Shown piece by piece: positions 1 through 64,000 of a stretch of DNA of 64,000 nt (the stretch's first letter is position 1; each line of letters starts with the position of its first letter). A program made the position numbers and the translations under genes. Location: the NCBI GenBank assembly GCA_903882935.1, contig CAIRZB010000058.1, forward strand, positions 1 through 64,000, written 5' to 3'. Source of the stretch: an uncultured Parafilimonas sp. Its GTDB lineage: Bacteria > Bacteroidota > Bacteroidia > Chitinophagales > Chitinophagaceae. Below the pieces are notes generated by a model. The model had not been told where the DNA came from and searched no databases. It saw nothing but the letters and a program-made list of their open reading frames with translations.

Positions 1-125
1 ACGAATACCACTTCAGGTTCAACAGGAGAAATGCAATGGCGGGTACTTTTAATGCACTAATTGAACGTATGATGCAAGCCCCGCCTATACGTTTAGAAAA
101 TATTCAAAAACGAAGTGCGACCTAA
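1..125 (+). pseudogene. IS1595-type (ISXO2-like) transposase, C-terminal fragment
   Basis: The frame is open from the window edge to a TAA at 123-125 and reads EYHFRFNRR followed by about 30 residues. The FRFNRR sequence is characteristic of the end of ISXO2-like DDE transposases of the IS1595 family, where it is part of the last helix. Only the last 40 residues are visible because the window starts here, so the full gene may lie upstream. No terminal inverted repeat is recognisable before the next coding remnant begins at 126. Confidence rests on one motif and position. Confidence 0.5.
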
Positions 126-341
126 GTGCTAATTCCTATTTTGGAAAATGAAGTAATTCTGAAATATTTTAATGAAGACGACAGGCTGTTTTTTGAATAT
201 GTTTTTTCTGATAAAGGTGGATTGAATCTAAGGAATGATATTGCGCACTGCTTCTACAATGAAAACCAATATGGGCCTTCGAACATGTTATTATTAATTG
301 CGGTACTGTTAAGATTGGCTAAGTATGATATCAAAGAGTAG
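126..341 (+). pseudogene. DUF4209-type protein, C-terminal remnant
   Basis: A 71-residue frame starts with GTG directly after the transposase stop and in the same reading frame. It contains GGLNLRNDIAHCF, which matches the end of DUF4209 proteins (usual motif RGLNLRN.VAHG), a family of several hundred residues and unknown function. The family signal begins almost at the first codon, so this is the tail of a longer gene cut off by the upstream element rather than a natural small gene. It might be expressed as a short peptide, but no start region of its own is apparent. Confidence 0.45.
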
Positions 342-567
342 AAAATAGCTACTTTTTTTGTCTTTTCAAAGACACCATTTGAAAAGACAAGCCCAACTAT
401 GAATTCCGGTAAAAACTATGTCAAAATGAAAACGCATTGATGCCGACAACCTATGCTCCCACTAACGTTGTATTTCACCGCGCATTCGTAAATAGTTGCC
501 ATATGTTTATTAATCTTTCCCACAAAAAACCCTTCTCCAAAACATCCCAACTCCGTATATCTAAATC

Positions 568-875
568 ATGAAAAAAACACCACTCCCCATCTTGATATTT
601 GTAGGCGCGGTACTAACCGCATCTGCACAAACGGCAGACTGCCAAATGTATGCCGTAGGTTTTGCTTCCGGGGCACATCCGGTGCCTGTTTTGTATATGG
701 CCGATAAAGCACCTGCGACCGACAGCGTAAACATGGCAAGGGATGTTAGGTACATCATGCCCGGTCATTATGCAAAAGTATTTTCACTATTCCCAAGGGT
801 AACTGGTGGCTTGGTGGAGATAAAACAGGCGAGTTTGTAGTGCCATACGCAAAAAGATACAGCATATCTGTATGA
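568..875 (+). pseudogene. Small exported protein, frameshifted
   Basis: The gene begins with a good signal peptide (MKKTPLPILIFVGAVLTASAQ), so the product would be exported to the periplasm. The first frame closes at 840 after 90 residues. The frame one base over continues plausibly as KSIFTIPKGNWWLGGDKTGEF and stops at 873-875. Losing one A from the short run at 774-777 would account for the switch: restoring it joins YAK to SIFTIPKGN. The full product would be about 102 residues. No family was recognised. The alternative is a real 90-residue protein ending at 840, but its tail (VEIKQASL) looks like out-of-frame sequence. Confidence 0.4.
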
Positions 876-884
876 AGCATTTTA

Positions 885-1091
885 AGAACGCGGCTCCGCT
901 GGAGCCGTTAGCCACTAATATCGGCGTGTTTCTATAAACACGGTTCCCGACTGGTCGGGAGAAAAACCCAATCACCTGATATTTTTGGCGAAAAGCAATA
1001 ATTTGTTGGCTTTCAGCTTCAGAGAAGCTACGTGTTTATAGAAAAAAAATCACATCTATGCTTCCTTGGCTCCAGCGGAGCCACGTAGAAA
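885..1091. repeat. Cluster of five short perfect palindromes
   Basis: Five hairpins are packed into about 200 bp: 892-906 (GGCTCC, 3-nt loop, GGAGCC), 925-942 (CGTGTTT/AAACACG), 945-960 (TCCCGAC/GTCGGGA), 1016-1028 (GCTTC/GAAGC) and 1068-1082 (GGCTCC/GGAGCC). The first and last are exact reverse complements of each other, 160 bp apart. Two of them are followed by ACGT...TAGAAA (1030-1044 and 1083-1091). The layout, a palindrome followed by a short T/A stretch ending in TAGAA, is the same as in the array at 58.1-58.9 kb though the sequence differs. No coding signal is visible. From 1092 to 1348 nothing else is apparent apart from the upstream region of the AraC-type gene. Confidence 0.55.
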
Positions 1092-1348
1092 TCAACAAAG
1101 TGTTTTTCTGCATTTAATTCCTGTGTACCAAATTGGCATTGCATCAGCACGAAGCCCGCCCCATCTTTACCCTCCTAAAACCCACCCAACCCCCAAACTT
1201 CAAAAAAATCACCTATTTACAATTAACCATTGATATTTAGCTATGTAACCCCAAATAAGTTGTTAATACAAAACCGTTTATGTAGTTTTAAACGATACAA
1301 TGCTTGTTTGAAAAAATGTGCCAAAAGCTTACCGTTTAATTATACCCC

Positions 1349-2173
1349 ATGATACAATACTCGTTTTACCCCGCAGATAAAGGTTTGAATGATTTTATAT
1401 TTTCTTACGGGGTAATGGAACTGGCCGCGGGTTTAACCGCACCTTTGGTATCGCCGCCCAATGGCCTTACCGGTTTTTTAATAAGGGTAAAAAGTGATGA
1501 AACAGCCCTTGTTAACGGAAAGGATTTTGAAGGCAACCCCATTGCGTACCAGCCAAATTATGCCATCGGCCAAACCACACACCCTATTTCGGGGTACGCC
1601 ACCGGGCAAATTACTTTGCTGGTTGTTTTTTTTCAGCCCTTGGGCATGTACCAGCTTTTTGGGTATAACATGGCAGCTTTATGCAACAAATCGGTTGACC
1701 TGGTACAACTATTGGGGCATGCAACCGGCAATGCATTGGTACAAGAGCTAAGGATGGCAGACAGTATTGAAAACCAGACGGCTATTTTAAACCGGTTTTT
1801 TTTACAGCAAAAGCCAATTGACAAAGATTGTGATATGCTTAAAAAAGCCCTGGATACGATACATGCCGCCGAAGGCAATATGGACGTAAAAACCTTGTAG
1901 GCGGCTTTAAAAATAAACCGCAGAACACTGGAAAGGCATTTTAAACAAAAGGTGGGCATCAGCCCCAAGGCATACGCCCAGGTGTACCGTTTTAAATGCA
2001 CCATGAATTACCTACAGGCCAACCCCCAAACAACATGGGCCTCATTAACATACAACAACGGCTTTTACGACCAGGCACACCTAATAAGGTATTTTAAAGA
2101 ATACCTTAAAGTATCACCCAACAATTTGGTGAAACTTGATATGGGCTTTATTAACTATTTACTACGCCACTAA
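1349..2173 (+). pseudogene. AraC-family regulator interrupted by an in-frame amber codon
   Basis: Codons 1-183 give an AraC-type N-terminal sensing domain of the DUF6597 kind (MIQYSFYPADKGLNDFIFSYG). A TAG at 1898-1900 follows DVKTL, and the same frame then continues as AALKINRRTLERHFKQKVG and a complete helix-turn-helix region ending in FKEYLKVSPNNLVKLDMGF and a TAA at 2171-2173. LE..FK.KVG.SPK.Y.Q..RF is the AraC HTH signature. There is no frameshift, so a single base change separates this from a normal regulator of about 274 residues. Without readthrough the first part lacks DNA-binding helices. The immediate neighbour is the cytochrome c gene downstream, a possible target. Confidence 0.8.
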
Positions 2174-2335
2174 AAAAGTGCTGTAATTTTTATTGCCAAT
2201 GTCGCATTTGTACAATACAAGTGTTTTCGGCTACATTATATTTGTTAGCAATGCAAGATGGGATGTTGTTGTATGCTATTGCTTACGCGCAAGCCATTAC
2301 CGCAAACAATTGCCAAAAACCAGCAAAAAAATTTT

Positions 2336-3208
2336 ATGCTAAAAAAAGTTGCCAAATGGGTGTTGCTCACAGTGGGTGGCCTCCTCTGCATAGTGCTTGT
2401 TTTTTATGTAGTTATTTATTTTAAAACGGAGTCAACCATAAACAAAACATACCAAGTTAAAACCCAGCCGATATCTATCCCTAACGATTCCGCTTCGTAT
2501 ATGCGGGGTAAGAAGATTGCAACCAACCGTGGCTGTATGGGTTGCCATGGCATTGAATTGGCAGGCGGGGAGGCATTTTTTGATGAACATAACCCGCTTG
2601 GTGTTTTGTATGCGTCTAACATAACCAGTGGCAATGGCGGTATTCAGTATGCTGATTCGGATTGGATAAAGGTACTTAGGCATGGGGTGCATAAAGAAAA
2701 TAAATCGGTGTGGCTAATGCCTTCGCAGGATTTATACCAGATATCCAACCAGGATATGAAGGACCTACTTTGTTATGTAAAAAGTTTTCCGCCGGTTGAT
2801 AACGTGGTGCCTGCCAAATCAATAAAACCGCTGGGCCGGGTGCTGTTGTTCCTTGATAAAATTCCGTTCCTCTCCGCTGAAATGATCAACCATAATGCAG
2901 TAATAGCCGACAGTGTTCCGGCAGTTGCATCTGCCGAATATGGCCACTACCTGGCTACTACCTGCCAAGGCTGCCATGGCAGCAAATTAACGGGGGCACC
3001 TTCCCATGAACCGGGGGCCATAGCACCGCCCAATATTACCGCTACCGGCGAGGTGGGTAAATGGACTGTTAATAATTTTATGGGCGTTTTTCACAATGGT
3101 ACTACACCGCAAGGCAGGAAGTTAGACAAAGGGATGCCGTGGGATAAGTTTAGCTATTCCGATACCGACTTAAAGGGAATTTATCTTTATCTACAATCGT
3201 TGAAATAA
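2336..3208 (+). CDS. Membrane-anchored diheme cytochrome c
   Basis: A 290-residue protein with an N-terminal membrane anchor (VAKWVLLTVGGLLCIVLVF) followed by two class I cytochrome c modules. Heme sites are CMGCH at about residues 67-71 and CQGCH at 210-214, each with a later MP pair (LMPSQD, GMPWDK) suited to be the axial Met ligand. Such proteins carry electrons on the periplasmic face, often for quinone-independent dehydrogenases. The ATG at 2336 was chosen because it starts directly at the anchor; an upstream in-frame ATG at 2258 adds 26 cysteine-rich residues unlike a signal sequence. It follows the broken AraC regulator by 160 bp. The partner dehydrogenase is not evident; the IorAB-type operon at 10.7-13.5 kb is a speculative candidate. 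Confidence 0.8.
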   Translation: MLKKVAKWVLLTVGGLLCIVLVFYVVIYFKTESTINKTYQVKTQPISIPNDSASYMRGKKIATNRGCMGCHGIELAGGEAFFDEHNPLGVLYASNITSGNGGIQYADSDWIKVLRHGVHKENKSVWLMPSQDLYQISNQDMKDLLCYVKSFPPVDNVVPAKSIKPLGRVLLFLDKIPFLSAEMINHNAVIADSVPAVASAEYGHYLATTCQGCHGSKLTGAPSHEPGAIAPPNITATGEVGKWTVNNFMGVFHNGTTPQGRKLDKGMPWDKFSYSDTDLKGIYLYLQSLK

Positions 3209-3603
3209 TTGGGGAGATTTTTTTGACGCTAAATGTTTCCTAAGGCGTTTGAAGGATATTTGCTTAGTTCAACTTTGCCAAGTTTAATATTGCCCTTAAG
3301 AAAATTTAAGGTTTTTGGAATATTATTTGGGCAGTTTGCGGCTTGGTGGTTTTGGGTTACATATGAGTCCGCCTTCGGCTAAGCCAAAATTGTTATGTAG
3401 CGCAAATACGCCAAGTCGCCAATCAAAAAATTATTATTGCAAAATTCATATCTAAGTAAAATTACGTGTGCCGTTTTTTTCGAATAGCAGCACCCATTTT
3501 GCGTTGCCGGGCATTCACATTGCTGCGCAAAAACTTTTTTGGCCGTTCGCTAACGAAAAACCCATCAGCTATATCTACTTCAGCTAAACGCCGCCAAACG
3601 ATT
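3209..3603. other. Intergenic stretch with no recognised gene
   Basis: Both strands were read. The six frames give only short, compositionally odd peptides and no family motif. The stretch separates the cytochrome c gene and the convergent zinc-ribbon-like gene. No strong hairpin terminator was found in it. Confidence 0.4.
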
Positions 3604-3876
3604 TTACTCCTTCCCCGAAACAAAGTTCATGTTCTCGTGTTGGTCGGGGTAAACTTCGTGGCGGGATTCGTCCCAATGTTCTTTGGCTTTTATTTGTTCT
3701 TCGGTGCCGCGTTCGTAATCCCAAAAACGGGCATCTTCTGAGGCGCAGTGGAAGGTGGCTTCATGGTTGCCATGGTCGGTTACGTACATGGGGGCCTTGC
3801 AAACACGGCAGGTTAGGTGTGGGTGTGCTTGGCTTGCCTGCGGGTCGGTAATATTGTTGTCGCTCATGGTGGGCAT
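3604..3876 (-). CDS. Small hypothetical protein with a zinc-ribbon-like Cys/His pattern
   Basis: A 90-residue protein, not recognised. It has a CRVC pair near residue 23, an H.C pattern (FHCASEDARFWDYERG) near residue 43, and a charged C-terminal half rich in Glu, Lys and His. The spacing of the cysteine pair and the later His/Cys residues is compatible with one bound metal ion, but no named family could be assigned. There is no signal peptide, so it is likely cytoplasmic. Start could be either ATG at 3876 or at 3867. It stands alone between the cytochrome c gene and the LruC lipoproteins. Confidence 0.5.
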   Translation of the reverse strand: MPTMSDNNITDPQASQAHPHLTCRVCKAPMYVTDHGNHEATFHCASEDARFWDYERGTEEQIKAKEHWDESRHEVYPDQHENMNFVSGKE

Positions 3877-3999
3877 TTTGGTGTAGAATAAAACAGGGTT
3901 GGCCTGCTGGGCAAATGTATTGTAGAAGTGTTTTCGAAAAGGGTTGCAGGCGGTAAATATTTTTAGCGGTTTTTAGCCAGCAGTGGTGTTGCTACTAAC

Positions 4000-4027
4000 A
4001 AAAGGCCCCGCCGATTTGGCGAGGCCT
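4000..4027 (-). terminator. Rho-independent terminator after the first LruC gene
   Basis: A stem AGGCCCCGCC (4003-4012) pairs with GGCGAGGCCT (4018-4027) with one mismatch and a 5-base loop. Read on the minus strand it is followed by a T-rich stretch. It lies 25 bp past the stop of the gene ending at 4052. Confidence 0.7.
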
Positions 4028-4051
4028 CTGTTGAACCGATACTATCTGCTA

Positions 4052-6175
4052 TTATTTAGTGTAAAGCGTTTGTTTGTCCTGGTAACCGGGGTCTGTGTTG
4101 AAATACCAGTCGTTGTAGGCGTTACCGCCGGAAGCTGCCCAGTCAAGAAAATGTAAATAGGGGTTGTTTACTGGTTTGGTTTCTATGGGGTACAGCCACT
4201 GGCCTGCAAAATCAATTGCCCAAGGGTGATTGTCTTTGGTTACATAGTAATAGCCGTTGCCTGGCTCGCTGGCATCATTGTCGGTGCCAAAAAGCTTGGT
4301 ATTTGCCAAATCGGTAGGTGCATAGTTTGGCAGGTGTACTTCGTACCCCCTGCGCATGTTGCTGATGGCAAATGGGTTTAGTTGCGTTAAAGGAAATGTG
4401 CTTGCCGAAACCGGGCTGGTAAACTGTACGTATACCACCGCTGTGTCGCCGCTTACTTTTGGCTCGTAAGGCAATGTGTTTACAAACAAATTGCCGTCGG
4501 GGTTGCTTATCAAGTTGCGCACGTTGTCAAACGGTACAATCACCGCATTTTTTTGGTTTGCCTCGGTGCCGTTTGCATTTTGTTTGGTGTAACCGTTTTT
4601 AAGCGATTGCCCTTTTACAATGTTAACCAGGCTTGGGCTGAAAGGCAGTTGCACGCCGAAACCATTGTTAAATGTTGCGCCGGAAGCGATGGGGGCGTAG
4701 CTGCCAAAAAACTCAACCATATTGTTTTTTGCGTCACTAATCATTTTGTACTGGTAACTTACCACCAAGTCGTTCATATCGTAATCGCCCAGGGCAGGCC
4801 AGTTGTCTTCAAAGGCTATCGTGCCCCATGTGTCTTTGCCGGGGTAGTAGCTTATGTAGGCCCTTGCAGGGTCGTTGGGGAAGGCGTCTTCATAATCAGC
4901 CACGCCGTCGCCGTCGCTGTCTGTTTTGTTGGGCAGTACTACCACATCCCCTTGCTGTATGGCGGTGCTGGGGTTTGATGATGCATAAAACATGTTGTCG
5001 TTAAAATCATTGTCACTGCCATTCTCCTTATCCCTGTTCATGTCTTCAAAACTGATTATCGTACGGTCATTGTCTTGAAAAAGAATTGCGTGCTGCTGCA
5101 AGTTGGCATCCTGTTCGGGGTTAAGCCAGCTGTCGGTAAAATAGGCACCTTTGTTTTCGAAGTAGTTTATTTTATTGCCACTGCCAGCCCAGCCATCAAC
5201 CAGAATTACAAAACCGATAGTGGTGCCTGCTGGAAACTTGCCAATGGATACCTTGTTGCCCGATAAAAGGCCGCCACCGCCACCTTTGAATTTGGTATTT
5301 GGGAACACAAAATGCACAGCTTCAATCTCATCAATGGTTTTGGGTGGGTTGCCGGTTTTATATTGGTACCAGCCGAGCGAATTATAAGACGCCGTTCCCT
5401 CGAACATGAAACCAATCGAAACTTCCGCATCCTCCGCAATATTCAGGTCGGTAAAAACATTGCGGCCAAACCATTCAGGATGTTTTTGGGTAGCGTCTAC
5501 ACCTTCGGGAAACGATGCGTTGATTTTAATGAGATTATCAATGTCTATTTCATCAGACGACTTTTCCAAATAGTCAGGTACACCCAGTTCGTTACAGTTA
5601 CCCATTACTAACAACTCTGTTTTTGACGAGCCGCTAAAGCCGTTGGTATTACCGCCAGGGTGGTTGCGGCGCTGCCCGCCGTACGGGTGTAATGGCAAAT
5701 TGGCGTTTGCGTTGGCCGTTAGGCTAGACACGATGCTGCCGCCAAAACCCTGCGTGCCGCCAAATATGGCGTTTACCGTTGACCCGCTAATGGGGGCTTT
5801 GCCCAAGCGCAGCAGGCCTACAAAAGCTGGGTCAATCACTACGGTGTCGCACGAAGTTGGTACGGTTACAACGGCACTAATTGAGCCGTTACTGCCAGTT
5901 AAGCCTTTAAAAACAGCTTTTTGCAGGGTGCCGCCGGCATAGGTATATACCGTCATCATTACACCTGGTATTGGTTTGTTGGTGTTGCCCAAGGCCGATG
6001 CTGTTACAGTAATTTTTTTGGTGGTAGAATAGTTAAAACCAACCGGGGCAATTTTAGTACCGGTGTTGTTATTGTTTGTATTGCTGCCACTGGGCAGATT
6101 GTGGTCGGCTTTGGTGCATGCCGACATGATAGCTGCAGTAGTTGCAATGGTAAAGAAAACTCGTAAATGATTCAT
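4052..6175 (-). CDS. LruC-domain lipoprotein (DUF4114 plus LruC), copy 1
   Basis: A 707-residue surface or periplasmic lipoprotein of unknown biochemical role. Residues 1-20 are a lipoprotein signal with the acylated Cys20 (IMSAC). A carboxypeptidase-regulatory-like beta domain covers about 45-150, a DUF4114 domain about 310-398 (ISFEDMNRD, NDFNDNMFYAS), an acidic calcium-binding-type loop DSDGDGVADYEDAFPND at about 419-435, and the LruC domain fills the rest, ending LHFLDWAASGGNAYNDWYF. LruC is named after a Leptospira antigen; Bacteroidota often encode such proteins. It is a tandem paralogue of the gene at 6647-8755, with the same domain order and many identical blocks. No T9SS sorting domain is present. 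It has its own terminator, and shares an upstream palindrome pair with the paralogue. Confidence 0.85.
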   Translation of the reverse strand: MNHLRVFFTIATTAAIMSACTKADHNLPSGSNTNNNNTGTKIAPVGFNYSTTKKITVTASALGNTNKPIPGVMMTVYTYAGGTLQKAVFKGLTGSNGSISAVVTVPTSCDTVVIDPAFVGLLRLGKAPISGSTVNAIFGGTQGFGGSIVSSLTANANANLPLHPYGGQRRNHPGGNTNGFSGSSKTELLVMGNCNELGVPDYLEKSSDEIDIDNLIKINASFPEGVDATQKHPEWFGRNVFTDLNIAEDAEVSIGFMFEGTASYNSLGWYQYKTGNPPKTIDEIEAVHFVFPNTKFKGGGGGLLSGNKVSIGKFPAGTTIGFVILVDGWAGSGNKINYFENKGAYFTDSWLNPEQDANLQQHAILFQDNDRTIISFEDMNRDKENGSDNDFNDNMFYASSNPSTAIQQGDVVVLPNKTDSDGDGVADYEDAFPNDPARAYISYYPGKDTWGTIAFEDNWPALGDYDMNDLVVSYQYKMISDAKNNMVEFFGSYAPIASGATFNNGFGVQLPFSPSLVNIVKGQSLKNGYTKQNANGTEANQKNAVIVPFDNVRNLISNPDGNLFVNTLPYEPKVSGDTAVVYVQFTSPVSASTFPLTQLNPFAISNMRRGYEVHLPNYAPTDLANTKLFGTDNDASEPGNGYYYVTKDNHPWAIDFAGQWLYPIETKPVNNPYLHFLDWAASGGNAYNDWYFNTDPGYQDKQTLYTK

Positions 6176-6280
6176 AGTATCTGGTTTTGTAAGTAAAGTG
6201 CGAAAAAGATGCCAATTGGATTTTGTTTTTGTAAATATCTGATAATCAATATATTGTTATTTTTTCAGGTATTAAAGTAA

Positions 6281-6314
6281 TCCGTTTTGTGGATTGTTAT
6301 TCCATATTTTGGAA
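6281..6314 (-). promoter_or_regulatory. Palindrome pair upstream of LruC copy 1
   Basis: TCCGTTTTGTGGA at 6281-6293 and TTCCATATTTTGGAA at 6300-6314 lie about 105-140 bp upstream of the start codon at 6175. The same two motifs in the same order and spacing precede the paralogue (8861-8893). This conservation in otherwise different intergenic DNA suggests a shared operator. The remainder of the 6176-6646 gap holds AT-rich DNA and the terminator of copy 2. Confidence 0.5.
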
Positions 6315-6559
6315 TCGGCGGGATATTAATTTCATCGTACAGCATGTTTGGCAAGGAATATTGGTATTAATTAGACTTCACAAAATTTACCAATTTTTAT
6401 CATGTTCCCATATAAAAAACGATTAAAACTATTTTGCGGTAACTCTACCAAAGTTTTGCACTGGCATAAAGGGCGGGTCCATTTTACAAGCGCATTGTTA
6501 TTACCACCCAACGGTAAAAAGTGCCATTGCCGCAATAGGCACGCTGCTTTAAAACAAAA

Positions 6560-6596
6560 GGCTGCCCCAAAAAAAATTAATTTTTTTGAAGCAGCC
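6560..6596 (-). terminator. Terminator after LruC copy 2
   Basis: GGCTGC (6560-6565) followed by an A run pairs with a T run and GCAGCC (6590-6595), giving a stem of about 16 bp with two mismatches and a 4-base loop. It lies 50 bp downstream of the stop at 6647 on the minus strand. The internal A and T runs let it work in either direction. Confidence 0.65.
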
Positions 6597-6646
6597 CCTA
6601 TTTTACTTGTCCCTAACTGTTATTTGCTGACCTAATAATAATTTGG

Positions 6647-8755
6647 CTATTTGTTATAAATGTATTGGGTGTTTTGGTAACCAGCTGCACTGTTGTTATA
6701 CCAGTCTTTGTAAAACGCGCCGCCTGAACCTGCCCAGTCAAAAAAGTGTAGGTAAGGTTGGTTAACAGGTACTGTTTCAACAGGGTACTGCCATTGGCCT
6801 ATAAAGCTTAATGCCCAAGGGTGGTTGTCTTTTGTTACATAGTATATGCTTTTTGATGTGCTGCTGGCATCGTTTTGTGAGCCAAACAGCGCATTGTTGG
6901 CCAAAGCGGTTGGTGCATAGTTAGGCAAGTGCACTTCGTACCCCCTGCGCAGGTTGCTGATGGCGAAAGGGTTAAAGTTTGCAACACCAAATGTGGTAGT
7001 TGATAACGCGCTGGTAAACTGTACGTATACCACTGATGTGTCTCCGGTTACTTTAGGCTCGGTACTAAGGGTGTTCACAAATAGGTTGCCGTCGTAATTC
7101 TTTATCAGGTTACGCACGTTGTCAAAAGGTATTATTACGGCGTTGGTTTGCCCTGCTTCAGTGCCGTTGCCGTTTTGTTTAATGTAGTTGTTTTTTAATT
7201 GTTGGCCTGTTACGCTGCTAACCAAGCTTTGTGAGAACGGCATTTGCACACCAAAACCATTGCTAAAGGTAGCACCGGATGCAACCGGGGCAAAGCTGCC
7301 GTAAAACTCAACCACGTTGTTCTGTCCGTTGCTTATTATTTTGTACTGGTAGTTTACCACCAAGTCGTTCATATCGTAGTCTCCAACGGCAGGCCAATTG
7401 TCCTCATATGCCAGGGTACCCCAAACATTTTGGGCAGGGTAGTAGCTGATGTAAGCCCTTTTTGCGTCATTAGGAAAAGCATCTTGGTAATCCGGCACGC
7501 CGTCACCATCGCTGTCCATGGCGGTGGTCAGCTGCGGTATGTCTGTTTGTTGTATGGCGGTAACCGGGTTGGAAGTGGCATAAAAAATCACGTCGTTAAA
7601 ATCGTCGTCGCTGCCGTTCTGCCTGTTCAAATCCTCAAAGCTGATGAGGGTTTGGTTTTGGTATTGCAACAAAATAGCGTGCTGCTGCAAACTGGCCGAT
7701 GTTTCGGGGTTAAGCCAGCTGTCGGTGAAAAAATCGCCGGCGTTGTTGTAGTAATTAACACTGTTGCCGCTGCCGCCCCAAGCGTTTGCAAATACAACAA
7801 AACCAATGGTAGTGTTGGCGTTAAACCGGCCAAGCTGAACTTTCATGCCTGCGGCAAGGCCGCCGCCGTCGCCTGTATATTTGCAATTAGGGAATACGAA
7901 ATGAATAGAATCAATATCATTAATGGTGGCAGGCGGGTTGCCGGTTTTGTATTTATACCAACCAAGCGAATTGCGGTAGCCTGCGCCCTCATATGCAAAT
8001 GTTAACCATACGTCGGATGTTTCTGTAATAACTATATCCGCAGATGCTTTGCTGCCAAACCATGCCGGGTTGCGCTTTGGCTCGTTATATGTTTCGGGCA
8101 GCGCTGCGGTAATATCTTTTAAAAAGGTGGCACTCATAACATCCGAAGGTGTGTATAAATAGTTTGGCACGCCCGCTGAATTACAGCTGCCCATAACTGA
8201 AAGGTTTGTTTTTGATGAGCTGCTGAAGCCATTGGTATTGCCGCCAGGGCCATTACGGCGTTGGCCACCAAAGAGGTGTAAATTGGTATTACCGTTGGCG
8301 TTTAGACTGGATACGATATTGCCCCCAAAACCGGCCGTGCCGCCAAATATGGCATTTACCGTAGTGCCGCTGATAGAAGCTTTGCCCAGGCGAAGCAAGC
8401 CGATAAATGCTGGGTCAACAACTACAGTATCGCAGGCGGCGGGTACGGTTATTACGGCGTTAAGGGTGCCGTCGTTGCCGGTTATACCCTTAAAAACTGC
8501 GGTTTGTAAGGTGTCGGCGGCGTAAGTATACACCGTCATAGTTACACCCGAAATGGGTTTGTTATCGTTGGTGAGCGCCGTTGCTGTTACCGTAATGTTT
8601 TTTGTGGTGGCATAGTCAAAACCCACTGGGGCAACTAATGCTGCCTGTGGGGGTGGGGTATTGGTACCGCCAGTTTGTACGGGGTCGGTTTTAGTACAGG
8701 CTGAAAAAAGGGCTGTTGTAGCAATGCTGATTATTAAGGTGCGTGGCAATTTCAT
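6647..8755 (-). CDS. LruC-domain lipoprotein (DUF4114 plus LruC), copy 2
   Basis: A 702-residue paralogue of the neighbouring LruC lipoprotein. The start at 8755 gives MKLPRTLIISIATTALFSAC, a lipoprotein signal with lipobox FSAC; an upstream in-frame ATG at 8800 would put 15 residues ahead of the signal. It has the same order of domains: beta-sandwich repeat, DUF4114 (LISFEDLNRQNGSDDDFND), calcium-loop type DSDGDGVPDYQDAFPND, and LruC ending FFDWAGSGGAFYKDWY. Differences from copy 1 are concentrated in the segment between the N-terminal domain and DUF4114, which may be the ligand-contact region. The two genes have separate terminators and separate copies of the same upstream motif, so they are probably independently transcribed but co-regulated. 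Confidence 0.85.
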   Translation of the reverse strand: MKLPRTLIISIATTALFSACTKTDPVQTGGTNTPPPQAALVAPVGFDYATTKNITVTATALTNDNKPISGVTMTVYTYAADTLQTAVFKGITGNDGTLNAVITVPAACDTVVVDPAFIGLLRLGKASISGTTVNAIFGGTAGFGGNIVSSLNANGNTNLHLFGGQRRNGPGGNTNGFSSSSKTNLSVMGSCNSAGVPNYLYTPSDVMSATFLKDITAALPETYNEPKRNPAWFGSKASADIVITETSDVWLTFAYEGAGYRNSLGWYKYKTGNPPATINDIDSIHFVFPNCKYTGDGGGLAAGMKVQLGRFNANTTIGFVVFANAWGGSGNSVNYYNNAGDFFTDSWLNPETSASLQQHAILLQYQNQTLISFEDLNRQNGSDDDFNDVIFYATSNPVTAIQQTDIPQLTTAMDSDGDGVPDYQDAFPNDAKRAYISYYPAQNVWGTLAYEDNWPAVGDYDMNDLVVNYQYKIISNGQNNVVEFYGSFAPVASGATFSNGFGVQMPFSQSLVSSVTGQQLKNNYIKQNGNGTEAGQTNAVIIPFDNVRNLIKNYDGNLFVNTLSTEPKVTGDTSVVYVQFTSALSTTTFGVANFNPFAISNLRRGYEVHLPNYAPTALANNALFGSQNDASSTSKSIYYVTKDNHPWALSFIGQWQYPVETVPVNQPYLHFFDWAGSGGAFYKDWYNNSAAGYQNTQYIYNK

Positions 8756-8860
8756 ATTGGTCTGTTTTGCGTATATGGAGCCAATTGTGTGCCAGAGCAA
8801 CTGTTGAAATTTAAATTATTGTAAATCAATGTGTTGTAAATTTTGAATCAAAACAATAAA

Positions 8861-8893
8861 TCCGCAATGCGGAATGTATTCCATATTGCGGAA
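8861..8893 (-). promoter_or_regulatory. Palindrome pair upstream of LruC copy 2
   Basis: TCCGCAATGCGGA at 8861-8873 is a perfect palindrome with a one-base centre, and TTCCATATTGCGGAA follows at 8879-8893. They lie 106-138 bp upstream of the start at 8755 and match the pair before copy 1 in order and spacing (18 versus 19 bp from start to start). Likely operator or activator sites for both genes; the binding protein is not identified. Confidence 0.5.
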
Positions 8894-9218
8894 ATTAGTC
8901 TCATGTTTTGAAGCTATATTTTGGGTTAGTAGCCAAAAGCCGGGCGTTGGCAGGGTTTGTACTAATAAAGGCTGTTTTAGTTTTTAGGCCAGGGGGTAGG
9001 GAAGCAAAAGCATATAAAAAAGACAAAAGATTGTCATCTATGAAGATGAAGTTGCGGCCCACTGTTTGGGCTGGCCCAAAGAATAATTCCACTCCCAAAA
9101 CTTAGTGGCAGTTCGCTGGCTGAAACTTTTAATTTCTATTCCATTTGGCATCTATTATGTTCAGCCCCCTAGCTTACTGTAAAAAAGCCATGTAGTAATT
9201 AGTGGATGATACCGCGCG
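8894..9218. other. Intergenic stretch with no supported gene
   Basis: Two overlapping opposite-strand frames of 65 codons (8901-9105) are open here, but neither has a signal peptide or recognised motif and they mirror each other, which is typical of non-coding sequence. No terminator hairpin was found for the minus-strand gene ending at 9219. Confidence 0.4.
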
Positions 9219-10565
9219 TTATTTATTGCTCGCTTCTTCCAGTGCTTCGGCCAAAATATCCACGGCTTCCTGCAACTGTTGCTCGGTAATAACCAATGGC
9301 GGGCAAAGTTGTAATACGTTGCCCTGGGATACTTTAAAGCTCAGGCCGTTTTTAAGGCAGGCGTACATTACCTGCTCGGCTGCCGCAATGGCTTTTTCTT
9401 TGGTGGTGCGGTCTTTTACCAACTCAACGCCCCACAACAGGCCTATGCCGCGCACATCGCCAATAATGGGGTAACGGGTTTGCAAGTTTCTGAGTGCTTG
9501 GCCTAAAAACTGCCCGAGCGTTTGGGCTTTTTCCACCAGGTTTTCTTGCTCAATATATTCAAGCATGGCTGTGGCCGCTACGCTTCCCATCGGGCTTTTT
9601 TCGTGTGTGTAATGCCCTAGTGATACGTCTGCGGCTATGTTGTATTCGTTTTTGGCAACCATGGCTGCAAACGGTATAATGCCTGCGCCCAGCCCCTTGC
9701 CAAGGCAAATGATGTCTGGTTCAATGCCGTAATGCTCAAAGGCAAACATTTTGCCGGTGCGGCCAAACGCAATGGGTATCTCGTCCAAAATCAGCAGCAC
9801 ATTATATTGGGTACATAAGGCACGTACCCGCTGCCAATAGGCTTTGGTGGGTACTTGCGCATCGGTGTTGCGTATGGTTTCGGCAATAAACGCGCCTATG
9901 CCGGGGTCGGTTTTAAATAATACTTCCAATTCGTCCGCATACTTTTCATCGTTGGTGCCGCCAAAAATATTACGGTAACTGTCGGGCGGTGCTACGTTTT
10001 GGGGTTCGGGGTTAAAAGGCCCCATGTATTTTTTAAACTGGCCCTCACCGCCAGCCGCAATGGCATCCAGCGATGCACCGTGGAAGGAGTCTTTATACGA
10101 CACTACTTTGTATTTACCCGTTACCACCCTGGCCAGTTTTAAAGCCATGCCTATGACGCTGGTGCCCCCGGGTGCAAAAAGTACCCTGTTTAATGGGCCG
10201 GGCAGCAGACTGGTTAGTTTTTTGGCAAACTGTATGGCAGCGGTGTTGGTGTACCGGCGTGGGCAAAAGGGCAGCAAATCCATCTGGGCCTTTAGTTTCT
10301 CTACCACATATTGGTTACGGTAGCCTATTTGGTGTACGTTGTTGCCGTGGAAGTCCATATAGCGTTTACCGGCGGTGTCGGTTATGTAAATGCCTTCGCA
10401 GGAGGCGATCACATCCAAACAAGGGGTGGAGAGAGACTGGTGCATAAACACATCCGCGTCCTCGCCCAGTAGCTGTATGGTGTTGCCGTCAATTACTTTA
10501 TACCATTCCTGCCTGTGTGCCGAAAAGTTTACGTCGCCTTCCGTAAGCAAATGTTCGTCTGTCAT
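9219..10565 (-). CDS. Class III PLP-dependent aminotransferase-fold enzyme, possibly PbfA-like ammonia-lyase
   Basis: A 448-residue fold-type I PLP enzyme of the class III aminotransferase family. Visible motifs are the FAPGGTSVIGMALKLAR cofactor loop, SFHGAS, LILDEIPIAFGRTG with the PLP-contacting Asp, and LGKGLGAGIIP with the PLP lysine. The N-terminal block EGDVNFSAHRQEW ... HQSLSTPCLDV ... DFHGNNVHQIGY is not that of acetylornithine aminotransferases; from memory it resembles PbfA, the (R)-1-hydroxy-2-aminoethylphosphonate ammonia-lyase. No phosphonate gene (phnW, phnX) is in the window, so that role is a hypothesis. The start at 10565 opens the family-like sequence; an earlier ATG at 10676 adds 37 residues with no similarity. 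Safe call: class III aminotransferase superfamily. Confidence 0.75.
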   Translation of the reverse strand: MTDEHLLTEGDVNFSAHRQEWYKVIDGNTIQLLGEDADVFMHQSLSTPCLDVIASCEGIYITDTAGKRYMDFHGNNVHQIGYRNQYVVEKLKAQMDLLPFCPRRYTNTAAIQFAKKLTSLLPGPLNRVLFAPGGTSVIGMALKLARVVTGKYKVVSYKDSFHGASLDAIAAGGEGQFKKYMGPFNPEPQNVAPPDSYRNIFGGTNDEKYADELEVLFKTDPGIGAFIAETIRNTDAQVPTKAYWQRVRALCTQYNVLLILDEIPIAFGRTGKMFAFEHYGIEPDIICLGKGLGAGIIPFAAMVAKNEYNIAADVSLGHYTHEKSPMGSVAATAMLEYIEQENLVEKAQTLGQFLGQALRNLQTRYPIIGDVRGIGLLWGVELVKDRTTKEKAIAAAEQVMYACLKNGLSFKVSQGNVLQLCPPLVITEQQLQEAVDILAEALEEASNK

Positions 10566-10682
10566 GTATCGCAATTTGGTGGCGCAAGGTACGTAACCCA
10601 TGGCAAAGCGTTTTGGCCAAAGCTTATTATTGCCGGTATAACAGGGTATTTGGGTGCTGCAAAGCCAACATTGCACAAAAAA

Positions 10683-10715
10683 ATACCCCCTTTGGTTAAA
10701 AGCCGAAGGGGGTAT
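10683..10715 (-). terminator. Terminator after the molybdenum hydroxylase operon
   Basis: ATACCCCCTT (10683-10692) pairs perfectly with AAGGGGGTAT (10706-10715). On the minus strand the stem is followed by a run of T. It lies 15 bp past the stop at 10731. Confidence 0.8.
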
Positions 10716-10730
10716 ACTATAGTTGGGTTG

Positions 10731-12902
10731 CTAGGCTAAGTTGTTCAAATCAAACGGCAGCCGGCGCACGCGCTTGCCGGTAGCAGCAAATACTGCATTG
10801 GCCAGGGCCGGGGCAAACGGTGGCAGGCCAGGCTCGCCAACACCTTTTATGCTGGTGCCGCCTTCAGCCAATATATGCACTTCCAACGGCGGTATCTCGT
10901 TAATACGTACCATCTGGTTATTATGGAAATTGGTTTGCACCGTTTGGCCGCCTTCAAAGGTTATGCCGTCTTTAATGGCTGCCGTAAGGGCCATGGTCAT
11001 GGCACCTTCAATCTGCCCCTTAACCGTGTCTGGGTTTACCACCGTGCCCAAATCAATAACGGCGTACACTTTTTCTATTTTAACACTGTTGTTTTTTTTG
11101 ATGGATACTTCCACTACATAACCGGCTAAGCCTGCAAAAAACTCGTATTGCGCCACGCCGCGCCCCCAGCCTTTGGGCAATGGCTTGCCCCAATGCGAAA
11201 TCTCCTTTAGCTTGGTGAGTACTTTTTTACAGTCTGAGTCTTTTGTCAGCAGGGTCTCCAGCCGGTAGGCCATCGGGTCTTTGCCGGCCTTAACGGCCAT
11301 CTCGTCAATAAAGCACTCATGGGCAAAGGCAAGGGTACTGCTGGTAACACTGCGCCAGGCGGCCATGGGTATGTGTATGGGGGAGAACACATATTCGTTC
11401 TTCATGTTGGGCAGCTCATATTTCTGGTCGCTTATGCCCTCCGTCATATTGCTGCTTTCCCCCGTTTCGTTGCGTTTTTCGTCCATCGTTGCACCCAGCG
11501 AGGGCGATATTACTTTATGCTGAAAGGCCACCGGCTTGCCGTCGGCACCTATGCCCGCCTTTAACGCCGAAAAAGTCATCGGCCTGAACGGGCCCAGCTG
11601 CGTGTCGTCCTCCCTTGTCCAAACCACTTTTACCGGCTTGCCCACTGCTTTTGCCAGGGTGGCTGCTTCGGTGGCAAAATCGGGGTACAGGCGCCTGCCA
11701 AACGCACCGCCGTTAAAAAATATGTTCACCTTCACGTTCTCCCTCGGTATGCCCAGTTTGCCGGAAAGTTCCCCTTTCACCAAGTCTGGCCCTTGGGCAG
11801 ATACCCATACTTCCACCTTGTCGTCGCCATGCCACTGGGCTACGCAATTCATAGGCTCCATGGGCGAGTGCGACACCACCGGGGTTTCGTAAAAGGCCTC
11901 CAGTTTAAGAGGGGCTGCCTCGAACGATTTGTCAAAATCGCCTTGGTTGTGCACTACCTTGCCTTCGGTTTTTGCCAGCCCGCGCAGGCCTTCCTCATAT
12001 TCTTTGGAGTTGAATTTGTCGTTGCCTTGGTAATCCCAGTGTAATTCTAACGCAAGCCGGCCTTGGTAGGCAGCCCAATATGTATCGGCAATCACTGCCA
12101 CGGCATCATATTTGTTTTTGCCCCCCAGCATACGTTGAAACCGCACGGTCTTCTGCACGCCTTTTTGCTTCAATGCTTCTGTGTCGCTGTAACTAAGCAG
12201 TTTTGCGCCAAACACGGGGCAGTGGGCCACACTGGCATATACCATGCCTGGCACTTCCACGTCAATGCCAAACACGGCCTGGCCTGATACTTTTAGCGGT
12301 ATATCGGGCCGGGGGGAGTTTTTACCCAGTATTTTAAAATGCTTGGGGTCTTTCAGCGTTGGGCTTTGGGGTACGGGCAGTTTGGCGGCTGTCTCCACCA
12401 GGTCGCCATAGCCCAGGCTCTTGCCTGTGGGCTTGTGGTATACTTTTGCGTTTTCGGCATAGCACTCCGTTACCACCACATTCCATTGTTGTGCTGCGGC
12501 CGCCACCAGCATTTCGCGGGCGGAAGCACCCACCTTCCGTAGCGGAAGATAGTTGCTGCGCACGGAGAAACTACCGCCGCTCACCTGGCCCTTGTAGGCT
12601 GGGTCACCGTTGGTTTGCTGAATGGTAACGTCGCTGAGTGTTACTTCCAACTCCTCGGCAATCAGCGCGGGCACCGATTGGTAGGTGCCCTGGCCCATTT
12701 CGGGCTTGGGGCTCATCAGCGTTATTTTGCCTGATTTTTCTATGATGATAAAGGGCGTTAAATTAAAGGCCGTGGCTGCATCGCCTGCGGCCAGTATATC
12801 TTGGCCCGCCTTTGCCGAAAAGCCCAGCACCAAGGCCGCGCTGGTTAGGCTAGACAGTTTTAAAAAGCCCCTGCGGTTAATTGGTTGTTGCACCTGTTGC
12901 AT
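10731..12902 (-). CDS. Molybdopterin-binding subunit of an IorB/xanthine dehydrogenase-type oxidoreductase
   Basis: A 723-residue large subunit of the molybdenum hydroxylase family, nearest in layout to isoquinoline 1-oxidoreductase beta (IorB) and similar aldehyde or heteroaromatic dehydrogenases. Residues 8-38 form a twin-arginine signal (NRRGFLKLSS ... LVLGFSAKA), so the enzyme is folded with cofactor and exported. The molybdopterin-binding segments include GQGTYQSVPALIAEEL, GGAFGRRLYPD and a C-terminal GVGEPGLPPFAPALANA whose Glu is the family's catalytic base. The 2Fe-2S subunit is encoded 62 bp upstream on the same strand, the usual order, and a terminator follows. Such enzymes pass electrons to a membrane cytochrome c; the substrate cannot be told from sequence. 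Confidence 0.85.
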   Translation of the reverse strand: MQQVQQPINRRGFLKLSSLTSAALVLGFSAKAGQDILAAGDAATAFNLTPFIIIEKSGKITLMSPKPEMGQGTYQSVPALIAEELEVTLSDVTIQQTNGDPAYKGQVSGGSFSVRSNYLPLRKVGASAREMLVAAAAQQWNVVVTECYAENAKVYHKPTGKSLGYGDLVETAAKLPVPQSPTLKDPKHFKILGKNSPRPDIPLKVSGQAVFGIDVEVPGMVYASVAHCPVFGAKLLSYSDTEALKQKGVQKTVRFQRMLGGKNKYDAVAVIADTYWAAYQGRLALELHWDYQGNDKFNSKEYEEGLRGLAKTEGKVVHNQGDFDKSFEAAPLKLEAFYETPVVSHSPMEPMNCVAQWHGDDKVEVWVSAQGPDLVKGELSGKLGIPRENVKVNIFFNGGAFGRRLYPDFATEAATLAKAVGKPVKVVWTREDDTQLGPFRPMTFSALKAGIGADGKPVAFQHKVISPSLGATMDEKRNETGESSNMTEGISDQKYELPNMKNEYVFSPIHIPMAAWRSVTSSTLAFAHECFIDEMAVKAGKDPMAYRLETLLTKDSDCKKVLTKLKEISHWGKPLPKGWGRGVAQYEFFAGLAGYVVEVSIKKNNSVKIEKVYAVIDLGTVVNPDTVKGQIEGAMTMALTAAIKDGITFEGGQTVQTNFHNNQMVRINEIPPLEVHILAEGGTSIKGVGEPGLPPFAPALANAVFAATGKRVRRLPFDLNNLA

Positions 12903-12964
12903 AAATTATTTTAATTGGTTATGTTAGCATTTGTTATGGTTGCGTTTGGCAAACGGTACCGTAT

Positions 12965-13462
12965 TTATTCTGCGCCCGCAGTTGCTGTGGCGTGGCCGTT
13001 GTGCATTAGCTCGGCGGCGCGGTGTATGGCTTGCTTTATACGCAAGTAAGTGCCGCAGCGGCAAATATTGCCCTGCATAGCCGCGTCAATTTCCGCATCG
13101 GTTGGGTGCGGCGTTTGCTTCAACAGGGCCGTGGCAGACATTATCTGCCCGCTTTGGCAGTAGCCGCATTGGGGTACCTGCAGCTCAATCCAGGCCTTTT
13201 GTACCACATGGTCAATGTTGGCCGAAATACCCTCGATGGTGGTGATGCTTTTTGCCGATACGGCCGCAGCCAATGGCAGGGTGCAGGAGCGCATGGCAAC
13301 ACCGTCAAAATGCACGGTGCAGGCCCCGCAGAGCGACATGCCGCAGCCAAACTTGGTGCCCTTTAGTCCAATATGGTCGCGCAGTACCCAAAGCAGGGGT
13401 GTTTGTGGGTCGGCATCCACGGTGTATGCCTTGTTGTTTACGGTTAGTGTAAAAGTGGCCAT
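12965..13462 (-). CDS. 2Fe-2S subunit of an IorA/xanthine dehydrogenase-type oxidoreductase
   Basis: A 165-residue small subunit carrying two 2Fe-2S clusters. The N-terminal plant-ferredoxin-type domain has [15 protein letters not shown] and a fourth cysteine in RSCTLP; the C-terminal helical domain has [12 protein letters not shown] and [12 protein letters not shown]. Length and motifs match IorA. It relays electrons from the molybdenum site of the subunit encoded immediately downstream. It has no signal peptide and presumably is co-exported with its Tat-targeted partner. A near-palindrome at 13512-13527 lies 50 bp upstream. Confidence 0.9.
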
Positions 13463-13511
13463 AGCAATAAATTTTATATTTAACAGTCAGCTAATTATCA
13501 GGGGAAAATAT

Positions 13512-13527
13512 TTGTTCGAATGTACAA
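13512..13527 (-). promoter_or_regulatory. Near-palindromic site upstream of the oxidoreductase operon
   Basis: TTGTTCGAATGTACAA is a 16-bp inverted repeat with one mismatched pair, resembling half-site spacing of Crp/Fnr-type operators. It lies between the 2Fe-2S gene and a divergent, now frameshifted Crp/Fnr-type gene. The link to that regulator is inference. The rest of 13463-13789 shows no gene. Confidence 0.25.
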
Positions 13528-13789
13528 CGAATAATTGCCGCTTGCTACTAATTAATAATTGAGGTAGGCACGTGTTTTTAATTGGCGATAATGGGGTTAA
13601 CTTTGCTGCATCGTTATGTTTTTAGGGATATAACGATGAATGGTTGTACTCATCGCGATATTGTAGCTGCTTTTGTTTTTCCGGTTTTCCGAAAAACTAT
13701 TCCGGTTGGGCCAATGTTGCAAAATCATCTGTTCGTAACATTGCTACACTTTGCCATTGGCTTTTACTTTTACCATCACCCCACATCTA

Positions 13790-14363
13790 ATGACCGCACT
13801 AGAAAAATACATACAAACATATTTTGGGGTTAGCCCCGACGACCTAGAAAAAATAACCTCATTTTTCACCCCTATAACCATGAAAAAAGGGGAGTTTTTT
13901 GTGAAGACGGGCAGGCACTGCGACAGGCTGGGTTTTGTGCAAGCCGGTATGATACGTGAGTTTGTTTTTTTGCAAGAAAAAGAAGTTACCAAATTTATTT
14001 CCACCAGCGGTTATTTTACCGTTGACTTGGCCAGTTTTGTGTTTCAGCAGCCTGCCCGCTGGAATATTCAGGCGTTGACAGACTGCGAGTTATTTGTAAT
14101 TACCCACAAAGACTACCTACGCATAGGGCAGGTAATACCCAGTTGGGCTGCGCTTGAAAAACTTTTTCTGGCGAAATGCTTTGCTGGAAGACAGGATAAT
14201 TAGCCTACTCTCCATGACTTCCGCAGAGCGGTACTACCAACTACTTAGTTTTAATGCCGACCTGTTTAACCAAGTGCATTTGCAATATTTGGCCTCCATG
14301 CTAGGCATGACGCCGGAAACGCTGAGCAGGCTTCGAAAAAAAGCAACAGGCAAAACTTCTTGA
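13790..14363 (+). pseudogene. Crp/Fnr-family regulator, frameshifted
   Basis: The first frame (from ATG at 13790) encodes the cyclic-nucleotide-binding-fold sensor: MTALEKYIQTYFGV, FFVKTGRHCDRLGFVQAGMIREF, ending in SWAALEKLFLAKCF before an out-of-frame tail and a stop near 14203. The HTH part continues in the +1 frame: ALLEDRIISLLSMTSAERYYQLL and QYLASMLGMTPETLSRLRKK, a standard Crp/Fnr recognition region, ending at 14363. The switch lies at about 14160-14186. Joined, the protein has the normal length of about 190 residues. It may be a true disruption or a sequencing error; no homopolymer run is at the junction. It is divergent from the oxidoreductase operon. Confidence 0.75.
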
Positions 14364-14428
14364 TTTTTGTCAAGTGTGTGCCTTTGGTTTGTGTCCACTT
14401 TTGTGTTGTGCAAAGCAAAACATTAGGT

Positions 14429-14959
14429 ATGAACACAAAAGCACTTTTTTTAACGGCGTTCGGCTGGGCCATTTCGGCAAGCCTTTTCGCGCAAAACACA
14501 CACACTATGCAAAGCATTAACCAACGTGCGCCCGTACAATGCAGTAAATCAATTACCATCAATGCCAGTGCCGAAAAAGTATGGTCCCTCATCACTAACA
14601 TTAATCATTGGGCTGCTTGGCAAACCGACATCAGCCGCGCAACGTTGCACGGCAGCCTAACAGCCGGAACATTATTTGAATGGAAAACAGGCGGGGCAAA
14701 CATACACTCCACGCTGCATACGGTAGAGCCATTTAAATATTTTGGCTGGACGGGCAAAACAATGGGCATTCATGCCATCCATAACTGGACAATATCTGAG
14801 GCAAACGGCCAAACTACCGTAACCGTGGAAGAAAGTATGCAGGGGCTGCTGGCAGGGCTATTAAAAAAATCGTTTAATAAAAGCCTTGAAAATGGTATGA
14901 TACGTTGGTTGAGCCTATTAAAAGCAGCGTGCGAGCAGCCAGTTTCACCCGTTAACTAA
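14429..14959 (+). CDS. Exported SRPBCC (START-like) domain protein
   Basis: A 176-residue protein with a signal peptide (MNTKALFLTAFGWAISASLFAQ) and one SRPBCC fold, the hydrophobic-ligand-binding cup shared by polyketide cyclases and START domains. Matching features are SKSITINASAEKVWSLITNINHWAAWQTDI near the mature N-terminus, the FEWKTGG strand and a long C-terminal helix (LLAGLLKKSFNKSLENGMIRWL). Ligand and role are unknown. The ATG at 14429 was taken because it begins the signal peptide. Confidence 0.75.
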   Translation: MNTKALFLTAFGWAISASLFAQNTHTMQSINQRAPVQCSKSITINASAEKVWSLITNINHWAAWQTDISRATLHGSLTAGTLFEWKTGGANIHSTLHTVEPFKYFGWTGKTMGIHAIHNWTISEANGQTTVTVEESMQGLLAGLLKKSFNKSLENGMIRWLSLLKAACEQPVSPVN

Positions 14960-15070
14960 AACGGCAAAAAGCCTGTAGTTTACAATAATGGCAAGGCAGC
15001 GGAATAAATAAGCCAGCCTCTCCACTGCGCAAACAAAATTCTTCCGTAGATTGCCGACAAAATTTGCCGG

Positions 15071-16480
15071 ATGAAAAAATTATGCTTGTTAATAATTGGT
15101 ATTGCATTTTTGCAAAATGTGTTTGCTAATATTACCCTGCCCGCTGCTATTGGCAGCAATATGGTATTGCAACAGCAAAGTGCGGTTAAAATATGGGGCT
15201 GGGGCAACCCCGGCGAATTGGTTTTTGTAACCACATCGTGGAACAACCACACAGACTCTGTTTTTGTGACAGCAAATGCCGACTGGCAAATTATGTTGCA
15301 AACACCCGCAGCCAGCAACACCGCTTACAACATAACCATAAAAGCGTCTAATACCATTGTTTTGGAGAACGTATTGGTAGGCGAAGTGTGGGTTTGCAGC
15401 GGCCAAAGCAATATGGAGATGAGTTACGGCTGGGGCCTGCCCGATGTGGCGGCAGAACTGCCAACGGCGTATAATAACAATATTCGGTTTTTTACAGTGG
15501 GTAAGGCATCTTCGGCCTTCCCGCAGTTTGATTGCAAAGGCCATTGGGCAGTATGCGATTCAAACACGCTTAAATCCTTTAGCGCGGTGGCGTATTTTTT
15601 TGGCAAAAAGCTTAATAAAAACCTGAATATACCGATCGGACTTATAAACACCAGCTGGGGCGGTACTGCCGCTGAGGTTTGGACGCCCGAAACCAAGGTT
15701 TACGGCGATGCCGAATTAAAGGATGCGGCCGCCAAATTAAAACCAAGCAGCGGGTGGCCCATTGCACCCGGTTGTGTGTACAACGCAATGGTTGCCCCTT
15801 TGGTAAACTATGCTGTTGCCGGTGCTATTTGGTACCAAGGGGAAAGCAACACCGGCACAGCAGCATCGTACGCCCATTTGTTGGATACGATGATTAGCAC
15901 ATGGCGCACCGCATGGGGCAAAAACCTGCCTTTTTACCTAGTGCAAATTGCCCCCTTTAAATATGGCAATAATTACAACGGCGCATTATTGGAGGAACAG
16001 CAGGCAAAGGTGTTGGCCTTCCCGAACACTGGCATGGTGGTAACTAACGACTTGGTGACGGACACCAACGACATACACCCCAAAAACAAACATGATGTGG
16101 GCTACCGCCTTGCCGGCTGGGCTTTGGCAGAAACGTACCATATGCAGGGTGCTGCGTATAAAAGCCCCATGTACAAAAACATGGTGATTGAAAAGGGCAA
16201 AGCCATCATTAATTTTGACAATGCCGTAGACGGACTTGCCTCAAAGAGCAAAACAATTGGTGAAGTATTGATTGCCGGTGACGATAAGATATTTTATGCC
16301 GCTGACGTGAAGATTGAAGGTAACAAACTTATTGTAAGCAGCAAACTGGTAAAACAACCCGTGGCCGTGCGTTATGGGTTTGGTAATACGGCATTAGCCA
16401 CGTTGTTCAGCAACAATGGTTTGCCTGTATGCCCCTTCAGAACCGATGATTGGGTATTGGGCAAGCCAAGTGCAAAATAA
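15071..16480 (+). CDS. Sialate O-acetylesterase-type SGNH hydrolase
   Basis: A 469-residue exported esterase (signal MKKLCLLIIGIAFLQNVFA) of the SASA/SGNH family that removes O-acetyl groups from sialic acids or other glycans in the periplasm. The nucleophile motif is CSGQSNMEM (block I), followed by GLINTSWGGT (block II), IWYQGESNTG (block III) and the DIHPKNKHDVG segment with the Asp and His of the triad. The N-terminal ITLPAAIGSNMVLQQQ begins the usual beta domain. It is shorter than the homologue at 59464-61413, which carries an extra jelly-roll module between blocks II and III. It stands alone between an SRPBCC gene and a thioredoxin-like gene. Confidence 0.9.
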   Translation: MKKLCLLIIGIAFLQNVFANITLPAAIGSNMVLQQQSAVKIWGWGNPGELVFVTTSWNNHTDSVFVTANADWQIMLQTPAASNTAYNITIKASNTIVLENVLVGEVWVCSGQSNMEMSYGWGLPDVAAELPTAYNNNIRFFTVGKASSAFPQFDCKGHWAVCDSNTLKSFSAVAYFFGKKLNKNLNIPIGLINTSWGGTAAEVWTPETKVYGDAELKDAAAKLKPSSGWPIAPGCVYNAMVAPLVNYAVAGAIWYQGESNTGTAASYAHLLDTMISTWRTAWGKNLPFYLVQIAPFKYGNNYNGALLEEQQAKVLAFPNTGMVVTNDLVTDTNDIHPKNKHDVGYRLAGWALAETYHMQGAAYKSPMYKNMVIEKGKAIINFDNAVDGLASKSKTIGEVLIAGDDKIFYAADVKIEGNKLIVSSKLVKQPVAVRYGFGNTALATLFSNNGLPVCPFRTDDWVLGKPSAK

Positions 16481-16620
16481 GGGATGGGGATTTATTGCTA
16501 AAAAGTCCGCCTTTTGCGAGGTAAATGGAAACCTGCCAACAACATGCTAAAATTTTATAGGCTGCCCTAAGTTTAGTTTACTGCTTTATCTTTACGGCAC
16601 AATTGTATTAAACACTAAAC

Positions 16621-17187
16621 ATGAAAAAGGTTATTGTAATTGTTTTTTCGGCCCTGGTTGCGTTGCAGGCTGCTGCGCAGCCTGGTAGTGCTGGCACTAA
16701 AAATACCAACCCCGTGGTTGACACTGTGCCTCCTTACAAGAAGAACCCTAGTCTTCCGCCGTTTAAGCTGCTACAGGCAGACAGCACTTGGTTTACCAAT
16801 ATGGAACTGGCCAAAAAAAAGCCAGTGGTGATTATCTATTTTAGTCCCGAGTGTGGGCACTGCCAATTGGCGGCCCAGGAAATGACCAATAGCATAGACA
16901 AGTTAAAGGATGCCACCTTTTTGTGGGTGAGCTATTACAGCGTGCCAGATATTGCCAAGTTTGTGGAGAATTACCACCTGGCACAATACCCTAATTTTAA
17001 GTTTGGACGGGATCCCCAATACTTTTTACCTACTTATTTCCGTGTTAAGTTTACCCCTTTTATGGCCGTATACGACAATAACGGGCAGTTTGTACAATCA
17101 TTTGAGCAAGGCGCCAGCCCAGAAGTATTGGCCACACTTATACACGATAATTTGCATAACAAAAAGAAAACCAAGCACACGAGCTAA
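16621..17187 (+). CDS. Exported thioredoxin-like (TlpA-type) protein
   Basis: A 188-residue protein with a signal peptide (MKKVIVIVFSALVALQAAAQ) and a thioredoxin fold. The redox motif is CGHC in IIYFSPECGHCQLAAQEM, and FTPFMAVYDNNG carries the cis-Pro-type strand. Such periplasmic proteins reduce disulfides or serve cytochrome c maturation. A TATCTTTA box at 16587-16594 fits the Bacteroidota -7 consensus, 27 bp before the ATG, which suggests a short leader. It has no co-directional partner that points to a specific client. Confidence 0.8.
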   Translation: MKKVIVIVFSALVALQAAAQPGSAGTKNTNPVVDTVPPYKKNPSLPPFKLLQADSTWFTNMELAKKKPVVIIYFSPECGHCQLAAQEMTNSIDKLKDATFLWVSYYSVPDIAKFVENYHLAQYPNFKFGRDPQYFLPTYFRVKFTPFMAVYDNNGQFVQSFEQGASPEVLATLIHDNLHNKKKTKHTS

Positions 17188-17337
17188 GGCTTTAAAGAAT
17201 TTATAGCGGTGTAGTGCAGGGTGTTTGTAAAATGGGGTAAGGTTTTTGGGGTGTTAGTTTTACCGAATGCAGCCCCAAAATTTTGCACAATACGCCAAAC
17301 TAAGGGTATTTGTAAATAACCATATTGGCTGCTCCCT

Positions 17338-17345
17338 TACCTTTG
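17338..17345 (+). promoter_or_regulatory. Candidate -7 box for mdh
   Basis: TACCTTTG matches the Bacteroidota -7 consensus TAnnTTTG and lies 60 bp before the mdh start. No well-spaced -33 TTG is present, so the match is partial. Confidence 0.4.
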
Positions 17346-17404
17346 CTGCGCAAAATACATTTTAACCAAATCCCTGCTGTTGGCGGGGGCTAAATTTTGT
17401 CTAT

Positions 17405-18334
17405 ATGAAAGTTACGGTAGTAGGCGCTGGCGCGGTGGGCGCAACCTGTGCGGACAACATTGCACGCAAGGAGCTTTGTACAGAACTGGTGTTATTGGAT
17501 ATTAAGGAAGGTATTGCCGAAGGCAAGGCCCAAGATATGCAGCAAACGGCCGCCCTGCTTGGCTTTGATACCCGCATTACAGGCAGCACCAACGACTACA
17601 CAAAAACCGCCGGCAGCGATTTGGTGGTGGTTACCAGCGGCTTACCCCGCAAACCCGGTATGACCCGCGAGGAATTGATTGGTGTAAACGCAGGCATCGT
17701 AAAAGGTGTTACGCAAAACATTTTGCAAAACTCGCCCGATGCCATCATCATCATCATTAGTAACCCGATGGATACGATGACATACCTGGCCCTTACCACA
17801 GCAGGCGTACCCAAAAACCGCATTATAGGCATGGGCGGCGCTTTGGACAGTGCCCGTTTTAAATACCAACTTAGTAAGCACCTTGGTGCAAGCGCGGCAG
17901 ACCTTAACGCTATTGTAGTGGGCGGCCATGGTGACACAACCATGATACCCCTGATACGTTTGGCCACTTGGAACAGCGTACCCGTTACCCAATTTCTTAC
18001 CGCTGAGCAGCAACAGCAAATTGTGGCCGACACCATGGTGGGCGGTGCCACATTAACCAAGCTTATCGGCACCTCGGCTTGGTATGCCCCCGGTGCTGCC
18101 GGAGCATCACTGGTGGAGAGCATTGTGCGTGATGAGAAGAAATTGATTTCCTGCTGCGTAGCGTTGGACGGCGAATATGGCCAAAGCGATATAGCCCTTG
18201 GTGTACCTGTTACCATTGGTAGGAACGGCTGGGAAAAAATTCTTGATTTCGGCTTGAATGCAGAAGAGCAGGCCTTGTTTAACAAGAGCGCCGATGCCGT
18301 TAGGAGCATGAACGACGTGCTTAAGACATTGTAG
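17405..18334 (+). CDS. mdh: Malate dehydrogenase
   Basis: A 309-residue NAD-dependent malate dehydrogenase of the LDH-like group, interconverting malate and oxaloacetate in the cytoplasmic TCA cycle. It opens with the Rossmann motif VVGAGAVGATCADN. The substrate loop GLPRKPGMTREEL has the Arg pair and Met pattern of malate-specific enzymes, the second Arg lies in SARFKYQL, and the catalytic His is in VVGGHGDTTMIP. Length is typical. It is followed by a strong terminator and appears monocistronic. A malic enzyme gene (48178) elsewhere in the window handles the same metabolite. Confidence 0.96.
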   Translation: MKVTVVGAGAVGATCADNIARKELCTELVLLDIKEGIAEGKAQDMQQTAALLGFDTRITGSTNDYTKTAGSDLVVVTSGLPRKPGMTREELIGVNAGIVKGVTQNILQNSPDAIIIIISNPMDTMTYLALTTAGVPKNRIIGMGGALDSARFKYQLSKHLGASAADLNAIVVGGHGDTTMIPLIRLATWNSVPVTQFLTAEQQQQIVADTMVGGATLTKLIGTSAWYAPGAAGASLVESIVRDEKKLISCCVALDGEYGQSDIALGVPVTIGRNGWEKILDFGLNAEEQALFNKSADAVRSMNDVLKTL

Positions 18335-18353
18335 TTTTTAAGATACTAATAAT

Positions 18354-18390
18354 AGCCCGCCTGCAGTTTTACTGTGGGCGGGCTTTTTTG
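18354..18390 (+). terminator. Terminator after mdh
   Basis: AGCCCGCC (18354-18361) pairs with GGCGGGCT (18377-18384), with further pairing of CAG and CTG around the loop, followed by six T. It lies 20 bp past the mdh stop. Confidence 0.9.
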
Positions 18391-18512
18391 TGTGTGGGGC
18401 CTTTGCGGCGCCTTAAGCGATGTGCAAATTTTTATAATCTTGAACATTGCTTAAGGTTGTAAAGCAAATTGCCGCGGATCCCGCATACCCCATTACGGCA
18501 TTTATTTGAAAT

Positions 18513-18613
18513 CAATGTCATTTAGTTAAGGGATTTGTGAAGACACAAATCCGGGCAGGTGCCTTCGGTTGTGTCTCCACAACCGAAAATAAGCGCTTAA
18601 CTAAACGACATTG
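18513..18613. repeat. Three-way-junction inverted-repeat element
   Basis: The outer arms CAATGTCATTTAGTTAAG (18513-18530) and its complement at 18596-18613 match at 17 of 18 positions. Between them are two further hairpins: 18531-18552 (9-bp stem, 4-base loop) and 18564-18587 (10-bp perfect stem, 4-base loop). Folded as RNA or extruded DNA it would make a cloverleaf-like three-way junction about 100 nt long. No coding potential. It could be a small non-coding RNA, a MITE-like element or a recombination site. Confidence 0.55.
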
Positions 18614-18642
18614 TAATTGTAAAAAATCGATAAATAATGTTT

Positions 18643-18696
18643 TGCCCCCTTTTGGGGCTACCCGGTAAGCTTACCGGGTAGCCCCAAAAGGGGGCA
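18643..18696. repeat. 54-bp perfect palindrome
   Basis: Two 27-base arms meet at 18669/18670 with no spacer and no mismatch, centred on AAGCTT. The arms contain GGGGCTACC and AGCCCC, the same core as the palindromic repeats beside the RAYT gene at 58.1-58.9 kb, here as two copies head to head. It sits between the convergent mdh and T9SS genes and could also stop transcription from either side. Confidence 0.7.
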
Positions 18697-18776
18697 TTGT
18701 TAAATTTATTTCCTGTTTCTACAAATAGTTAGTGGCTAAGGCCCATTCGCACAACAATTTCGTTTCTGTCCATCAC

Positions 18777-20144
18777 TTACTGCTTTATCAGTTTTACTGT
18801 ATGTGTGCCACCTAAGTCTTCATACGTAACCAGATAAATTCCTTTTGCAAGGCCTTGGGTGTTAAAGGGCAGAACATTTAAACCTACAGTAACCGATCCG
18901 TTTTGTCGTTTTATGGTTTTACCAGCCATGTCGGTTAACGTTATTTTGTAATTTCCTTGCGCCGGGGTGTTAACTCTAAGTGTTGTACTGCCGCCTGCGG
19001 GGTTTGGATACATATTTAAGGCAAATTGCCCGCTGTTATTGTTGAGTGCTACTATACCGCTATATGTAATGGTGCCATCTTTATCGTACATTTTCAGCCT
19101 GTAATAGTTTGCACCACTTAATGGTTCGGCATCAGCAAAATTATAGCCTACCGTTTTAGAACCAGCAACCGCAGAAATAATACCCAATGCAGTAAACTGT
19201 AACGCGGCACCACTGCGTTCAACTACAAAGTTTTGCGTGTTTACATTGTCAGCGGTTTTCCAGTGCAATAGTGCTTTGTTGTGCTGCAACTCACCGGTAA
19301 ACCCCATAAGTTTTAGCGGCAGAGCACTCTCCGGATTTTTTAAATAGGTAATACTAACTATACTACTGTCGGGGAAAAAACTTATTGCCAATACCGCATT
19401 AGGATAGCCGGGTGCCCAGTACCCGAAGCTAAACGCCGTGCTGGTGCCGCTATTGCTTACATACAAAGACTTTCTTGCTACCCTCAATACATTTGTATAA
19501 GTTTTATTGGGAAGCACCAGTGTTCCGTATGCGTCACTCCACAAAGAATCAGTTTGAGTTCGTACTTGAATTGCATCCGTACCCCCATAATGCGTTTTTA
19601 CCGTATCAGTGTATGTGGTAGTCGCAACAGACCCGTATGTAAAAGGGAAAAAAAAGCCTAATGAAGGCGGCGTAATAATTGAAGTATCGTTGCTGGCAAA
19701 ACTTGTTACCCCGCCGGCATGTACAAATATTGAATCAAGACCGCCGAAAAGGGTATTTCCGTTGGCGGTACTGTTCATCACCGAAGTACTGTGAAAAATT
19801 ACCTGCCCGTTTTGTGCGCCATCAAAAGTTCGTGTCTCCGAATACCAATTAGCTGTCGGAAATAAGGCGTGTAGCCCACTGCCATTGGCGATCTTGTCAA
19901 TGATAGTAGTATCAACGGCTGGACCGCAGCACCCTGAATTGTCAGTAAGGCCCCTAAAATCCCACAATAAATTATCCCCTGTGGCCCAAAGGTTTGAAGT
20001 GTCGCTTAACGTTGCACGCTGAAAAAGGCCATACCACTGCCTAGTACCATTGCTTTGCTGCGTTAACACTGGCTGTCCAAAGGAAAAAAACGGCACTAAA
20101 AGCAAAAAAAGTATAATAAGACGCTGGGTAGATCTTGGGTTCAT
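18777..20144 (-). CDS. Secreted protein with T9SS type A sorting domain
   Basis: A 455-residue exported protein. The N-terminal MNPRSTQRLIILFLLLVPFF is a signal peptide. The last 80 residues form a T9SS type A sorting domain: NMYPNPAGGSTTLRV, the strand LTDMAGKTIKRQ and the closing LAKGIYLVTYEDLG...KLIKQ. The body (about 40-290) is a beta-rich region of unknown function with LPLKLMGFTGELQHNKALLHWKT just before the sorting region, typical of the linker in such proteins. It would be moved across the outer membrane by the type IX system and anchored or released. The ATG at 20144 starts the signal peptide; the ATG at 20195 would put 17 residues ahead of it. Confidence 0.85.
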   Translation of the reverse strand: MNPRSTQRLIILFLLLVPFFSFGQPVLTQQSNGTRQWYGLFQRATLSDTSNLWATGDNLLWDFRGLTDNSGCCGPAVDTTIIDKIANGSGLHALFPTANWYSETRTFDGAQNGQVIFHSTSVMNSTANGNTLFGGLDSIFVHAGGVTSFASNDTSIITPPSLGFFFPFTYGSVATTTYTDTVKTHYGGTDAIQVRTQTDSLWSDAYGTLVLPNKTYTNVLRVARKSLYVSNSGTSTAFSFGYWAPGYPNAVLAISFFPDSSIVSITYLKNPESALPLKLMGFTGELQHNKALLHWKTADNVNTQNFVVERSGAALQFTALGIISAVAGSKTVGYNFADAEPLSGANYYRLKMYDKDGTITYSGIVALNNNSGQFALNMYPNPAGGSTTLRVNTPAQGNYKITLTDMAGKTIKRQNGSVTVGLNVLPFNTQGLAKGIYLVTYEDLGGTHTVKLIKQ

Positions 20145-20409
20145 GTTTAATGGTTTTGAAGAGGTTGATATAATAAGAGATTTAGTTGGTTGCAATTTAA
20201 TAAATGGATTGGAGACTTTGACGTTATCGTAAAAATTTATATTAAAAAAATTTATATCTATTTTACAACATGTACAAAATAAATGCCCTAGGTCAATATA
20301 TATTTTTATTAATTTATGGCAGGTTGTTAGGCGGGGGTAATTTTCGACTAAGTTTTACCCAAATGGTAACCAAGTTACTTTTTTAGCCAGTCTTTCTTGC
20401 CAATTTTGC

Positions 20410-21291
20410 CTACACCTCCGCCCTGGCAAAGCCCACCGTGTTGCGGTATAGCTGGGGGGAAACGTTGGCGTTGGTTTTAAAAAAGCGGCTGAAATAGTAT
20501 TCGTCTTCAAAGCCCAGCTCCCAAGCGATTGTTTTTATTGGCTTCGATGTTAGGTACAGCTCGCGTTTGGCTTCAATCACAATTCTTTCGGAAATAAGGG
20601 CCGTGAGTGTTTTATTAAAATGGGTCTTGCTCATTTTGGCCAATGCCTTGGGGCTTATGTTAAGCATGTTGGCATAGTCGCTGGCCGAATGTTTAGTTTT
20701 ATAATGGTCCTCTATGGCATTTTTAAGGTTTTGCAGAACAAAGGGTTCCTTTAAACCAGCCATGTCTTCAGCGGCACCCTGGTGCTGGGCTACTTTTAAG
20801 CGGGATGCGTGTATCAAAAATATTTTTAAGTACGATACCAACAATTCATATTGTGCAAGGGCCGCATGTTGCATTTCTTGGCGAATTTGGTCAATCAACA
20901 CTAAAAAAGCATCCCTTTCGTTTTCCCCAACCATAACATACGGTGGTTGGTAAATATTGTTAAACAAAACGCCATGGCAGGCAACCTCTTTGTGGTGTTT
21001 GTGGATGCAAAAAAAATCAGGGTGAAAATTTATGGCAATGCCTTTGCATTCCCCGGGGGCCTCAAGCATAAAGGGTTGGTAAGGGCTAAAGCTCATTATG
21101 GTGCCGGGGCCTACGGGGTATTCGGTAAAATCGGCCTTCAGGCGGCCTTCGCCCGTTATCAACCAAATGATTGAGTAATAGTTCAACCGCTGCAGGTGGT
21201 CGAAATACCGGTTGTCATCAAACGATAATATTTTAAAAGCAAGGTTGCCGGTGGCCGGGTTAACCAATGTGTAAAAAGACTGGTCGGTCAT
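20410..21291 (-). CDS. AraC-family transcriptional regulator
   Basis: A 293-residue regulator with an N-terminal cupin-like sensing domain (GRLKADFTEYPVGPGTIMSFSPYQPF) and a C-terminal AraC helix-turn-helix pair. The first helix set includes ASDYANMLNISPKALAKMSK and the second KTIAWELGFEDEYYFSRFFK, the standard signature. It lies 11 bp after a DUF1348 gene on the same strand, so the two are probably one transcript, with the AhpD-like gene further upstream. It likely controls these neighbours. Confidence 0.9.
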   Translation of the reverse strand: MTDQSFYTLVNPATGNLAFKILSFDDNRYFDHLQRLNYYSIIWLITGEGRLKADFTEYPVGPGTIMSFSPYQPFMLEAPGECKGIAINFHPDFFCIHKHHKEVACHGVLFNNIYQPPYVMVGENERDAFLVLIDQIRQEMQHAALAQYELLVSYLKIFLIHASRLKVAQHQGAAEDMAGLKEPFVLQNLKNAIEDHYKTKHSASDYANMLNISPKALAKMSKTHFNKTLTALISERIVIEAKRELYLTSKPIKTIAWELGFEDEYYFSRFFKTNANVSPQLYRNTVGFARAEV

Positions 21292-21302
21292 CTTTCAAAT
21301 TT

Positions 21303-21713
21303 TTATAGTGTGCGCTCCGCCTCGGCAATGGGTAAGTCGTTTATGCTGGCGTAACGCTTGCGCATGTAGCCGTTTTCGTCAAACTCCCACAGTTCGTTGC
21401 CATAGCTACGGTACCATTGGCCGCTGTGGTCGTGCCACTCGTATTCAAACCTAACGGCCATGCGGTTTTCCCTAAAACCCCAAAGCTCTTTTTTAAGTTT
21501 ATAGCCTTGTTCTTTTGCCCATTTGCGGGTTAGGAAGGCCACCACTTTTTCCCGCCCGTTAATAAATTCCGTCCTGTTGCGCCATTCGGTGTCAACGGTA
21601 TAAGCCGTTGCCACGCGCGCGGGGTCTTTGGTGTTCCAGGCATCTTCTGCCGCCTGTACTTTTTGCAGGGCGGTTTCCATGGTAAAAGGCGGTATGGGGT
21701 AACGTTTTTCCAT
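21303..21713 (-). CDS. DUF1348 / SnoaL-like (NTF2 fold) protein
   Basis: A 136-residue protein of the DUF1348 group within the NTF2/SnoaL fold. Diagnostic stretches are [42 protein letters not shown] and the aromatic-rich [23 protein letters not shown]. Members are small cytoplasmic proteins, some linked to oxidative stress, with no settled reaction. It is followed after 11 bp by the AraC-type gene, so co-transcription is likely. Confidence 0.85.
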
Positions 21714-21816
21714 TGTATTAGTTTGTAGTATAATTATGTATATCTCTAAATAGCCAACACCAAATTTTCAATATGCAAAGTTTTCAAAATAGGTTGATTA
21801 ACTTGGCAATCTTTGC

Positions 21817-21844
21817 CGTAATACCTGCCTCCGCAGGTATTACG
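21817..21844. repeat. Perfect 12-bp hairpin
   Basis: CGTAATACCTGC (21817-21828) and its exact complement (21833-21844) are separated by four bases. It lies between the AhpD-like gene and the DUF1348 gene (both minus strand). No T run follows on either strand, so it is not a classic terminator; it might be a dispersed palindrome. Confidence 0.45.
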
Positions 21845-21998
21845 CTGCCCCCACTTTTCCATTGCCCAAGTTATTTTGTCAGTGTCTCTCGGCAAAATTC
21901 ACTCAAAATTTTCTTACTCGCCAGTTTTATAAAAACGCACTTAAACAAATTATTCATATTGAATATTGGGTGTTGGCTCAATCACTATTAAAAATGCC

Positions 21999-22532
21999 CT
22001 ATGACAAAGGTTGCGCCAGCGGAAAATCAATGGCAACTTCGGTAAGGTTGTGAAGGTAGTTCATAATTATTTTGTCGCCTACCAGCATAACCACGTCAAC
22101 CAACACGGCTTTGTTGTAACCAGCGTTGAAAAAGGCGTTAAGTATTGGTTCGGCAACAACGCCTTTGTTTTCGGTGATGGCCTTGGCCAATTTAACCAAT
22201 GCGTTCAACTTGGGGTCGTTGCTATGGCCATTACGCAGGTCAATGGTTTCTTCTTCCGTAAAACCATTCATTTTGCCCAACAACGTATGGGCACTTTGGC
22301 AATACCTGCAATGGTTAATTTGGCTTACCACAAGGTTTACCGCTTCTTTCTCCTTGTTGGTGAGGGTGGTTTTCACCGATTGGAAGGCCAGGTATTTACC
22401 CAAGGCAGTTTCGGAGTAGGCCATTACAGCATACAAGTTGGGTACAAAGCCAAGGCCCTTTTGCAAGTTGTCGAATATGGCTTGGTTGGCTGGGGACACA
22501 GTTTCTCTTGTTGGCACATTAAAGTTGTTCAT
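21999..22532 (-). CDS. AhpD-like / carboxymuconolactone decarboxylase family protein
   Basis: A 177-residue protein of the CMD/AhpD fold. The redox motif CRYC followed by QSAH (NHCRYCQSAHTLLGKMNGF) is that of AhpD-type alkylhydroperoxidases, which reduce peroxides or act as disulfide relays. The start at 22532 gives MNNFNVPTRETVSPANQAIF; an earlier ATG at 22610 adds 26 cysteine-rich residues not expected of the family. On the minus strand, CAATTTTG with TTG 20 bp before it near 22555-22590 resembles a promoter. Downstream lie DUF1348 and AraC genes, suggesting a small stress-response cluster. Confidence 0.85.
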   Translation of the reverse strand: MNNFNVPTRETVSPANQAIFDNLQKGLGFVPNLYAVMAYSETALGKYLAFQSVKTTLTNKEKEAVNLVVSQINHCRYCQSAHTLLGKMNGFTEEETIDLRNGHSNDPKLNALVKLAKAITENKGVVAEPILNAFFNAGYNKAVLVDVVMLVGDKIIMNYLHNLTEVAIDFPLAQPLS

Positions 22533-22760
22533 AATCTTAGTTTTATTGTTTTTTTTGATGACACAAAATTGCCCACAAAAACAGCCCTGTGCAATGGATG
22601 GAACACGCACTATGATGGACGATTTTACCCTACCGCCGCGCCATTCTATAACTGGTTAACATTAAAACACCCAAATAAAACATTTTACACACCTTATTTA
22701 GTTTGAAATGTGTGTATTTTTAACACCAAAAAACTGTTTGCTTGTTTAACTGCATGTATT

Positions 22761-25181
22761 ATGGACAATAGAAATTGTAACCCCTCACACGTTCCCCAGA
22801 AAGCTTTTGTTCTGGCATTCGCGCTGTTTTGTTTTTTGTGTTTTGCCGATGTACCGGCCATGGCGCTGGTAAAGTCATACCAGCGTTCTGCCGACGGGGT
22901 AACCTTCCAGCTGCAAGATGGCCTGATGAAAATTAATATCTGCCGTGCCGACATAGTGGAAGTTAAATACACTGTGCTGGATGCTTTTCCTACCCAAACT
23001 TCGTTGGTCATTAACAATGCATGGCTGGTGAAGCCTGGTTTTACCGTGGCCGAAGTGGGTGGGGATGTGGTGATAGCCACAAAAAAGCTAAAGATTACGG
23101 TAAATAAAGCAACCAATGCCATTGCTTATGCCGATGTGGACGGCCAACCGATTGTAAGCGAGGTGGCTAAGGGCAATAAAGGCATGCAGGCGGCCACCAT
23201 TGCAGGCATAAACACCTACAACTGTGCCACCACCTTCAACAGCCCTGCTGACGAGGGGCTGTTTGGCTTAGGTTGCCACCCGTTAGACTCACTTGCCATA
23301 AACTATAAAGGCCGCAACCAAGATCTCACGATAAAATACCTTACAGGTGCCATACCCGTGCTGCTGTCTACTAAAGGCTATGGCCTTTTGTGGGATAACT
23401 ACTCCCCATCCACATTTTTAGGGGCAGAAGCGGGTAACACGCAGTTTAAATATGTATGCGAAAGTGGCAAGATGGTGGATTATTACTTTTTTTACGGGCC
23501 AGATTTTGACCATATCATATCCGGCTACCGCGATGCCACCGGGAAGGCACCTATGTATGGCAAATGGGCCTATGGCCTCTTTCAATCGCAAGACAGGTAC
23601 AAATGGCAGAAAGAAGTGCTGGCCGTTAAAGACAACTACCGCAACAACCATATACCGGTTGATGTAATTGTGCAAGATTGGTACTACTGGGAACCCCTGC
23701 CCATCGGCAGCCATGTGATGAATGCCGAACGCTACCCCAACCCCAAGGCCATGGTGGATGAACTGCACAAGGCCAACATACACGGCATGATCTCCATTTG
23801 GCCGGTGTTTGGCAGTGGCACCGCTAATTTTGACGCGTTAAAGTCATCGGGTGGGCTTACCAGCGTAACGTGGGACAATGTGGTTACCCACACTTTTGAC
23901 ACCTACTACGATGCGCACAGCCCCAAGGCGCAGCTGATGTATTGGCAGCAAGCACGCGACAGCTTGGTTAAACGGTATGGCTGGGATGCTTGGTGGATTG
24001 ACCAATGCGAGCCTGACAACGGCGCTTTGCTGGACGAACGCCGAAAGGCCCAGTTTTTCACTGGCAAGGGCATTGATTATTTTAATACCTACAGCTTGGC
24101 ACACACCAACGGCATTTACAAGGGATGGCGCAAGGATATACCGGGCAAGCGGGCTTTTTTTCTTGCCCGGCAGGCATTTGCGGGTACACAGCGCAATGGC
24201 GCAACACTTTGGTCTTCAGACATTACTTGCACGTTTGATGCATTTAAGGTCCAGGTTCCGCAGGGTATTAACGCCTGTGCGTCGGGCATTCCTTATTGGA
24301 CGTCTGACATTGGCGGTTACCACTATAATTGGTCTGCACCCGACTGGAGCACACCCGCCAACCGGGAGTTGTTCACGCGTTGGTTTCAATTTGGCACATT
24401 CTGCCCCATCTTCCGCATACACGGCAAGGGCGAGCGGGCTTTGTTCTCCAACAATTGGGATGCGTCAACCAAAGCCACCTTACTGCATTTTGACAAGTTG
24501 CGTTACCGCTTGTTGCCCTATATCTATTCACTCGGGGCCAAGGTTACGCAGGAAAATTACACCATCATGCGCTCGCTGGCGTTTGATTTCAGGAACGACC
24601 CCGCCGTGTACAACCTAAAGTACGAATACATGTTTGGCCCGGCATTTTTGGTTAACCCCATAACGGCGCAGCTATATAGTGCACCCAATGCCACGCAGGC
24701 TGCCAAAACCAGCAAGGTGTACCTGCCCAATACCACTTGGTACAACTTTTGGGACGCGAAAAAGGTAGCAGGCGGCCAAACCATTGATGCCGCCGTGCCG
24801 TTGGATATTATGCCGTTGTATGTAAAAGCGGGTTCTATTATACCTTTCGGGCCGTTTGAGGAATATGCGGCAGAGAAACCGGCCGATACCATCGAGTTAA
24901 GAATATACCCCGGTGCAAACGGCCAGTTTACTTTGTACGAGGACGAAAACGACAATTACAATTACGAAAAAGGCCAGTTTTCCACCATACATTTTACATG
25001 GGATGATGCGGCCAAGGCATTAAGCATAAGTGCCACCAAAGGCCAGTTTCCCGGTATGCTTAAGCAAAGGGTGTTTAATGTGGTTATAGTAAAAGAAGGC
25101 CATGGTGTTGACATGGAGGTTACAAAAGAGGTTGATAAAACGGTACAGTATACCGGCACAGCTACAAAAGTTTTGTTTTAA
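22761..25181 (+). CDS. Glycoside hydrolase family 31 (alpha-xylosidase / alpha-glucosidase type)
   Basis: An 806-residue exported enzyme hydrolysing terminal alpha-linked sugars, probably alpha-xylose. After a signal segment (QKAFVLAFALFCFLCFADVPAMA) come the N-terminal beta domain, a TIM barrel (YGLFQSQDRYKWQ, VIVQDWYYWE), the nucleophile Asp414 in WWIDQCEPD, a probable acid/base Asp in TLWSSDITCTFD, and SDIGGYHYNW, FRIHGKGERAL; a C-terminal DUF5110-like beta domain follows. WWID.CEPD rather than WIDMNEP fits the XylS-type subgroup. The ATG at 22761 was preferred to that at 22710, which lies close behind promoter-like DNA. A terminator follows. The next gene is a propeller sensor kinase, but a functional link is inference. 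Confidence 0.9.
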   Translation: MDNRNCNPSHVPQKAFVLAFALFCFLCFADVPAMALVKSYQRSADGVTFQLQDGLMKINICRADIVEVKYTVLDAFPTQTSLVINNAWLVKPGFTVAEVGGDVVIATKKLKITVNKATNAIAYADVDGQPIVSEVAKGNKGMQAATIAGINTYNCATTFNSPADEGLFGLGCHPLDSLAINYKGRNQDLTIKYLTGAIPVLLSTKGYGLLWDNYSPSTFLGAEAGNTQFKYVCESGKMVDYYFFYGPDFDHIISGYRDATGKAPMYGKWAYGLFQSQDRYKWQKEVLAVKDNYRNNHIPVDVIVQDWYYWEPLPIGSHVMNAERYPNPKAMVDELHKANIHGMISIWPVFGSGTANFDALKSSGGLTSVTWDNVVTHTFDTYYDAHSPKAQLMYWQQARDSLVKRYGWDAWWIDQCEPDNGALLDERRKAQFFTGKGIDYFNTYSLAHTNGIYKGWRKDIPGKRAFFLARQAFAGTQRNGATLWSSDITCTFDAFKVQVPQGINACASGIPYWTSDIGGYHYNWSAPDWSTPANRELFTRWFQFGTFCPIFRIHGKGERALFSNNWDASTKATLLHFDKLRYRLLPYIYSLGAKVTQENYTIMRSLAFDFRNDPAVYNLKYEYMFGPAFLVNPITAQLYSAPNATQAAKTSKVYLPNTTWYNFWDAKKVAGGQTIDAAVPLDIMPLYVKAGSIIPFGPFEEYAAEKPADTIELRIYPGANGQFTLYEDENDNYNYEKGQFSTIHFTWDDAAKALSISATKGQFPGMLKQRVFNVVIVKEGHGVDMEVTKEVDKTVQYTGTATKVLF

Positions 25182-25200
25182 GCAGTAGAGATTGGTTATT

Positions 25201-25240
25201 ACAGGCCCATAGGTACATACCTTTTGGGCCTGTGTTATTT
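25201..25240 (+). terminator. Terminator after the GH31 gene
   Basis: ACAGGCCCA (25201-25209) pairs perfectly with TGGGCCTGT (25225-25233), followed by a T-rich tail. It lies 20 bp past the GH31 stop. Confidence 0.8.
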
Positions 25241-25314
25241 TGGCTGCGCCTTTTGGGTTGTTTGGGCCCTGTCTTCTTTCGTATATCAAATAAGGTTGTT
25301 ACCTTTAAAGGGCC

Positions 25315-28300
25315 ATGCCTACCATCACCAAGCCATACTCCGCCATAGCCTTTTTGGCCTTTGTTTTTATTTGCACAGCATCCTGTAGCAACAACAGTGC
25401 CGACATACCATTTCCTTCGGCTGACACTGGCTTTGCGCAGCCGGTTACAGTGCCTTTGCAGTTTGGCCCCGAAAGAAAAGCAAACTGGGTTGCGATTAAC
25501 ACTGGCATTAAGCCTGTAATTAGAAAGCTGGATCTTAATGCGCTTCCACAATCACCGTGGGATACATCGGGTTTTCGACCTTTTGAGCATCCACCTTTAG
25601 TAACTTCATTTAATTTTGATAGTTTATCTTCCAAATCCTTTAAGTACGATTCTCTGCCAGCAACCCGTCTTCAATTTAGAACTTTTGCAATTGCACCGCC
25701 TATTATTACTAAAATGGGCCTGCTAGTGCCCGAGAGAAATACGCCTTTTTTAACCTTCGATATGGGTAAATTATTTGGCCTAACCAATTACACCAACGAC
25801 GCAGGTATTTTAAAGGACAAGAAGGGAAATATTTGGGTTGGCGACAGCTTAAATTTTTACATGTTTGACGGCGAAAACCTGATGACCTATAAAAGAATGG
25901 GGGTGCTTTCACCAATATTGGGCATGACGGACGATAATAACGGAAGAATATGGTTTCTACAAAAAGAAGGTATTGGTTATTTTGACCCTTTGGGCGGACT
26001 GATTAGATTTTCCCAACAAATCATTCCAGCACCATGGCCTCAAAAATTAGTAGAGCATTCAGGGGGAGGATTTTGGCTTTCCTTGTCAACGACTGGTAAT
26101 TTGTGCAACATTAATACGGAAGCTGAGGAATACAGGATATTAAACAAACTTGCCGGACTTTTTTTTAATTACACCCAGCCAGTTGTGGAAGACAATATGA
26201 ATAATTTATGGGTTGCAGTAGACAGCGGGGCAGTGGCTATTAAATTGGAAAAAGGCACCATTCGGTATATTAAAATCGTGGGTAATGAGGGCCAGGGTGT
26301 ATTAGGCTGGATACGGGATGCAGTGAAAGACAACTTGGGAAATATTTGGTTTTTACTGTCTAACGGCTGCCTGTCCAGCCTTAGCTTCGACCACAAAACT
26401 ATCACGCAATATGCTGCACACTTCAAATCACACGCTCCATTAAATATTTATTTCGACCATAAAGGACGTATCGTGGTACACGACTTATTTGGACTAGAAA
26501 CATGGGACATAGGGAAGGAACAATTTAGTTACATTGGTTTTCGTAATGTTATTCCACGGCAATATCCAACTGTTTACAGTCCTCTTGTGCCAGACCGTCT
26601 AAACAGGCTATGGGTATTATCATTAAAGAGCATTTACCTTATTGACCCAGTTGTTCAATTAGTCGTTTATCTTGAAGACAGCCAGATTACCAGTGCGATA
26701 CTTGAAGATGTGAGCGGTAAAATTTGGATATGCACGACTAACGGAATTGAAATATTCGATCGTAAAAGGCATCTCAATTTGCACCTTAACAAGGTTAGCG
26801 GACTTAGCAGTAATAATGTACACAGTATCAATCAGTTTGATGGGAAAATTTGGTTGGCCAGCGATGGTGGGCTTGATGTAATTGACCCATTGATGAACAT
26901 TATTACACATTATGGTACAAAACAAGGGCTCAGCACAGATACTATTTTTGCCACACTGCAGGATGGTAAACGCAACATCTGGCTTTCTGGCGCTAATGGC
27001 GGAATTTGTTTTATTGATAACCAGCAACAAACAATAAGATACTTGAAAATGCCCCGCAATTTCTCTTGCATTGATTCTTCTTATTTTAGTTGGTCGCAAA
27101 ATTTAGAAAATATCGTAGACATAAGAAAGGATAAAAATGGTGGCATCTGGATAGAAAAAGAAAATACAGGTGTCTATTATATCTCCCCAGATTTGGGCAC
27201 CATCAAATACCTGCAATGCCAATACGCTGGCTTTAAGGCAACAGGCAATGTTTTAGCACCAGATGAAGCTGGCAGAATGTGGATCGGCACATCAAAAGGC
27301 ATTTTTATTGCTGACACAAGGGTAGGAACTTTTACGGCAATTACCACAAAGCAAGGCTTGCCCAGCAATGACATACGGTCGCTCGCCCCATATAAAGGCG
27401 GGATGGTTGTCGCAACGGACAGTAAAATATGTATTGTTAGCCCGCCTGCCCAAGGTTACAGCACTGGAAGTAGTGGCAATGGAAACAATACATGGGAGAT
27501 AAAGGTGGTCGCAAAATCTGAAGGGCTTGTTCGGGGAAGCCCCGATTTGAGTTTGGATATCGTCACGAAGGGTGGCCAGTATATATGGACGGGCAAAGGG
27601 GTTATTTCTATAGACAGCATTATAGAGCAAACCGACAACTCGCAAGTGTACGTAAGCGGCATAAATGTGATGGTGCGTCCACAATATTTTTTCAATAAGC
27701 CTGAGTTAAAACAACATGACACCATTTGGGATGGTGCATCATTTGCCGTAAAAGGCCGTGGGCCTGCTGGCGAGGGGTTTAAAAATGCATTAGGCCTGCT
27801 GTATGACGATGTTGCCGGGCCATACAACATGCCCAAAAACCTAAGGTTGCCCTATAACCAAAACTACATACAATTTCAATTTACACAGGCACATACCGGT
27901 AGGCAGGATTCGGTGTTGTACCGCTATATACTGCAGGGAGTTGATAAACAGTGGGGGCCGGTAACCACCAAATCAACCTCTGAAAATTACTTAAACCTAC
28001 AGCCGGGCAGCTACACTTTTAAAGTTTGCAGCAAAGGTATCAGCGGAAGATGGGGCCAGCCGGCAACCTTTAGCTTTACCGTAACGCCACCCTGGTGGCA
28101 AACCTGGTGGGCTTACACGTTATATATATTTTTGCCACTGGCATCGGCATGGGTTATCGTTTACGTGCGTAGCAAAAGCCTGCTGGAACGAAATAGGGTA
28201 TTGGAGGAAAAAATAAAGCAGCGCACCGCCGAAGTGCAGGAACAAAAAGAAGAAATTACAGCCCAGCGTGACAGTCTCGAAAAAACGCTGGAGGAACTGC

Positions 28301-29091
28301 AGGCCACCCAAAAACAACTCATCCAATCCGAAAAAATGGCCAGCCTTGGGGAGCTTACTGCGGGTATTGCACACGAGATTCAAAACCCGTTGAACTTTGT
28401 AAATAACTTCTCTGAGGTAAGCAATGAATTGCTGGAAGAGTTGAAGGACGAACGACAAAAACCCTTGGGCCAAAGGGATGAGGAGTTACAGGATGAATTG
28501 CTGGCCGATATAAGCCAAAACCTGGCAAAAATAAACCACCATGGCAAACGGGCCGATGCCATTGTAAAAGGCATGCTGCAGCACAGCCGTAAAAGCACAG
28601 GCCAAAAAGAGCCGACAGATATACACAAATTAGCCGACGAATATTTACGGCTTGCCTACCAAGGCCTGCGCGCCAAGGATAAAGGCTTTAACGCAGAAAT
28701 AAAGACAGATTTTGACGAAACCATCGGTAAAGTAAATATCATTCCGCAGGATATTGGGAGGGTATTGCTTAACTTGGTTAATAATGCGTTTTATGCAATT
28801 GCAGAGAGACAGAAAAAGGGGGGTCAAGCGTATAAGCCAATTGTATCAGTTGCCACAAAAAAAGTGGACAATAAAATAGAAATAAGGGTCGCTGATAACG
28901 GCACCGGCATACCCGATGCTATTAAAGATAAAATTATGCAACCTTTTTTTACCACCAAGCCCACTGGGCAGGGTACTGGTTTGGGTTTAAGTTTAAGCTA
29001 TGATATTGTAAAGGCGCATGGCGGGGAGATAAGGGTGGAAACAAAGGAAGGGGAAGGGACGGAGTTTACAATAACACTACCGATTATATAA
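25315..29091 (+). CDS. Propeller-type (Y_Y_Y) sensor histidine kinase
   Basis: A 1258-residue membrane sensor. The N-terminus has an export signal with a lipobox-like TASC at residue 24. A two-component-regulator beta-propeller fills about 90-720 (repeats such as GNIWVGDSLNFYMFDGENL, NGRIWFLQKEG, GKIWLASDGGLDVIDP), a Y_Y_Y immunoglobulin-like domain lies near 850-915, and a single membrane helix near 931-951 (YTLYIFLPLASAWVIVYV). A coiled coil leads to the HisKA-type H-box GIAHEIQNPLNF with His1020, then the ATPase domain (LLNLVNNAFYAI, VADNGTGIP, GTGLGLSLSYDIVKAHGGE). It lacks the receiver and AraC domains of the hybrid HTCS regulators, so it needs a separate response regulator. Its catalytic core is nearly identical in DNA to the next gene. 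Confidence 0.9.
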   Translation: MPTITKPYSAIAFLAFVFICTASCSNNSADIPFPSADTGFAQPVTVPLQFGPERKANWVAINTGIKPVIRKLDLNALPQSPWDTSGFRPFEHPPLVTSFNFDSLSSKSFKYDSLPATRLQFRTFAIAPPIITKMGLLVPERNTPFLTFDMGKLFGLTNYTNDAGILKDKKGNIWVGDSLNFYMFDGENLMTYKRMGVLSPILGMTDDNNGRIWFLQKEGIGYFDPLGGLIRFSQQIIPAPWPQKLVEHSGGGFWLSLSTTGNLCNINTEAEEYRILNKLAGLFFNYTQPVVEDNMNNLWVAVDSGAVAIKLEKGTIRYIKIVGNEGQGVLGWIRDAVKDNLGNIWFLLSNGCLSSLSFDHKTITQYAAHFKSHAPLNIYFDHKGRIVVHDLFGLETWDIGKEQFSYIGFRNVIPRQYPTVYSPLVPDRLNRLWVLSLKSIYLIDPVVQLVVYLEDSQITSAILEDVSGKIWICTTNGIEIFDRKRHLNLHLNKVSGLSSNNVHSINQFDGKIWLASDGGLDVIDPLMNIITHYGTKQGLSTDTIFATLQDGKRNIWLSGANGGICFIDNQQQTIRYLKMPRNFSCIDSSYFSWSQNLENIVDIRKDKNGGIWIEKENTGVYYISPDLGTIKYLQCQYAGFKATGNVLAPDEAGRMWIGTSKGIFIADTRVGTFTAITTKQGLPSNDIRSLAPYKGGMVVATDSKICIVSPPAQGYSTGSSGNGNNTWEIKVVAKSEGLVRGSPDLSLDIVTKGGQYIWTGKGVISIDSIIEQTDNSQVYVSGINVMVRPQYFFNKPELKQHDTIWDGASFAVKGRGPAGEGFKNALGLLYDDVAGPYNMPKNLRLPYNQNYIQFQFTQAHTGRQDSVLYRYILQGVDKQWGPVTTKSTSENYLNLQPGSYTFKVCSKGISGRWGQPATFSFTVTPPWWQTWWAYTLYIFLPLASAWVIVYVRSKSLLERNRVLEEKIKQRTAEVQEQKEEITAQRDSLEKTLEELQATQKQLIQSEKMASLGELTAGIAHEIQNPLNFVNNFSEVSNELLEELKDERQKPLGQRDEELQDELLADISQNLAKINHHGKRADAIVKGMLQHSRKSTGQKEPTDIHKLADEYLRLAYQGLRAKDKGFNAEIKTDFDETIGKVNIIPQDIGRVLLNLVNNAFYAIAERQKKGGQAYKPIVSVATKKVDNKIEIRVADNGTGIPDAIKDKIMQPFFTTKPTGQGTGLGLSLSYDIVKAHGGEIRVETKEGEGTEFTITLPII

Positions 29092-29303
29092 AAAGAAAAT
29101 CCTCAAAATCTGATAAATCCCTAAAAATCATAGCTCAGACAAGGAATTAGCGGGAACACAAAGTTGGAGACTAAACAGGGGGCGGGTCGAAATTTATTAT
29201 TCAATTAAGGGTTGAAATCTGCGATAGTAAACATTGCTTATTGCCGCAAAATTGTGGATATAAAATAAAAATAGGGTTACCTTACCCCAGAAAAATAAGT
29301 ACC

Positions 29304-31298
29304 ATGAAAAATAATGCCCATATACTGTTTTATGCGACAGCTATGGCTTTAGTATTAACATTTTCAGCAAACGCCCAAGTAACCAATATAGACAGCCTTA
29401 AGAATTTATTGTCAAAAGAGTCGGACACTGCCAGGATAAAAACGATGATTGCCATAGGAGGTGGCTACGACGACAAGTATAAATATGACACAGCATTGTA
29501 TTATTACCTTGATGCACTTAAATTGGCCGAGAGCGTACAGGAAAAGAAAAGCCTTTTTTTGTGTTTGAACAGGCTGGCATTATTTTATGAGCACAAAAAC
29601 AATTTTCAACTGGCACTGGAGTTTGCCCTGAGGGCGCAGAAAATAGCGGAGGAAGAAAACAGCCTGCAAAGTCTTTTTGATATATACAATTATGTTGGGG
29701 GTGTCATATATTTCAATCATGGCAACTTCGACACATCCTTGATATATGGCTTTAGGCTGATGAAAATAGCCGTGAAAATGAATGACCGGAAAAAAATGGC
29801 CGATGGCCAGATGTATCTGGGGGATGCATACCGTGCCTTGGAGAAATTTGACAGTGCACTTGCAATGTATTTGAAAGCGTTAGAGTTATCAAAAGCGACC
29901 AATTATAAGGACAACTTCTTTAATTTATATAACGATATCGGGCTTTTATATGACGAACAGGGACAGTACCGCAATGCAATTGCCTGGTTTCTTAAGTCAA
30001 TTGCACAAGCAGCAAAGGATAGCTTTGACGCACCAAACGTAAGCAATAACCTTGTAAATGCATATTTCCATATCAAACGGTATGACTCAGCCCTGCTTTT
30101 TGCGAAAAAGCTTTTGCAATATTCTGAAAAAAATGACGACCAAGGGTCACGATTAGTGTCTTATTGGTTGTTGTCACAAATTTACGAAGCGGAAAAAACA
30201 TATAGCGAAGCATACAATTATCTGGACAGGTACCTGCATCTTAAAGATTCAGTCAATTCAACAGAGGAGCAGAACAAGTTGAATCTGCTTGAATCTGAAT
30301 ATAAAACGGATAAACAAAAGCGGGAGATAGAGCTCCTACAAAAGAATAGTCAATTGCAGGGTTTGTTACGTAATGTGTTAATAGCCACTGCCATTTTGCT
30401 GCTAATTTTGGCATTTTTAATTGCCAACAAATACAACCATAAAAAGAAGGCGGAAGAAATTTTGAGCATAAAAAATAGCGAGCTCAACCGAACGTTAAAC
30501 GAGCTTAAGTCAACCCAGGCGCAACTCATCCAGTCAGAAAAAATGGCCAGCCTTGGGGAGCTTACTGCGGGTATTGCACACGAGATTCAAAACCCGTTGA
30601 ACTTTGTAAATAATTTTTCAGAGGTGAGCAATGAACTGTTGCAGGAATTGAAGGACGAACGCCAAAAAACCTTGGGCCAAAGGGATGAGGAGTTACAGGA
30701 TGAATTGCTGGCCGATATAAGCCAAAACCTAGCAAAAATAAACCACCATGGCAAGCGGGCCGATGCCATTGTAAAAGGCATGCTGCAGCACAGCCGCAAA
30801 AGCACAGGCCAAAAAGAACCTACAGATATAAACAAATTAGCCGACGAATATTTACGGCTTGCTTACCAAGGCCTGCGTGCAAAGGATAAAAGCTTTAACG
30901 CAACGCTTAAAACAGAGTTTGATGAAACCATTGGCAAAATAAACATCATCCCGCAGGATATTGGCAGGGTGCTACTTAACCTGTTTAATAATGCATTTTA
31001 TGCCGTAACTGAGAGGCAAAAGGCGGAAGGTGAAGATTATAAACCCGCAGTGTCAGAGACTACAAAACAAACTGGAGACAAAATAGAAATAAGGGTTGCT
31101 GATAATGGCACCGGCATACCCGATGCTATTAAAGGTAAAATTATGCAGCCTTTTTTTACTACCAAGCCCACCGGGCAGGGTACTGGTTTGGGGTTGAGCT
31201 TAAGCTATGATATTGTAAAGGCGCATGGCGGGGAAATTCGGGTGGGAACAAAGGAAGGGGAAGGGACGGAGTTTGTAATAACGTTGCCAATCACGTAA
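29304..31298 (+). CDS. TPR-containing sensor histidine kinase
   Basis: A 664-residue membrane kinase. A signal segment (MKNNAHILFYATAMALVLTFSANAQ) is followed by tetratricopeptide repeats over about 55-330 (NYKDNFFNLYNDIGLLYDEQ, QYRNAIAWFLKSI), a membrane helix near 355-375 (VLIATAILLLILAFLIANK), a coiled coil, the H-box with His426 and an ATPase domain ending GTEFVITLPIT. The ATG at 29304 begins the signal segment. The catalytic core shares a 77-base identical block with the preceding kinase (30537-30613 versus 28330-28406), while the sensor halves are unrelated. The 212 bp between the genes contains a decayed copy of the same downstream sequence that follows this gene. Confidence 0.9.
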   Translation: MKNNAHILFYATAMALVLTFSANAQVTNIDSLKNLLSKESDTARIKTMIAIGGGYDDKYKYDTALYYYLDALKLAESVQEKKSLFLCLNRLALFYEHKNNFQLALEFALRAQKIAEEENSLQSLFDIYNYVGGVIYFNHGNFDTSLIYGFRLMKIAVKMNDRKKMADGQMYLGDAYRALEKFDSALAMYLKALELSKATNYKDNFFNLYNDIGLLYDEQGQYRNAIAWFLKSIAQAAKDSFDAPNVSNNLVNAYFHIKRYDSALLFAKKLLQYSEKNDDQGSRLVSYWLLSQIYEAEKTYSEAYNYLDRYLHLKDSVNSTEEQNKLNLLESEYKTDKQKREIELLQKNSQLQGLLRNVLIATAILLLILAFLIANKYNHKKKAEEILSIKNSELNRTLNELKSTQAQLIQSEKMASLGELTAGIAHEIQNPLNFVNNFSEVSNELLQELKDERQKTLGQRDEELQDELLADISQNLAKINHHGKRADAIVKGMLQHSRKSTGQKEPTDINKLADEYLRLAYQGLRAKDKSFNATLKTEFDETIGKINIIPQDIGRVLLNLFNNAFYAVTERQKAEGEDYKPAVSETTKQTGDKIEIRVADNGTGIPDAIKGKIMQPFFTTKPTGQGTGLGLSLSYDIVKAHGGEIRVGTKEGEGTEFVITLPIT

Positions 31299-31347
31299 AA
31301 AATCTTCCAAATCTCAAAAATCCGCCCTCCGAAGGAGTCCTTTGGAC

Positions 31348-31617
31348 AAATCATTGTTCAGACAGGTTCATTGCGGGGATATACGGGTGCAAACGAAGGA
31401 GGGGGAGGAAATGGTGTTTATAATAAAATTGCCAATCACCTAAAAAAGTCTTACCAATCCCAAAAATCCACCCAAATCATTGTTCAGACAGGTCCATCGC
31501 GGGGATATACAGGTGCAAACGAAGGAGGGGGAGGAAATGGTGTTTATAATAAAATTGCCAATCATCTTAAAAATCTTCCCAATCCCTAAAATCCCCCAAA
31601 ATCGTCGTTCAGACAGT
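31348..31617 (+). repeat. Tandem 126-bp repeats made of histidine-kinase 3' ends
   Basis: Two copies start at 31348 and 31474 (period 126), with a partial third from 31599. In each, an open frame reads DI(R/Q)VQTKEGEEMVFIIKLPI, which lines up with the C-terminus of the preceding kinase (EIRVGTKEGEGTEFVITLPIT), preceded by a decayed AHGG codon block (31369-31377, 31495-31503). Copy 1 keeps a stop at 31441-31443. Each is followed by the same AATC-rich tail and TCATTGTTCAGACAGG. These are leftover ends of further kinase genes, not a simple satellite. Confidence 0.75.
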
Positions 31618-31773
31618 TGCAAAGCCTAATAAACTATCCATTGCACAAGAGCGCGACGCAACAAAAGCCCAATGCTTATTCAACTGCCTGTAGCCAAACT
31701 GCTTTTTGTATTTGGCTTGGGGTGCATGACTTGCATTGGCTTAAAACCGATATACCGAACTAAAATAATTTGC
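31618..31773. other. Intergenic stretch with no recognised gene
   Basis: Between the kinase tails and the promoter at 31774 no coding frame or clear hairpin was found. Confidence 0.35.
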
Positions 31774-31804
31774 TTTGTAATATTGCCTGCATCGTTTACT
31801 TTTA
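31774..31804 (+). promoter_or_regulatory. Bacteroidota-type promoter
   Basis: TTTG (31774-31777) and TACTTTTA (31797-31804) are separated by 19 bp, matching the TTG-N19-TAnnTTTG consensus except for the final base. The start codon of the downstream lipoprotein is at 31846, giving a leader of about 35 bases. Confidence 0.6.
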
Positions 31805-31845
31805 GCAAATAAATGTCATTTGTACGATTAAACCAGCCATAGAAA

Positions 31846-34800
31846 ATGAAACTAGCCCAGTTTGGCCTTGCTTTATGCGCCGCCGCCTTTGTATTATCCT
31901 GCAACAACAACGGAACCAAAACCAATAGTACCGACAGCCTTACGGATGCGCAACAACGCCTGCCCGAAAATGCTTTGAAGGGCTTGGAGGTATTTGAAGG
32001 GCTGGAAGTGCACAGCTTTGCCACCGAGCCAATGCTGAAGAACCCCACCAACATTGATGTTGACGAGCGCGGCCGGGTATGGGTAACCGAGGCGTACAAC
32101 TACCGCCCCGACATAAACGGCAACCCGACCAACCCCAAAGGCGACCGCATTATGATATTGGAAGACACCAACGGCGACGGCAAAGCAGACACAGCAAAGG
32201 TCTTTTATCAGGGGCCGGAGGTAAATGCCCCGCTTGGCGTATGCGTGCTGGGCAACCGGGTACTGGTTAGCCAAAGCCCCTATGTATGGGCTTTTTACGA
32301 TGATAATGGCGATGACAAGGCAGACAGGAAGGAAATTTTCTTCCAAGGGGTGGGCGGCGAGCAGCACGACCATGGCATGCATACCTTTACGTTTGGGCCT
32401 GACGGCAAACTGTATTTCAACTTTGGCAACGAAGGCAAAACCTTGCGCGATAAATACAATAAGCCCGTGCGCGACCAGGACGGGGACACCATAGGCCCCA
32501 GAAAATATACGCAGGGCATGGTGTTCCGTTGCAACCCCGACGGCAGCCAGGTGGAATGCTTGGGCAACAATTTCCGCAACCCATACGAAGTAGCCGTTGA
32601 CAGCTACGGCCAGTTATGGCAGAGCGACAACGACGACGACGGTAACCGTGGTGTGCGCATAAACTACGTGATGGATTATGGCAACTATGGCTACAAAGAC
32701 GAAATGACCGGTGCCAGCTGGGATGCCAACAGAACAAATGTAGAAGACTCCATACCTTATAAGCACTGGCACCTAAACGACCCGGGCGTTGTGCCTAACC
32801 TGTTGCAAACAGGGGCGGGCTCACCCACGGGGCTGGTGGTGTACGAGGGCAGTTTGCTGCCGCAGGAGTTTCATAACCAGTTAATACACAGCGATGCGGG
32901 CCCCAATGTGGTGCGGTCGTACCCGGTAACTAAAAACGGTGCGGGCTACAAAGCCAGCATCATTAATATATTGGAAGGCAGCCGAGACAAATGGTTCCGC
33001 CCTGCGGATGTTTGCGTGGCACCCGACGGCAGCCTGATAGTGGCCGATTGGTACGACCCCGGGGTGGGCGGCCACCAAGCCGGTGACCAAACCCGCGGCC
33101 GTATTTACCGTGTGGCCCCGCCCGCAAACGCAGGTGCTTACACCATGCCAAAGCAAGATTACAGTACGCCGCAGGGTGCGGCAATGGCCTTACAAAGCCC
33201 CAACCTGGCCACCCGTTACCACGCTTACACAGCATTACAGGGTTTTGGCAGCAAAGCCGTGCCGGTATTGGAAGATGTATGGAAGCATACCAGCGAGCCA
33301 AGAATGCGCGCCAGGGCGTTTTGGGCGCTGGTAAAACTACCCGGTGCCAATGCCACGCAATATATACAACAACAAGTAAAAGATGCCAATACTGATTTGC
33401 GCATTACCGCTTTACGCGCCGCAAGGCAACTTGGGGCAGAAGCCACGTTAACTGCTGTGCATCAATTGGTAAAAGACACCAGTATACAAGTAAGGCGCGA
33501 ATGTGCGCTTGCTCTGCGCCATAATAAAAGCCCGCAGGCGGCGCAGCTTTGGGCCACGCTTGCGGCACAGCACGATGGTGCCGACCGCTGGTACCTGGAA
33601 GCCTTGGGCGTAGGTGCGGACAGGCAATGGGATGCTTTTTTTACTGCCTATCTGTCCCTTGTGCCTAACCCATTGCTAACCACGGCAGGCAGGGATATTG
33701 TTTGGCGCGCCCGCACCGACAAAGCCGTAGGAATGCTGGCGGAACTGGCGGCCGACGGCAAAGTGCCGCTGAAAGAAAGGCTCCGTTACTTCCGGGCCTT
33801 TGACTTTAACGAAGGTGGTTTAAAAAACAGTCTGCTGGTAAAAATGGTGGAGGACAACAAAACGAACGATGCGGATTTGAATAAATTGGTGTTGCATGCG
33901 TTAGACAATAAAACAGTAGCACAAAGCCCCGTGGCCCAAAAAGCATTGGCACAGGTATTGCAGAACGTTGCCGGTACCCGCGAATACCTTGATTTAGTGG
34001 CCCGTTTTCAGGTAAAGACCGAGAACCCACGTTTGCTGCAACTTGCAGTTGACAAAGGCCAAGACGACCTTGGCCGAGACGCGGCTGGCCTGCTGCTAAG
34101 CTTGGGCGGTAACCAATTGGTGTGGACCGTGTTGAACGGTACCGACACAACCAAATCAAAGGCATTGATAACCGCGTTGGCCGGTGTTGGCAAAACCGAA
34201 TCAATTGACATGGTGCAAACTGTTGCCTTAACTGGTAAATACCCGGCTGCATTACGCAAGCTTGCCGCTGGCAGCATTGGCAAAAGCTGGAATGGTGAGG
34301 AAAGGGTATTGGCGGTATTAAAGGCCAAAAAAGTACCTGCCGACCTAATACCTGACGTGGTGGCCAGCGTAAGCGGGGCATGGCGCGGCAGCATACGAAC
34401 CGAAGCCCAAAGCTACCTGCCCAACCAAGCGGCACTGGCGGCTAAAAAAGCGCCCACCATGGCCGATATTAACGCGCTTACCGCCGATGTACCCAAAGGC
34501 CAGCAGGTATTTACCAATATTTGTGCTACCTGCCACCAAGTAAACGGTGCAGGTACAGACTTTGGCCCCAAACTGGGCGAGATTGGCAGCAAATATGCCA
34601 AAGACGGTTTGCTCGATGCGATAGTGCATCCATCTGCAGGCATAAGCTTTGGGTTTGAGGGATGGGAAATTAAACTGAAAGACGGCAGCACGCAAACTGG
34701 CATCATAGCCGGCAAAACGGAAACTGATATTGACCTAAAACTGCCCGGCGGCGCACGCCAGCACCTAAAAACGAGTGATGTGCAAAGCAAAACTGAGATG

Positions 34801-34896
34801 AAGGCCAGCATGATGCCCGAGGGTCTTTACCAGGTGATGAGTACCCAAGACTTGGCTAATTTGTTGGGCTATTTGGCTGGGTTGAAGAAGAAATAG
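31846..34896 (+). CDS. PVC-type heme-binding dehydrogenase-like lipoprotein
   Basis: A 1016-residue lipoprotein (lipobox FVLSC, Cys19). Residues 50-430 form a beta-propeller of the Piru_Ver_Nterm type found in putative membrane-bound dehydrogenases (FEGLEVHSFATEP, NPTNIDVDERGRVWVTEAYNY, GEQHDHGMHTFTFGPDGKLYF). HEAT-like helical repeats fill about 440-870, and a C-terminal cytochrome c domain has the heme site CATCH in FTNICATCHQVNGAGTDFGPKL, followed by GIIAGKTETDIDLKLPGG, the usual extension of this heme-binding family. It likely acts in the periplasm or at the outer membrane, and may oxidise sugars, but the substrate is unknown. It has its own promoter and a terminator shared with convergent lysA. 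Confidence 0.85.
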   Translation: MKLAQFGLALCAAAFVLSCNNNGTKTNSTDSLTDAQQRLPENALKGLEVFEGLEVHSFATEPMLKNPTNIDVDERGRVWVTEAYNYRPDINGNPTNPKGDRIMILEDTNGDGKADTAKVFYQGPEVNAPLGVCVLGNRVLVSQSPYVWAFYDDNGDDKADRKEIFFQGVGGEQHDHGMHTFTFGPDGKLYFNFGNEGKTLRDKYNKPVRDQDGDTIGPRKYTQGMVFRCNPDGSQVECLGNNFRNPYEVAVDSYGQLWQSDNDDDGNRGVRINYVMDYGNYGYKDEMTGASWDANRTNVEDSIPYKHWHLNDPGVVPNLLQTGAGSPTGLVVYEGSLLPQEFHNQLIHSDAGPNVVRSYPVTKNGAGYKASIINILEGSRDKWFRPADVCVAPDGSLIVADWYDPGVGGHQAGDQTRGRIYRVAPPANAGAYTMPKQDYSTPQGAAMALQSPNLATRYHAYTALQGFGSKAVPVLEDVWKHTSEPRMRARAFWALVKLPGANATQYIQQQVKDANTDLRITALRAARQLGAEATLTAVHQLVKDTSIQVRRECALALRHNKSPQAAQLWATLAAQHDGADRWYLEALGVGADRQWDAFFTAYLSLVPNPLLTTAGRDIVWRARTDKAVGMLAELAADGKVPLKERLRYFRAFDFNEGGLKNSLLVKMVEDNKTNDADLNKLVLHALDNKTVAQSPVAQKALAQVLQNVAGTREYLDLVARFQVKTENPRLLQLAVDKGQDDLGRDAAGLLLSLGGNQLVWTVLNGTDTTKSKALITALAGVGKTESIDMVQTVALTGKYPAALRKLAAGSIGKSWNGEERVLAVLKAKKVPADLIPDVVASVSGAWRGSIRTEAQSYLPNQAALAAKKAPTMADINALTADVPKGQQVFTNICATCHQVNGAGTDFGPKLGEIGSKYAKDGLLDAIVHPSAGISFGFEGWEIKLKDGSTQTGIIAGKTETDIDLKLPGGARQHLKTSDVQSKTEMKASMMPEGLYQVMSTQDLANLLGYLAGLKKK

Positions 34897-34923
34897 AAAA
34901 GGAGTTTCGTAAAGAAAGGCCAG

Positions 34924-34966
34924 CCATGTTATAAAGGCCCTATTAATGGGGGACTTTATAACATGG
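34924..34966. terminator. Bidirectional terminator between convergent genes
   Basis: CCATGTTATAAAG (34924-34936) pairs perfectly with CTTTATAACATGG (34954-34966), with extra pairing of CCC and GGG nearer the loop. It lies between the heme-binding lipoprotein (plus) and lysA (minus). Confidence 0.7.
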
Positions 34967-35026
34967 TGAGTGGCTAAATAAAAAAATAATGATTCGCCGG
35001 TATCGAAAACTAATGCAAACCCGAAT

Positions 35027-36238
35027 TTACAACACTTCCACTTGGTTTTTGAGCAAATCTTCAAAAACATCCCTTTTGCGAATCAATAGGGGTTCGCCGC
35101 CCAGCACCAATACCTCGGCCGGTTTAAAGCGGCTGTTGTAATTGCTGCTCATCTCAAAGCCGTAGGCACCCGCATTGCGGAACACCAAGTAATCACCCTC
35201 GTTAACTTCGGGCAGTTGCCTGTCCCAAGCAAAGGTGTCGGTTTCGCAAATATTGCCTGTTACGGTGTAATGTTTTTCTTCGCCTCCGGGGTTGCTTATA
35301 TTGTCAATCTGGTGGTACGATTCATAAAACATCGGCCTTATTAAATGGTTAAACCCGCTGTTAACACCAGCAAAAGTGGTGGCCTCGGTTTGTTTCAACA
35401 CATTTACCTGGGTTATAAAATAGCCTGCCTCACTCACAAAAAACTTTCCTGGCTCAAACCATACTTGTAAGGGCTTTCCGCTGGGGTTGGGGTGGTTGGC
35501 AAAGGCTTCGCCTACTTTTTGGGCAAGCAAGGCAATATCTGTTTCGTGGTCATTTTTTTTGTAAGGCACTTTAAAACCGCCGCCTAAGTCAATTACTTCC
35601 AATTCTTTAAATAGGGGGATAATGTCAAACAACACCTCAATGCCCTTTACAAAAACGTCCACGTCTTTAATTTCGCTGCCGGTGTGTATGTGCAGCGTTT
35701 GTATGTGTAGGTTGTCTTGCTCAATAAGCGAAAGCACTTGGTTAATTTGGTCGGCAGGTATGCCGAATTTGCTCTTATCGTGCCCGGTGGAAATTTTTAG
35801 GTTGCCGCCTGCCATAATGTTGGGGCGTAAACGGATGCCCACTGGGTAGCTGTGGCCATATTTTTGGCCAAATTTTTCAAGGTTGCTCAGGCTGTCAATG
35901 TTAATGTGCACGCCTAGGCTTTGTGCTTCCTCAATTTCCGCAAAGGCTATGCCATTGCTGGTGTATAACACCTTGTTGGGTTCAAAACCAGCTAATAAGG
36001 CCATTTTAACCTCGTTAATGCTGCTGCAATCGGCATTGGCGCCGATGCTTTTAACATATTTAAGAATGTTTATGTTGGTAAGCGCTTTGCAGGCGTAAAA
36101 AAATTGTACGTTTTGCCCGGCAAATGCCGTGGTTAGCTTTTGGTATTGGTCCCTAATTTTTTCGGCATGGTATACATAAACGGGCGTGCCAAACTGCGTT
36201 GCTATTTGTGTAAGTTGGCTGTTGGATAATTGAGGCAT
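35027..36238 (-). CDS. lysA: Diaminopimelate decarboxylase
   Basis: A 403-residue PLP enzyme of fold type III that decarboxylates meso-diaminopimelate to L-lysine, the last step of lysine synthesis. The PLP lysine is in FFYACKALTN (Lys51). Other signature stretches are HIHTGSEI, the phosphate loop VIDLGGGFKVPY, WFEPGKFFVSEAGYF and the substrate-side CETDTFAWDR in the C-terminal domain. Length is typical of the stand-alone enzyme. It lies downstream of a 0.3-kb block of repeats that separates it from scpB. Confidence 0.93.
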   Translation of the reverse strand: MPQLSNSQLTQIATQFGTPVYVYHAEKIRDQYQKLTTAFAGQNVQFFYACKALTNINILKYVKSIGANADCSSINEVKMALLAGFEPNKVLYTSNGIAFAEIEEAQSLGVHINIDSLSNLEKFGQKYGHSYPVGIRLRPNIMAGGNLKISTGHDKSKFGIPADQINQVLSLIEQDNLHIQTLHIHTGSEIKDVDVFVKGIEVLFDIIPLFKELEVIDLGGGFKVPYKKNDHETDIALLAQKVGEAFANHPNPSGKPLQVWFEPGKFFVSEAGYFITQVNVLKQTEATTFAGVNSGFNHLIRPMFYESYHQIDNISNPGGEEKHYTVTGNICETDTFAWDRQLPEVNEGDYLVFRNAGAYGFEMSSNYNSRFKPAEVLVLGGEPLLIRKRDVFEDLLKNQVEVL

Positions 36239-36242
36239 GCTT

Positions 36243-36515
36243 AATTTGTGAATTTGAAAATTTGAAAATGTGGTGCGCTGCTTCCATTTTCAAAATAGCA
36301 CTTCTACAATTTGAAAATTTGTGAATTTGAAAATGTGAAAATGTGTTGCGCTGCTTCCGTTTTCAAAATAGCACTTCTACAATTTGAAAATTCGGTAAGT
36401 TGAAAATGTGATGTGCTGCTTCCATTTTCAACTTTACACTTCTACAATTTGAAAATTTGAAACTTTGAAAATGTGGTGCGCTGCTGCCATTTTCAAATTA
36501 GCACATCTTCAAATT
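36243..36515. repeat. Four imperfect 65-73-bp tandem repeats
   Basis: The unit is an AATTTGAAAATTTG-type run, then GTGGTGCGCTGCTTCC, then ATTTTCAAAATAGCACTTCTAC. CTTCTAC marks unit ends at 36301, 36374 and 36439. Within each unit GAAAATG and CATTTTC can pair around a GC-rich centre, giving one hairpin per unit. Related AATTTGAAAATTTG sequence reappears at 37268-37308 on the other side of scpB. Confidence 0.7.
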
Positions 36516-36537
36516 TTCAAATTTTTTTATTAAAAAA

Positions 36538-37269
36538 TTAGTCTAACGGGGTAAGGGCATCCTCCTCCCGCTGCTTAATATCGTTTTCATTTTCTTTACT
36601 ATCGCTGTCTGCAGTATTTTCCATTACCACATCCACCTCAACCTGCACCGTCGCAACTTCCTCGTCAATAAATAGCACAGCTTGCTCGGCACCTTTCATG
36701 GCCGTGGGTTCAACCATCTGCTCGGCAAAAACCTCTTTTATTTTTGGCAGGTCGGCGGGGGAGTTGATGCCGAAATAGTCCATAAAGCTTTTGGAGGTGG
36801 CGTAAATCAGCGGCTTGCCGGGTAATGTTTCGTTGCGGCCCGAGATAACAATCAGTTCCTTTTCCAACAGTTTTTGTACACTGTAATCGCTGTTTACCCC
36901 ACGTATGGCCTCAATCTCGCCCTTTGTTACTGGCTGTTTGTACGCTATGATGGCCAATGTTTCTAAAGCCGCCGCAGATAGTTTTTTTAGGAATTTGTCG
37001 CCGTTAAGCTGTGCGATGGTTTTGTAAAAGGCTGGTTTGGTAAGGAATTGCCAGCCGCCGCCGCTCTGGCGAAGCTCGAACGAATAAAATTCGCTTTGGT
37101 ATTTTTCGCGGATGCCTTGCACGGCCGTTTCTACCTGCTCGGGCATAATCCTTTCGTCCATAAAACCAAAAGCGGCATTGATAAGTTCAACAATTTCCAA
37201 ACCTGTCAACGGTTTTTCACTGGCAAATATCAACGCCTCAATATGTGGTATTATCTCACTTAACTCCAT
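36538..37269 (-). CDS. scpB: Segregation and condensation protein B
   Basis: A 243-residue ScpB, a winged-helix dimer that with ScpA forms the kleisin complex of SMC and helps chromosome segregation. Matching features are IEALIFASEKPLT at the N-terminus, the block LSAAALETLAIIAYKQPVTKGEIEAIRGV, and KPLIYATSKSFMDYFGI. The C-terminal 60 residues are acidic and low in complexity (EEVATVQVEVDVVMENTADS), a common extra tail. No scpA is adjacent. It is flanked on both sides by AATTTGAAAATTTG repeats, unlike its neighbours. Confidence 0.93.
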   Translation of the reverse strand: MELSEIIPHIEALIFASEKPLTGLEIVELINAAFGFMDERIMPEQVETAVQGIREKYQSEFYSFELRQSGGGWQFLTKPAFYKTIAQLNGDKFLKKLSAAALETLAIIAYKQPVTKGEIEAIRGVNSDYSVQKLLEKELIVISGRNETLPGKPLIYATSKSFMDYFGINSPADLPKIKEVFAEQMVEPTAMKGAEQAVLFIDEEVATVQVEVDVVMENTADSDSKENENDIKQREEDALTPLD

Positions 37270-37394
37270 TTCTCAATTTGAAAATTTGTGAATTTGAAAA
37301 TTTGAAAATAAAAACTCCCATAGTATGGATAGAATTTTCAAATTTTCTCCGAAGGAACCCTTTGGGCAAATTGTCTTATTTTCAAATTTATTCA
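37268..37394. repeat. AATTTGAAAATTTG-type repeat between scpB and atpG
   Basis: 37268-37308 repeats AATTTGAAAATTTG several times, and 37335-37394 contains the complementary TTTTCAAATTT sequence, so the stretch can fold on itself. It is related to the tandem units at 36243-36515. Confidence 0.5.
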
Positions 37395-38276
37395 TTACCC
37401 ATTCAACGCTGCCGCGCCGCTCACGATTTCTGTAAGCTCGGTGGTAATGGCAGCCTGGCGCGCCCGGTTATATGATACTTTAAGTTGCTTTAATATTTCG
37501 CCGGCATTATCGGTGGCTTTGTCCATGGCGGTCATACGGGCACCGTGTTCACTGGCGTTGGCATCCAGCACGGCTTTGTATAACTGCGTGTTTAATATTT
37601 TTGGCATCAGCTCGGCAATCAATACATCCTTGGCAGGCTCAAATATAAAGTCGGCTTTTTTGGCACCTTCTTTTTTGGCCACCTTAGGTATTGGCAAAAA
37701 TTGCTCGGCTGTAAAATTCATGCTGGCCGCGTTTTTAAACTGGCTGTACACAATCTCCACGGCGTCAAATTGGTTGGCTTCAAAAGCCTTTACAGCCGCT
37801 TGGGCAGCCGCCTGCACATTGTGGAAGCTGAGGCTTAGGAATATGTCTTTATACGTATCGTCTGTTTTGTAGCCTCCACGCGTTAAGCTTTCGTAGCCTT
37901 TTTTGCCAAGGTTCCAAATGGTTACGTTGCCTTTGGCATACTGGCTGCTGTATTTTTGGGCAATGGTTTCTTTGGCCAGCTTAACAATATTACTGTTATA
38001 AGCACCTGCCAGGCCGCGGTCGCTGGTTATTACAATCAGCAGTACCTTTTCAACCGGCCTTTCCTCGGCCAGCTTAAGGTTTGCACCGCCATCGGAATTA
38101 CTAACAATGTTACTCAGCATTTCCTGCAGCTTTAACGCGTAGGGCCTCATTTGTATTATGGCGTCCTGCGCGCGGCGCAATTTGGCCGCACTCACCATTT
38201 TCATGGCTTTGGTAATTTGCTGTGTTGACTGTACCGATTTTATCCTGTTGCGTACTTCTTTTAACTGGCCGGCCAT
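37395..38276 (-). CDS. atpG: ATP synthase F1 subunit gamma
   Basis: A 293-residue gamma subunit, the central rotor shaft of F1. Diagnostic parts are the N-terminal helix MAGQLKEVRNRIKSVQSTQQITKAMKMVSAAKLRRAQ (first 20 and following residues), ITSDRGLAGAYNSNIVK, and the C-terminal helix SEHGARMTAMDKATDNAGEI with NRARQAAITTELTEIVSGA. It has its own upstream promoter on the minus strand and no other ATP synthase gene is found within the window, so it is separate from atpA and atpD here. Confidence 0.95.
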   Translation of the reverse strand: MAGQLKEVRNRIKSVQSTQQITKAMKMVSAAKLRRAQDAIIQMRPYALKLQEMLSNIVSNSDGGANLKLAEERPVEKVLLIVITSDRGLAGAYNSNIVKLAKETIAQKYSSQYAKGNVTIWNLGKKGYESLTRGGYKTDDTYKDIFLSLSFHNVQAAAQAAVKAFEANQFDAVEIVYSQFKNAASMNFTAEQFLPIPKVAKKEGAKKADFIFEPAKDVLIAELMPKILNTQLYKAVLDANASEHGARMTAMDKATDNAGEILKQLKVSYNRARQAAITTELTEIVSGAAALNG

Positions 38277-38289
38277 ATTGGTTTAATTT

Positions 38290-38369
38290 TATTTTACCCT
38301 CAACCCCTAAAGGGAGTTTTTAACAATACCTTGCTGTACTACCCCCCCTTTAGGGGTGGGGGGCTAAAT
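38290..38369. repeat. Pair of complementary CCCCTAAAGGG-type palindromes
   Basis: ACCCCTAAAGGGAG near 38302-38317 and CCCCTTTAGGGGTGGGG near 38346-38362 are each palindromic and complement each other. The core resembles the GCCCC..GGGGC hairpins at 58.1-58.9 kb. They lie in the leader region of atpG. The rest of 38384-38664 has no recognised gene. Confidence 0.45.
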
Positions 38370-38375
38370 TGGCTG

Positions 38376-38405
38376 CAAAAGTAGCAGTTTGCCCTTTAAT
38401 TGCAA
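38376..38405 (-). promoter_or_regulatory. Promoter of atpG
   Basis: On the minus strand TTG (38405-38403) and TACTTTTG (38383-38376) are spaced by 19 bp, an exact match to the Bacteroidota consensus. The start codon lies 100 bp downstream at 38276, with the CCCCTAAAGGG palindromes in the leader. Confidence 0.7.
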
Positions 38406-38664
38406 GCATTTAACCCATAAAAATGCCCGTATTGGTATTTTAGGCACTAACTTCAAAAAACGGTACAATAAGTTCGCACTTTTTTATGGCTGTACTTTGC
38501 GGCTTGGCGCGTTCGCGTGGCAAGAAAGGCTCCACCTCCAGTGGATGCAAAAAATTCACGCAAAGGCGCAATGGCACAAAGCTAACAACAATAACGGCGC
38601 TGGTAATACTTACTAAACTCCCCTTGAGGCTTATTTGCCGTTATGGAAATAGTCAGGGTCTAAA

Positions 38665-39408
38665 TTATGGGCGCAGGGTTGTTTGCCATTCGCCCAAGGT
38701 TTGCAAAACGGTAAATTCTCCACCCTCTTTAGTCGTGTTCGGCATGGGCAGGTTTTCATCCCGGTCTAGCCGTATTGTTAGCCTGCCGGGGTGCAGCCTT
38801 TGTAACAAAGCTTTGCCCACAAAGGCGCTGTTATGGGTAACCAAAAGCATGGTGTCAATACTATTGCTTGCGCCGCTGGTATCCGTTATGCGTAAGTGTA
38901 TGCTGTCATAATCTAGTAATCCTTTAAAATTAAAGGGCAGCCCTTCTTTGGGTATTTGGTTGGGTATTGGGGTGGCCAATGCGGCTGCATTAAAAGTAAA
39001 TGGCTGGCTGTACTTAGTGCCGTTAAAGCCTGTAAAAACAAGGGTGTGGCTGCCATTAAAGGTACTAACTTGCTTGTGGGCTAGGTAAAATGCCCCAGCA
39101 CCGGTTGTGCTGTCTACGGCAATTGAATCCCCGTCCAGTTCAATTTTTGCGGGGCTGTTTAAAACCAACGTAGTTCCTTTGGGGCCGGCAAACGTAAATT
39201 GTGCCCGTATTAAAACAATACTGTCACCCACTTCGTATGTTACCCGGTAGGCGGTATATACAGTTTCGGGGTTAACGTCTTTAATATTGCCAATCTCCGC
39301 ATCGCAGCTGGCGAATATTATCAGGATGAATGCAAACGTAACCAATAATTTGGGGTGCGTAGTTGAGCGTTTGAGGTTTGGTGAAAAATGTATACCCTTT
39401 AATATCAC
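38665..39408 (-). CDS. Hypothetical lipoprotein
   Basis: A 247-residue protein of no recognised family. It has a lipoprotein-type export signal (LLVTFAFILIIFASC) whose acylated cysteine is near residue 35, after a rather long basic N-terminal stretch. The mature part is rich in Thr, Ser and beta-strand patterns (QFTFAGPKGTTLVLNSPAKIEL, YSQPFTFNAAAL), suggesting beta-sandwich domains. Residues 146-200 include KGLLDYDSIHLRITDTSG. It probably faces the periplasm. It is divergent from secA and not obviously linked to atpG downstream. Confidence 0.6.
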   Translation of the reverse strand: MILKGIHFSPNLKRSTTHPKLLVTFAFILIIFASCDAEIGNIKDVNPETVYTAYRVTYEVGDSIVLIRAQFTFAGPKGTTLVLNSPAKIELDGDSIAVDSTTGAGAFYLAHKQVSTFNGSHTLVFTGFNGTKYSQPFTFNAAALATPIPNQIPKEGLPFNFKGLLDYDSIHLRITDTSGASNSIDTMLLVTHNSAFVGKALLQRLHPGRLTIRLDRDENLPMPNTTKEGGEFTVLQTLGEWQTTLRP

Positions 39409-39465
39409 TTTCTGGCGCAGGTTAGTTAACGAATTGGTAAAGTGTTTTTATAAAACAAGTCATAG

Positions 39466-39494
39466 TTGCACACCGGCTAAAACAATTACCTTTG
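39466..39494 (+). promoter_or_regulatory. Promoter upstream of secA
   Basis: TTG at 39466-39468 and TACCTTTG at 39487-39494 are spaced 18 bp apart, an exact -7 match to the Bacteroidota consensus. The secA start is 190 bp further on, leaving a long leader with no clear hairpin. Confidence 0.65.
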
Positions 39495-39685
39495 CCGTCC
39501 GAAAAATAGCTGTCATTTTGGCGAAAAAAGATGTAAGCATTGTTTTTGTACGGAAAAAAGTTCAGGCGAATATCAATTCCAACTGCCTAGTTTACCCGAT
39601 TTAGCAAAACGGTAACCCGGTGTAAGGGACTTGTATAGCAACGGAGCTTGTTAACTGAGGACTACAAACTATAAACTACAAACGA

Positions 39686-42600
39686 ATGTTAGGTTTTATT
39701 GGAAAATTATTGGGTGGTAATAAATCGGAGAAAGACGTTAAAAAAATTGAGCCTGTTGTTCAGCAGGTCAACAAATTTTTTAAGGAGTACCAAACCCTTA
39801 CGAATGATGCGTTACGTGCCAAAACACCCGAGTTTAAACAGCGTATTGCCGACCAATTAAAAGAAATTGACGGAGTAATCGCCGCCAAACAACAAGATGC
39901 AGAAAACCTGCCCGAGGAAGAAATGCACCAGCGGGATGCCATTTATAAAGAGGTGGACGAGCTGAAAAAAGACCGCAACAAGGAAATTGAAAAAGCCTTG
40001 GAGGCTATTTTGCCCGAAGCCTTTGCTGTGGTAAAGGAAACGGCACGCCGTTTTAAAGAGAACAGCACGTTGGAAGCAGCAGCCACACCCCTTGACAGGG
40101 AATTGAGTATTAAAAAGGATTATATTAGGATAGAAGGAGACAAGGTAATATTTAACAACACGTGGACGGCGGCCGGCGGCAAGGTAACCTGGAATATGGT
40201 GCATTACGATGTGCAGCTGATAGGCGGCGCGGTACTGCACCAAGGTAAGATTTCAGAAATGGCCACCGGTGAGGGTAAAACGTTGGTGTCCACCCTGCCG
40301 GCATACCTAAATGCGCTAGCTGGCGAAGGCGTGCATATAGTAACAGTGAATGATTACCTGGCCCGCCGCGACAGCGAATGGAACGGTACCATTTTTGAAT
40401 GGCTTGGCCTTACGGTGGATTGTATTGACAAGCACCAACCCAATACAGCCGCCCGCCGAAATGCCTACCTAGCAGATATTACTTATGGCACGAATAACGA
40501 GTTTGGCTTTGACTACCTGCGCGACAACATGGTACACAACCCCGATGAAATGGTGCAGCGCAAACACCATTTTGCCATGGTGGATGAGGTGGACAGCGTG
40601 TTGATTGACGATGCCCGTACGCCATTGATCATTTCAGGCCCTGTGGGCAGGGATGATACCACCCAGCAATTTTTTGACTTGAAGCCACGGATAGAAAAAT
40701 TAGTGGACGCGCAAAAAAGGGCTGCCAACCAGTTTTTGAACGAAGCAAAAAAGAAAATTACAGAAGGCAATGACGACCCTAAAGACGGCGGACTCGCATT
40801 GTTTAGGGCGCACAGAGGGTTGCCAAAATCAAACGCGTTAATTAAGTTTTTGAGTGAGCCCGGAATACGCCAAAAACTGCAAAAGGCGGAGAATTATTAT
40901 TTGGCCGACCAGCAGCGGGAGATGCCCAAGGCAGATGAGGAGCTGTATTTTTATATTGACGAAAAAAACAACTCGGTTGAATTAACCGACAAAGGGATAC
41001 AGTTAATTACCCGTGCCGGTGAAGACCAAAACTTTTTTGTGATTCCCGATATTGGTGTTGACTTGGCTGCCATTGACACAGACACTGTATCGCCAACAGA
41101 TGAAAAACTGCGCAAGAAAGAAGTGCTATTGAATGAATATTCCGTAAAGGCAGACCGTATACACACCGTGCAGCAGCTGTTGAAAGCGTATACTTTGTTT
41201 GACAAAGACATTGAGTATGTAGTGATGGACGGTGGCGTTAAGATAGTAGATGAGCAAACAGGCCGTATATTAGACGGCCGCCGGTACAGCGACGGTTTGC
41301 ACCAAGCCATTGAAGCCAAGGAAAACGTAAAGATTGAAGCCGCGAGCCAAACCTATGCTACCGTTACGTTGCAAAACTACTTTCGCATGTACCACAAACT
41401 ATGCGGTATGACGGGTACGGCAGAAACGGAAGCGCAGGAACTGTGGGATATTTATAAGTTGGACGTGGTTACTATACCCACCAACATACCTTGTGTGCGT
41501 AACGACGAGCACGACCTGGTGTATAAAACCAAAAGGGAAAAATACGGGTCGGTTATTGATAAAATAGTGGAACTGCGCACGGCAGGCCGCCCGGTGCTGG
41601 TGGGTACAACATCGGTAGAGGTGAGCGAGTTGCTCGCGCGGATGTTGAAGCAAAAGCAAATTCCCCACAATGTGCTGAATGCCAAACAACACGCCCGTGA
41701 GGCGCAAATAGTTGCCGAAGCAGGTTTGGCGGGTGCCATAACCATAGCCACCAACATGGCCGGCCGCGGTACCGACATCAAGCTCGGGCCCGGTGTAAAG
41801 GAAGCTGGCGGTTTGGCCATTATTGGCACAGAGCGACATGAAAGCCGCCGTGTTGACCGTCAGTTGCGGGGCCGTGCGGGCAGGCAGGGCGACCCTGGTT
41901 CTTCCCAGTTTTATGTAAGCCTGGAAGACGACCTGATGCGTATGTTTGGCAGCGAGCGCATTGCCAAGGTGATGGACTTTGCCGGGTACAAAGAAGGCGA
42001 GGTGATACAGCACAGCATGATTACCAAGAGCATAGAGCGTGCGCAGAAAAAAGTGGAAGAAAACAACTTTGGCATACGCAAACGCCTGTTGGAATATGAC
42101 GACGTAATGAACAAGCAGCGCACGGTAATTTATACCCGCCGCAGCCATGCCTTGTTTGGCGAGCGTTTGGCACTTGACCTTGACAATGCTTTTTATGACG
42201 TGGCCGAAGGCTTGGTGAACACGTTTAAAGAAAACAACGATTTTGAAGGGTTTAGGTTGGAAGTGATAGTGAACCTTGGCTTGGACACTGGTTTGCAAAA
42301 AGAGGAATTTGAAAAAAGCAGTGCCGAGGCATTGGTTGAAAAACTGTACAGCGAGGCTTACGCAAACTACCAAGCAAACCGACAGGACTTGATGCCGAGG
42401 GTATTGCCCATATTTAAGAACATTCGCCAAACACAGGGTGCCCATATTGAAAACGTGGTAGTACCATTTAGTGACGGCCGAAAAGGCCTGCAGGTGCTTG
42501 CCAACCTTGACAAGACCATTAAAACAAACGGGGCGGAGTTGCTGAACTCATTAGAACGTACAGCCACCTTGGCCTTTATTGACGATGCATGGAAGGAACA

Positions 42601-43024
42601 CCTGCGTGCCATGGACGACTTGAAACAGAGTGTGCAAACCGCCCATTACGAACAGAAAGATCCCTTGGTTATTTATAAGGGAGAGGCTTATATGCTGTTT
42701 AAACAAATGGACAGTGGGGTTAACAAAAGCATCGTGAATTTTTTAACCCATGCCGACATACCGCAGGAGCAAGGCGGCAACAACGCCCCCGGGGCCTCGG
42801 CACCCATACGGGAGGGCAGGGAAAAGAAAACCGACATGAGTCGGATGCGTGCCAACAAAGAACAATTGGATGCACCCGTAGGCAATGACAGCGGCTACAC
42901 CGACCCAACCGCCGACGTAAAGCAGGAACCAATAAAAGTGGGCCCCAAAATTGGCCGTAACGATGCCTGCCCATGCGGAAGCGGCAAGAAGTTTAAGAAC
43001 TGCCATGGGAAGGATGCTGCTTAA
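39686..43024 (+). CDS. secA: Preprotein translocase ATPase SecA
   Basis: A 1112-residue motor ATPase that drives unfolded proteins through SecYEG. Visible motifs are Walker A MATGEGKTLVSTLPAYL, the DEVD-type Walker B (MVDEVDSVLIDDARTPLI), FRMYHKLCGMTGTAETEAQE, the helicase motif NMAGRGTDIKLGPGV and RRVDRQLRGRAGRQGDPGSS. The C-terminus ends in a zinc-binding tail NDACPCGSGKKFKNCHG that binds SecB or ribosomes. It is longer than the enterobacterial protein (about 900) because of insertions such as residues 330-450, normal for Bacteroidota. It has its own promoter and a terminator-like hairpin at 43049-43082. Confidence 0.97.
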   Translation: MLGFIGKLLGGNKSEKDVKKIEPVVQQVNKFFKEYQTLTNDALRAKTPEFKQRIADQLKEIDGVIAAKQQDAENLPEEEMHQRDAIYKEVDELKKDRNKEIEKALEAILPEAFAVVKETARRFKENSTLEAAATPLDRELSIKKDYIRIEGDKVIFNNTWTAAGGKVTWNMVHYDVQLIGGAVLHQGKISEMATGEGKTLVSTLPAYLNALAGEGVHIVTVNDYLARRDSEWNGTIFEWLGLTVDCIDKHQPNTAARRNAYLADITYGTNNEFGFDYLRDNMVHNPDEMVQRKHHFAMVDEVDSVLIDDARTPLIISGPVGRDDTTQQFFDLKPRIEKLVDAQKRAANQFLNEAKKKITEGNDDPKDGGLALFRAHRGLPKSNALIKFLSEPGIRQKLQKAENYYLADQQREMPKADEELYFYIDEKNNSVELTDKGIQLITRAGEDQNFFVIPDIGVDLAAIDTDTVSPTDEKLRKKEVLLNEYSVKADRIHTVQQLLKAYTLFDKDIEYVVMDGGVKIVDEQTGRILDGRRYSDGLHQAIEAKENVKIEAASQTYATVTLQNYFRMYHKLCGMTGTAETEAQELWDIYKLDVVTIPTNIPCVRNDEHDLVYKTKREKYGSVIDKIVELRTAGRPVLVGTTSVEVSELLARMLKQKQIPHNVLNAKQHAREAQIVAEAGLAGAITIATNMAGRGTDIKLGPGVKEAGGLAIIGTERHESRRVDRQLRGRAGRQGDPGSSQFYVSLEDDLMRMFGSERIAKVMDFAGYKEGEVIQHSMITKSIERAQKKVEENNFGIRKRLLEYDDVMNKQRTVIYTRRSHALFGERLALDLDNAFYDVAEGLVNTFKENNDFEGFRLEVIVNLGLDTGLQKEEFEKSSAEALVEKLYSEAYANYQANRQDLMPRVLPIFKNIRQTQGAHIENVVVPFSDGRKGLQVLANLDKTIKTNGAELLNSLERTATLAFIDDAWKEHLRAMDDLKQSVQTAHYEQKDPLVIYKGEAYMLFKQMDSGVNKSIVNFLTHADIPQEQGGNNAPGASAPIREGREKKTDMSRMRANKEQLDAPVGNDSGYTDPTADVKQEPIKVGPKIGRNDACPCGSGKKFKNCHGKDAA

Positions 43025-43048
43025 TAGAACATTGATTCCATGTTGAAA

Positions 43049-43082
43049 AATGAGTTTGCACCAAAATGAAAGCTCATTTTTT
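43049..43082. terminator. Hairpin between secA and the convergent small gene
   Basis: AAAATGAG (from about 43046) pairs with CTCATTTT (43073-43080), followed by further T on the plus strand. It overlaps the stop codon of the convergent gene at 43074. Confidence 0.5.
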
Positions 43083-43331
43083 TATTACCAATTGTAAATT
43101 AAATTGTGCCTTAAAGTCACCAAAGCAAGTTGCGCAAACCCACCTATTATCATTATTGGTATAACCTTCCATCAAAGCTTCTGGCGTTGTGCTTGAAAAT
43201 TTCGCCCCACAAAATTCACAATGGTCATGGTCCCAAATGGCATTGAATGCCTCATATGGTTTAAAACAAAAGACCGTATCGCGTAAATAGTCTTCTTGCC
43301 CTTGCAGGCGCCAATCATCTATCTCACTCAT
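43074..43331 (-). CDS. Small conserved zinc-finger-like protein
   Basis: An 85-residue cytoplasmic protein with two metal-binding-type pairs: HDHCEFCGAKF and RWVCATCFGDFKAQF. The N-terminal DDWRLQGQEDYL and the WDHDHCEFC block are familiar from an unnamed family of small proteins spread through Firmicutes and Bacteroidota, recalled from memory. The four cysteines and flanking histidines suggest one zinc ion. Function unknown. The start at 43331 gives the family-like MSEIDDWRL; the ATG at 43373 adds 14 unrelated residues. It is convergent with secA and divergent from deoC. Confidence 0.7.
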   Translation of the reverse strand: MSEIDDWRLQGQEDYLRDTVFCFKPYEAFNAIWDHDHCEFCGAKFSSTTPEALMEGYTNNDNRWVCATCFGDFKAQFNLQLVIKK

Positions 43332-43387
43332 TTTACTAAGATATAACAGTTTAGCATGTAAGTTTGCGTGCACAATTATTCATTATC

Positions 43388-44059
43388 ATGCAACTAAACA
43401 AATACATCGACCACACCATCCTAAAGCCAACCACCCTTGTTACCGACATAGAAAAGCTGTGTGCCGAGGCCATCCAGTACCAGTTTGCGGCGGTATGCGT
43501 TCCGCCGCCGTTTGTAAAACTGGCCAAGCAGCTGGTACAAGGTACCACCGTAAAAGTGGCCACGGTAATTGGTTTCCCGTTTGGGTATTCGGCCGTGGAG
43601 GCCAAAATAGCAGAGATCGTGCTGGCCATGATTGACGGTGCGGACGAGTTGGATATTGTCATCAACCTCATCGCCCTAAAAAATAACGATTGGCAGTACC
43701 TGGCCAACGAAATTAACCACATAATGCCCGTGGCCAAAAGCAAAGGCAAGGTGGTTAAAATAATTATTGAAAGCGGCCTGCTGACCGACGATGAAATTAT
43801 TAAATGTTGCGACATATATGGCGCGGCAGGCATTGATTACCTGAAAACCTCCACCGGCTATGCTGATAAAAGCGCGTCTGTTGAAACGGTAGCCCTCATG
43901 CGCAAGCACTTGGCAAACCTAGTACAAATAAAGGCCTCGGGCGGCATACGTACCTTTGAATTTGCAAAACAGCTGGTGCAGGCTGGGGCCACGCGGCTGG
44001 GGTGCAGTGCCAGTGTTGCTATTGTGCAAGGGGCGGCTACAGGCTATGAAAGTTATTGA
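43388..44059 (+). CDS. deoC: Deoxyribose-phosphate aldolase
   Basis: A 223-residue class I aldolase that splits 2-deoxyribose 5-phosphate into acetaldehyde and glyceraldehyde 3-phosphate. Motifs are YIDHTILKPT at the N-terminus, VATVIGFPFGYS, the DELDIVINLIAL strand, the lysine-bearing VVKIIIESGLL, and the Schiff-base lysine in DYLKTSTGYADKSAS, followed by KASGGIRTFEFA. The ATG at 43388 begins the family sequence. TAAGTTTG at 43359-43366 is an exact -7 match 22 bp before the start, without a clear -33 box. Confidence 0.95.
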   Translation: MQLNKYIDHTILKPTTLVTDIEKLCAEAIQYQFAAVCVPPPFVKLAKQLVQGTTVKVATVIGFPFGYSAVEAKIAEIVLAMIDGADELDIVINLIALKNNDWQYLANEINHIMPVAKSKGKVVKIIIESGLLTDDEIIKCCDIYGAAGIDYLKTSTGYADKSASVETVALMRKHLANLVQIKASGGIRTFEFAKQLVQAGATRLGCSASVAIVQGAATGYESY

Positions 44060-44194
44060 CGCTTTGGCTATGGGTCGGGGCAACGAATCGGCATATTGTT
44101 TTACTGCATAATCAATAGCCAGCGGGTTGGTTATTAAGGCGTACATAGCCATACCTTCGTTTAATTTAGCTACCTTGCATACAAACATCTGGGC

Positions 44195-44599
44195 ATGAAG
44201 AGTATCGTTATGTTGGCGTTGTCATTCGGTCTGCTGGTGAAAGGCTTAGGGGGCGATACTATTGTGGTACATAAAGACAGCCGGTTAGATGCGCTTACTG
44301 CCAAACAGGCAGCATATAATGCACAAGCCTACAAAATAAGCCCAACCGGTCAATACAAAGGGTACAGGGTACAGTTGGTTGCTACTAACAACCGCGCCGA
44401 TGCATACAACGCAAAAGCGGTTTTTTTGCAACATTTTCCCGAAGGCCGGGCATATGTTTCCTACCAATCGCCAAATTTCAGGATTAGGGTAGGAAATTTT
44501 TTAACCAGGCGCGAAGCGGAGGATTTTAAAGCTGAATTGAACAAAATTTTTACTGACGGTGTGGATGTTGTGGAAGACGCCATTGAATATGCACCTTAG
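44195..44599 (+). CDS. Exported SPOR-domain protein
   Basis: A 134-residue protein with a signal peptide (MKSIVMLALSFGLLVKGLGG) and a single SPOR domain over about 48-125: YKGYRVQLVATNNRADAYNAKAVFLQ, FRIRVGNFLTRREAEDFKAEL. SPOR domains bind denuded peptidoglycan glycans at division sites, so this is probably a periplasmic cell-wall binder. The downstream gene for an M20 amidohydrolase is 77 bp away. Confidence 0.85.
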   Translation: MKSIVMLALSFGLLVKGLGGDTIVVHKDSRLDALTAKQAAYNAQAYKISPTGQYKGYRVQLVATNNRADAYNAKAVFLQHFPEGRAYVSYQSPNFRIRVGNFLTRREAEDFKAELNKIFTDGVDVVEDAIEYAP

Positions 44600-44676
44600 C
44601 CCCTATATGCTAGCGGGCGGTAATATTTTTACATATTTGTTAATGCCCCCTTTAGGGTTGGGGTTTACTTGAAGAT

Positions 44677-45861
44677 ATGCTGAAAGAAAAGATAAAACGG
44701 CTTTCTGCTGAATATGCGGCTGAGTTTTTGGGTATTAGGCAACACTTGCATGCACACCCCGAGCTGAGCTACAAAGAATTTGAGACATCAAAATTTGTCC
44801 AAGCAAAACTAACCAGCTGGGGTATTCCGTTTAAAGTAATGGCTGAGACGGGTGTGGTGGCCGTAATTGAAGGCAATAACCCCGGCAAGCGAAGTATTGC
44901 CCTGCGCGGTGACATGGATGCCCTGCCGATTTTGGAGGAAAATGATGTACACTACAAAAGCAAAAACGCAGGGGTAATGCATGCCTGTGGGCACGATGTG
45001 CACACTACATGCTTGCTTGGCGCAGCAAAAATATTAAACCAGCTAAAAAGCGAATGGCAAGGCACCGTTAAATTGGTGTTTCAGCCAGGTGAGGAGAAAA
45101 ACCCAGGCGGTGCCAGCTTGATGATTAGGGACGGGGTATTAGAAAACCCCTCAATACATGGCATCATTGCATTGCACGTACACCCTGGGCTGGAGGTTGG
45201 CAAGCTAAGTTTTAGGAAGGGCCGCGTAATGGCCAGCGCAGACGAAATATACATAACTATAAAAAGCAAGGGCGGCCATGCGGCGCAACCGCACTTAACG
45301 GCAGACACAATTTTAATTGCTTCGCAGTTAATCGTTAGCCTGCAACAAGTAATTTCGCGCAACAATAGTCCGTTTTCCCCTTCGGTTTTGTCTATTTGTT
45401 CTTTCCAAGGCGGCAATACCACCAATGTTATACCCAGTGAGGTAAAGCTTATGGGTACGTTTAGAGCCATGGATGAGGCTTGGCGTTTTAAAGCCCATGA
45501 CCTTATACGCAAACAAACAAAAGGCTTGGTGGAAGCTATGGGTGCAGAGGCCGACGTGCATATTGACGTTGGGTACCCCACAGTAGACAATAACCCTGCG
45601 TTAACAGGTGCTGCCTGGGCATTGGCCGATGAATTTATGGGGGATGGTAATGTGTTGGAAACAGAGTTGCGGATGGGTGCAGAAGATTTTGGTTATTACA
45701 CCCAAAATGTACCGGGCTGTTTTTTTAGGCTGGGTGTGCGCAATGAGGAATTGGGCATAGTACACAATGTACATACCCCTAAGTTTAATATTGATGAGCG
45801 GGCCATACAAACAGGCGTTGGCATAATGGCTTGGCTTGGCGCAATGATGGAAGGCTTTTAA
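44677..45861 (+). CDS. M20-family amidohydrolase (N-acyl amino acid hydrolase type)
   Basis: A 394-residue metal-dependent amidohydrolase of the M20D group, hydrolysing N-acyl amino acids such as hippurate-like substrates in the cytoplasm. Signature parts are RQHLHAHPELSYKEFET, ALRGDMDALPILEENDVHY, the metal site MHACGHDVHTTCLLGAA, FQPGEEKNPGGA with the catalytic Glu, and IIALHVHP. The dimerisation domain begins at about 180. The MGAEDFGYYTQNVPGCFFRLG near the end carries the last metal-ligand region. It overlaps or nearly touches the following TPR kinase gene. Confidence 0.9.
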   Translation: MLKEKIKRLSAEYAAEFLGIRQHLHAHPELSYKEFETSKFVQAKLTSWGIPFKVMAETGVVAVIEGNNPGKRSIALRGDMDALPILEENDVHYKSKNAGVMHACGHDVHTTCLLGAAKILNQLKSEWQGTVKLVFQPGEEKNPGGASLMIRDGVLENPSIHGIIALHVHPGLEVGKLSFRKGRVMASADEIYITIKSKGGHAAQPHLTADTILIASQLIVSLQQVISRNNSPFSPSVLSICSFQGGNTTNVIPSEVKLMGTFRAMDEAWRFKAHDLIRKQTKGLVEAMGAEADVHIDVGYPTVDNNPALTGAAWALADEFMGDGNVLETELRMGAEDFGYYTQNVPGCFFRLGVRNEELGIVHNVHTPKFNIDERAIQTGVGIMAWLGAMMEGF

Positions 45862-47924
45862 TTTTTTTCAACTTAATTCGTTACCTTAATACTTTGAAAA
45901 ACGTATTGTCAATAAATGATATCCGCAAGCTTGGGCTACTGTGCCTTTTTGTGACGATTGCGTTGTTATGCCGTACACAAAGCAAAAAGATTGACAGTAC
46001 GCTCAGCGTCATCAATACCAACTCTAAGAACGATACCACCAAGGTTGCAGCATTGTTGCATGTAAGCGACCTGTACCAAAGCGTTAATCTAAAAAAAGCA
46101 CTTACATACGCCAACTTAGCAAACACCGTTGCGGCATCTTTAAACAATAAATACTACATAGGGCTTTGTTTATCTAGGATTGGCAGCGTACAGGCATGGT
46201 ACGGAAAAACAAACGAAGCCCTGGGGCTTTACATCAATGAAATTGACTTAGCCAAACAAATTAATTCCAGCCAATTACTCCAAGACGCCTATGATGGTAT
46301 TGCATACGTTTACGAGATAGAAGGCGAATGGGAACAATCTTTACAATATGGCCTTAAATCGCTAAACATTTCTGAAAAAAGCCCTGCTGATATAAATTTG
46401 GGTTATTCGTACCACCAGCTTGGTTCGGTATATCTTGGCTTGGGCGACAATTTAAAGGCCGAACTGTACCTAAAAAAGGCAAAAATAATTTTCAACAATA
46501 AAGGTAATAGTGACAGGGTTGCGTTGTGTAACGTGGACCTCGGGAAAGTGTATGCCAACCTCCATTATTTTAACCTTGCAAAAACGTATTTTGATTCTGC
46601 GGTGCAACAGTTCTCCGCAGCAGAAGAGCCTTTTCAGGTTGCCGAAACTTACCAGCAACTCGGTAAGTTGTTACTAAGTGAGGGGCTTTATAACGACGCA
46701 GAATATTACTATCGGCAGGCCCTTGTTTTATATGGTAATGACGGGTCTGCCGAGATTGATTATGCCCATGCAATGCTTGGCTTGGGTGAGGTAGCATTGG
46801 CAAGGCGAGATTATAAAACCGCCTTAGTTGTTCTAAAGGATGACTACAACAAGCTAATGGCTGCCCACGACGGGGGTAAGGGGTTGGAGTGTTTGTTATA
46901 TTTGGCAAGTGCCGATTCTGCAACTGGTAATTTTAGTGAAGCCTATGGTTATTTGCAGCAATACCGCCGGGTTTACAACGATTTTTACAACGAGAAAAAA
47001 AACAAGGCAACCCAAAGGATGCTGATTGAATTTGAAGTTGAAAGGCAAAACGGGGAAAATAAAATATTACGCACAAAATATATTGAGCAGCAGCGGCAGT
47101 TTATTATCATTATTTCAGCATGCGGCCTTATCCTTCTTGGGGCACTTTTTTTAGTGGCGGTTTATAGGCAAAAAAACGCAGCCTTCAAATCCATTGAAAA
47201 ACTGCAGGAAGAAACTGCCGCCAAAAACAAGGAAATGTTGCTGGCAAACAGTGTTAAAGACAAGCTTATTTCTATGATAGCGCACGATGTGCGGTCGCCC
47301 TTGGCGTCGGTGCAAAATACCTTAACGCTTACAAGGGAGCAAGTGATAAGTTTAGAAGAGTTTGGGCAACTAAGCCAAATGCTGGAAATGGACATTCAGC
47401 ACCTAACAGGCATGTTGGACAACACGCTTATGTGGGCCAGGGAGCAAATGATTGATTTGAACATTAACAAAGTAAACCTTGATGTCTACCAAGTAGTGGA
47501 TGATGTAACAAACGTTTACCAGCAAACCATTGCGAGCAAAGGTGTTATAGTTTGCAACAACATTCAGCAGAACACGCTGGTGTTTTCTGACAGGGATATC
47601 ATTTCCACAGTGCTAAGAAACATAATATCTAACGCAATTAAATTTACGCCTCCGGGCAAGGCCATTTACATTGAGCAAAAGAATATTAAAAGCAAAGTCC
47701 TTATCAGCGTGAAGGATGAAGGTGTAGGTATTAGTGACGATGTGTTAAAAAAGATTAACGACAAAGAATTTATTTCCACCAGGGGAACCGATAACGAAAA
47801 AGGCACCGGTTTGGGGCTTTTGTTTAGCCGGGATTTGCTGCTGAAACTTGGCGAGGACTTTCAGATTAGCACCGTGCAAGGCAAGGGCACGGCCGTAACC
47901 ATTTCCATCTCTATAAAAAAATAG
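45831..47924 (+). CDS. TPR-containing sensor histidine kinase (third)
   Basis: A membrane kinase of up to 697 residues. An export segment (LGLLCLFVTIALLC) is followed by about six TPRs (GLCLSRIGSVQAWYGKTNEAL, LGYSYHQLGSVYLGLGD), a membrane helix (FIIIISACGLILLGALFLVAVY), a coiled coil, the H-box SMIAHDVRSPLAS and an ATPase domain (ISNAIKFTPPGKAIYI, VKDEGVGIS, GTGLGLLFSRDLL). The H-box differs from the other two kinases (HDVRSP versus HEIQNP), so it is not part of their recent duplication. The ATG at 45831 overlaps the M20 gene by 31 bp; a TTG at 45894 directly before KNVLSINDIRKLG is an equally good start and would place the active His at residue 464. Confidence 0.85.
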   Translation: MAWRNDGRLLIFFNLIRYLNTLKNVLSINDIRKLGLLCLFVTIALLCRTQSKKIDSTLSVINTNSKNDTTKVAALLHVSDLYQSVNLKKALTYANLANTVAASLNNKYYIGLCLSRIGSVQAWYGKTNEALGLYINEIDLAKQINSSQLLQDAYDGIAYVYEIEGEWEQSLQYGLKSLNISEKSPADINLGYSYHQLGSVYLGLGDNLKAELYLKKAKIIFNNKGNSDRVALCNVDLGKVYANLHYFNLAKTYFDSAVQQFSAAEEPFQVAETYQQLGKLLLSEGLYNDAEYYYRQALVLYGNDGSAEIDYAHAMLGLGEVALARRDYKTALVVLKDDYNKLMAAHDGGKGLECLLYLASADSATGNFSEAYGYLQQYRRVYNDFYNEKKNKATQRMLIEFEVERQNGENKILRTKYIEQQRQFIIIISACGLILLGALFLVAVYRQKNAAFKSIEKLQEETAAKNKEMLLANSVKDKLISMIAHDVRSPLASVQNTLTLTREQVISLEEFGQLSQMLEMDIQHLTGMLDNTLMWAREQMIDLNINKVNLDVYQVVDDVTNVYQQTIASKGVIVCNNIQQNTLVFSDRDIISTVLRNIISNAIKFTPPGKAIYIEQKNIKSKVLISVKDEGVGISDDVLKKINDKEFISTRGTDNEKGTGLGLLFSRDLLLKLGEDFQISTVQGKGTAVTISISIKK

Positions 47925-48177
47925 GCGTTTTTATTGCCGCCCGCCAATATTTAAATTAGTGTAATTTGCAGCACTGTTTAAATAAGCACCCAATTATCAA
48001 GTACCAGCCGAAACAAAAAAAAACCAAACGGATATGTATCTGATTTGCAGAATTTGTTTGTTTCATAATTTTTGTTTTTACGGGCTGCCTGTACACTGGT
48101 ATTTGCGGGTATTAATTTGGAATACGTGTTATGGTGCTTACAAATAGTTATTTTATCAACGAATTTCAATAAACAAT

Positions 48178-50514
48178 ATGTCAAATGAACTTCGGCGCGA
48201 GGCTGCATTGGAATACCATTCAAAAGGCAGGCCAGGGAAAATTGAAGTAGTGCCCACAAAAGAAGCAAAAACGCAGCGGGATCTTTCATTGGCCTACAGC
48301 CCGGGCGTTGCGGAGCCTTGCATGGAAATTTTCAGGAACAAGGATGATGTGTATAAATACACCGCAAAAGGCAACTTGGTGGGCGTGATAAGCAACGGAA
48401 CGGCTGTGTTGGGCCTGGGTGACATTGGCCCCGAGGCAGGTAAGCCGGTAATGGAAGGTAAAGGCGTATTGTTTAAAATATTCGCCGACATTGATGTGTT
48501 TGATATTGAGATAAACGAAAAAGACCCCGAAAAGTTTGTGCAGATAGTCAAAGCACTGGAACCAACCTTTGGCGGTATAAATTTAGAAGATATAAAGGCC
48601 CCCGAATGTTTTTACATAGAGCGTGCCCTACGGGAGCAATTGAACATACCCATTATGCACGACGACCAGCACGGCACGGCCATAATTAGTGGTGCGGCTT
48701 TGCTAAACGCCCTAGAGTTGCAACAAAAAGATATTTCAAAAGTTCGCATAGTTATGAGTGGGGCGGGTGCCGCAGCCTTGGCCTGCGCCCAAATGTATGT
48801 TTCACTCGGTGCGCAGTATGCAAATTTTACCATGTTTGACAAAGACGGCGTACTGCACAACCATCGGACTGACTTAGATGAGATTCGGCAAAAGTTTTCC
48901 ATTGCTAGCAGTGGTGTTACTCTAGCGGAAGCACTGCAGGGGGCGGATGTTTTTGTGGGGTTAAGTGTTGGCAATATTTTAAATGCGGAGATGATACAAA
49001 GCATGGCCCCCAAGCCCGTGGTGTTTGCGATGGCCAACCCCACACCGGAGGTTACCTATGAAATTGCAGTAGAGGCGCGCAAAGACATTATTATGGCAAC
49101 CGGCCGCAGCGATTACCCCAACCAGGTAAATAATGTGCTGGGGTTTCCTTATATATTCCGCGGCGCGTTGGATGTGCGGGCAAGGCAAATAAACGAAGCC
49201 ATGAAGCTTGCTGCCGTTAAAGCATTGGCTGAATTGGCCAAAACGGCCGTTCCAGATATTGTAAACCTGGCTTACAACAAAAAGCAAATTGTTTTTGGCC
49301 CAGATTACATCATTCCCAAGCCTTTTGACCCAAGGTTGCTGGCCACTGTTGCGCCTGCCGTGGCAAAAGCTGCGATGGACAGTGGTGTTGCGCAAAAGCC
49401 AATTGATAACTGGGATGCCTATGTGGTGGAACTGAACAACCGCCTTGGGCTTGACAACCAGTTGATACGCGTGCTAGGCAGCAAATCTAAACGTGACCCC
49501 CGGCGCATAGTGTTTGCCGAGGCTGATAACCATAAAATACTTAAAGCGGCGAGCATTATTTACGACGAAGGGATTGCTTACCCAATTTTGCTGGGTGAAG
49601 AGCGGAAAATACGCGCTATTGCCGAAGAAAACCATTTGGATATTGCCGACCTGCCGATTATTGATACCCGCAGCCAGGCTTCGGAAGAAGCGAGAGAGCG
49701 CTATGCACAGGTGCTGTTTGCTAAACGCCAGCGCAAAGGCTTTAATTACTATGAGAGCAAAAAGGTAATGCGCGACCGAAACTATTTTGGTTGTATGATG
49801 GTTGAGACAGGTGATGCCGATGCCATGATTTCTGGCCTAACGCGGAACTACGCTGAGGCCATACGCCCCGCGCTGCAAGTGATTGGCACGGATGATGGTG
49901 TTAAAAAAATAGCTGGCATGTACCTGCTATTAACTAAAAAAGGCCCATTGTTTTTAGCCGATACTACCGTAAACTTTAACCCCACTGCCGAAGAGCTGGC
50001 AGACATTACCTTGCTTGCCGCCAGGGAAGTGCGTAACTTTAATTTGGTACCGCGTATAGCCATGCTTAGCTACAGCAACTTTGGCAGCAATGATTCGCCA
50101 GAAGCTAGGCTGGTGGCTGAAGCCACCAGGATTGTAAAGCAAAGGGACCCGTCGTTGGTGGTAGATGGTGAAATGCAGGCTTGGGTACCCTTCAATAACG
50201 ATATACTGAAAGACAATTTTCCGTTTAGTACGCTGGTTGACCAAGATGTGAATACCTTGATTTTCCCCAATCTTTCAGCTGGTAACGTAGCATATAATTT
50301 GCTTAAGGAGGTTGGCGGTGCCGATGCGATAGGGCCTATTCTGCTTGGGCTTAAGAAACCTGTACACGTGTTACAATTGGGCAGCTCTGTACGCAGCATC
50401 ATTAATATGGCTAATATTGCAGTGGTGGACGCACAACTTAAATGCCAGCATGAAAACGACGCCGCCGTGCAGGCATCACCTTGGTGGGAAAGGTTAAAGA
50501 AGCGCAGGCATTAA
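48178..50514 (+). CDS. maeB: NADP-dependent malic enzyme with phosphotransacetylase-like domain
   Basis: A 778-residue two-part protein. The N-terminal 430 residues are a malic enzyme converting malate to pyruvate and CO2 with NADP ([47 protein letters not shown], and the dinucleotide-binding [15 protein letters not shown]). The C-terminal part (from about 435, [19 protein letters not shown]) is a phosphotransacetylase-like domain that is usually regulatory, binding acetyl-CoA. Length and order are those of MaeB. Two MlaE-type permease genes follow at 60 bp. No strong promoter box was found in the 253-bp upstream gap. Confidence 0.93.
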
Positions 50515-50573
50515 TTTGGGGTGCACGCCGCTATTTTATTGGCTAAGGCTTGAACGCTAAAACAAGGGTAATT

Positions 50574-51320
50574 ATGGTAGCACGGTTTTTATCGCAATTA
50601 GGCGGCTTTTTGCTTATGCTTAGGGCAATGCTTAAGCGGCCAGACAATGGGCGGATGTTCTGGAAGGAGTTTATGCACCAATGCGGTGAAATCGGCATCG
50701 GTTCGTTGCCAATTGTTATCATCATCTCCATTTTTTTGGGTGCGGTTACCACCATACAAACCGCCTACCAATTGGTAAGCCCTATCATACCTAGGTCTGC
50801 CATCGCCCAAATAACCCGCGACAGTGTTATTTTAGAGCTTGCCCCAACCGTATTGTGCATCGTGCTTTCGGGTGTTGTGGGCAGTAAAATAGCCAGTGAA
50901 TTGGGCAATATGCGCAGTACTGAACAGATTGACGCATTGGAGATTATGGGGGTAAATTCCAGCAATTTTTTAATAATGACAAAAATACTCGCCTCCCTGC
51001 TGGTTATCCCGTTGCTGGTAGTATTATCCGGTGTGTTGGCCATTTGGGGTGGCAGGTTTGCTGGTAACCTTTCCGGTGCCATATCTTCCACAAATTTCGA
51101 TATAGGGCTCCACACCAATTTTTTTCCTTACAACGTATTTTTTGCAATGTGCAAGGCCTATACGTTTGCTTTTATAATCAGCAGTATTTCAGCATATTAT
51201 GGCTATAACGTTAAGGGTGGGGCGTTGGAAATTGGTAGGGCAAGCACCACCGCTGTTGTGGTGAGTTGCATTATGATACTTTTTGCCGACTATGTGTTGG
51301 CCGGAGTGTTATTACCGTAG
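50574..51320 (+). CDS. MlaE-type ABC transporter permease, copy 1
   Basis: A 248-residue inner-membrane permease of the MlaE/YrbE family, the membrane part of MCE-type lipid transporters that move phospholipid between inner and outer membrane. It has the family's amphipathic N-terminus, about five hydrophobic segments, and the conserved blocks FLGAVTTIQTAYQ, ITRDSVILELAPT, GSKIASELGNMRSTEQIDALEIMG and AYYGYNVKGGALEIGRAST. The ATG at 50574 was chosen because it lines up with the start of the downstream copy (MVARFL versus MVSRFL); a TTG at 50550 would add eight residues. It probably shares a transcript with maeB. Confidence 0.9.
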   Translation: MVARFLSQLGGFLLMLRAMLKRPDNGRMFWKEFMHQCGEIGIGSLPIVIIISIFLGAVTTIQTAYQLVSPIIPRSAIAQITRDSVILELAPTVLCIVLSGVVGSKIASELGNMRSTEQIDALEIMGVNSSNFLIMTKILASLLVIPLLVVLSGVLAIWGGRFAGNLSGAISSTNFDIGLHTNFFPYNVFFAMCKAYTFAFIISSISAYYGYNVKGGALEIGRASTTAVVVSCIMILFADYVLAGVLLP

Positions 51321-51415
51321 GTTTTATAACAAATAATCAAACGGTGCTAAAATTATAATAATGCCACCGGGCATAAAGCTTGGTTGTATATTTTAACGAC
51401 ATTAAACAGATAACA

Positions 51416-52159
51416 TTGGTCTCAAGATTTCTTAACCATGCGGGGGCGTATTTTCTGATGCTGCGGAACATGTTCGGCCGGCCAGAAAATTTAAAAATGT
51501 TTTGGAAGGAATTCATGCACGAATGTGAGGAAATTGGCATCGGGTCATTGCCAATTGTCATCATTATATCGCTGTTCCTTGGGGCTGTAACAACCGTGCA
51601 AACTGCCTACATGTTGGTAAGCCCTATAGTGCCTAGCTCGTCAATAGCACTCATCACCCGCGACAGTGTTATACTGGAGCTTTCGCCCACGGTGTTGGGC
51701 ATTGTGCTGGCGGGTGTGGCTGGTAGCAAGATTGCGAGTGAGCTGGGCAATATGCGTATAACCGAGCAGATTGACGCGTTAGACATTATGGGTATTAACA
51801 GTGCCAACTACCTAATACTCACAAAAATACTTGCCGCCTTAGTGGTAATACCGCTGTTAATTGTTATATCAATGGTGTTGGGCATTATTGGTGGCCGCTT
51901 GGCCGGCAGTTTTACCGGTGTTGTTGTAACAGATTCTTTCGACGTGGGCCTTCATACCCGCTTTGAACCGTACAATGTTTTTTTCGCCTTATGCAAGGCC
52001 TACACATTTGCTTTTATCATTAGCAGTATACCTGCATACTATGGCTACAATGTAAAGGGTGGCGCATTGGAAATTGGCAGGGCCAGCACCATTGCCGTTA
52101 TTGTTAGTTGCATAATGATACTTATTGCAGACTACCTTCTTGCAGCTCTGTTGTTGTAG
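51416..52159 (+). CDS. MlaE-type ABC transporter permease, copy 2
   Basis: A 247-residue paralogue of the preceding permease, matching it along its whole length (WKEFMHECEEIGIGSLPIVII, GSKIASELGNMRITEQIDALDIMG, YYGYNVKGGALEIGRASTIAV). The TTG at 51416 corresponds to the ATG of copy 1; a further upstream TTG at 51380 is also in frame. Copies differ mostly in the central loop around residues 165-185. Neither the ATPase (MlaF type) nor an MCE-domain protein (MlaD type) follows: the next intact gene is more than 1 kb away on the other strand. It may form a heterodimer with copy 1, or one copy may be redundant. Confidence 0.88.
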   Translation: MVSRFLNHAGAYFLMLRNMFGRPENLKMFWKEFMHECEEIGIGSLPIVIIISLFLGAVTTVQTAYMLVSPIVPSSSIALITRDSVILELSPTVLGIVLAGVAGSKIASELGNMRITEQIDALDIMGINSANYLILTKILAALVVIPLLIVISMVLGIIGGRLAGSFTGVVVTDSFDVGLHTRFEPYNVFFALCKAYTFAFIISSIPAYYGYNVKGGALEIGRASTIAVIVSCIMILIADYLLAALLL

Positions 52160-52340
52160 GATGGAAGTTGTTTGTACTTCCTCCTTTTGCTTGCTCTTTT
52201 GTATACTCGCTAGGTGGTGAAATGGGAAATATTTATACGGGTTGCTGTTGTGTTCGAAATATTTACATAGGTTAAATTGTTATCAATCGGCCCGTAATTT
52301 AGCAGATAGCATTCTAGGCTATTGTGTTATTATCGCTTTA
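52160..52340. other. Intergenic, no recognised gene
   Basis: Between the second permease and the KilA-N pseudogene no coding signal or strong terminator was found. The DNA is AT-rich. Confidence 0.35.
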
Positions 52341-53163
52341 TTATTTCAGCTTTTTCACTTGGGCATTTTGTGCCAAAGATTTCATTTGAGTGATAGCTAT
52401 AGCATTTAACTGAAGCAGTCTTTGTACCTTTGTCAAGCGTTGATGTATTAGCACTGCGTTAATACTTTCTAAGTAAGAAAGCACAACCAACTGCTCAAGT
52501 GTGCTTCGTCTCTTATATTTCCTTCCGGTTTTGGGTTTTCTGTGCGCCATTGCTGTGCTGTTTTGCCAAACATGACCAGTTTGAAATATCAGCCTTATTG
52601 GCATACACTAACGAGATTTCCTGTTTGTCTAACAGCTTTGGTTTAATGTTCTATTTTGTGGCATCGATATGTATTCAGTAGTTTATTTTTGAAATGGTGC
52701 GCTGCAAATTCCATCCGAGGTTTAGTCGCTCATTTTCATCCTCTTTAAGCCTTTGAAATTCTTTAAAAAGGCAGAATTTGAATTCTGCGCTAAGCCATGT
52801 TGCAAATTCAAAAGCTATGTCTTTAAGTTCAAAAGCACCCCCATACCTTCCTGTTTTTGATACAATACCGAAAGCGTTAGTCGCTTTAACCCATTTTTTG
52901 GGCGTTAGAATAAATTATTAGACCCGGACATATTATAAATTCCATCGAATTCGATGGAATTAAAATAGGGATTATTGTATTGATCCCATAGCCCTATAAA
53001 TTCAATTGTGCTCCTGTTGCGCAACCCGTTTTGCAAAATGTAATCACTTCTTTCATTATCCCTGTACTGGGCAATATCTGTAAGGGAAATAAAATCATGT
53101 TTGCGATCCTCATAAAGCCCAATTTCAGTGCCGTTTACATTTATGACTTTGTTTTTTCGATAG
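52341..53163 (-). pseudogene. KilA-N domain DNA-binding protein, multiply frameshifted
   Basis: Reading the minus strand from 53163 and switching frames gives a nearly complete KilA-N/APSES-type protein of about 270 residues. Part 1: VINVNGTEIGLYEDRKHDF, ISLTDIAQYRDNERSDYILQ, RSTIEFIGLWDQYNNPYFNS (stop at 52915). Part 2, one frame over: LTPKKWVKATNAFGIVSKTG, FEFATWLSAEFKFCLFKEFQ, NLQRTISKINY, with stops at 52677-52675 and 52653-52651. Part 3: KPKLLDKQEISLVYANKADI, then MFGKTAQQWRTENPKPEGNI, then TLEQLVVLSYLESINAVLI to the end. At least three frameshifts and two stops, and no start codon, so it is dead. KilA-N proteins are common in phages and chromosomal islands of Bacteroidota. The frame of 69 codons at 52341-52550 is only its tail. 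Confidence 0.85.
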
Positions 53164-53353
53164 TAAAATTATTTTAAATAATGTCTTGTATTATCAAAAC
53201 AAAGAATTCCGAAACCCAGTGTCATCTCTGCTTCTACGGAACCTCCGAACCAGCTGGGCAGTGGTCGCGTGCCTTAGTTTTATGCATTGTGTCTGGCTCT
53301 TAACATAAAAATGCGAAGTCCGGACACTCCCTTTAGCGAAGCAGCAAAACACC

Positions 53354-54421
53354 CTACCCCCTCTTAACCCCCAATCCTGGCAGCCCGTTCGTAATCATGC
53401 ACCCATCCTTCAATATAAAACCACCTTCCACCAGGTCTTTGCTCAGGTCAAAACTGCCGTCAAGGTCCAGATATTTTGTGTTGGTGCAACTGTAGGCAGC
53501 ATGCAGGGCCGCTGCTATGCTAACAATGCTTTCATCATTGCAACCCCAGAACAATTGTATGCCCGCATTTTTAGCTATCACTGCAATTTCCTTAGCACCG
53601 GTTATGCCGCCGCTTTTCATCAGCTTTATGTTAAACACGCCATACGGTGCAGGCGGGTGCGACAGTTGCAGGGCCGAACCCGCATTCAACAACGATTCAT
53701 CCGCCACCAATATTTTTCGTTCGTCGCTAGATAACAGGGCCAGCTCAGTTTCTAAACCCACTTTCATGGGCTGTTCTATTAACTCGACACCATAACCATT
53801 CGTACTGCGTATAAAATGCTGCAATTGTGCAACCGAATACCCTTGGTTGGCATCCACCCTTATAACCATGTTACCCTTAAAATGATCGGTTAATGTTATA
53901 GCCCTTTCAATGTCTTGGTCAACATCCAAGCCGGTTTTTATCTTCAATATTTTAAAGCCAAGTTTGTAATATTCTTTGGCTTCTTCCAGCATGGCAGCGG
54001 TATCTTTAATACCCAATGTTACCGATGTTGGGAGGGCCTGTATTTTTCTGCCATAAAAATCTACAATAGGTATGCCGATGTATTGGCAAAAAAGGTCGTG
54101 CAGGGCAATGTCAATAGCTGCCAATGTGCCCGGCAGTTTGGGGAAATGTTCTCCCGCCAGTGATATTAGGTGATTAAAATTGCGGATGTCCTTACCTATC
54201 CAATTATCCAAATAACCGCTTTGCAGGTTGGCAAGCGTTACCTCCGGTGTTTCGCCTACCACATCGGCAAACGGGTTGGCTGCACCAAGGCCCGTTAGGC
54301 CATTTTCCAATACCACTTCCAAAAAAACAATCTCCGTGTCGCTGATTGTTTTATAAGCAATCACATAGGTTTTGGTAAGGGGTAGTTTTTCTGCCCAGGC
54401 GCGCACACTTTTAATTTTCAT
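53354..54421 (-). CDS. Enolase-superfamily dipeptide / N-acetyl-D-glutamate epimerase
   Basis: A 355-residue enzyme of the muconate lactonising subgroup. The catalytic acid-base lysine lies in LKIKTGLD, metal ligands are in VIRVDANQG, LIEQPM and LVADESL, and the second lysine is in NIKLMKSGG; GCNDESIVS closes the barrel. These are features of L-Ala-D/L-Glu epimerases and of DgcA, the N-acetyl-D-Glu racemase. The DUF1611 gene 255 bp upstream on the same strand makes the DgcA-like role attractive but sequence alone does not separate the two. The start at 54421 (MKIKSVRAWAEKLPL) begins the family sequence; an ATG at 54469 adds 16 residues. Confidence 0.8.
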   Translation of the reverse strand: MKIKSVRAWAEKLPLTKTYVIAYKTISDTEIVFLEVVLENGLTGLGAANPFADVVGETPEVTLANLQSGYLDNWIGKDIRNFNHLISLAGEHFPKLPGTLAAIDIALHDLFCQYIGIPIVDFYGRKIQALPTSVTLGIKDTAAMLEEAKEYYKLGFKILKIKTGLDVDQDIERAITLTDHFKGNMVIRVDANQGYSVAQLQHFIRSTNGYGVELIEQPMKVGLETELALLSSDERKILVADESLLNAGSALQLSHPPAPYGVFNIKLMKSGGITGAKEIAVIAKNAGIQLFWGCNDESIVSIAAALHAAYSCTNTKYLDLDGSFDLSKDLVEGGFILKDGCMITNGLPGLGVKRG

Positions 54422-54514
54422 AATTGTTATTTGAATAATTAATTCGGTCAATTTTTGAGCTTCCGCCATTTCGTGCGAAGCTAAATCCCTTTACAGTTAA
54501 GCCGGTATTCCCGA

Positions 54515-54590
54515 CCCCCCCCCCAATAACGAAACAGCAATTGCACTTCTAACTTCCTAGGAATATTCCTGTTTTCGCAGGAATGACGGT
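54515..54590. repeat. Poly-C tract and a dispersed-type GCAGGAATGACGG palindrome
   Basis: Ten C in a row lie at 54515-54524. At 54565-54584 ATTCCTG and CAGGAAT pair around TTTTCG, followed by GACGG, matching the widely distributed short palindrome found in many bacterial intergenic regions. It lies in the gap between the epimerase and the DUF1611 gene. Confidence 0.45.
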
Positions 54591-54676
54591 GCAGGCTTTT
54601 CGGCAGCAGTGGGATGAATGCAGCTGGTAGAATCTCTGTTTGTGGCAAAAAAACTACTAACTGCGTCCGATACATT

Positions 54677-55753
54677 TTATGTTTTTGAACCAACCAGTGC
54701 TTTTATCATTGGCACAATACTAGCCACCCCTTGTTGCAACGGTAGCAACACCGGTATGCCTAATTGCGCTTCGTATTGTTTTTGGTAGGCCAATGCTTCC
54801 TCAGGGGTGCAGTCCTCTGTATTCAGAGCCAAAGCAATAACCGTTGAACCATACATGTTTATCAGGGCTATTTCAGATTCCACTGTGGGTATCTTGCCCC
54901 AGCTGGGCATATGGTCATAGTACATACGTTTGGGGGCATGCACCAAAATAGTGTGCTTGGCATTGCCGGAAACCAGCAATTCAGACCCGCAGGGCCCGCT
55001 CGGGTTGCGTAGGGCACTTTGGCCCTCTAGGAATATCACAGCCGGGTTCTCCTCCCTCCAGCAGCTTACAATGGCATGCTCCAATTCACCAGAAATAAAA
55101 TCGTTCAGGGTGCTGTCGAATATAAAACCGTATTTACCGCCTTGCAGCCAGCCTGTTTGGCCCGTGTAAATCATTTGTGCTTGTAGGCCCTCGGCTTCGC
55201 AGGCCTGCCGCAGCAAACGGCAGGTGGTGCGTTTGCCCATGGCACAGTCCATCCCAATCACTGCTATGATAGGGGCCGTAACGTCAAAAATTTCAGCAGA
55301 CCAAAAATGCAAATCGGCCTTGGCTTTGGGCTTGCGTACATCGGTTAAGGTTACACCATGTTCTGCTGCCAGGGCAACTATATGGGGCTTATCGGTTAAA
55401 AACTCATGCAGCCCGTTTACAATGCCCATGTTATGGCTAATGCATTCCTCAATAATCACCAAAAAATCACCGGGCAATCGGCCGCCCACAGTGGCAACGC
55501 CAATTACGCAATAGTCAATCTTGGGTAGGTTTTTAACAGCATCCGGTACGGTGGCAAAAACGGGTATGTTGCGGTGGGTGCCATCCAGCACTTCGCCAGC
55601 GTCTTTGCCAGGGAAGAGATTGTCCAACACGCCAATTATTTCAAATCGCTCGGTGCCGCGTATCAGCCCGTGGGCTGTTTTGGCGTCAAACTTATCCAAC
55701 AATCCGTTGGTCAATACTATTGCGGTTGGTTTTGCGGATGCCATCTTATACAT
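54677..55753 (-). CDS. DUF1611 protein (DgcN-like N-acyltransferase)
   Basis: A 358-residue two-domain protein of the DUF1611 family: an N-terminal Rossmann-like part (PTAIVLTNGLLDKFDAKTAHG, YCVIGVATVGGRLPGD) and a C-terminal P-loop-like domain (IAVIGMDCAMGKRTTCRLLRQ, IYTGQTGWLQGGKYGF, FLEGQSALRNPSGPCGSELL). From the literature as I recall it, DgcN of this family is a D-glutamate N-acetyltransferase that works with the racemase DgcA. The neighbouring epimerase gene supports the same pairing here. The ATG at 55744 is an equally good start. Confidence 0.75.
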   Translation of the reverse strand: MYKMASAKPTAIVLTNGLLDKFDAKTAHGLIRGTERFEIIGVLDNLFPGKDAGEVLDGTHRNIPVFATVPDAVKNLPKIDYCVIGVATVGGRLPGDFLVIIEECISHNMGIVNGLHEFLTDKPHIVALAAEHGVTLTDVRKPKAKADLHFWSAEIFDVTAPIIAVIGMDCAMGKRTTCRLLRQACEAEGLQAQMIYTGQTGWLQGGKYGFIFDSTLNDFISGELEHAIVSCWREENPAVIFLEGQSALRNPSGPCGSELLVSGNAKHTILVHAPKRMYYDHMPSWGKIPTVESEIALINMYGSTVIALALNTEDCTPEEALAYQKQYEAQLGIPVLLPLQQGVASIVPMIKALVGSKT

Positions 55754-55907
55754 GTTTTATGATGCCTAATTATTTGTAGGGCGGAAATTAGGGAATAATT
55801 CAATTATGGGAATCAATTATGTCAACACAGCCGCATATAGCCTGCGGCTATGGCAAATACTTGTCCCTTTTTGATGACAAATGACTGGCAAAATGATATA
55901 GCTATGT

Positions 55908-56156
55908 TTAGTGGTGCGGGCTGAAATGATGGGCATAATGCCCATTTTCCAACAGAGGCAGGTGTGGGGCTACCGCATTTGTCGGTTCGATTAAGCAGCC
56001 ACCGCCCACTATTCCCGGCACCCTCTCAAAATCGTTGTGTGGCCACAGGTAATCTTGCTTGCCAGCTATTCCCAGCATGTTGTTTAAATGGGCGTGGTGT
56101 TCGGCGCTTAGCCTGTCGAGATGCAGTACACTGCGTATGCGGTTTATAATGGCCAT
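55908..56156 (-). CDS. Possible small hypothetical protein
   Basis: An 82-codon frame (MAIINRIRSVLHLDRLSAEHHAHLN ... ends HHFSPHH) with no signal peptide and no recognised family. It is histidine-rich at the end. The upstream gap is free of other genes, so it may be real, but support is only the open frame and a sensible N-terminus. A short hairpin (55829-55849, AGCCGCA/TGCGGCT) lies past its end. The remainder of 55754-56340 shows nothing else. Confidence 0.35.
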   Translation of the reverse strand: MAIINRIRSVLHLDRLSAEHHAHLNNMLGIAGKQDYLWPHNDFERVPGIVGGGCLIEPTNAVAPHLPLLENGHYAHHFSPHH

Positions 56157-56340
56157 GTTGTATTTTAAGTTGTGCCACTTACCAATTGAGTGGAATCCGG
56201 AAACTGTATAAAATTAATAGTTTTTGCCGTAGTTTCATTTTACGATTGCCGATTAAGGTCATTTTATTGCTACCATTATTTTTCTCCCCGCCAAATCATT
56301 ATTTATCCTTAAACTTGCCATCCAATAAAAAGCTTAAACT

Positions 56341-58068
56341 ATGGACGCTGCCATTCAACAAAAAGTGGATATATGGCTAAATGGTAATTACGACCAGGCC
56401 ACCAAGGACGAGATTACGCGCCTGCAAAACGAAAAACCCGAAGAACTTGCAGACTCCTTTTACCAAAACCTGGAGTTTGGCACCGGCGGTATGCGCGGCC
56501 TTATGGGCGTGGGTACCAACCGAATGAACAAATACACCATCGGCACGGCCACCCAGGGCTTTGCCAACTACTTGCAAAAAATATACCCCGGCCAGGAAAT
56601 TAAGGTGGCCATTGCGCATGATAGCCGCAACAACAGCCGTTTTTTTGCCGAAACAACCGCTAATGTTTTTGCAGCCAACGGCATAAAAGTGTTTTTGTTT
56701 GATGCGTTGCGCCCAACACCGGAGTTGAGTTTTGCCATCCGCACCCTTAAATGCCAAGGCGGCGTGGTTTGCACTGCCAGCCACAACCCCAAGGAATACA
56801 ATGGTTACAAAGCCTATGGCGACGATGGTGGCCAGCTTGTACCGCCCCATGATAAAAATGTTATTACAGAGGTAAATGCCATTAAAACGGTTGATGATAT
56901 TAAATGGGCCGGTGGCGAAGCAAACATTACCATTATTGGCACCGCGCTGGATGCTGAATATATTGAAATGGTGAAGAGCTTGAGCGTGTACCCTGACGTA
57001 ATTGCGAAGCAGCACGACCTTAAAATTGTGTACACACCCATCCATGGCAGTGGCATTATGCTGGTGCCGCAGGTGTTGAAGGCTTTTGGCTTTACCAATG
57101 TTACCATTGTGAAGGAGCAGGATACACCAGACGGCAATTTCCCTACGGTTGGCTACCCCAACCCAGAGGAAGCCGAGACCATGAGCCTGGCCGTAAAAAC
57201 AGCCAAGGAGATTGGCGCAGACATATTATTGGGCACTGACCCTGATGCTGACCGCGTAGGCATTGGCATAAAAAACCACAAGGGCGAATGGGTGTTAATG
57301 AACGGCAACCAAACGGCGGTGCTGGCTTTTGCTTACCTGATGGAAGCCCGCAAAGCCAAAGGCCTTGCCCAGCCCAACGATATGGTTATTAAAACCATTG
57401 TGACCAGTTACATGATTGACAATATTGCCAAAGCAAACGGTGTTGCCTGTTACAACGTACTTACCGGCTTTAAATGGATTGCCGAAACAATAAAAGAGAA
57501 AGAAGGCAAGGAAAACTTTGTGATTGGCGGCGAGGAAAGCTTTGGTATGATGGTGGGCGATAAGGTGCGTGACAAAGACGCCGTTTCGGCCGTAGCCTTC
57601 CTTTGTGAAATGGCTGCCTATGAAAAAGAGCAGGGCACGCCTTTGTACGACAAATTGATTGACCTGTACGTGAAATACGGCTTTTACCTGGAGCGCCTGA
57701 TAAGCATCACCAAAAAAGGCATGCGAGGCCAAGAAGAAATTGCCGAGATGATGCAGGGCTTCCGCAACAACCCGCCAAAGGTTATCAACGGCTCGCCAGT
57801 GGTTCAATTGTTGGATTACCAATTGCAAGTGGGCAAAAACCTAATAACCGGCGAAAGCCACGAAATAAGCCTGCCTAAAAGCAACGTGTTACAGTTTATT
57901 TTGGAGGATGGTACACAAATATCAGCCAGGCCAAGCGGCACGGAGCCGAAGATTAAATTCTATTTCAGCGTAAATACCCATTTGGAAAGCAAGGATAAGT
58001 TTGACGAAACATACGCCTTGCTGGAAGCCAGGATAAAAGGCATTATTGAGGATTTGAAACTGAAATAG
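56341..58068 (+). CDS. Phospho-sugar mutase (phosphoglucomutase / phosphomannomutase)
   Basis: A 575-residue alpha-D-phosphohexomutase that moves phosphate between C1 and C6 of glucose or mannose. Motifs are the phosphoserine loop VVCTASHNPKEYNGYKAY (Ser147), the metal loop LGTDPDADRVGIG, the sugar loop GGEESFGMMVGDKVRDKDAV and the phosphate-binding RPSGTEPKIKFYFS. The long form resembles phosphoglucomutases of the PGM2-like group. It has no operon partners: the upstream gap is 180 bp or more and the repeat array begins directly after its stop. Confidence 0.92.
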   Translation: MDAAIQQKVDIWLNGNYDQATKDEITRLQNEKPEELADSFYQNLEFGTGGMRGLMGVGTNRMNKYTIGTATQGFANYLQKIYPGQEIKVAIAHDSRNNSRFFAETTANVFAANGIKVFLFDALRPTPELSFAIRTLKCQGGVVCTASHNPKEYNGYKAYGDDGGQLVPPHDKNVITEVNAIKTVDDIKWAGGEANITIIGTALDAEYIEMVKSLSVYPDVIAKQHDLKIVYTPIHGSGIMLVPQVLKAFGFTNVTIVKEQDTPDGNFPTVGYPNPEEAETMSLAVKTAKEIGADILLGTDPDADRVGIGIKNHKGEWVLMNGNQTAVLAFAYLMEARKAKGLAQPNDMVIKTIVTSYMIDNIAKANGVACYNVLTGFKWIAETIKEKEGKENFVIGGEESFGMMVGDKVRDKDAVSAVAFLCEMAAYEKEQGTPLYDKLIDLYVKYGFYLERLISITKKGMRGQEEIAEMMQGFRNNPPKVINGSPVVQLLDYQLQVGKNLITGESHEISLPKSNVLQFILEDGTQISARPSGTEPKIKFYFSVNTHLESKDKFDETYALLEARIKGIIEDLKLK

Positions 58069-58117
58069 GGGCGTATATGGCGAGGCGTGCAATTTGTTGC
58101 ATGTTATAGGAAAAGGG

Positions 58118-58860
58118 GTAGCCCCTACGGGGCAAATGGTGTTGCCGTCTTTTTGCTACAAATAGGTAGCCCCTAAAGGGGCAAATAAATTGAGTAAATG
58201 ATTGCCTTTGGGGCTAGTTATTTCTACAACCCTATTAGCGTTTATGGGGGGTGTGGAAAATAAAGAGTTACCTAATTTGTATGACCTTTTAGAAGCTCCC
58301 TTTTTGTAGAAAAATATAGGTTGGATTTTATATGCCCCATTAGGGGCTACCTGTTTGTAGACGAAGTATTTGGATATATTATGCCCCATCGGGGCTACCT
58401 ATTTGTACAAAAAACGAAGAATTGTCTTTTATATGCCCCATTTAGGGGCTACCTGTTTGTAGAAGAATTATTTGGATATAATATGCCCCATCGGGGCTAC
58501 CTATTTTTAGAAGAATTATTTGGATATATTTTGCCCCATTTAGAGGATACCTATTTGTACAAAAAAGGAAGAATTGGATTTTATATGCCCCATTTTGGGG
58601 GCTACCTGTTTGTAGAAGAAAATATTTGGATATATAATGCCCCATCAGGGGCTACCTATTTGTAGAAAAAAAGAAGAATTGGATTTTATATGCCCCATTT
58701 AGGGGCTACCAGTTTGTAGAAGAATTATTTGGATATATTATGCCCCATCGGGGCTACCTATTTGTAGAAAAAAGGAAGGATTAAATTTTATATGCCCCAT
58801 CGGGGCTACCTATTTCTAGAAGAATTATTTGGATATATTATGCCCCATTAGGGGCTACCC
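58118..58860. repeat. RAYT-associated palindromic repeat array
   Basis: Eleven copies of TGCCCC...GGGGCTACC(T)..TTTGTAGAA run in the same direction at about 58333, 58381, 58433, 58483, 58532, 58584, 58637, 58690, 58741, 58792 and 58841, spaced 48-53 bp. Each has a GCCCC/GGGGC hairpin. Two more copies at 58119-58134 and 58156-58186 point the other way, and degenerate ones lie at 58202-58228 and about 58286-58316. Linkers alternate between a TTGGATTTTATA type and an ATTATTTGGATATATTA type. The array ends 36 bp before a Y1-transposase gene. Open frames across it are repeat artefacts. Confidence 0.9.
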
Positions 58861-58895
58861 AAAAAGGCCAACATGTAATTGCAAAAAAATATGCT

Positions 58896-59360
58896 ATGCC
58901 CAATACGTACACCCAATTATACATCCATTGTGTATTTGCTGTTAAGTACCGCGCCGCTGTAATTCAGCCGCATTGGGAAGATATACTTCATAAATATATT
59001 ACTGGCATTCTGCAGAACAACGGCCATAAAATGTTGGCCATCAATTCAGTACCCGACCATTTGCATCTGTTCATCGGGCTAAACCCCAATCAGTCAATCT
59101 CTGACATGATGCGGCTTGTAAAGGGTGACAGTTCTGAATTTGTAAATAAAGAAAACTTCTCACGGGCAAAGTTCCAGTGGCAGGATGGGTATGGTGCATT
59201 CAGTAACAGCAAGTCGCAAATAGATAAAGTGGTAAAATATATTGTACACCAAAAGGCACACCACCATAAAAAAACGTTCAGGGAAGAATACATCGCGATG
59301 CTTGATGACTATGGCGTAGAATATAATGACAAGTATATTTTTCACGATTTATTGGATTGA
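58896..59360 (+). CDS. RAYT / IS200-like Y1 transposase
   Basis: A 154-residue single-domain HUH endonuclease of the Y1 (TnpA, IS200/IS605) superfamily. The HUH motif is in NSVPDHLHLFIGL (His-Leu-His), and the conserved tyrosine lies in KVVKYIVHQKAHH near residue 115. The N-terminal MPNTYTQLYIHCVFAVKYR and the end DYGVEYNDKYIF match the Bacteroidota group. Its position beside a long palindrome array and lack of a TnpB partner make it a REP-associated (RAYT) protein, which nicks at hairpin motifs. The gene overlaps nothing and is followed by an acetylesterase gene. Confidence 0.88.
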   Translation: MPNTYTQLYIHCVFAVKYRAAVIQPHWEDILHKYITGILQNNGHKMLAINSVPDHLHLFIGLNPNQSISDMMRLVKGDSSEFVNKENFSRAKFQWQDGYGAFSNSKSQIDKVVKYIVHQKAHHHKKTFREEYIAMLDDYGVEYNDKYIFHDLLD

Positions 59361-59463
59361 ACAGCATAGCCTACGTACGGGTATGGTTGCCAATATTTCT
59401 AAATCACTCCAGTTGTATAAACAAGTTGGCCTACTTAACAAATTCAGCATAAAACAACACGAT

Positions 59464-61413
59464 ATGAAAAAAACGATTTTGCTTGCCACTGTTCTGCTTG
59501 CGTGCATCACCGGGTTTGCCAATGTGCGCATGCCCAAAATATTTGGCAGCGGCATGGTACTGCAACGGGGCAAACCCATACCCATTTGGGGCTGGGCCGA
59601 AGCGGGAGAGGAAGTTACCGTGCAGTTTCACAAACAAGAAGATAAGACCGTAAAGGCAGACAACACTGGCCATTGGCTGATTATGCTAGACCCCGAAAAA
59701 GCGGGCGGCCCTTATGCATTAACAATAAAAGGCAGCAACACCGTTACATTTACAGATGTGCTGGTGGGCGAGGTTTGGATATGTTCCGGCCAAAGCAACA
59801 TGGAGTTCCGGCTGAGCCAAGCCATCAATGGCGACAAAGAGGTGGCTGACGCCAGCTACCCACAAATACGGCACTTTAAAGTACCCAACACCATTGCCAT
59901 AGCTCCCAAGGACGATATTTCTGGGGGTGAATGGAAAGTGTGCGCCCCGGCCATAGCGGGGGAGTTTACCGCCGTCGGATATTTTTTCGCCAGGGAACTC
60001 TACAATAAACTGCACGTACCCGTGGGCCTCATTAACACATCATGGGGCGGTACCCACTCCGAGACATGGACAAGCCGGAAAGGCTTTGAAGGCAGTGACG
60101 AGTTTAAAACAATGATTGCCGGCATGCCGGTGCTTAACTTAGATTCAGTGGCGGCCATAAAAAAAGCAGCCATGGTGCAACAAATTAATGCTTTGCAAGG
60201 CGGCTTGCCAATAGCTGGTGAAGTTGAGGCCTGGAAGAACGCAGCCTTGGATGACAGCAAATGGCCAACCATTCAGTTGCCGGGGCTTTGGGAAAGCAAG
60301 GGCTTTCCCGATCTTGATGGGCTGGTTTGGTTTAGGAAAACAATTACGGTAGCCGCACAAGACGCGGGCAAGGAAGCCGTGCTTGAATTGGCGATGATAG
60401 ACGACAACGATATTGCGTATGTAAACGGTGTAAAAGTGGGCAGTACAGTTGGCTACGACAAAAAACGCCGGTACTCGGTACCGGCAGGTGTTTTACAAGC
60501 CGGCAAAAATGTAGTTGCAGTGAGGGTTGAAGATACCGGCGGCGGTGGCGGGGTGTATGGAGACGCATCGGAGCTAAAAATTACTATTGGAGAGAATACG
60601 CAGCCATTGGCGGGTGTTTGGCAATATAAGATTGAAGAAGCCACCTCAACATCAACCATTGGGCCCAACAGTTACCCCACGTTGCTATTCAACGCCATGT
60701 TAAACCCAATAATACCGTTTGGCATGCAGGGTGTTATATGGTACCAAGGTGAAAGCAACGCAGGCCGCGCATACCAATACCGCAAAGCCTTTCCATTGAT
60801 GATACAGGACTGGCGCTGGCATTGGGGTGAGGGCGACTTTCCTTTCCTGTTTGTACAGTTGGCCAGCTTTAATTCGGCCAATGGCAACAGCAACAACGGT
60901 AGTACCTGGGCCGAGCTGCGCGAAGCACAAACCATGACCCTATCGCTCAACAACACCGGCATGGCCGTAACTACTGACATTGGGGAGGAAAAAGACATAC
61001 ACCCCAAAAACAAGCAAGACGTTGGCAAGCGCCTGGCGGCAGTGGCGTTAAACAAAGTGTACGGCAAAAAAATGGTTTACAGCGGCCCCGTATACCAAAG
61101 CATGCAAACGAACGCTAATAAAATTGTGCTTTCCTTCACCAACAAGGGCAGCGGCTTATTGGCCAAAAATGGGGCATTGCACGGTTTTGAAATAGCAGGC
61201 AGCGACCATGTTTTTTACAAAGCGACCGCTTTGATTGAGGGTGACCAGGTGGTTGTATATTCAGAGAAAGTAGCAGCACCCGTTTCCGTACATTTTGCTT
61301 GGGCAGATTATGCCGGGGACGCTGATTTTTATAACAAAGACGGCTTTCCCGCAGTGCCATTCCGCACCGATGACTGGCCGGGTTTTACAAGGGAGGGCAA
61401 GTTTAGCTTTTAA
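59464..61413 (+). CDS. Sialate O-acetylesterase-type SGNH hydrolase with inserted beta domain
   Basis: A 649-residue exported esterase (signal MKKTILLATVLLACITGFA). The SGNH blocks are CSGQSNMEFRL, GLINTSWGGTHSETW, VIWYQGESNAGRAYQY and DIHPKNKQDVG, giving the Ser/Asp/His triad. Between block II and III, residues about 250-380 form a galactose-binding-like module (WPTIQLPGLWESKGFPDLDG, ELAMIDDNDIAYVNGVKVGS), the usual long form of sialate O-acetylesterases. It acts on O-acetylated sialic acid or acetylated glycans in the periplasm. It is a longer relative of the gene at 15071. The ATG at 59464 begins the signal; the frame from 59326 would overlap the RAYT gene. Confidence 0.9.
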   Translation: MKKTILLATVLLACITGFANVRMPKIFGSGMVLQRGKPIPIWGWAEAGEEVTVQFHKQEDKTVKADNTGHWLIMLDPEKAGGPYALTIKGSNTVTFTDVLVGEVWICSGQSNMEFRLSQAINGDKEVADASYPQIRHFKVPNTIAIAPKDDISGGEWKVCAPAIAGEFTAVGYFFARELYNKLHVPVGLINTSWGGTHSETWTSRKGFEGSDEFKTMIAGMPVLNLDSVAAIKKAAMVQQINALQGGLPIAGEVEAWKNAALDDSKWPTIQLPGLWESKGFPDLDGLVWFRKTITVAAQDAGKEAVLELAMIDDNDIAYVNGVKVGSTVGYDKKRRYSVPAGVLQAGKNVVAVRVEDTGGGGGVYGDASELKITIGENTQPLAGVWQYKIEEATSTSTIGPNSYPTLLFNAMLNPIIPFGMQGVIWYQGESNAGRAYQYRKAFPLMIQDWRWHWGEGDFPFLFVQLASFNSANGNSNNGSTWAELREAQTMTLSLNNTGMAVTTDIGEEKDIHPKNKQDVGKRLAAVALNKVYGKKMVYSGPVYQSMQTNANKIVLSFTNKGSGLLAKNGALHGFEIAGSDHVFYKATALIEGDQVVVYSEKVAAPVSVHFAWADYAGDADFYNKDGFPAVPFRTDDWPGFTREGKFSF

Positions 61414-61467
61414 TAACCACCAATGTTAAACAAGGTTAACAGTATTTACCTGTTAACACAAGCACAT

Positions 61468-61515
61468 AAACCGATTACAAAGGCCTTGCGCAGCCATTGT
61501 AATCGGTTTTATTTA
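61468..61515 (+). terminator. Terminator after the acetylesterase gene
   Basis: AAACCGATTACAA (61468-61480) pairs perfectly with TTGTAATCGGTTT (61497-61509), followed by a T-rich tail. Confidence 0.85.
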
Positions 61516-61600
61516 TCTGGCTTAAGGCTGCTTTACCTTTACCGCCGTTGGCTTAAAACTATTTGGCCCAAGCAAACGTTATAAATGCTTACTTCACACT

Positions 61601-62329
61601 ATGTATGGTATTTTAACAATCGCCCGGTACCCAAAATACAGGGGTTTTGCAGGCTTTTTGTCCATGGCACTATTCCGCATGCCCCTGTGGTTGTCTAAAC
61701 ATCTACAGTTTTGGAAACTGATGGGCTGCGGCCGCAACGGCACTTTTGACAAAAATCCGGACTGGCGGCAGTGGGCTGTGTTACAGGTGGTGGGGGAAGA
61801 TTACTTCACCCCGGGCAATACAGGCTTAAAAAGCCGGCCGCCCCATTCGTCGTTCATGGCAAATTATTGGCGTTTTTTTGGCGCAGAAACCTATACTTTG
61901 GTGTTGCAGCCGTTGGAAGGGCATGGCCTTTGGGACGGGAAACCTGTTTTCGGCAGCCTGCCCAAAAGCACCGGTTACAACGGGCCTATAGCCGTGTTAA
62001 CAAGGGCCACCATCCGGCTAAGCAGGCTAAAACAGTTTTGGCAAAATGTGGGTGGTGTGGCAAGCCAAATGTCGGCAGCCCCGGGCTATTTGTTTTCTGT
62101 GGGCATAGGGGAGGTGCCGTATGTAAAGCAAGCCACGTTTAGTGTATGGCAAAGCCCCGAACTGATGAAGCAGTTTGCCTACCAAATGCAGCAACATAAA
62201 GACGTTATACGTAAAACAAGGCAACAGCAATGGTACAGCGAGGAAATGTTTACGCGCTTTAAGCTACTGGCCGTATATGGCACCTTAAACGGGGCCAACC
62301 CATTAAAGGATTGCACAACCACTGCTTAA
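61601..62329 (+). CDS. CrtA-like (spheroidene monooxygenase family) protein
   Basis: A 242-residue protein of the spheroidene monooxygenase family. Recognised parts are KLMGCGRNGTFDKNPDWRQW, RATIRLSRLKQFWQNVGG, APGYLFSVGIGEVPYVKQATFSVW and QQQWYSEEMFTRFKLL. CrtA acts in purple-bacterial carotenoid synthesis, but many members occur in non-phototrophic bacteria with unknown roles. No carotenoid gene (crtB, crtI) is in the window, so the function here is open. A TACCTTTA box lies at 61534-61541. It ends about 60 bp before the response regulator gene. Confidence 0.75.
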   Translation: MYGILTIARYPKYRGFAGFLSMALFRMPLWLSKHLQFWKLMGCGRNGTFDKNPDWRQWAVLQVVGEDYFTPGNTGLKSRPPHSSFMANYWRFFGAETYTLVLQPLEGHGLWDGKPVFGSLPKSTGYNGPIAVLTRATIRLSRLKQFWQNVGGVASQMSAAPGYLFSVGIGEVPYVKQATFSVWQSPELMKQFAYQMQQHKDVIRKTRQQQWYSEEMFTRFKLLAVYGTLNGANPLKDCTTTA

Positions 62330-62362
62330 AAGCCAACAAAACTGGGGGTTGTATTTTCTCGT

Positions 62363-62370
62363 TACTTTTG
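62363..62370 (+). promoter_or_regulatory. Candidate -7 box for the sigma-54 regulator gene
   Basis: TACTTTTG fits TAnnTTTG and lies 20 bp before the TTG start at 62390, which would leave a leader of only about 12 bases. No -33 box of good spacing was found. Confidence 0.4.
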
Positions 62371-62389
62371 GGCGATAAATGTATAGGCT

Positions 62390-63733
62390 TTGGGAACCAT
62401 TTTAGTAATTGACGACGAAGAAAAAATACGGACGCTGCTGGCCCGCATCATCGGGTTGGAAGGATATGAGGTATTGCAGGCACAGGATGCAAAAACAGCT
62501 TGGAAAAAGCTGGAGCACGACCCCGTGGATGTGATAGTGTGCGACGTTAAACTGCCAGACGCGAACGGTGTAGAGCTTTGCCGGCAAATTAAGCAGGAGT
62601 ACCCGCATTGCGAACTGATTATGCTTACTGCGCACGGCAACATTTCCGATGGCGTACAAGCTATCAAAAACGGTGCCTTTGATTATATTACCAAAGGTGA
62701 CGATAACGACAAGGTGCTGCCCCTGATTGGCCGGGCCATGGAAAAAGCGGGCCTACAAAAGCGTGTGCATGAACTGGAGGCCAAGCTAGGCAAAAAGTAT
62801 TCTTTCAACAATATCATCGGAACGTCTGCGCCAGTAAAGGAGGCTATTTCGTTGGCATTAAAAGTATCTGCAACAGATGCTACAGTGTTATTGCTTGGTG
62901 ACACAGGCACAGGCAAAGAGGTTTTCGCGCAAGCCATCCACTACAACAGCAAACGTAAAAACAACAATTTTTTAGCCATCAATTGTAGTGCTTTTGGCAG
63001 GGAGCTGCTGGAGAGTGAAATTTTTGGCCATAAGGCTGGCGCGTTTACTGGCGCCAACAAAGACAAACGGGGGTTGATTGAGGAAGCTGACAAAGGCACC
63101 CTTTTTCTGGATGAGATTGGCGAAATGCATATTGACCTGCAGAGCAAACTGCTAAGGGTGCTTGAAACCAGTGAGTTTATTAAAGTGGGTGATGTTAAGA
63201 GCACCAAGGTTAATGTGCGCATTATCGCCGCAACAAACCGTAACCTGCAGGATGAAATTGCCAACGGTAAGTTTAGGGAAGACCTTTTTTACCGCCTGAA
63301 TGTTTTTATGATTCAGCTGCGGTCGTTAAAAGAACGGAAAGAAGATATTGTGCCGTTGGCAAAATATTACGCGCAGCAGTTTGCCGCAAAAACAGGCAAA
63401 AAAATTACCGGTATGGCCGAGGGTTTTACAAAGGCTTTGCTAAACCACCCATGGAAAGGCAATATAAGGGAGCTGAAAAATGTTTTGGAGCGTGCCCTCA
63501 TACTGGAAGACAGCGAAATACTTACCGTAGAAAGCCTGCCTTTTGAAATGCAAAACCAAAGCCTCGCCCCAACGCAAGGCAATGCACTTTCTGCATTTTC
63601 ACTGGCCAGCGTCGAAAAGTTGCATATACAGCGGGTACTTAACCATACCAAGGGCAACAAAACAGAAGCCGCCCGCCTGCTTGACATTGGCCTTACCACC
63701 CTGTATAGGAAAATTGAGGAATATAAGCTGTAA
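62390..63733 (+). CDS. Sigma-54-dependent response regulator (NtrC type)
   Basis: A 447-residue regulator in three parts. The receiver (1-120) has DDEE and the phospho-acceptor Asp52 in VIVCDVKLPD. The AAA+ domain has Walker A GDTGTGKE (170-177), the sigma-54 contact GAFTGA (217-222) and Walker B LFLDEIGE (238-245). The Fis-type HTH closes the protein (HIQRVLNHTKGNKTEAARLL). The start is TTG at 62390 because no in-frame ATG precedes the receiver. The cognate kinase is not adjacent; sequence after 63733 belongs to an intergenic region with a possible start codon at 63996. Confidence 0.92.
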   Translation: MGTILVIDDEEKIRTLLARIIGLEGYEVLQAQDAKTAWKKLEHDPVDVIVCDVKLPDANGVELCRQIKQEYPHCELIMLTAHGNISDGVQAIKNGAFDYITKGDDNDKVLPLIGRAMEKAGLQKRVHELEAKLGKKYSFNNIIGTSAPVKEAISLALKVSATDATVLLLGDTGTGKEVFAQAIHYNSKRKNNNFLAINCSAFGRELLESEIFGHKAGAFTGANKDKRGLIEEADKGTLFLDEIGEMHIDLQSKLLRVLETSEFIKVGDVKSTKVNVRIIAATNRNLQDEIANGKFREDLFYRLNVFMIQLRSLKERKEDIVPLAKYYAQQFAAKTGKKITGMAEGFTKALLNHPWKGNIRELKNVLERALILEDSEILTVESLPFEMQNQSLAPTQGNALSAFSLASVEKLHIQRVLNHTKGNKTEAARLLDIGLTTLYRKIEEYKL

Positions 63734-64000
63734 TGCCAGCCCATTGCGTACATAGTTTGTTGACATATAATTTTTTATGGGTATTTTTCGGCCAATTGTC
63801 CAAGAACATTAAAACCCAAAACAATAACCTGTTTGGCATTGCTTTCGGTTGTGTGTGCATAAATTGTGCAAGGGCATACAATAAACCATACGGTTGTATA
63901 AAACGTATTTGCAAATAGTATGGCTACCGGTAACAATCCTTTAATTTTTCAAACAATCTTAATTATGCATCTTTGTTGACTTTAAAAACATTAATATGAA
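63734..64000. other. Intergenic region to window end
   Basis: No gene is contained within it. CATCTTTG near 63968 resembles a -7 box, and an ATG at 63996 could begin the next gene, which would be cut by the window edge. No GG-N10-GC (-24/-12) sigma-54 promoter was evident. Confidence 0.35.

Follow-up and report, generated by a model that had tools for sequence, protein, structure and literature searches.

Hairpin array and adjacent Y1 gene

The window analysed here is a stretch of 64,000 nucleotides from an uncultured Parafilimonas sp. (contig CAIRZB010000058.1). It carries a Y1/HUH transposase-like gene of 154 amino acids on the plus strand (58896-59360), preceded by an array of short hairpins between positions 58117 and 58859. 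The array includes 12 exact GCCCC-N(2-7)-GGGGC palindromes, each with TACC before or after it, and a thirteenth, degenerate unit (58537-58551), in agreement with the preliminary description, in which at least 13 units with a GCCCC/GGGGC stem and a TACC flank had been counted. Together with two more at 18644-18695, the whole window has 14 exact palindromes, compared with an expectation of 0.93 and a maximum of four in 100 dinucleotide shuffles. With the end of the last unit at 58859 and the ATG of the gene at 58896, array and gene are separated by 36 bp, as had been described.

Of the 12 exact units, ten point the same way and the two leftmost (58117 and 58165) are inverted. The array has a period of about 102 bp, made up of alternating spacings of about 48 and 54 bp. 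On the minus strand, which is the canonical one, the unit reads CTACAAA-YR-GGTA-GCCCC-loop-GGGGC; the window units bear a GTAG tag, the final G of which doubles as the first base of the stem. According to the orientation map of the window locus (L031), the main array (58334-58859, minus strand) consists of 11 same-orientation units at 48-54 bp spacing, which start at 58334, 58383, 58435, 58485, 58537 (the degenerate one), 58587, 58639, 58692, 58742, 58794 and 58842, and whose canonical sequence is CTACAAAYRGGTA-GCCCC-loop-GGGGC. The innermost unit (58842-58859, minus strand), 36 bp from the gene, is of a kind here called B, with TACCC but without the TTTGTAG tail, as is also the case in relatives. 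The array opens on the left with an inverted B-kind unit (GGTAGCCCCTACGGGGC; 58117-58133, plus strand) and an inverted A-kind unit (CTACAAATAGGTAGCCCCTAAAGGGGC; 58156-58182, plus strand), and between these and the direct units the sequence reads as degenerate hairpin remnants (58183-58333, unstranded), with traces of units at about 58200-58310. Part of the array can also be read as a 114-amino-acid open frame (58321-58665, plus strand) composed of repeats of PHRGYLFVEELFGY; we regard it as spurious, though gene finders might annotate it.

Classification of the Y1 protein

The window protein matches the Pfam family Y1_Tnp (PF01797) with 101 bits (E = 6e-29). Its HUH motif is D54-H55-L-H57 (DHLH), followed by W95-Q96, the catalytic Y115, Q119 and H122-H123; in an alignment of 30 homologues, H55, H57, W95, Q96, Y115, Q119, H122 and H123 are invariant. 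The Y---NP motif of class 2 enzymes is absent, and the window protein has Y115-I-V-H-Q119 and then HH. Its score is below the cut-off of the NCBIfam REP transposase model (REP_Tyr_transpos; 34.8 against 80 bits) and above that of the IS200 model NF033573 (77.5 against 55 bits). An AlphaFold2 model of the protein (mean pLDDT 90) is nearest to the TnpA proteins of ISDra2 and IS608, with ISDra2 TnpA as the best match (E = 1.5e-9), whereas the TnpA-REP structure 4er8 comes last among the significant matches (E = 2.2e-6). The gene is present in a single copy, and three other full-length Y1 genes in the genome encode proteins 35-51% identical to it, each adjoining another type of palindrome.

Quentin et al. 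(2018, PMC6006769) defined the TnpA-Y1 subclass 1.2 by the signature YIKNQKEHH, a length of about 148 amino acids, the motifs DHuH, WQ and Y---Q--HH, a low genomic copy number, and an occurrence in Bacteroidetes and Cyanobacteria. The window protein agrees with this in its 154 amino acids, its diverged single copies and its named homologues, nearly all of which are from Bacteroidota. Judged by sequence, it is a class 1, subclass 1.2 TnpA, that is, a predicted HUH/Y1 nuclease encoded by a single-copy gene, not an insertion sequence. The preliminary description had proposed a RAYT with its REP repeats. In the strict, class 2 sense a RAYT is rejected, given the missing Y---NP, the score under the REP model cut-off and a fold closer to IS200/IS605 TnpA than to TnpA-REP; the other half of that proposal, namely that the hairpins belong with the enzyme, holds, for the same architecture recurs in other genera and there are further copies in the genome.

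Hairpins at homologous loci

For comparison, 41 homologous loci were selected by protein alone, with one genome per species used for the scan; they include Mucilaginibacter, Runella, Chitinophagaceae and Bacteroidales. Hairpins were defined as GC-rich with a stem of at least 5 bp and a loop of 3-4 nt, and were counted within 350 bp of the gene. Their density there is 5.17 per kb, about tenfold that in shuffled sequence (0.51 per kb), and falls to 0.69 per kb at 1.5-2.9 kb from the gene. When only non-ORF DNA is considered, the values are 7.03 and 1.61 per kb. At least two hairpins are found near the gene in 33 of the 41 loci, and none or hardly any at the family members L095, L097, L098 and L058-L060. 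The same architecture flanks homologous genes in other genera, and the unrelated repeats in close relatives that would have spoken against the preliminary description are not what is seen.

The hairpins share a common design, consisting of a CTAYAAA box, a foot of about 6 nt, a 5-bp stem and a loop of 3-4 nt. The stem sequence varies by species (GCCCC, GCCGC, GCTCC, GCACC and ACGCC) while its pairing is kept. All five stem pairs have changed on both sides among 30 units, a count that is partly circular, as these units were pre-selected for pairing. In a test that was free of such selection, a 5-bp stem at a nearly fixed offset followed 114 of 260 CTAYAAA words, compared with 15 of 479 control words. 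A tail of the TTTRTAG type lies 4-6 nt from a hairpin in about nine tenths of the tail matches.

Seventeen loci with ACC-type feet have a readable orientation, and in these the recurrent layout is >A >B tnpA <B <A, mirrored about the gene, in which the A unit has the TTTGTAG tail and the B unit lacks it. All 51 neighboring pairs that are 44-58 bp apart in these loci are direct, and inverted pairs are always farther apart and lie either across the gene or in the center of composite elements. In the family as a whole, the distances between hairpin centers show a sharp peak at 48-55 bp. Long arrays exist elsewhere too, in M. dorajii (49-bp steps) and others. Downstream of the window gene no hairpins were found, and its own arrangement is therefore incomplete relative to the mirrored plan.

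Association of foot type, motif and gene

Foot types (ACC or AAAG) were assigned by the author ahead of tree building. On the protein tree, foot type requires four changes, and all 14 members of the clade that includes the window protein have ACC. A Chitinophagaceae homologue has GCATTTTGGTAG in common with the C12 paralogue, and G002 has a GTG foot in common with the C1 paralogue; the GTAG tag is not kept in sister clades, which carry other feet. The exact motif CTACAAAYRGGTAGC is present in 10 of the 12 genomes that have a window-type gene (mean 14.6 copies) and in seven of the 83 others (mean 0.2 copies), a co-occurrence with a Fisher p of 1e-7 when genomes are counted regardless of kinship and copies at the Y1 loci are included.

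A Runella protein is 73% identical to the window protein, a relationship that crosses orders, and the closest sampled relatives of the window genome have no close copy of the gene (best 63%). Taken together, these two comparisons of protein sequences suggest that the gene was transferred horizontally along with a repeat type that matches it. The congener G001 has pgm (88% identical) next to the same sialate-esterase-like gene as in the window, and neither array nor Y1 gene lies between the two; the difference could be a gain in one genome or a loss in the other. The site between pgm and the esterase gene at which the array would have been inserted cannot be fixed to a single base, since the intergenic DNA of G001 has diverged too far.

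Dispersed copies and their mobility

Genome-wide numbers were obtained by pattern and BLAST-type searches. The hairpin-TACC sequence has 25 exact matches in the window genome, 12 of them in the array and 13 outside it, and the array is thus not alone in the genome. Nine dispersed, near-full composite elements of four hairpins each are present, 78-100% identical to the query copy, and seven of them overlap no ORF of at least 110 amino acids. The many genomic copies that the preliminary description had anticipated are therefore found in part: in the window genome itself the dispersed copies are few and eroded, and numbers are high only in some Mucilaginibacter genomes, which have 32-65 exact copies of the motif. 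One dispersed copy lies within the window (18614-18742, plus strand), with two B units head to head (18644-18662 and 18677-18695), a degenerate A' unit at about 18717-18742 and an eroded left A unit. The palindrome at 18643-18696, in which the array core had already been recognized in head-to-head form, proves to be the core of this longer element. The order of the units is A-B-B'-A' in the window genome and UBA5151, and B'-A'-A-B in M. dorajii.

Many of the copies in M. dorajii and UBA5151 are situated in elements of about 249 bp, each with four hairpins and bounded by the terminal inverted repeat (TIR) CAGGGAAATCGCTTTTAA (L132-L144; L159-L161). Flanking 10-bp duplications matching at eight or more of the ten positions accompany 12 of 17 such elements examined, compared with none of 272 control pairings. 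The TIR has 64 matches in M. dorajii, 36 in UBA5151 and 21 in M. flavus; the Mucilaginibacter TIR is CAGGGAAATCGC. Imperfect TIR-like sequence (GGGTGCAAtCCAAATTG) is found at the ends of the dispersed elements in the window genome, which have no clear duplications. The TIR of the 249-bp elements was sought at the Y1 loci, including the window array, and is absent there. A TIR combined with a 10-bp duplication is a signature typical of DDE transposases, not of HUH enzymes. Since many elements have both and the Y1 loci lack that TIR, some of the dispersal is clearly that of TIR-bounded miniature transposons, for which a different enzyme was probably responsible, and the copies have spread by a mixed route. 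The array had been said to look like a nursery. As a source of the dispersed copies it is no more than putative, since many of the elements whose recent dispersal is recognizable moved as TIR-bounded units with 10-bp duplications and not in a manner known for RAYTs.

It might be argued from these elements that the hairpins belong to miniature transposons (MITEs) with TIRs, which a DDE transposase moves, and that the Y1 gene is merely nearby or was captured. The 249-bp elements with their duplications, the numbers of TIR matches in three genomes and the TIR-like ends in the window genome would all fit. We consider this improbable, however, because hairpins are present at homologous Y1 loci without these TIRs, the foot type tracks the Y1 protein clade, the layout is mirrored about the Y1 gene, and the same 50-bp spacing is seen in distant Y1 clades with different hairpins.

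Comparison with known systems

Like the class 2 TnpA-REP (RAYT) enzymes with their REPs and BIMEs (PMC6006769), the present system has a single-copy Y1 HUH gene with flanking palindromes that are also present elsewhere in the genome, mostly as intergenic dispersed copies, a distinct palindrome type for each paralogue and, in the window clade, a GTAG tag. It differs from them in its class 1 protein, with Y---Q--HH in place of Y---NP, its 5-bp stem, a GTAG that is not family-wide and an extra CTAYAAA box that begins 13 nt before the stem. Neighboring units here are direct at about 50 bp, in contrast to BIMEs, in which they alternate. GTAG-tagged palindromes are likewise known from the GTAG REPs and TIRtrons of Di Nocera et al. 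(2013, PMC3733652), where REP dimers within longer palindromes or TIRs are on record; GTAG repeats are listed there for Proteobacteria, Cyanobacteria, Chloroflexi and PVC, not for Bacteroidetes. In the available part of PMC8266576, the Marinomonas REPtron Mb (group 3 RAYT) is described as having perfect 5-bp stems, as here, and foot-guided cleavage at CT or CA was demonstrated for it; its protein, unlike the present one, is of class 2, and that part of the source does not mention a CTAYAAA box.

Single-stranded hairpins accompanied by a 5' guide are the substrates of IS200/IS605 TnpA enzymes. The elements IS608 and ISDra2 are the nearest in fold and sequence to the window system and likewise have hairpin substrates, with a foot guiding cleavage in IS608. 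They differ in that there is no multi-copy mobile gene here and in that the hairpins are arrayed and mirrored and do not mark a left and a right end.

With the subclass 1.2 proteins of Quentin et al. (2018) the window protein shares motifs, length, low copy number and phylum. Table 1 of that study (PMC6006769) gives "no" for REPs in this subclass, whose members are generally without IS200-type terminal structures. The REP search used there accepted only palindromes with GT[AG]G and a basal stem no shorter than 7 bp, by which 5-bp hairpins would be missed. It appears that an enzyme branch published as REP-less does have partner repeats. We found no description of an association between such hairpins and subclass 1.2 in the open-licence literature, Mucilaginibacter palindromes with transposases included, and an earlier description is possible.

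Interpretation and possible mechanism

The best explanation, and in our judgment a likely one, is that an IS200-type (subclass 1.2) enzyme operates a REP-like system, with the hairpins as its candidate substrate. The association between hairpins and gene is well supported; the enzymatic step is one that we infer. The substrate would be a single-stranded hairpin made up of CTAYAAA, a foot of about 6 nt, a 5-bp GC stem and a loop of 3-4 nt, and in the full arrangement the gene would stand between mirrored doublets, each with its A and B units 50 bp apart. TnpA, probably a dimer like the TnpA of IS608 and ISDra2, would bind two neighboring hairpins on single-stranded DNA, so that two direct hairpins 50 nt apart might be held in the manner of two IS ends. 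According to PMC8266576, RAYTs cut at CT (or CA) near the REP, and in at least one case the tag picks the site. By analogy with RAYTs and IS200/IS605, the foot is likely to act as a guide, and the nick would fall between the conserved C and T of CTAC, the likely cleavage site. Cutting and rejoining between neighbors of the same orientation would add or remove units of about 50 nt and could in this way give rise to arrays. Hairpin quartets are also spread more widely where they have become part of miniature elements with TIRs, on which a different transposase probably acts. Mobilization by TnpA is putative, since the window genome has only a few, eroded dispersed copies and two of its other Y1 paralogues have repeats that are essentially confined to the vicinity of their genes.

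A bolder version, toward which we lean much less, is that these loci represent a distinct class of REP. A probably dimeric IS200-class TnpA would act on the direct doublet with a ruler of about 50 nt, a gene-free mini-IS would be excised and re-inserted into arrays, and hairpins would have merged with TIR-bounded DDE elements, which would bring two unrelated chemistries into each element.

It is very improbable that the hairpins are a passive tandem repeat, or a set of terminators or attenuators, grown by replication slippage and unrelated to enzyme activity. The tandem period of about 50 bp and the possible terminator or attenuator role of GC hairpins agree with this, whereas a CTAYAAA box at a fixed distance, a covarying stem, a clade-specific foot and mirror symmetry are not terminator features; slippage could nevertheless be a means of array growth once an array has formed. 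Least probable of all is an ordinary IS200-like insertion sequence with its hairpin ends multiplied by slippage, since the IS200 equivalog score over the cut-off, the ISDra2 and IS608 folds and the subterminal hairpins that belong to IS200 elements are outweighed by copy number and layout, on which we rejected it: only one copy of the gene is present, the remaining full-length Y1 genes of the genome are too diverged to be IS copies, and the hairpins, which are numerous and mirrored, are also dispersed to places that lack the gene.

If the REP-like system run by a subclass 1.2 enzyme is accepted, it would provide a candidate substrate for a whole HUH subclass that was classed without REPs, and would bring the class 1 TnpA of Bacteroidota into the range of REP-type systems. 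Proteins that are near to IS200 transposases and yet seemingly immobile bear on the question whether domesticated, repeat-tending Y1 enzymes have had more than one origin. The CTAYAAA box, the clade-specific foot and the direct 50-bp spacing, moreover, give simple, testable predictions on guide-directed nicking.

Other Y1 loci

Two of the paralogues in the window genome, at C1:2770-4027 (L027) and C12:74150-75105 (L028), are also of subclass 1.2 and have palindromic repeats of their own, and a search of the window genome for dispersed copies of these repeats returned essentially gene-adjacent ones only. The fourth Y1 gene (C70:67153-67593, L029; 35% identical) has GTTGAACCCC...GGGGTTC palindromes, yet another type, on both sides. 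In two separate Bacteroidales bins, UBA3743 and UBA3844 (L089 and L101), an identical Y1 protein is accompanied by near-identical flanks with ACGTC/GACGT hairpins. An especially dense palindrome cluster, with 11 hairpins within 350 bp of the gene, surrounds a homologue (38% identical) in the planctomycete Rhodopirellula (L099), and the hairpin association may thus reach beyond Bacteroidota.
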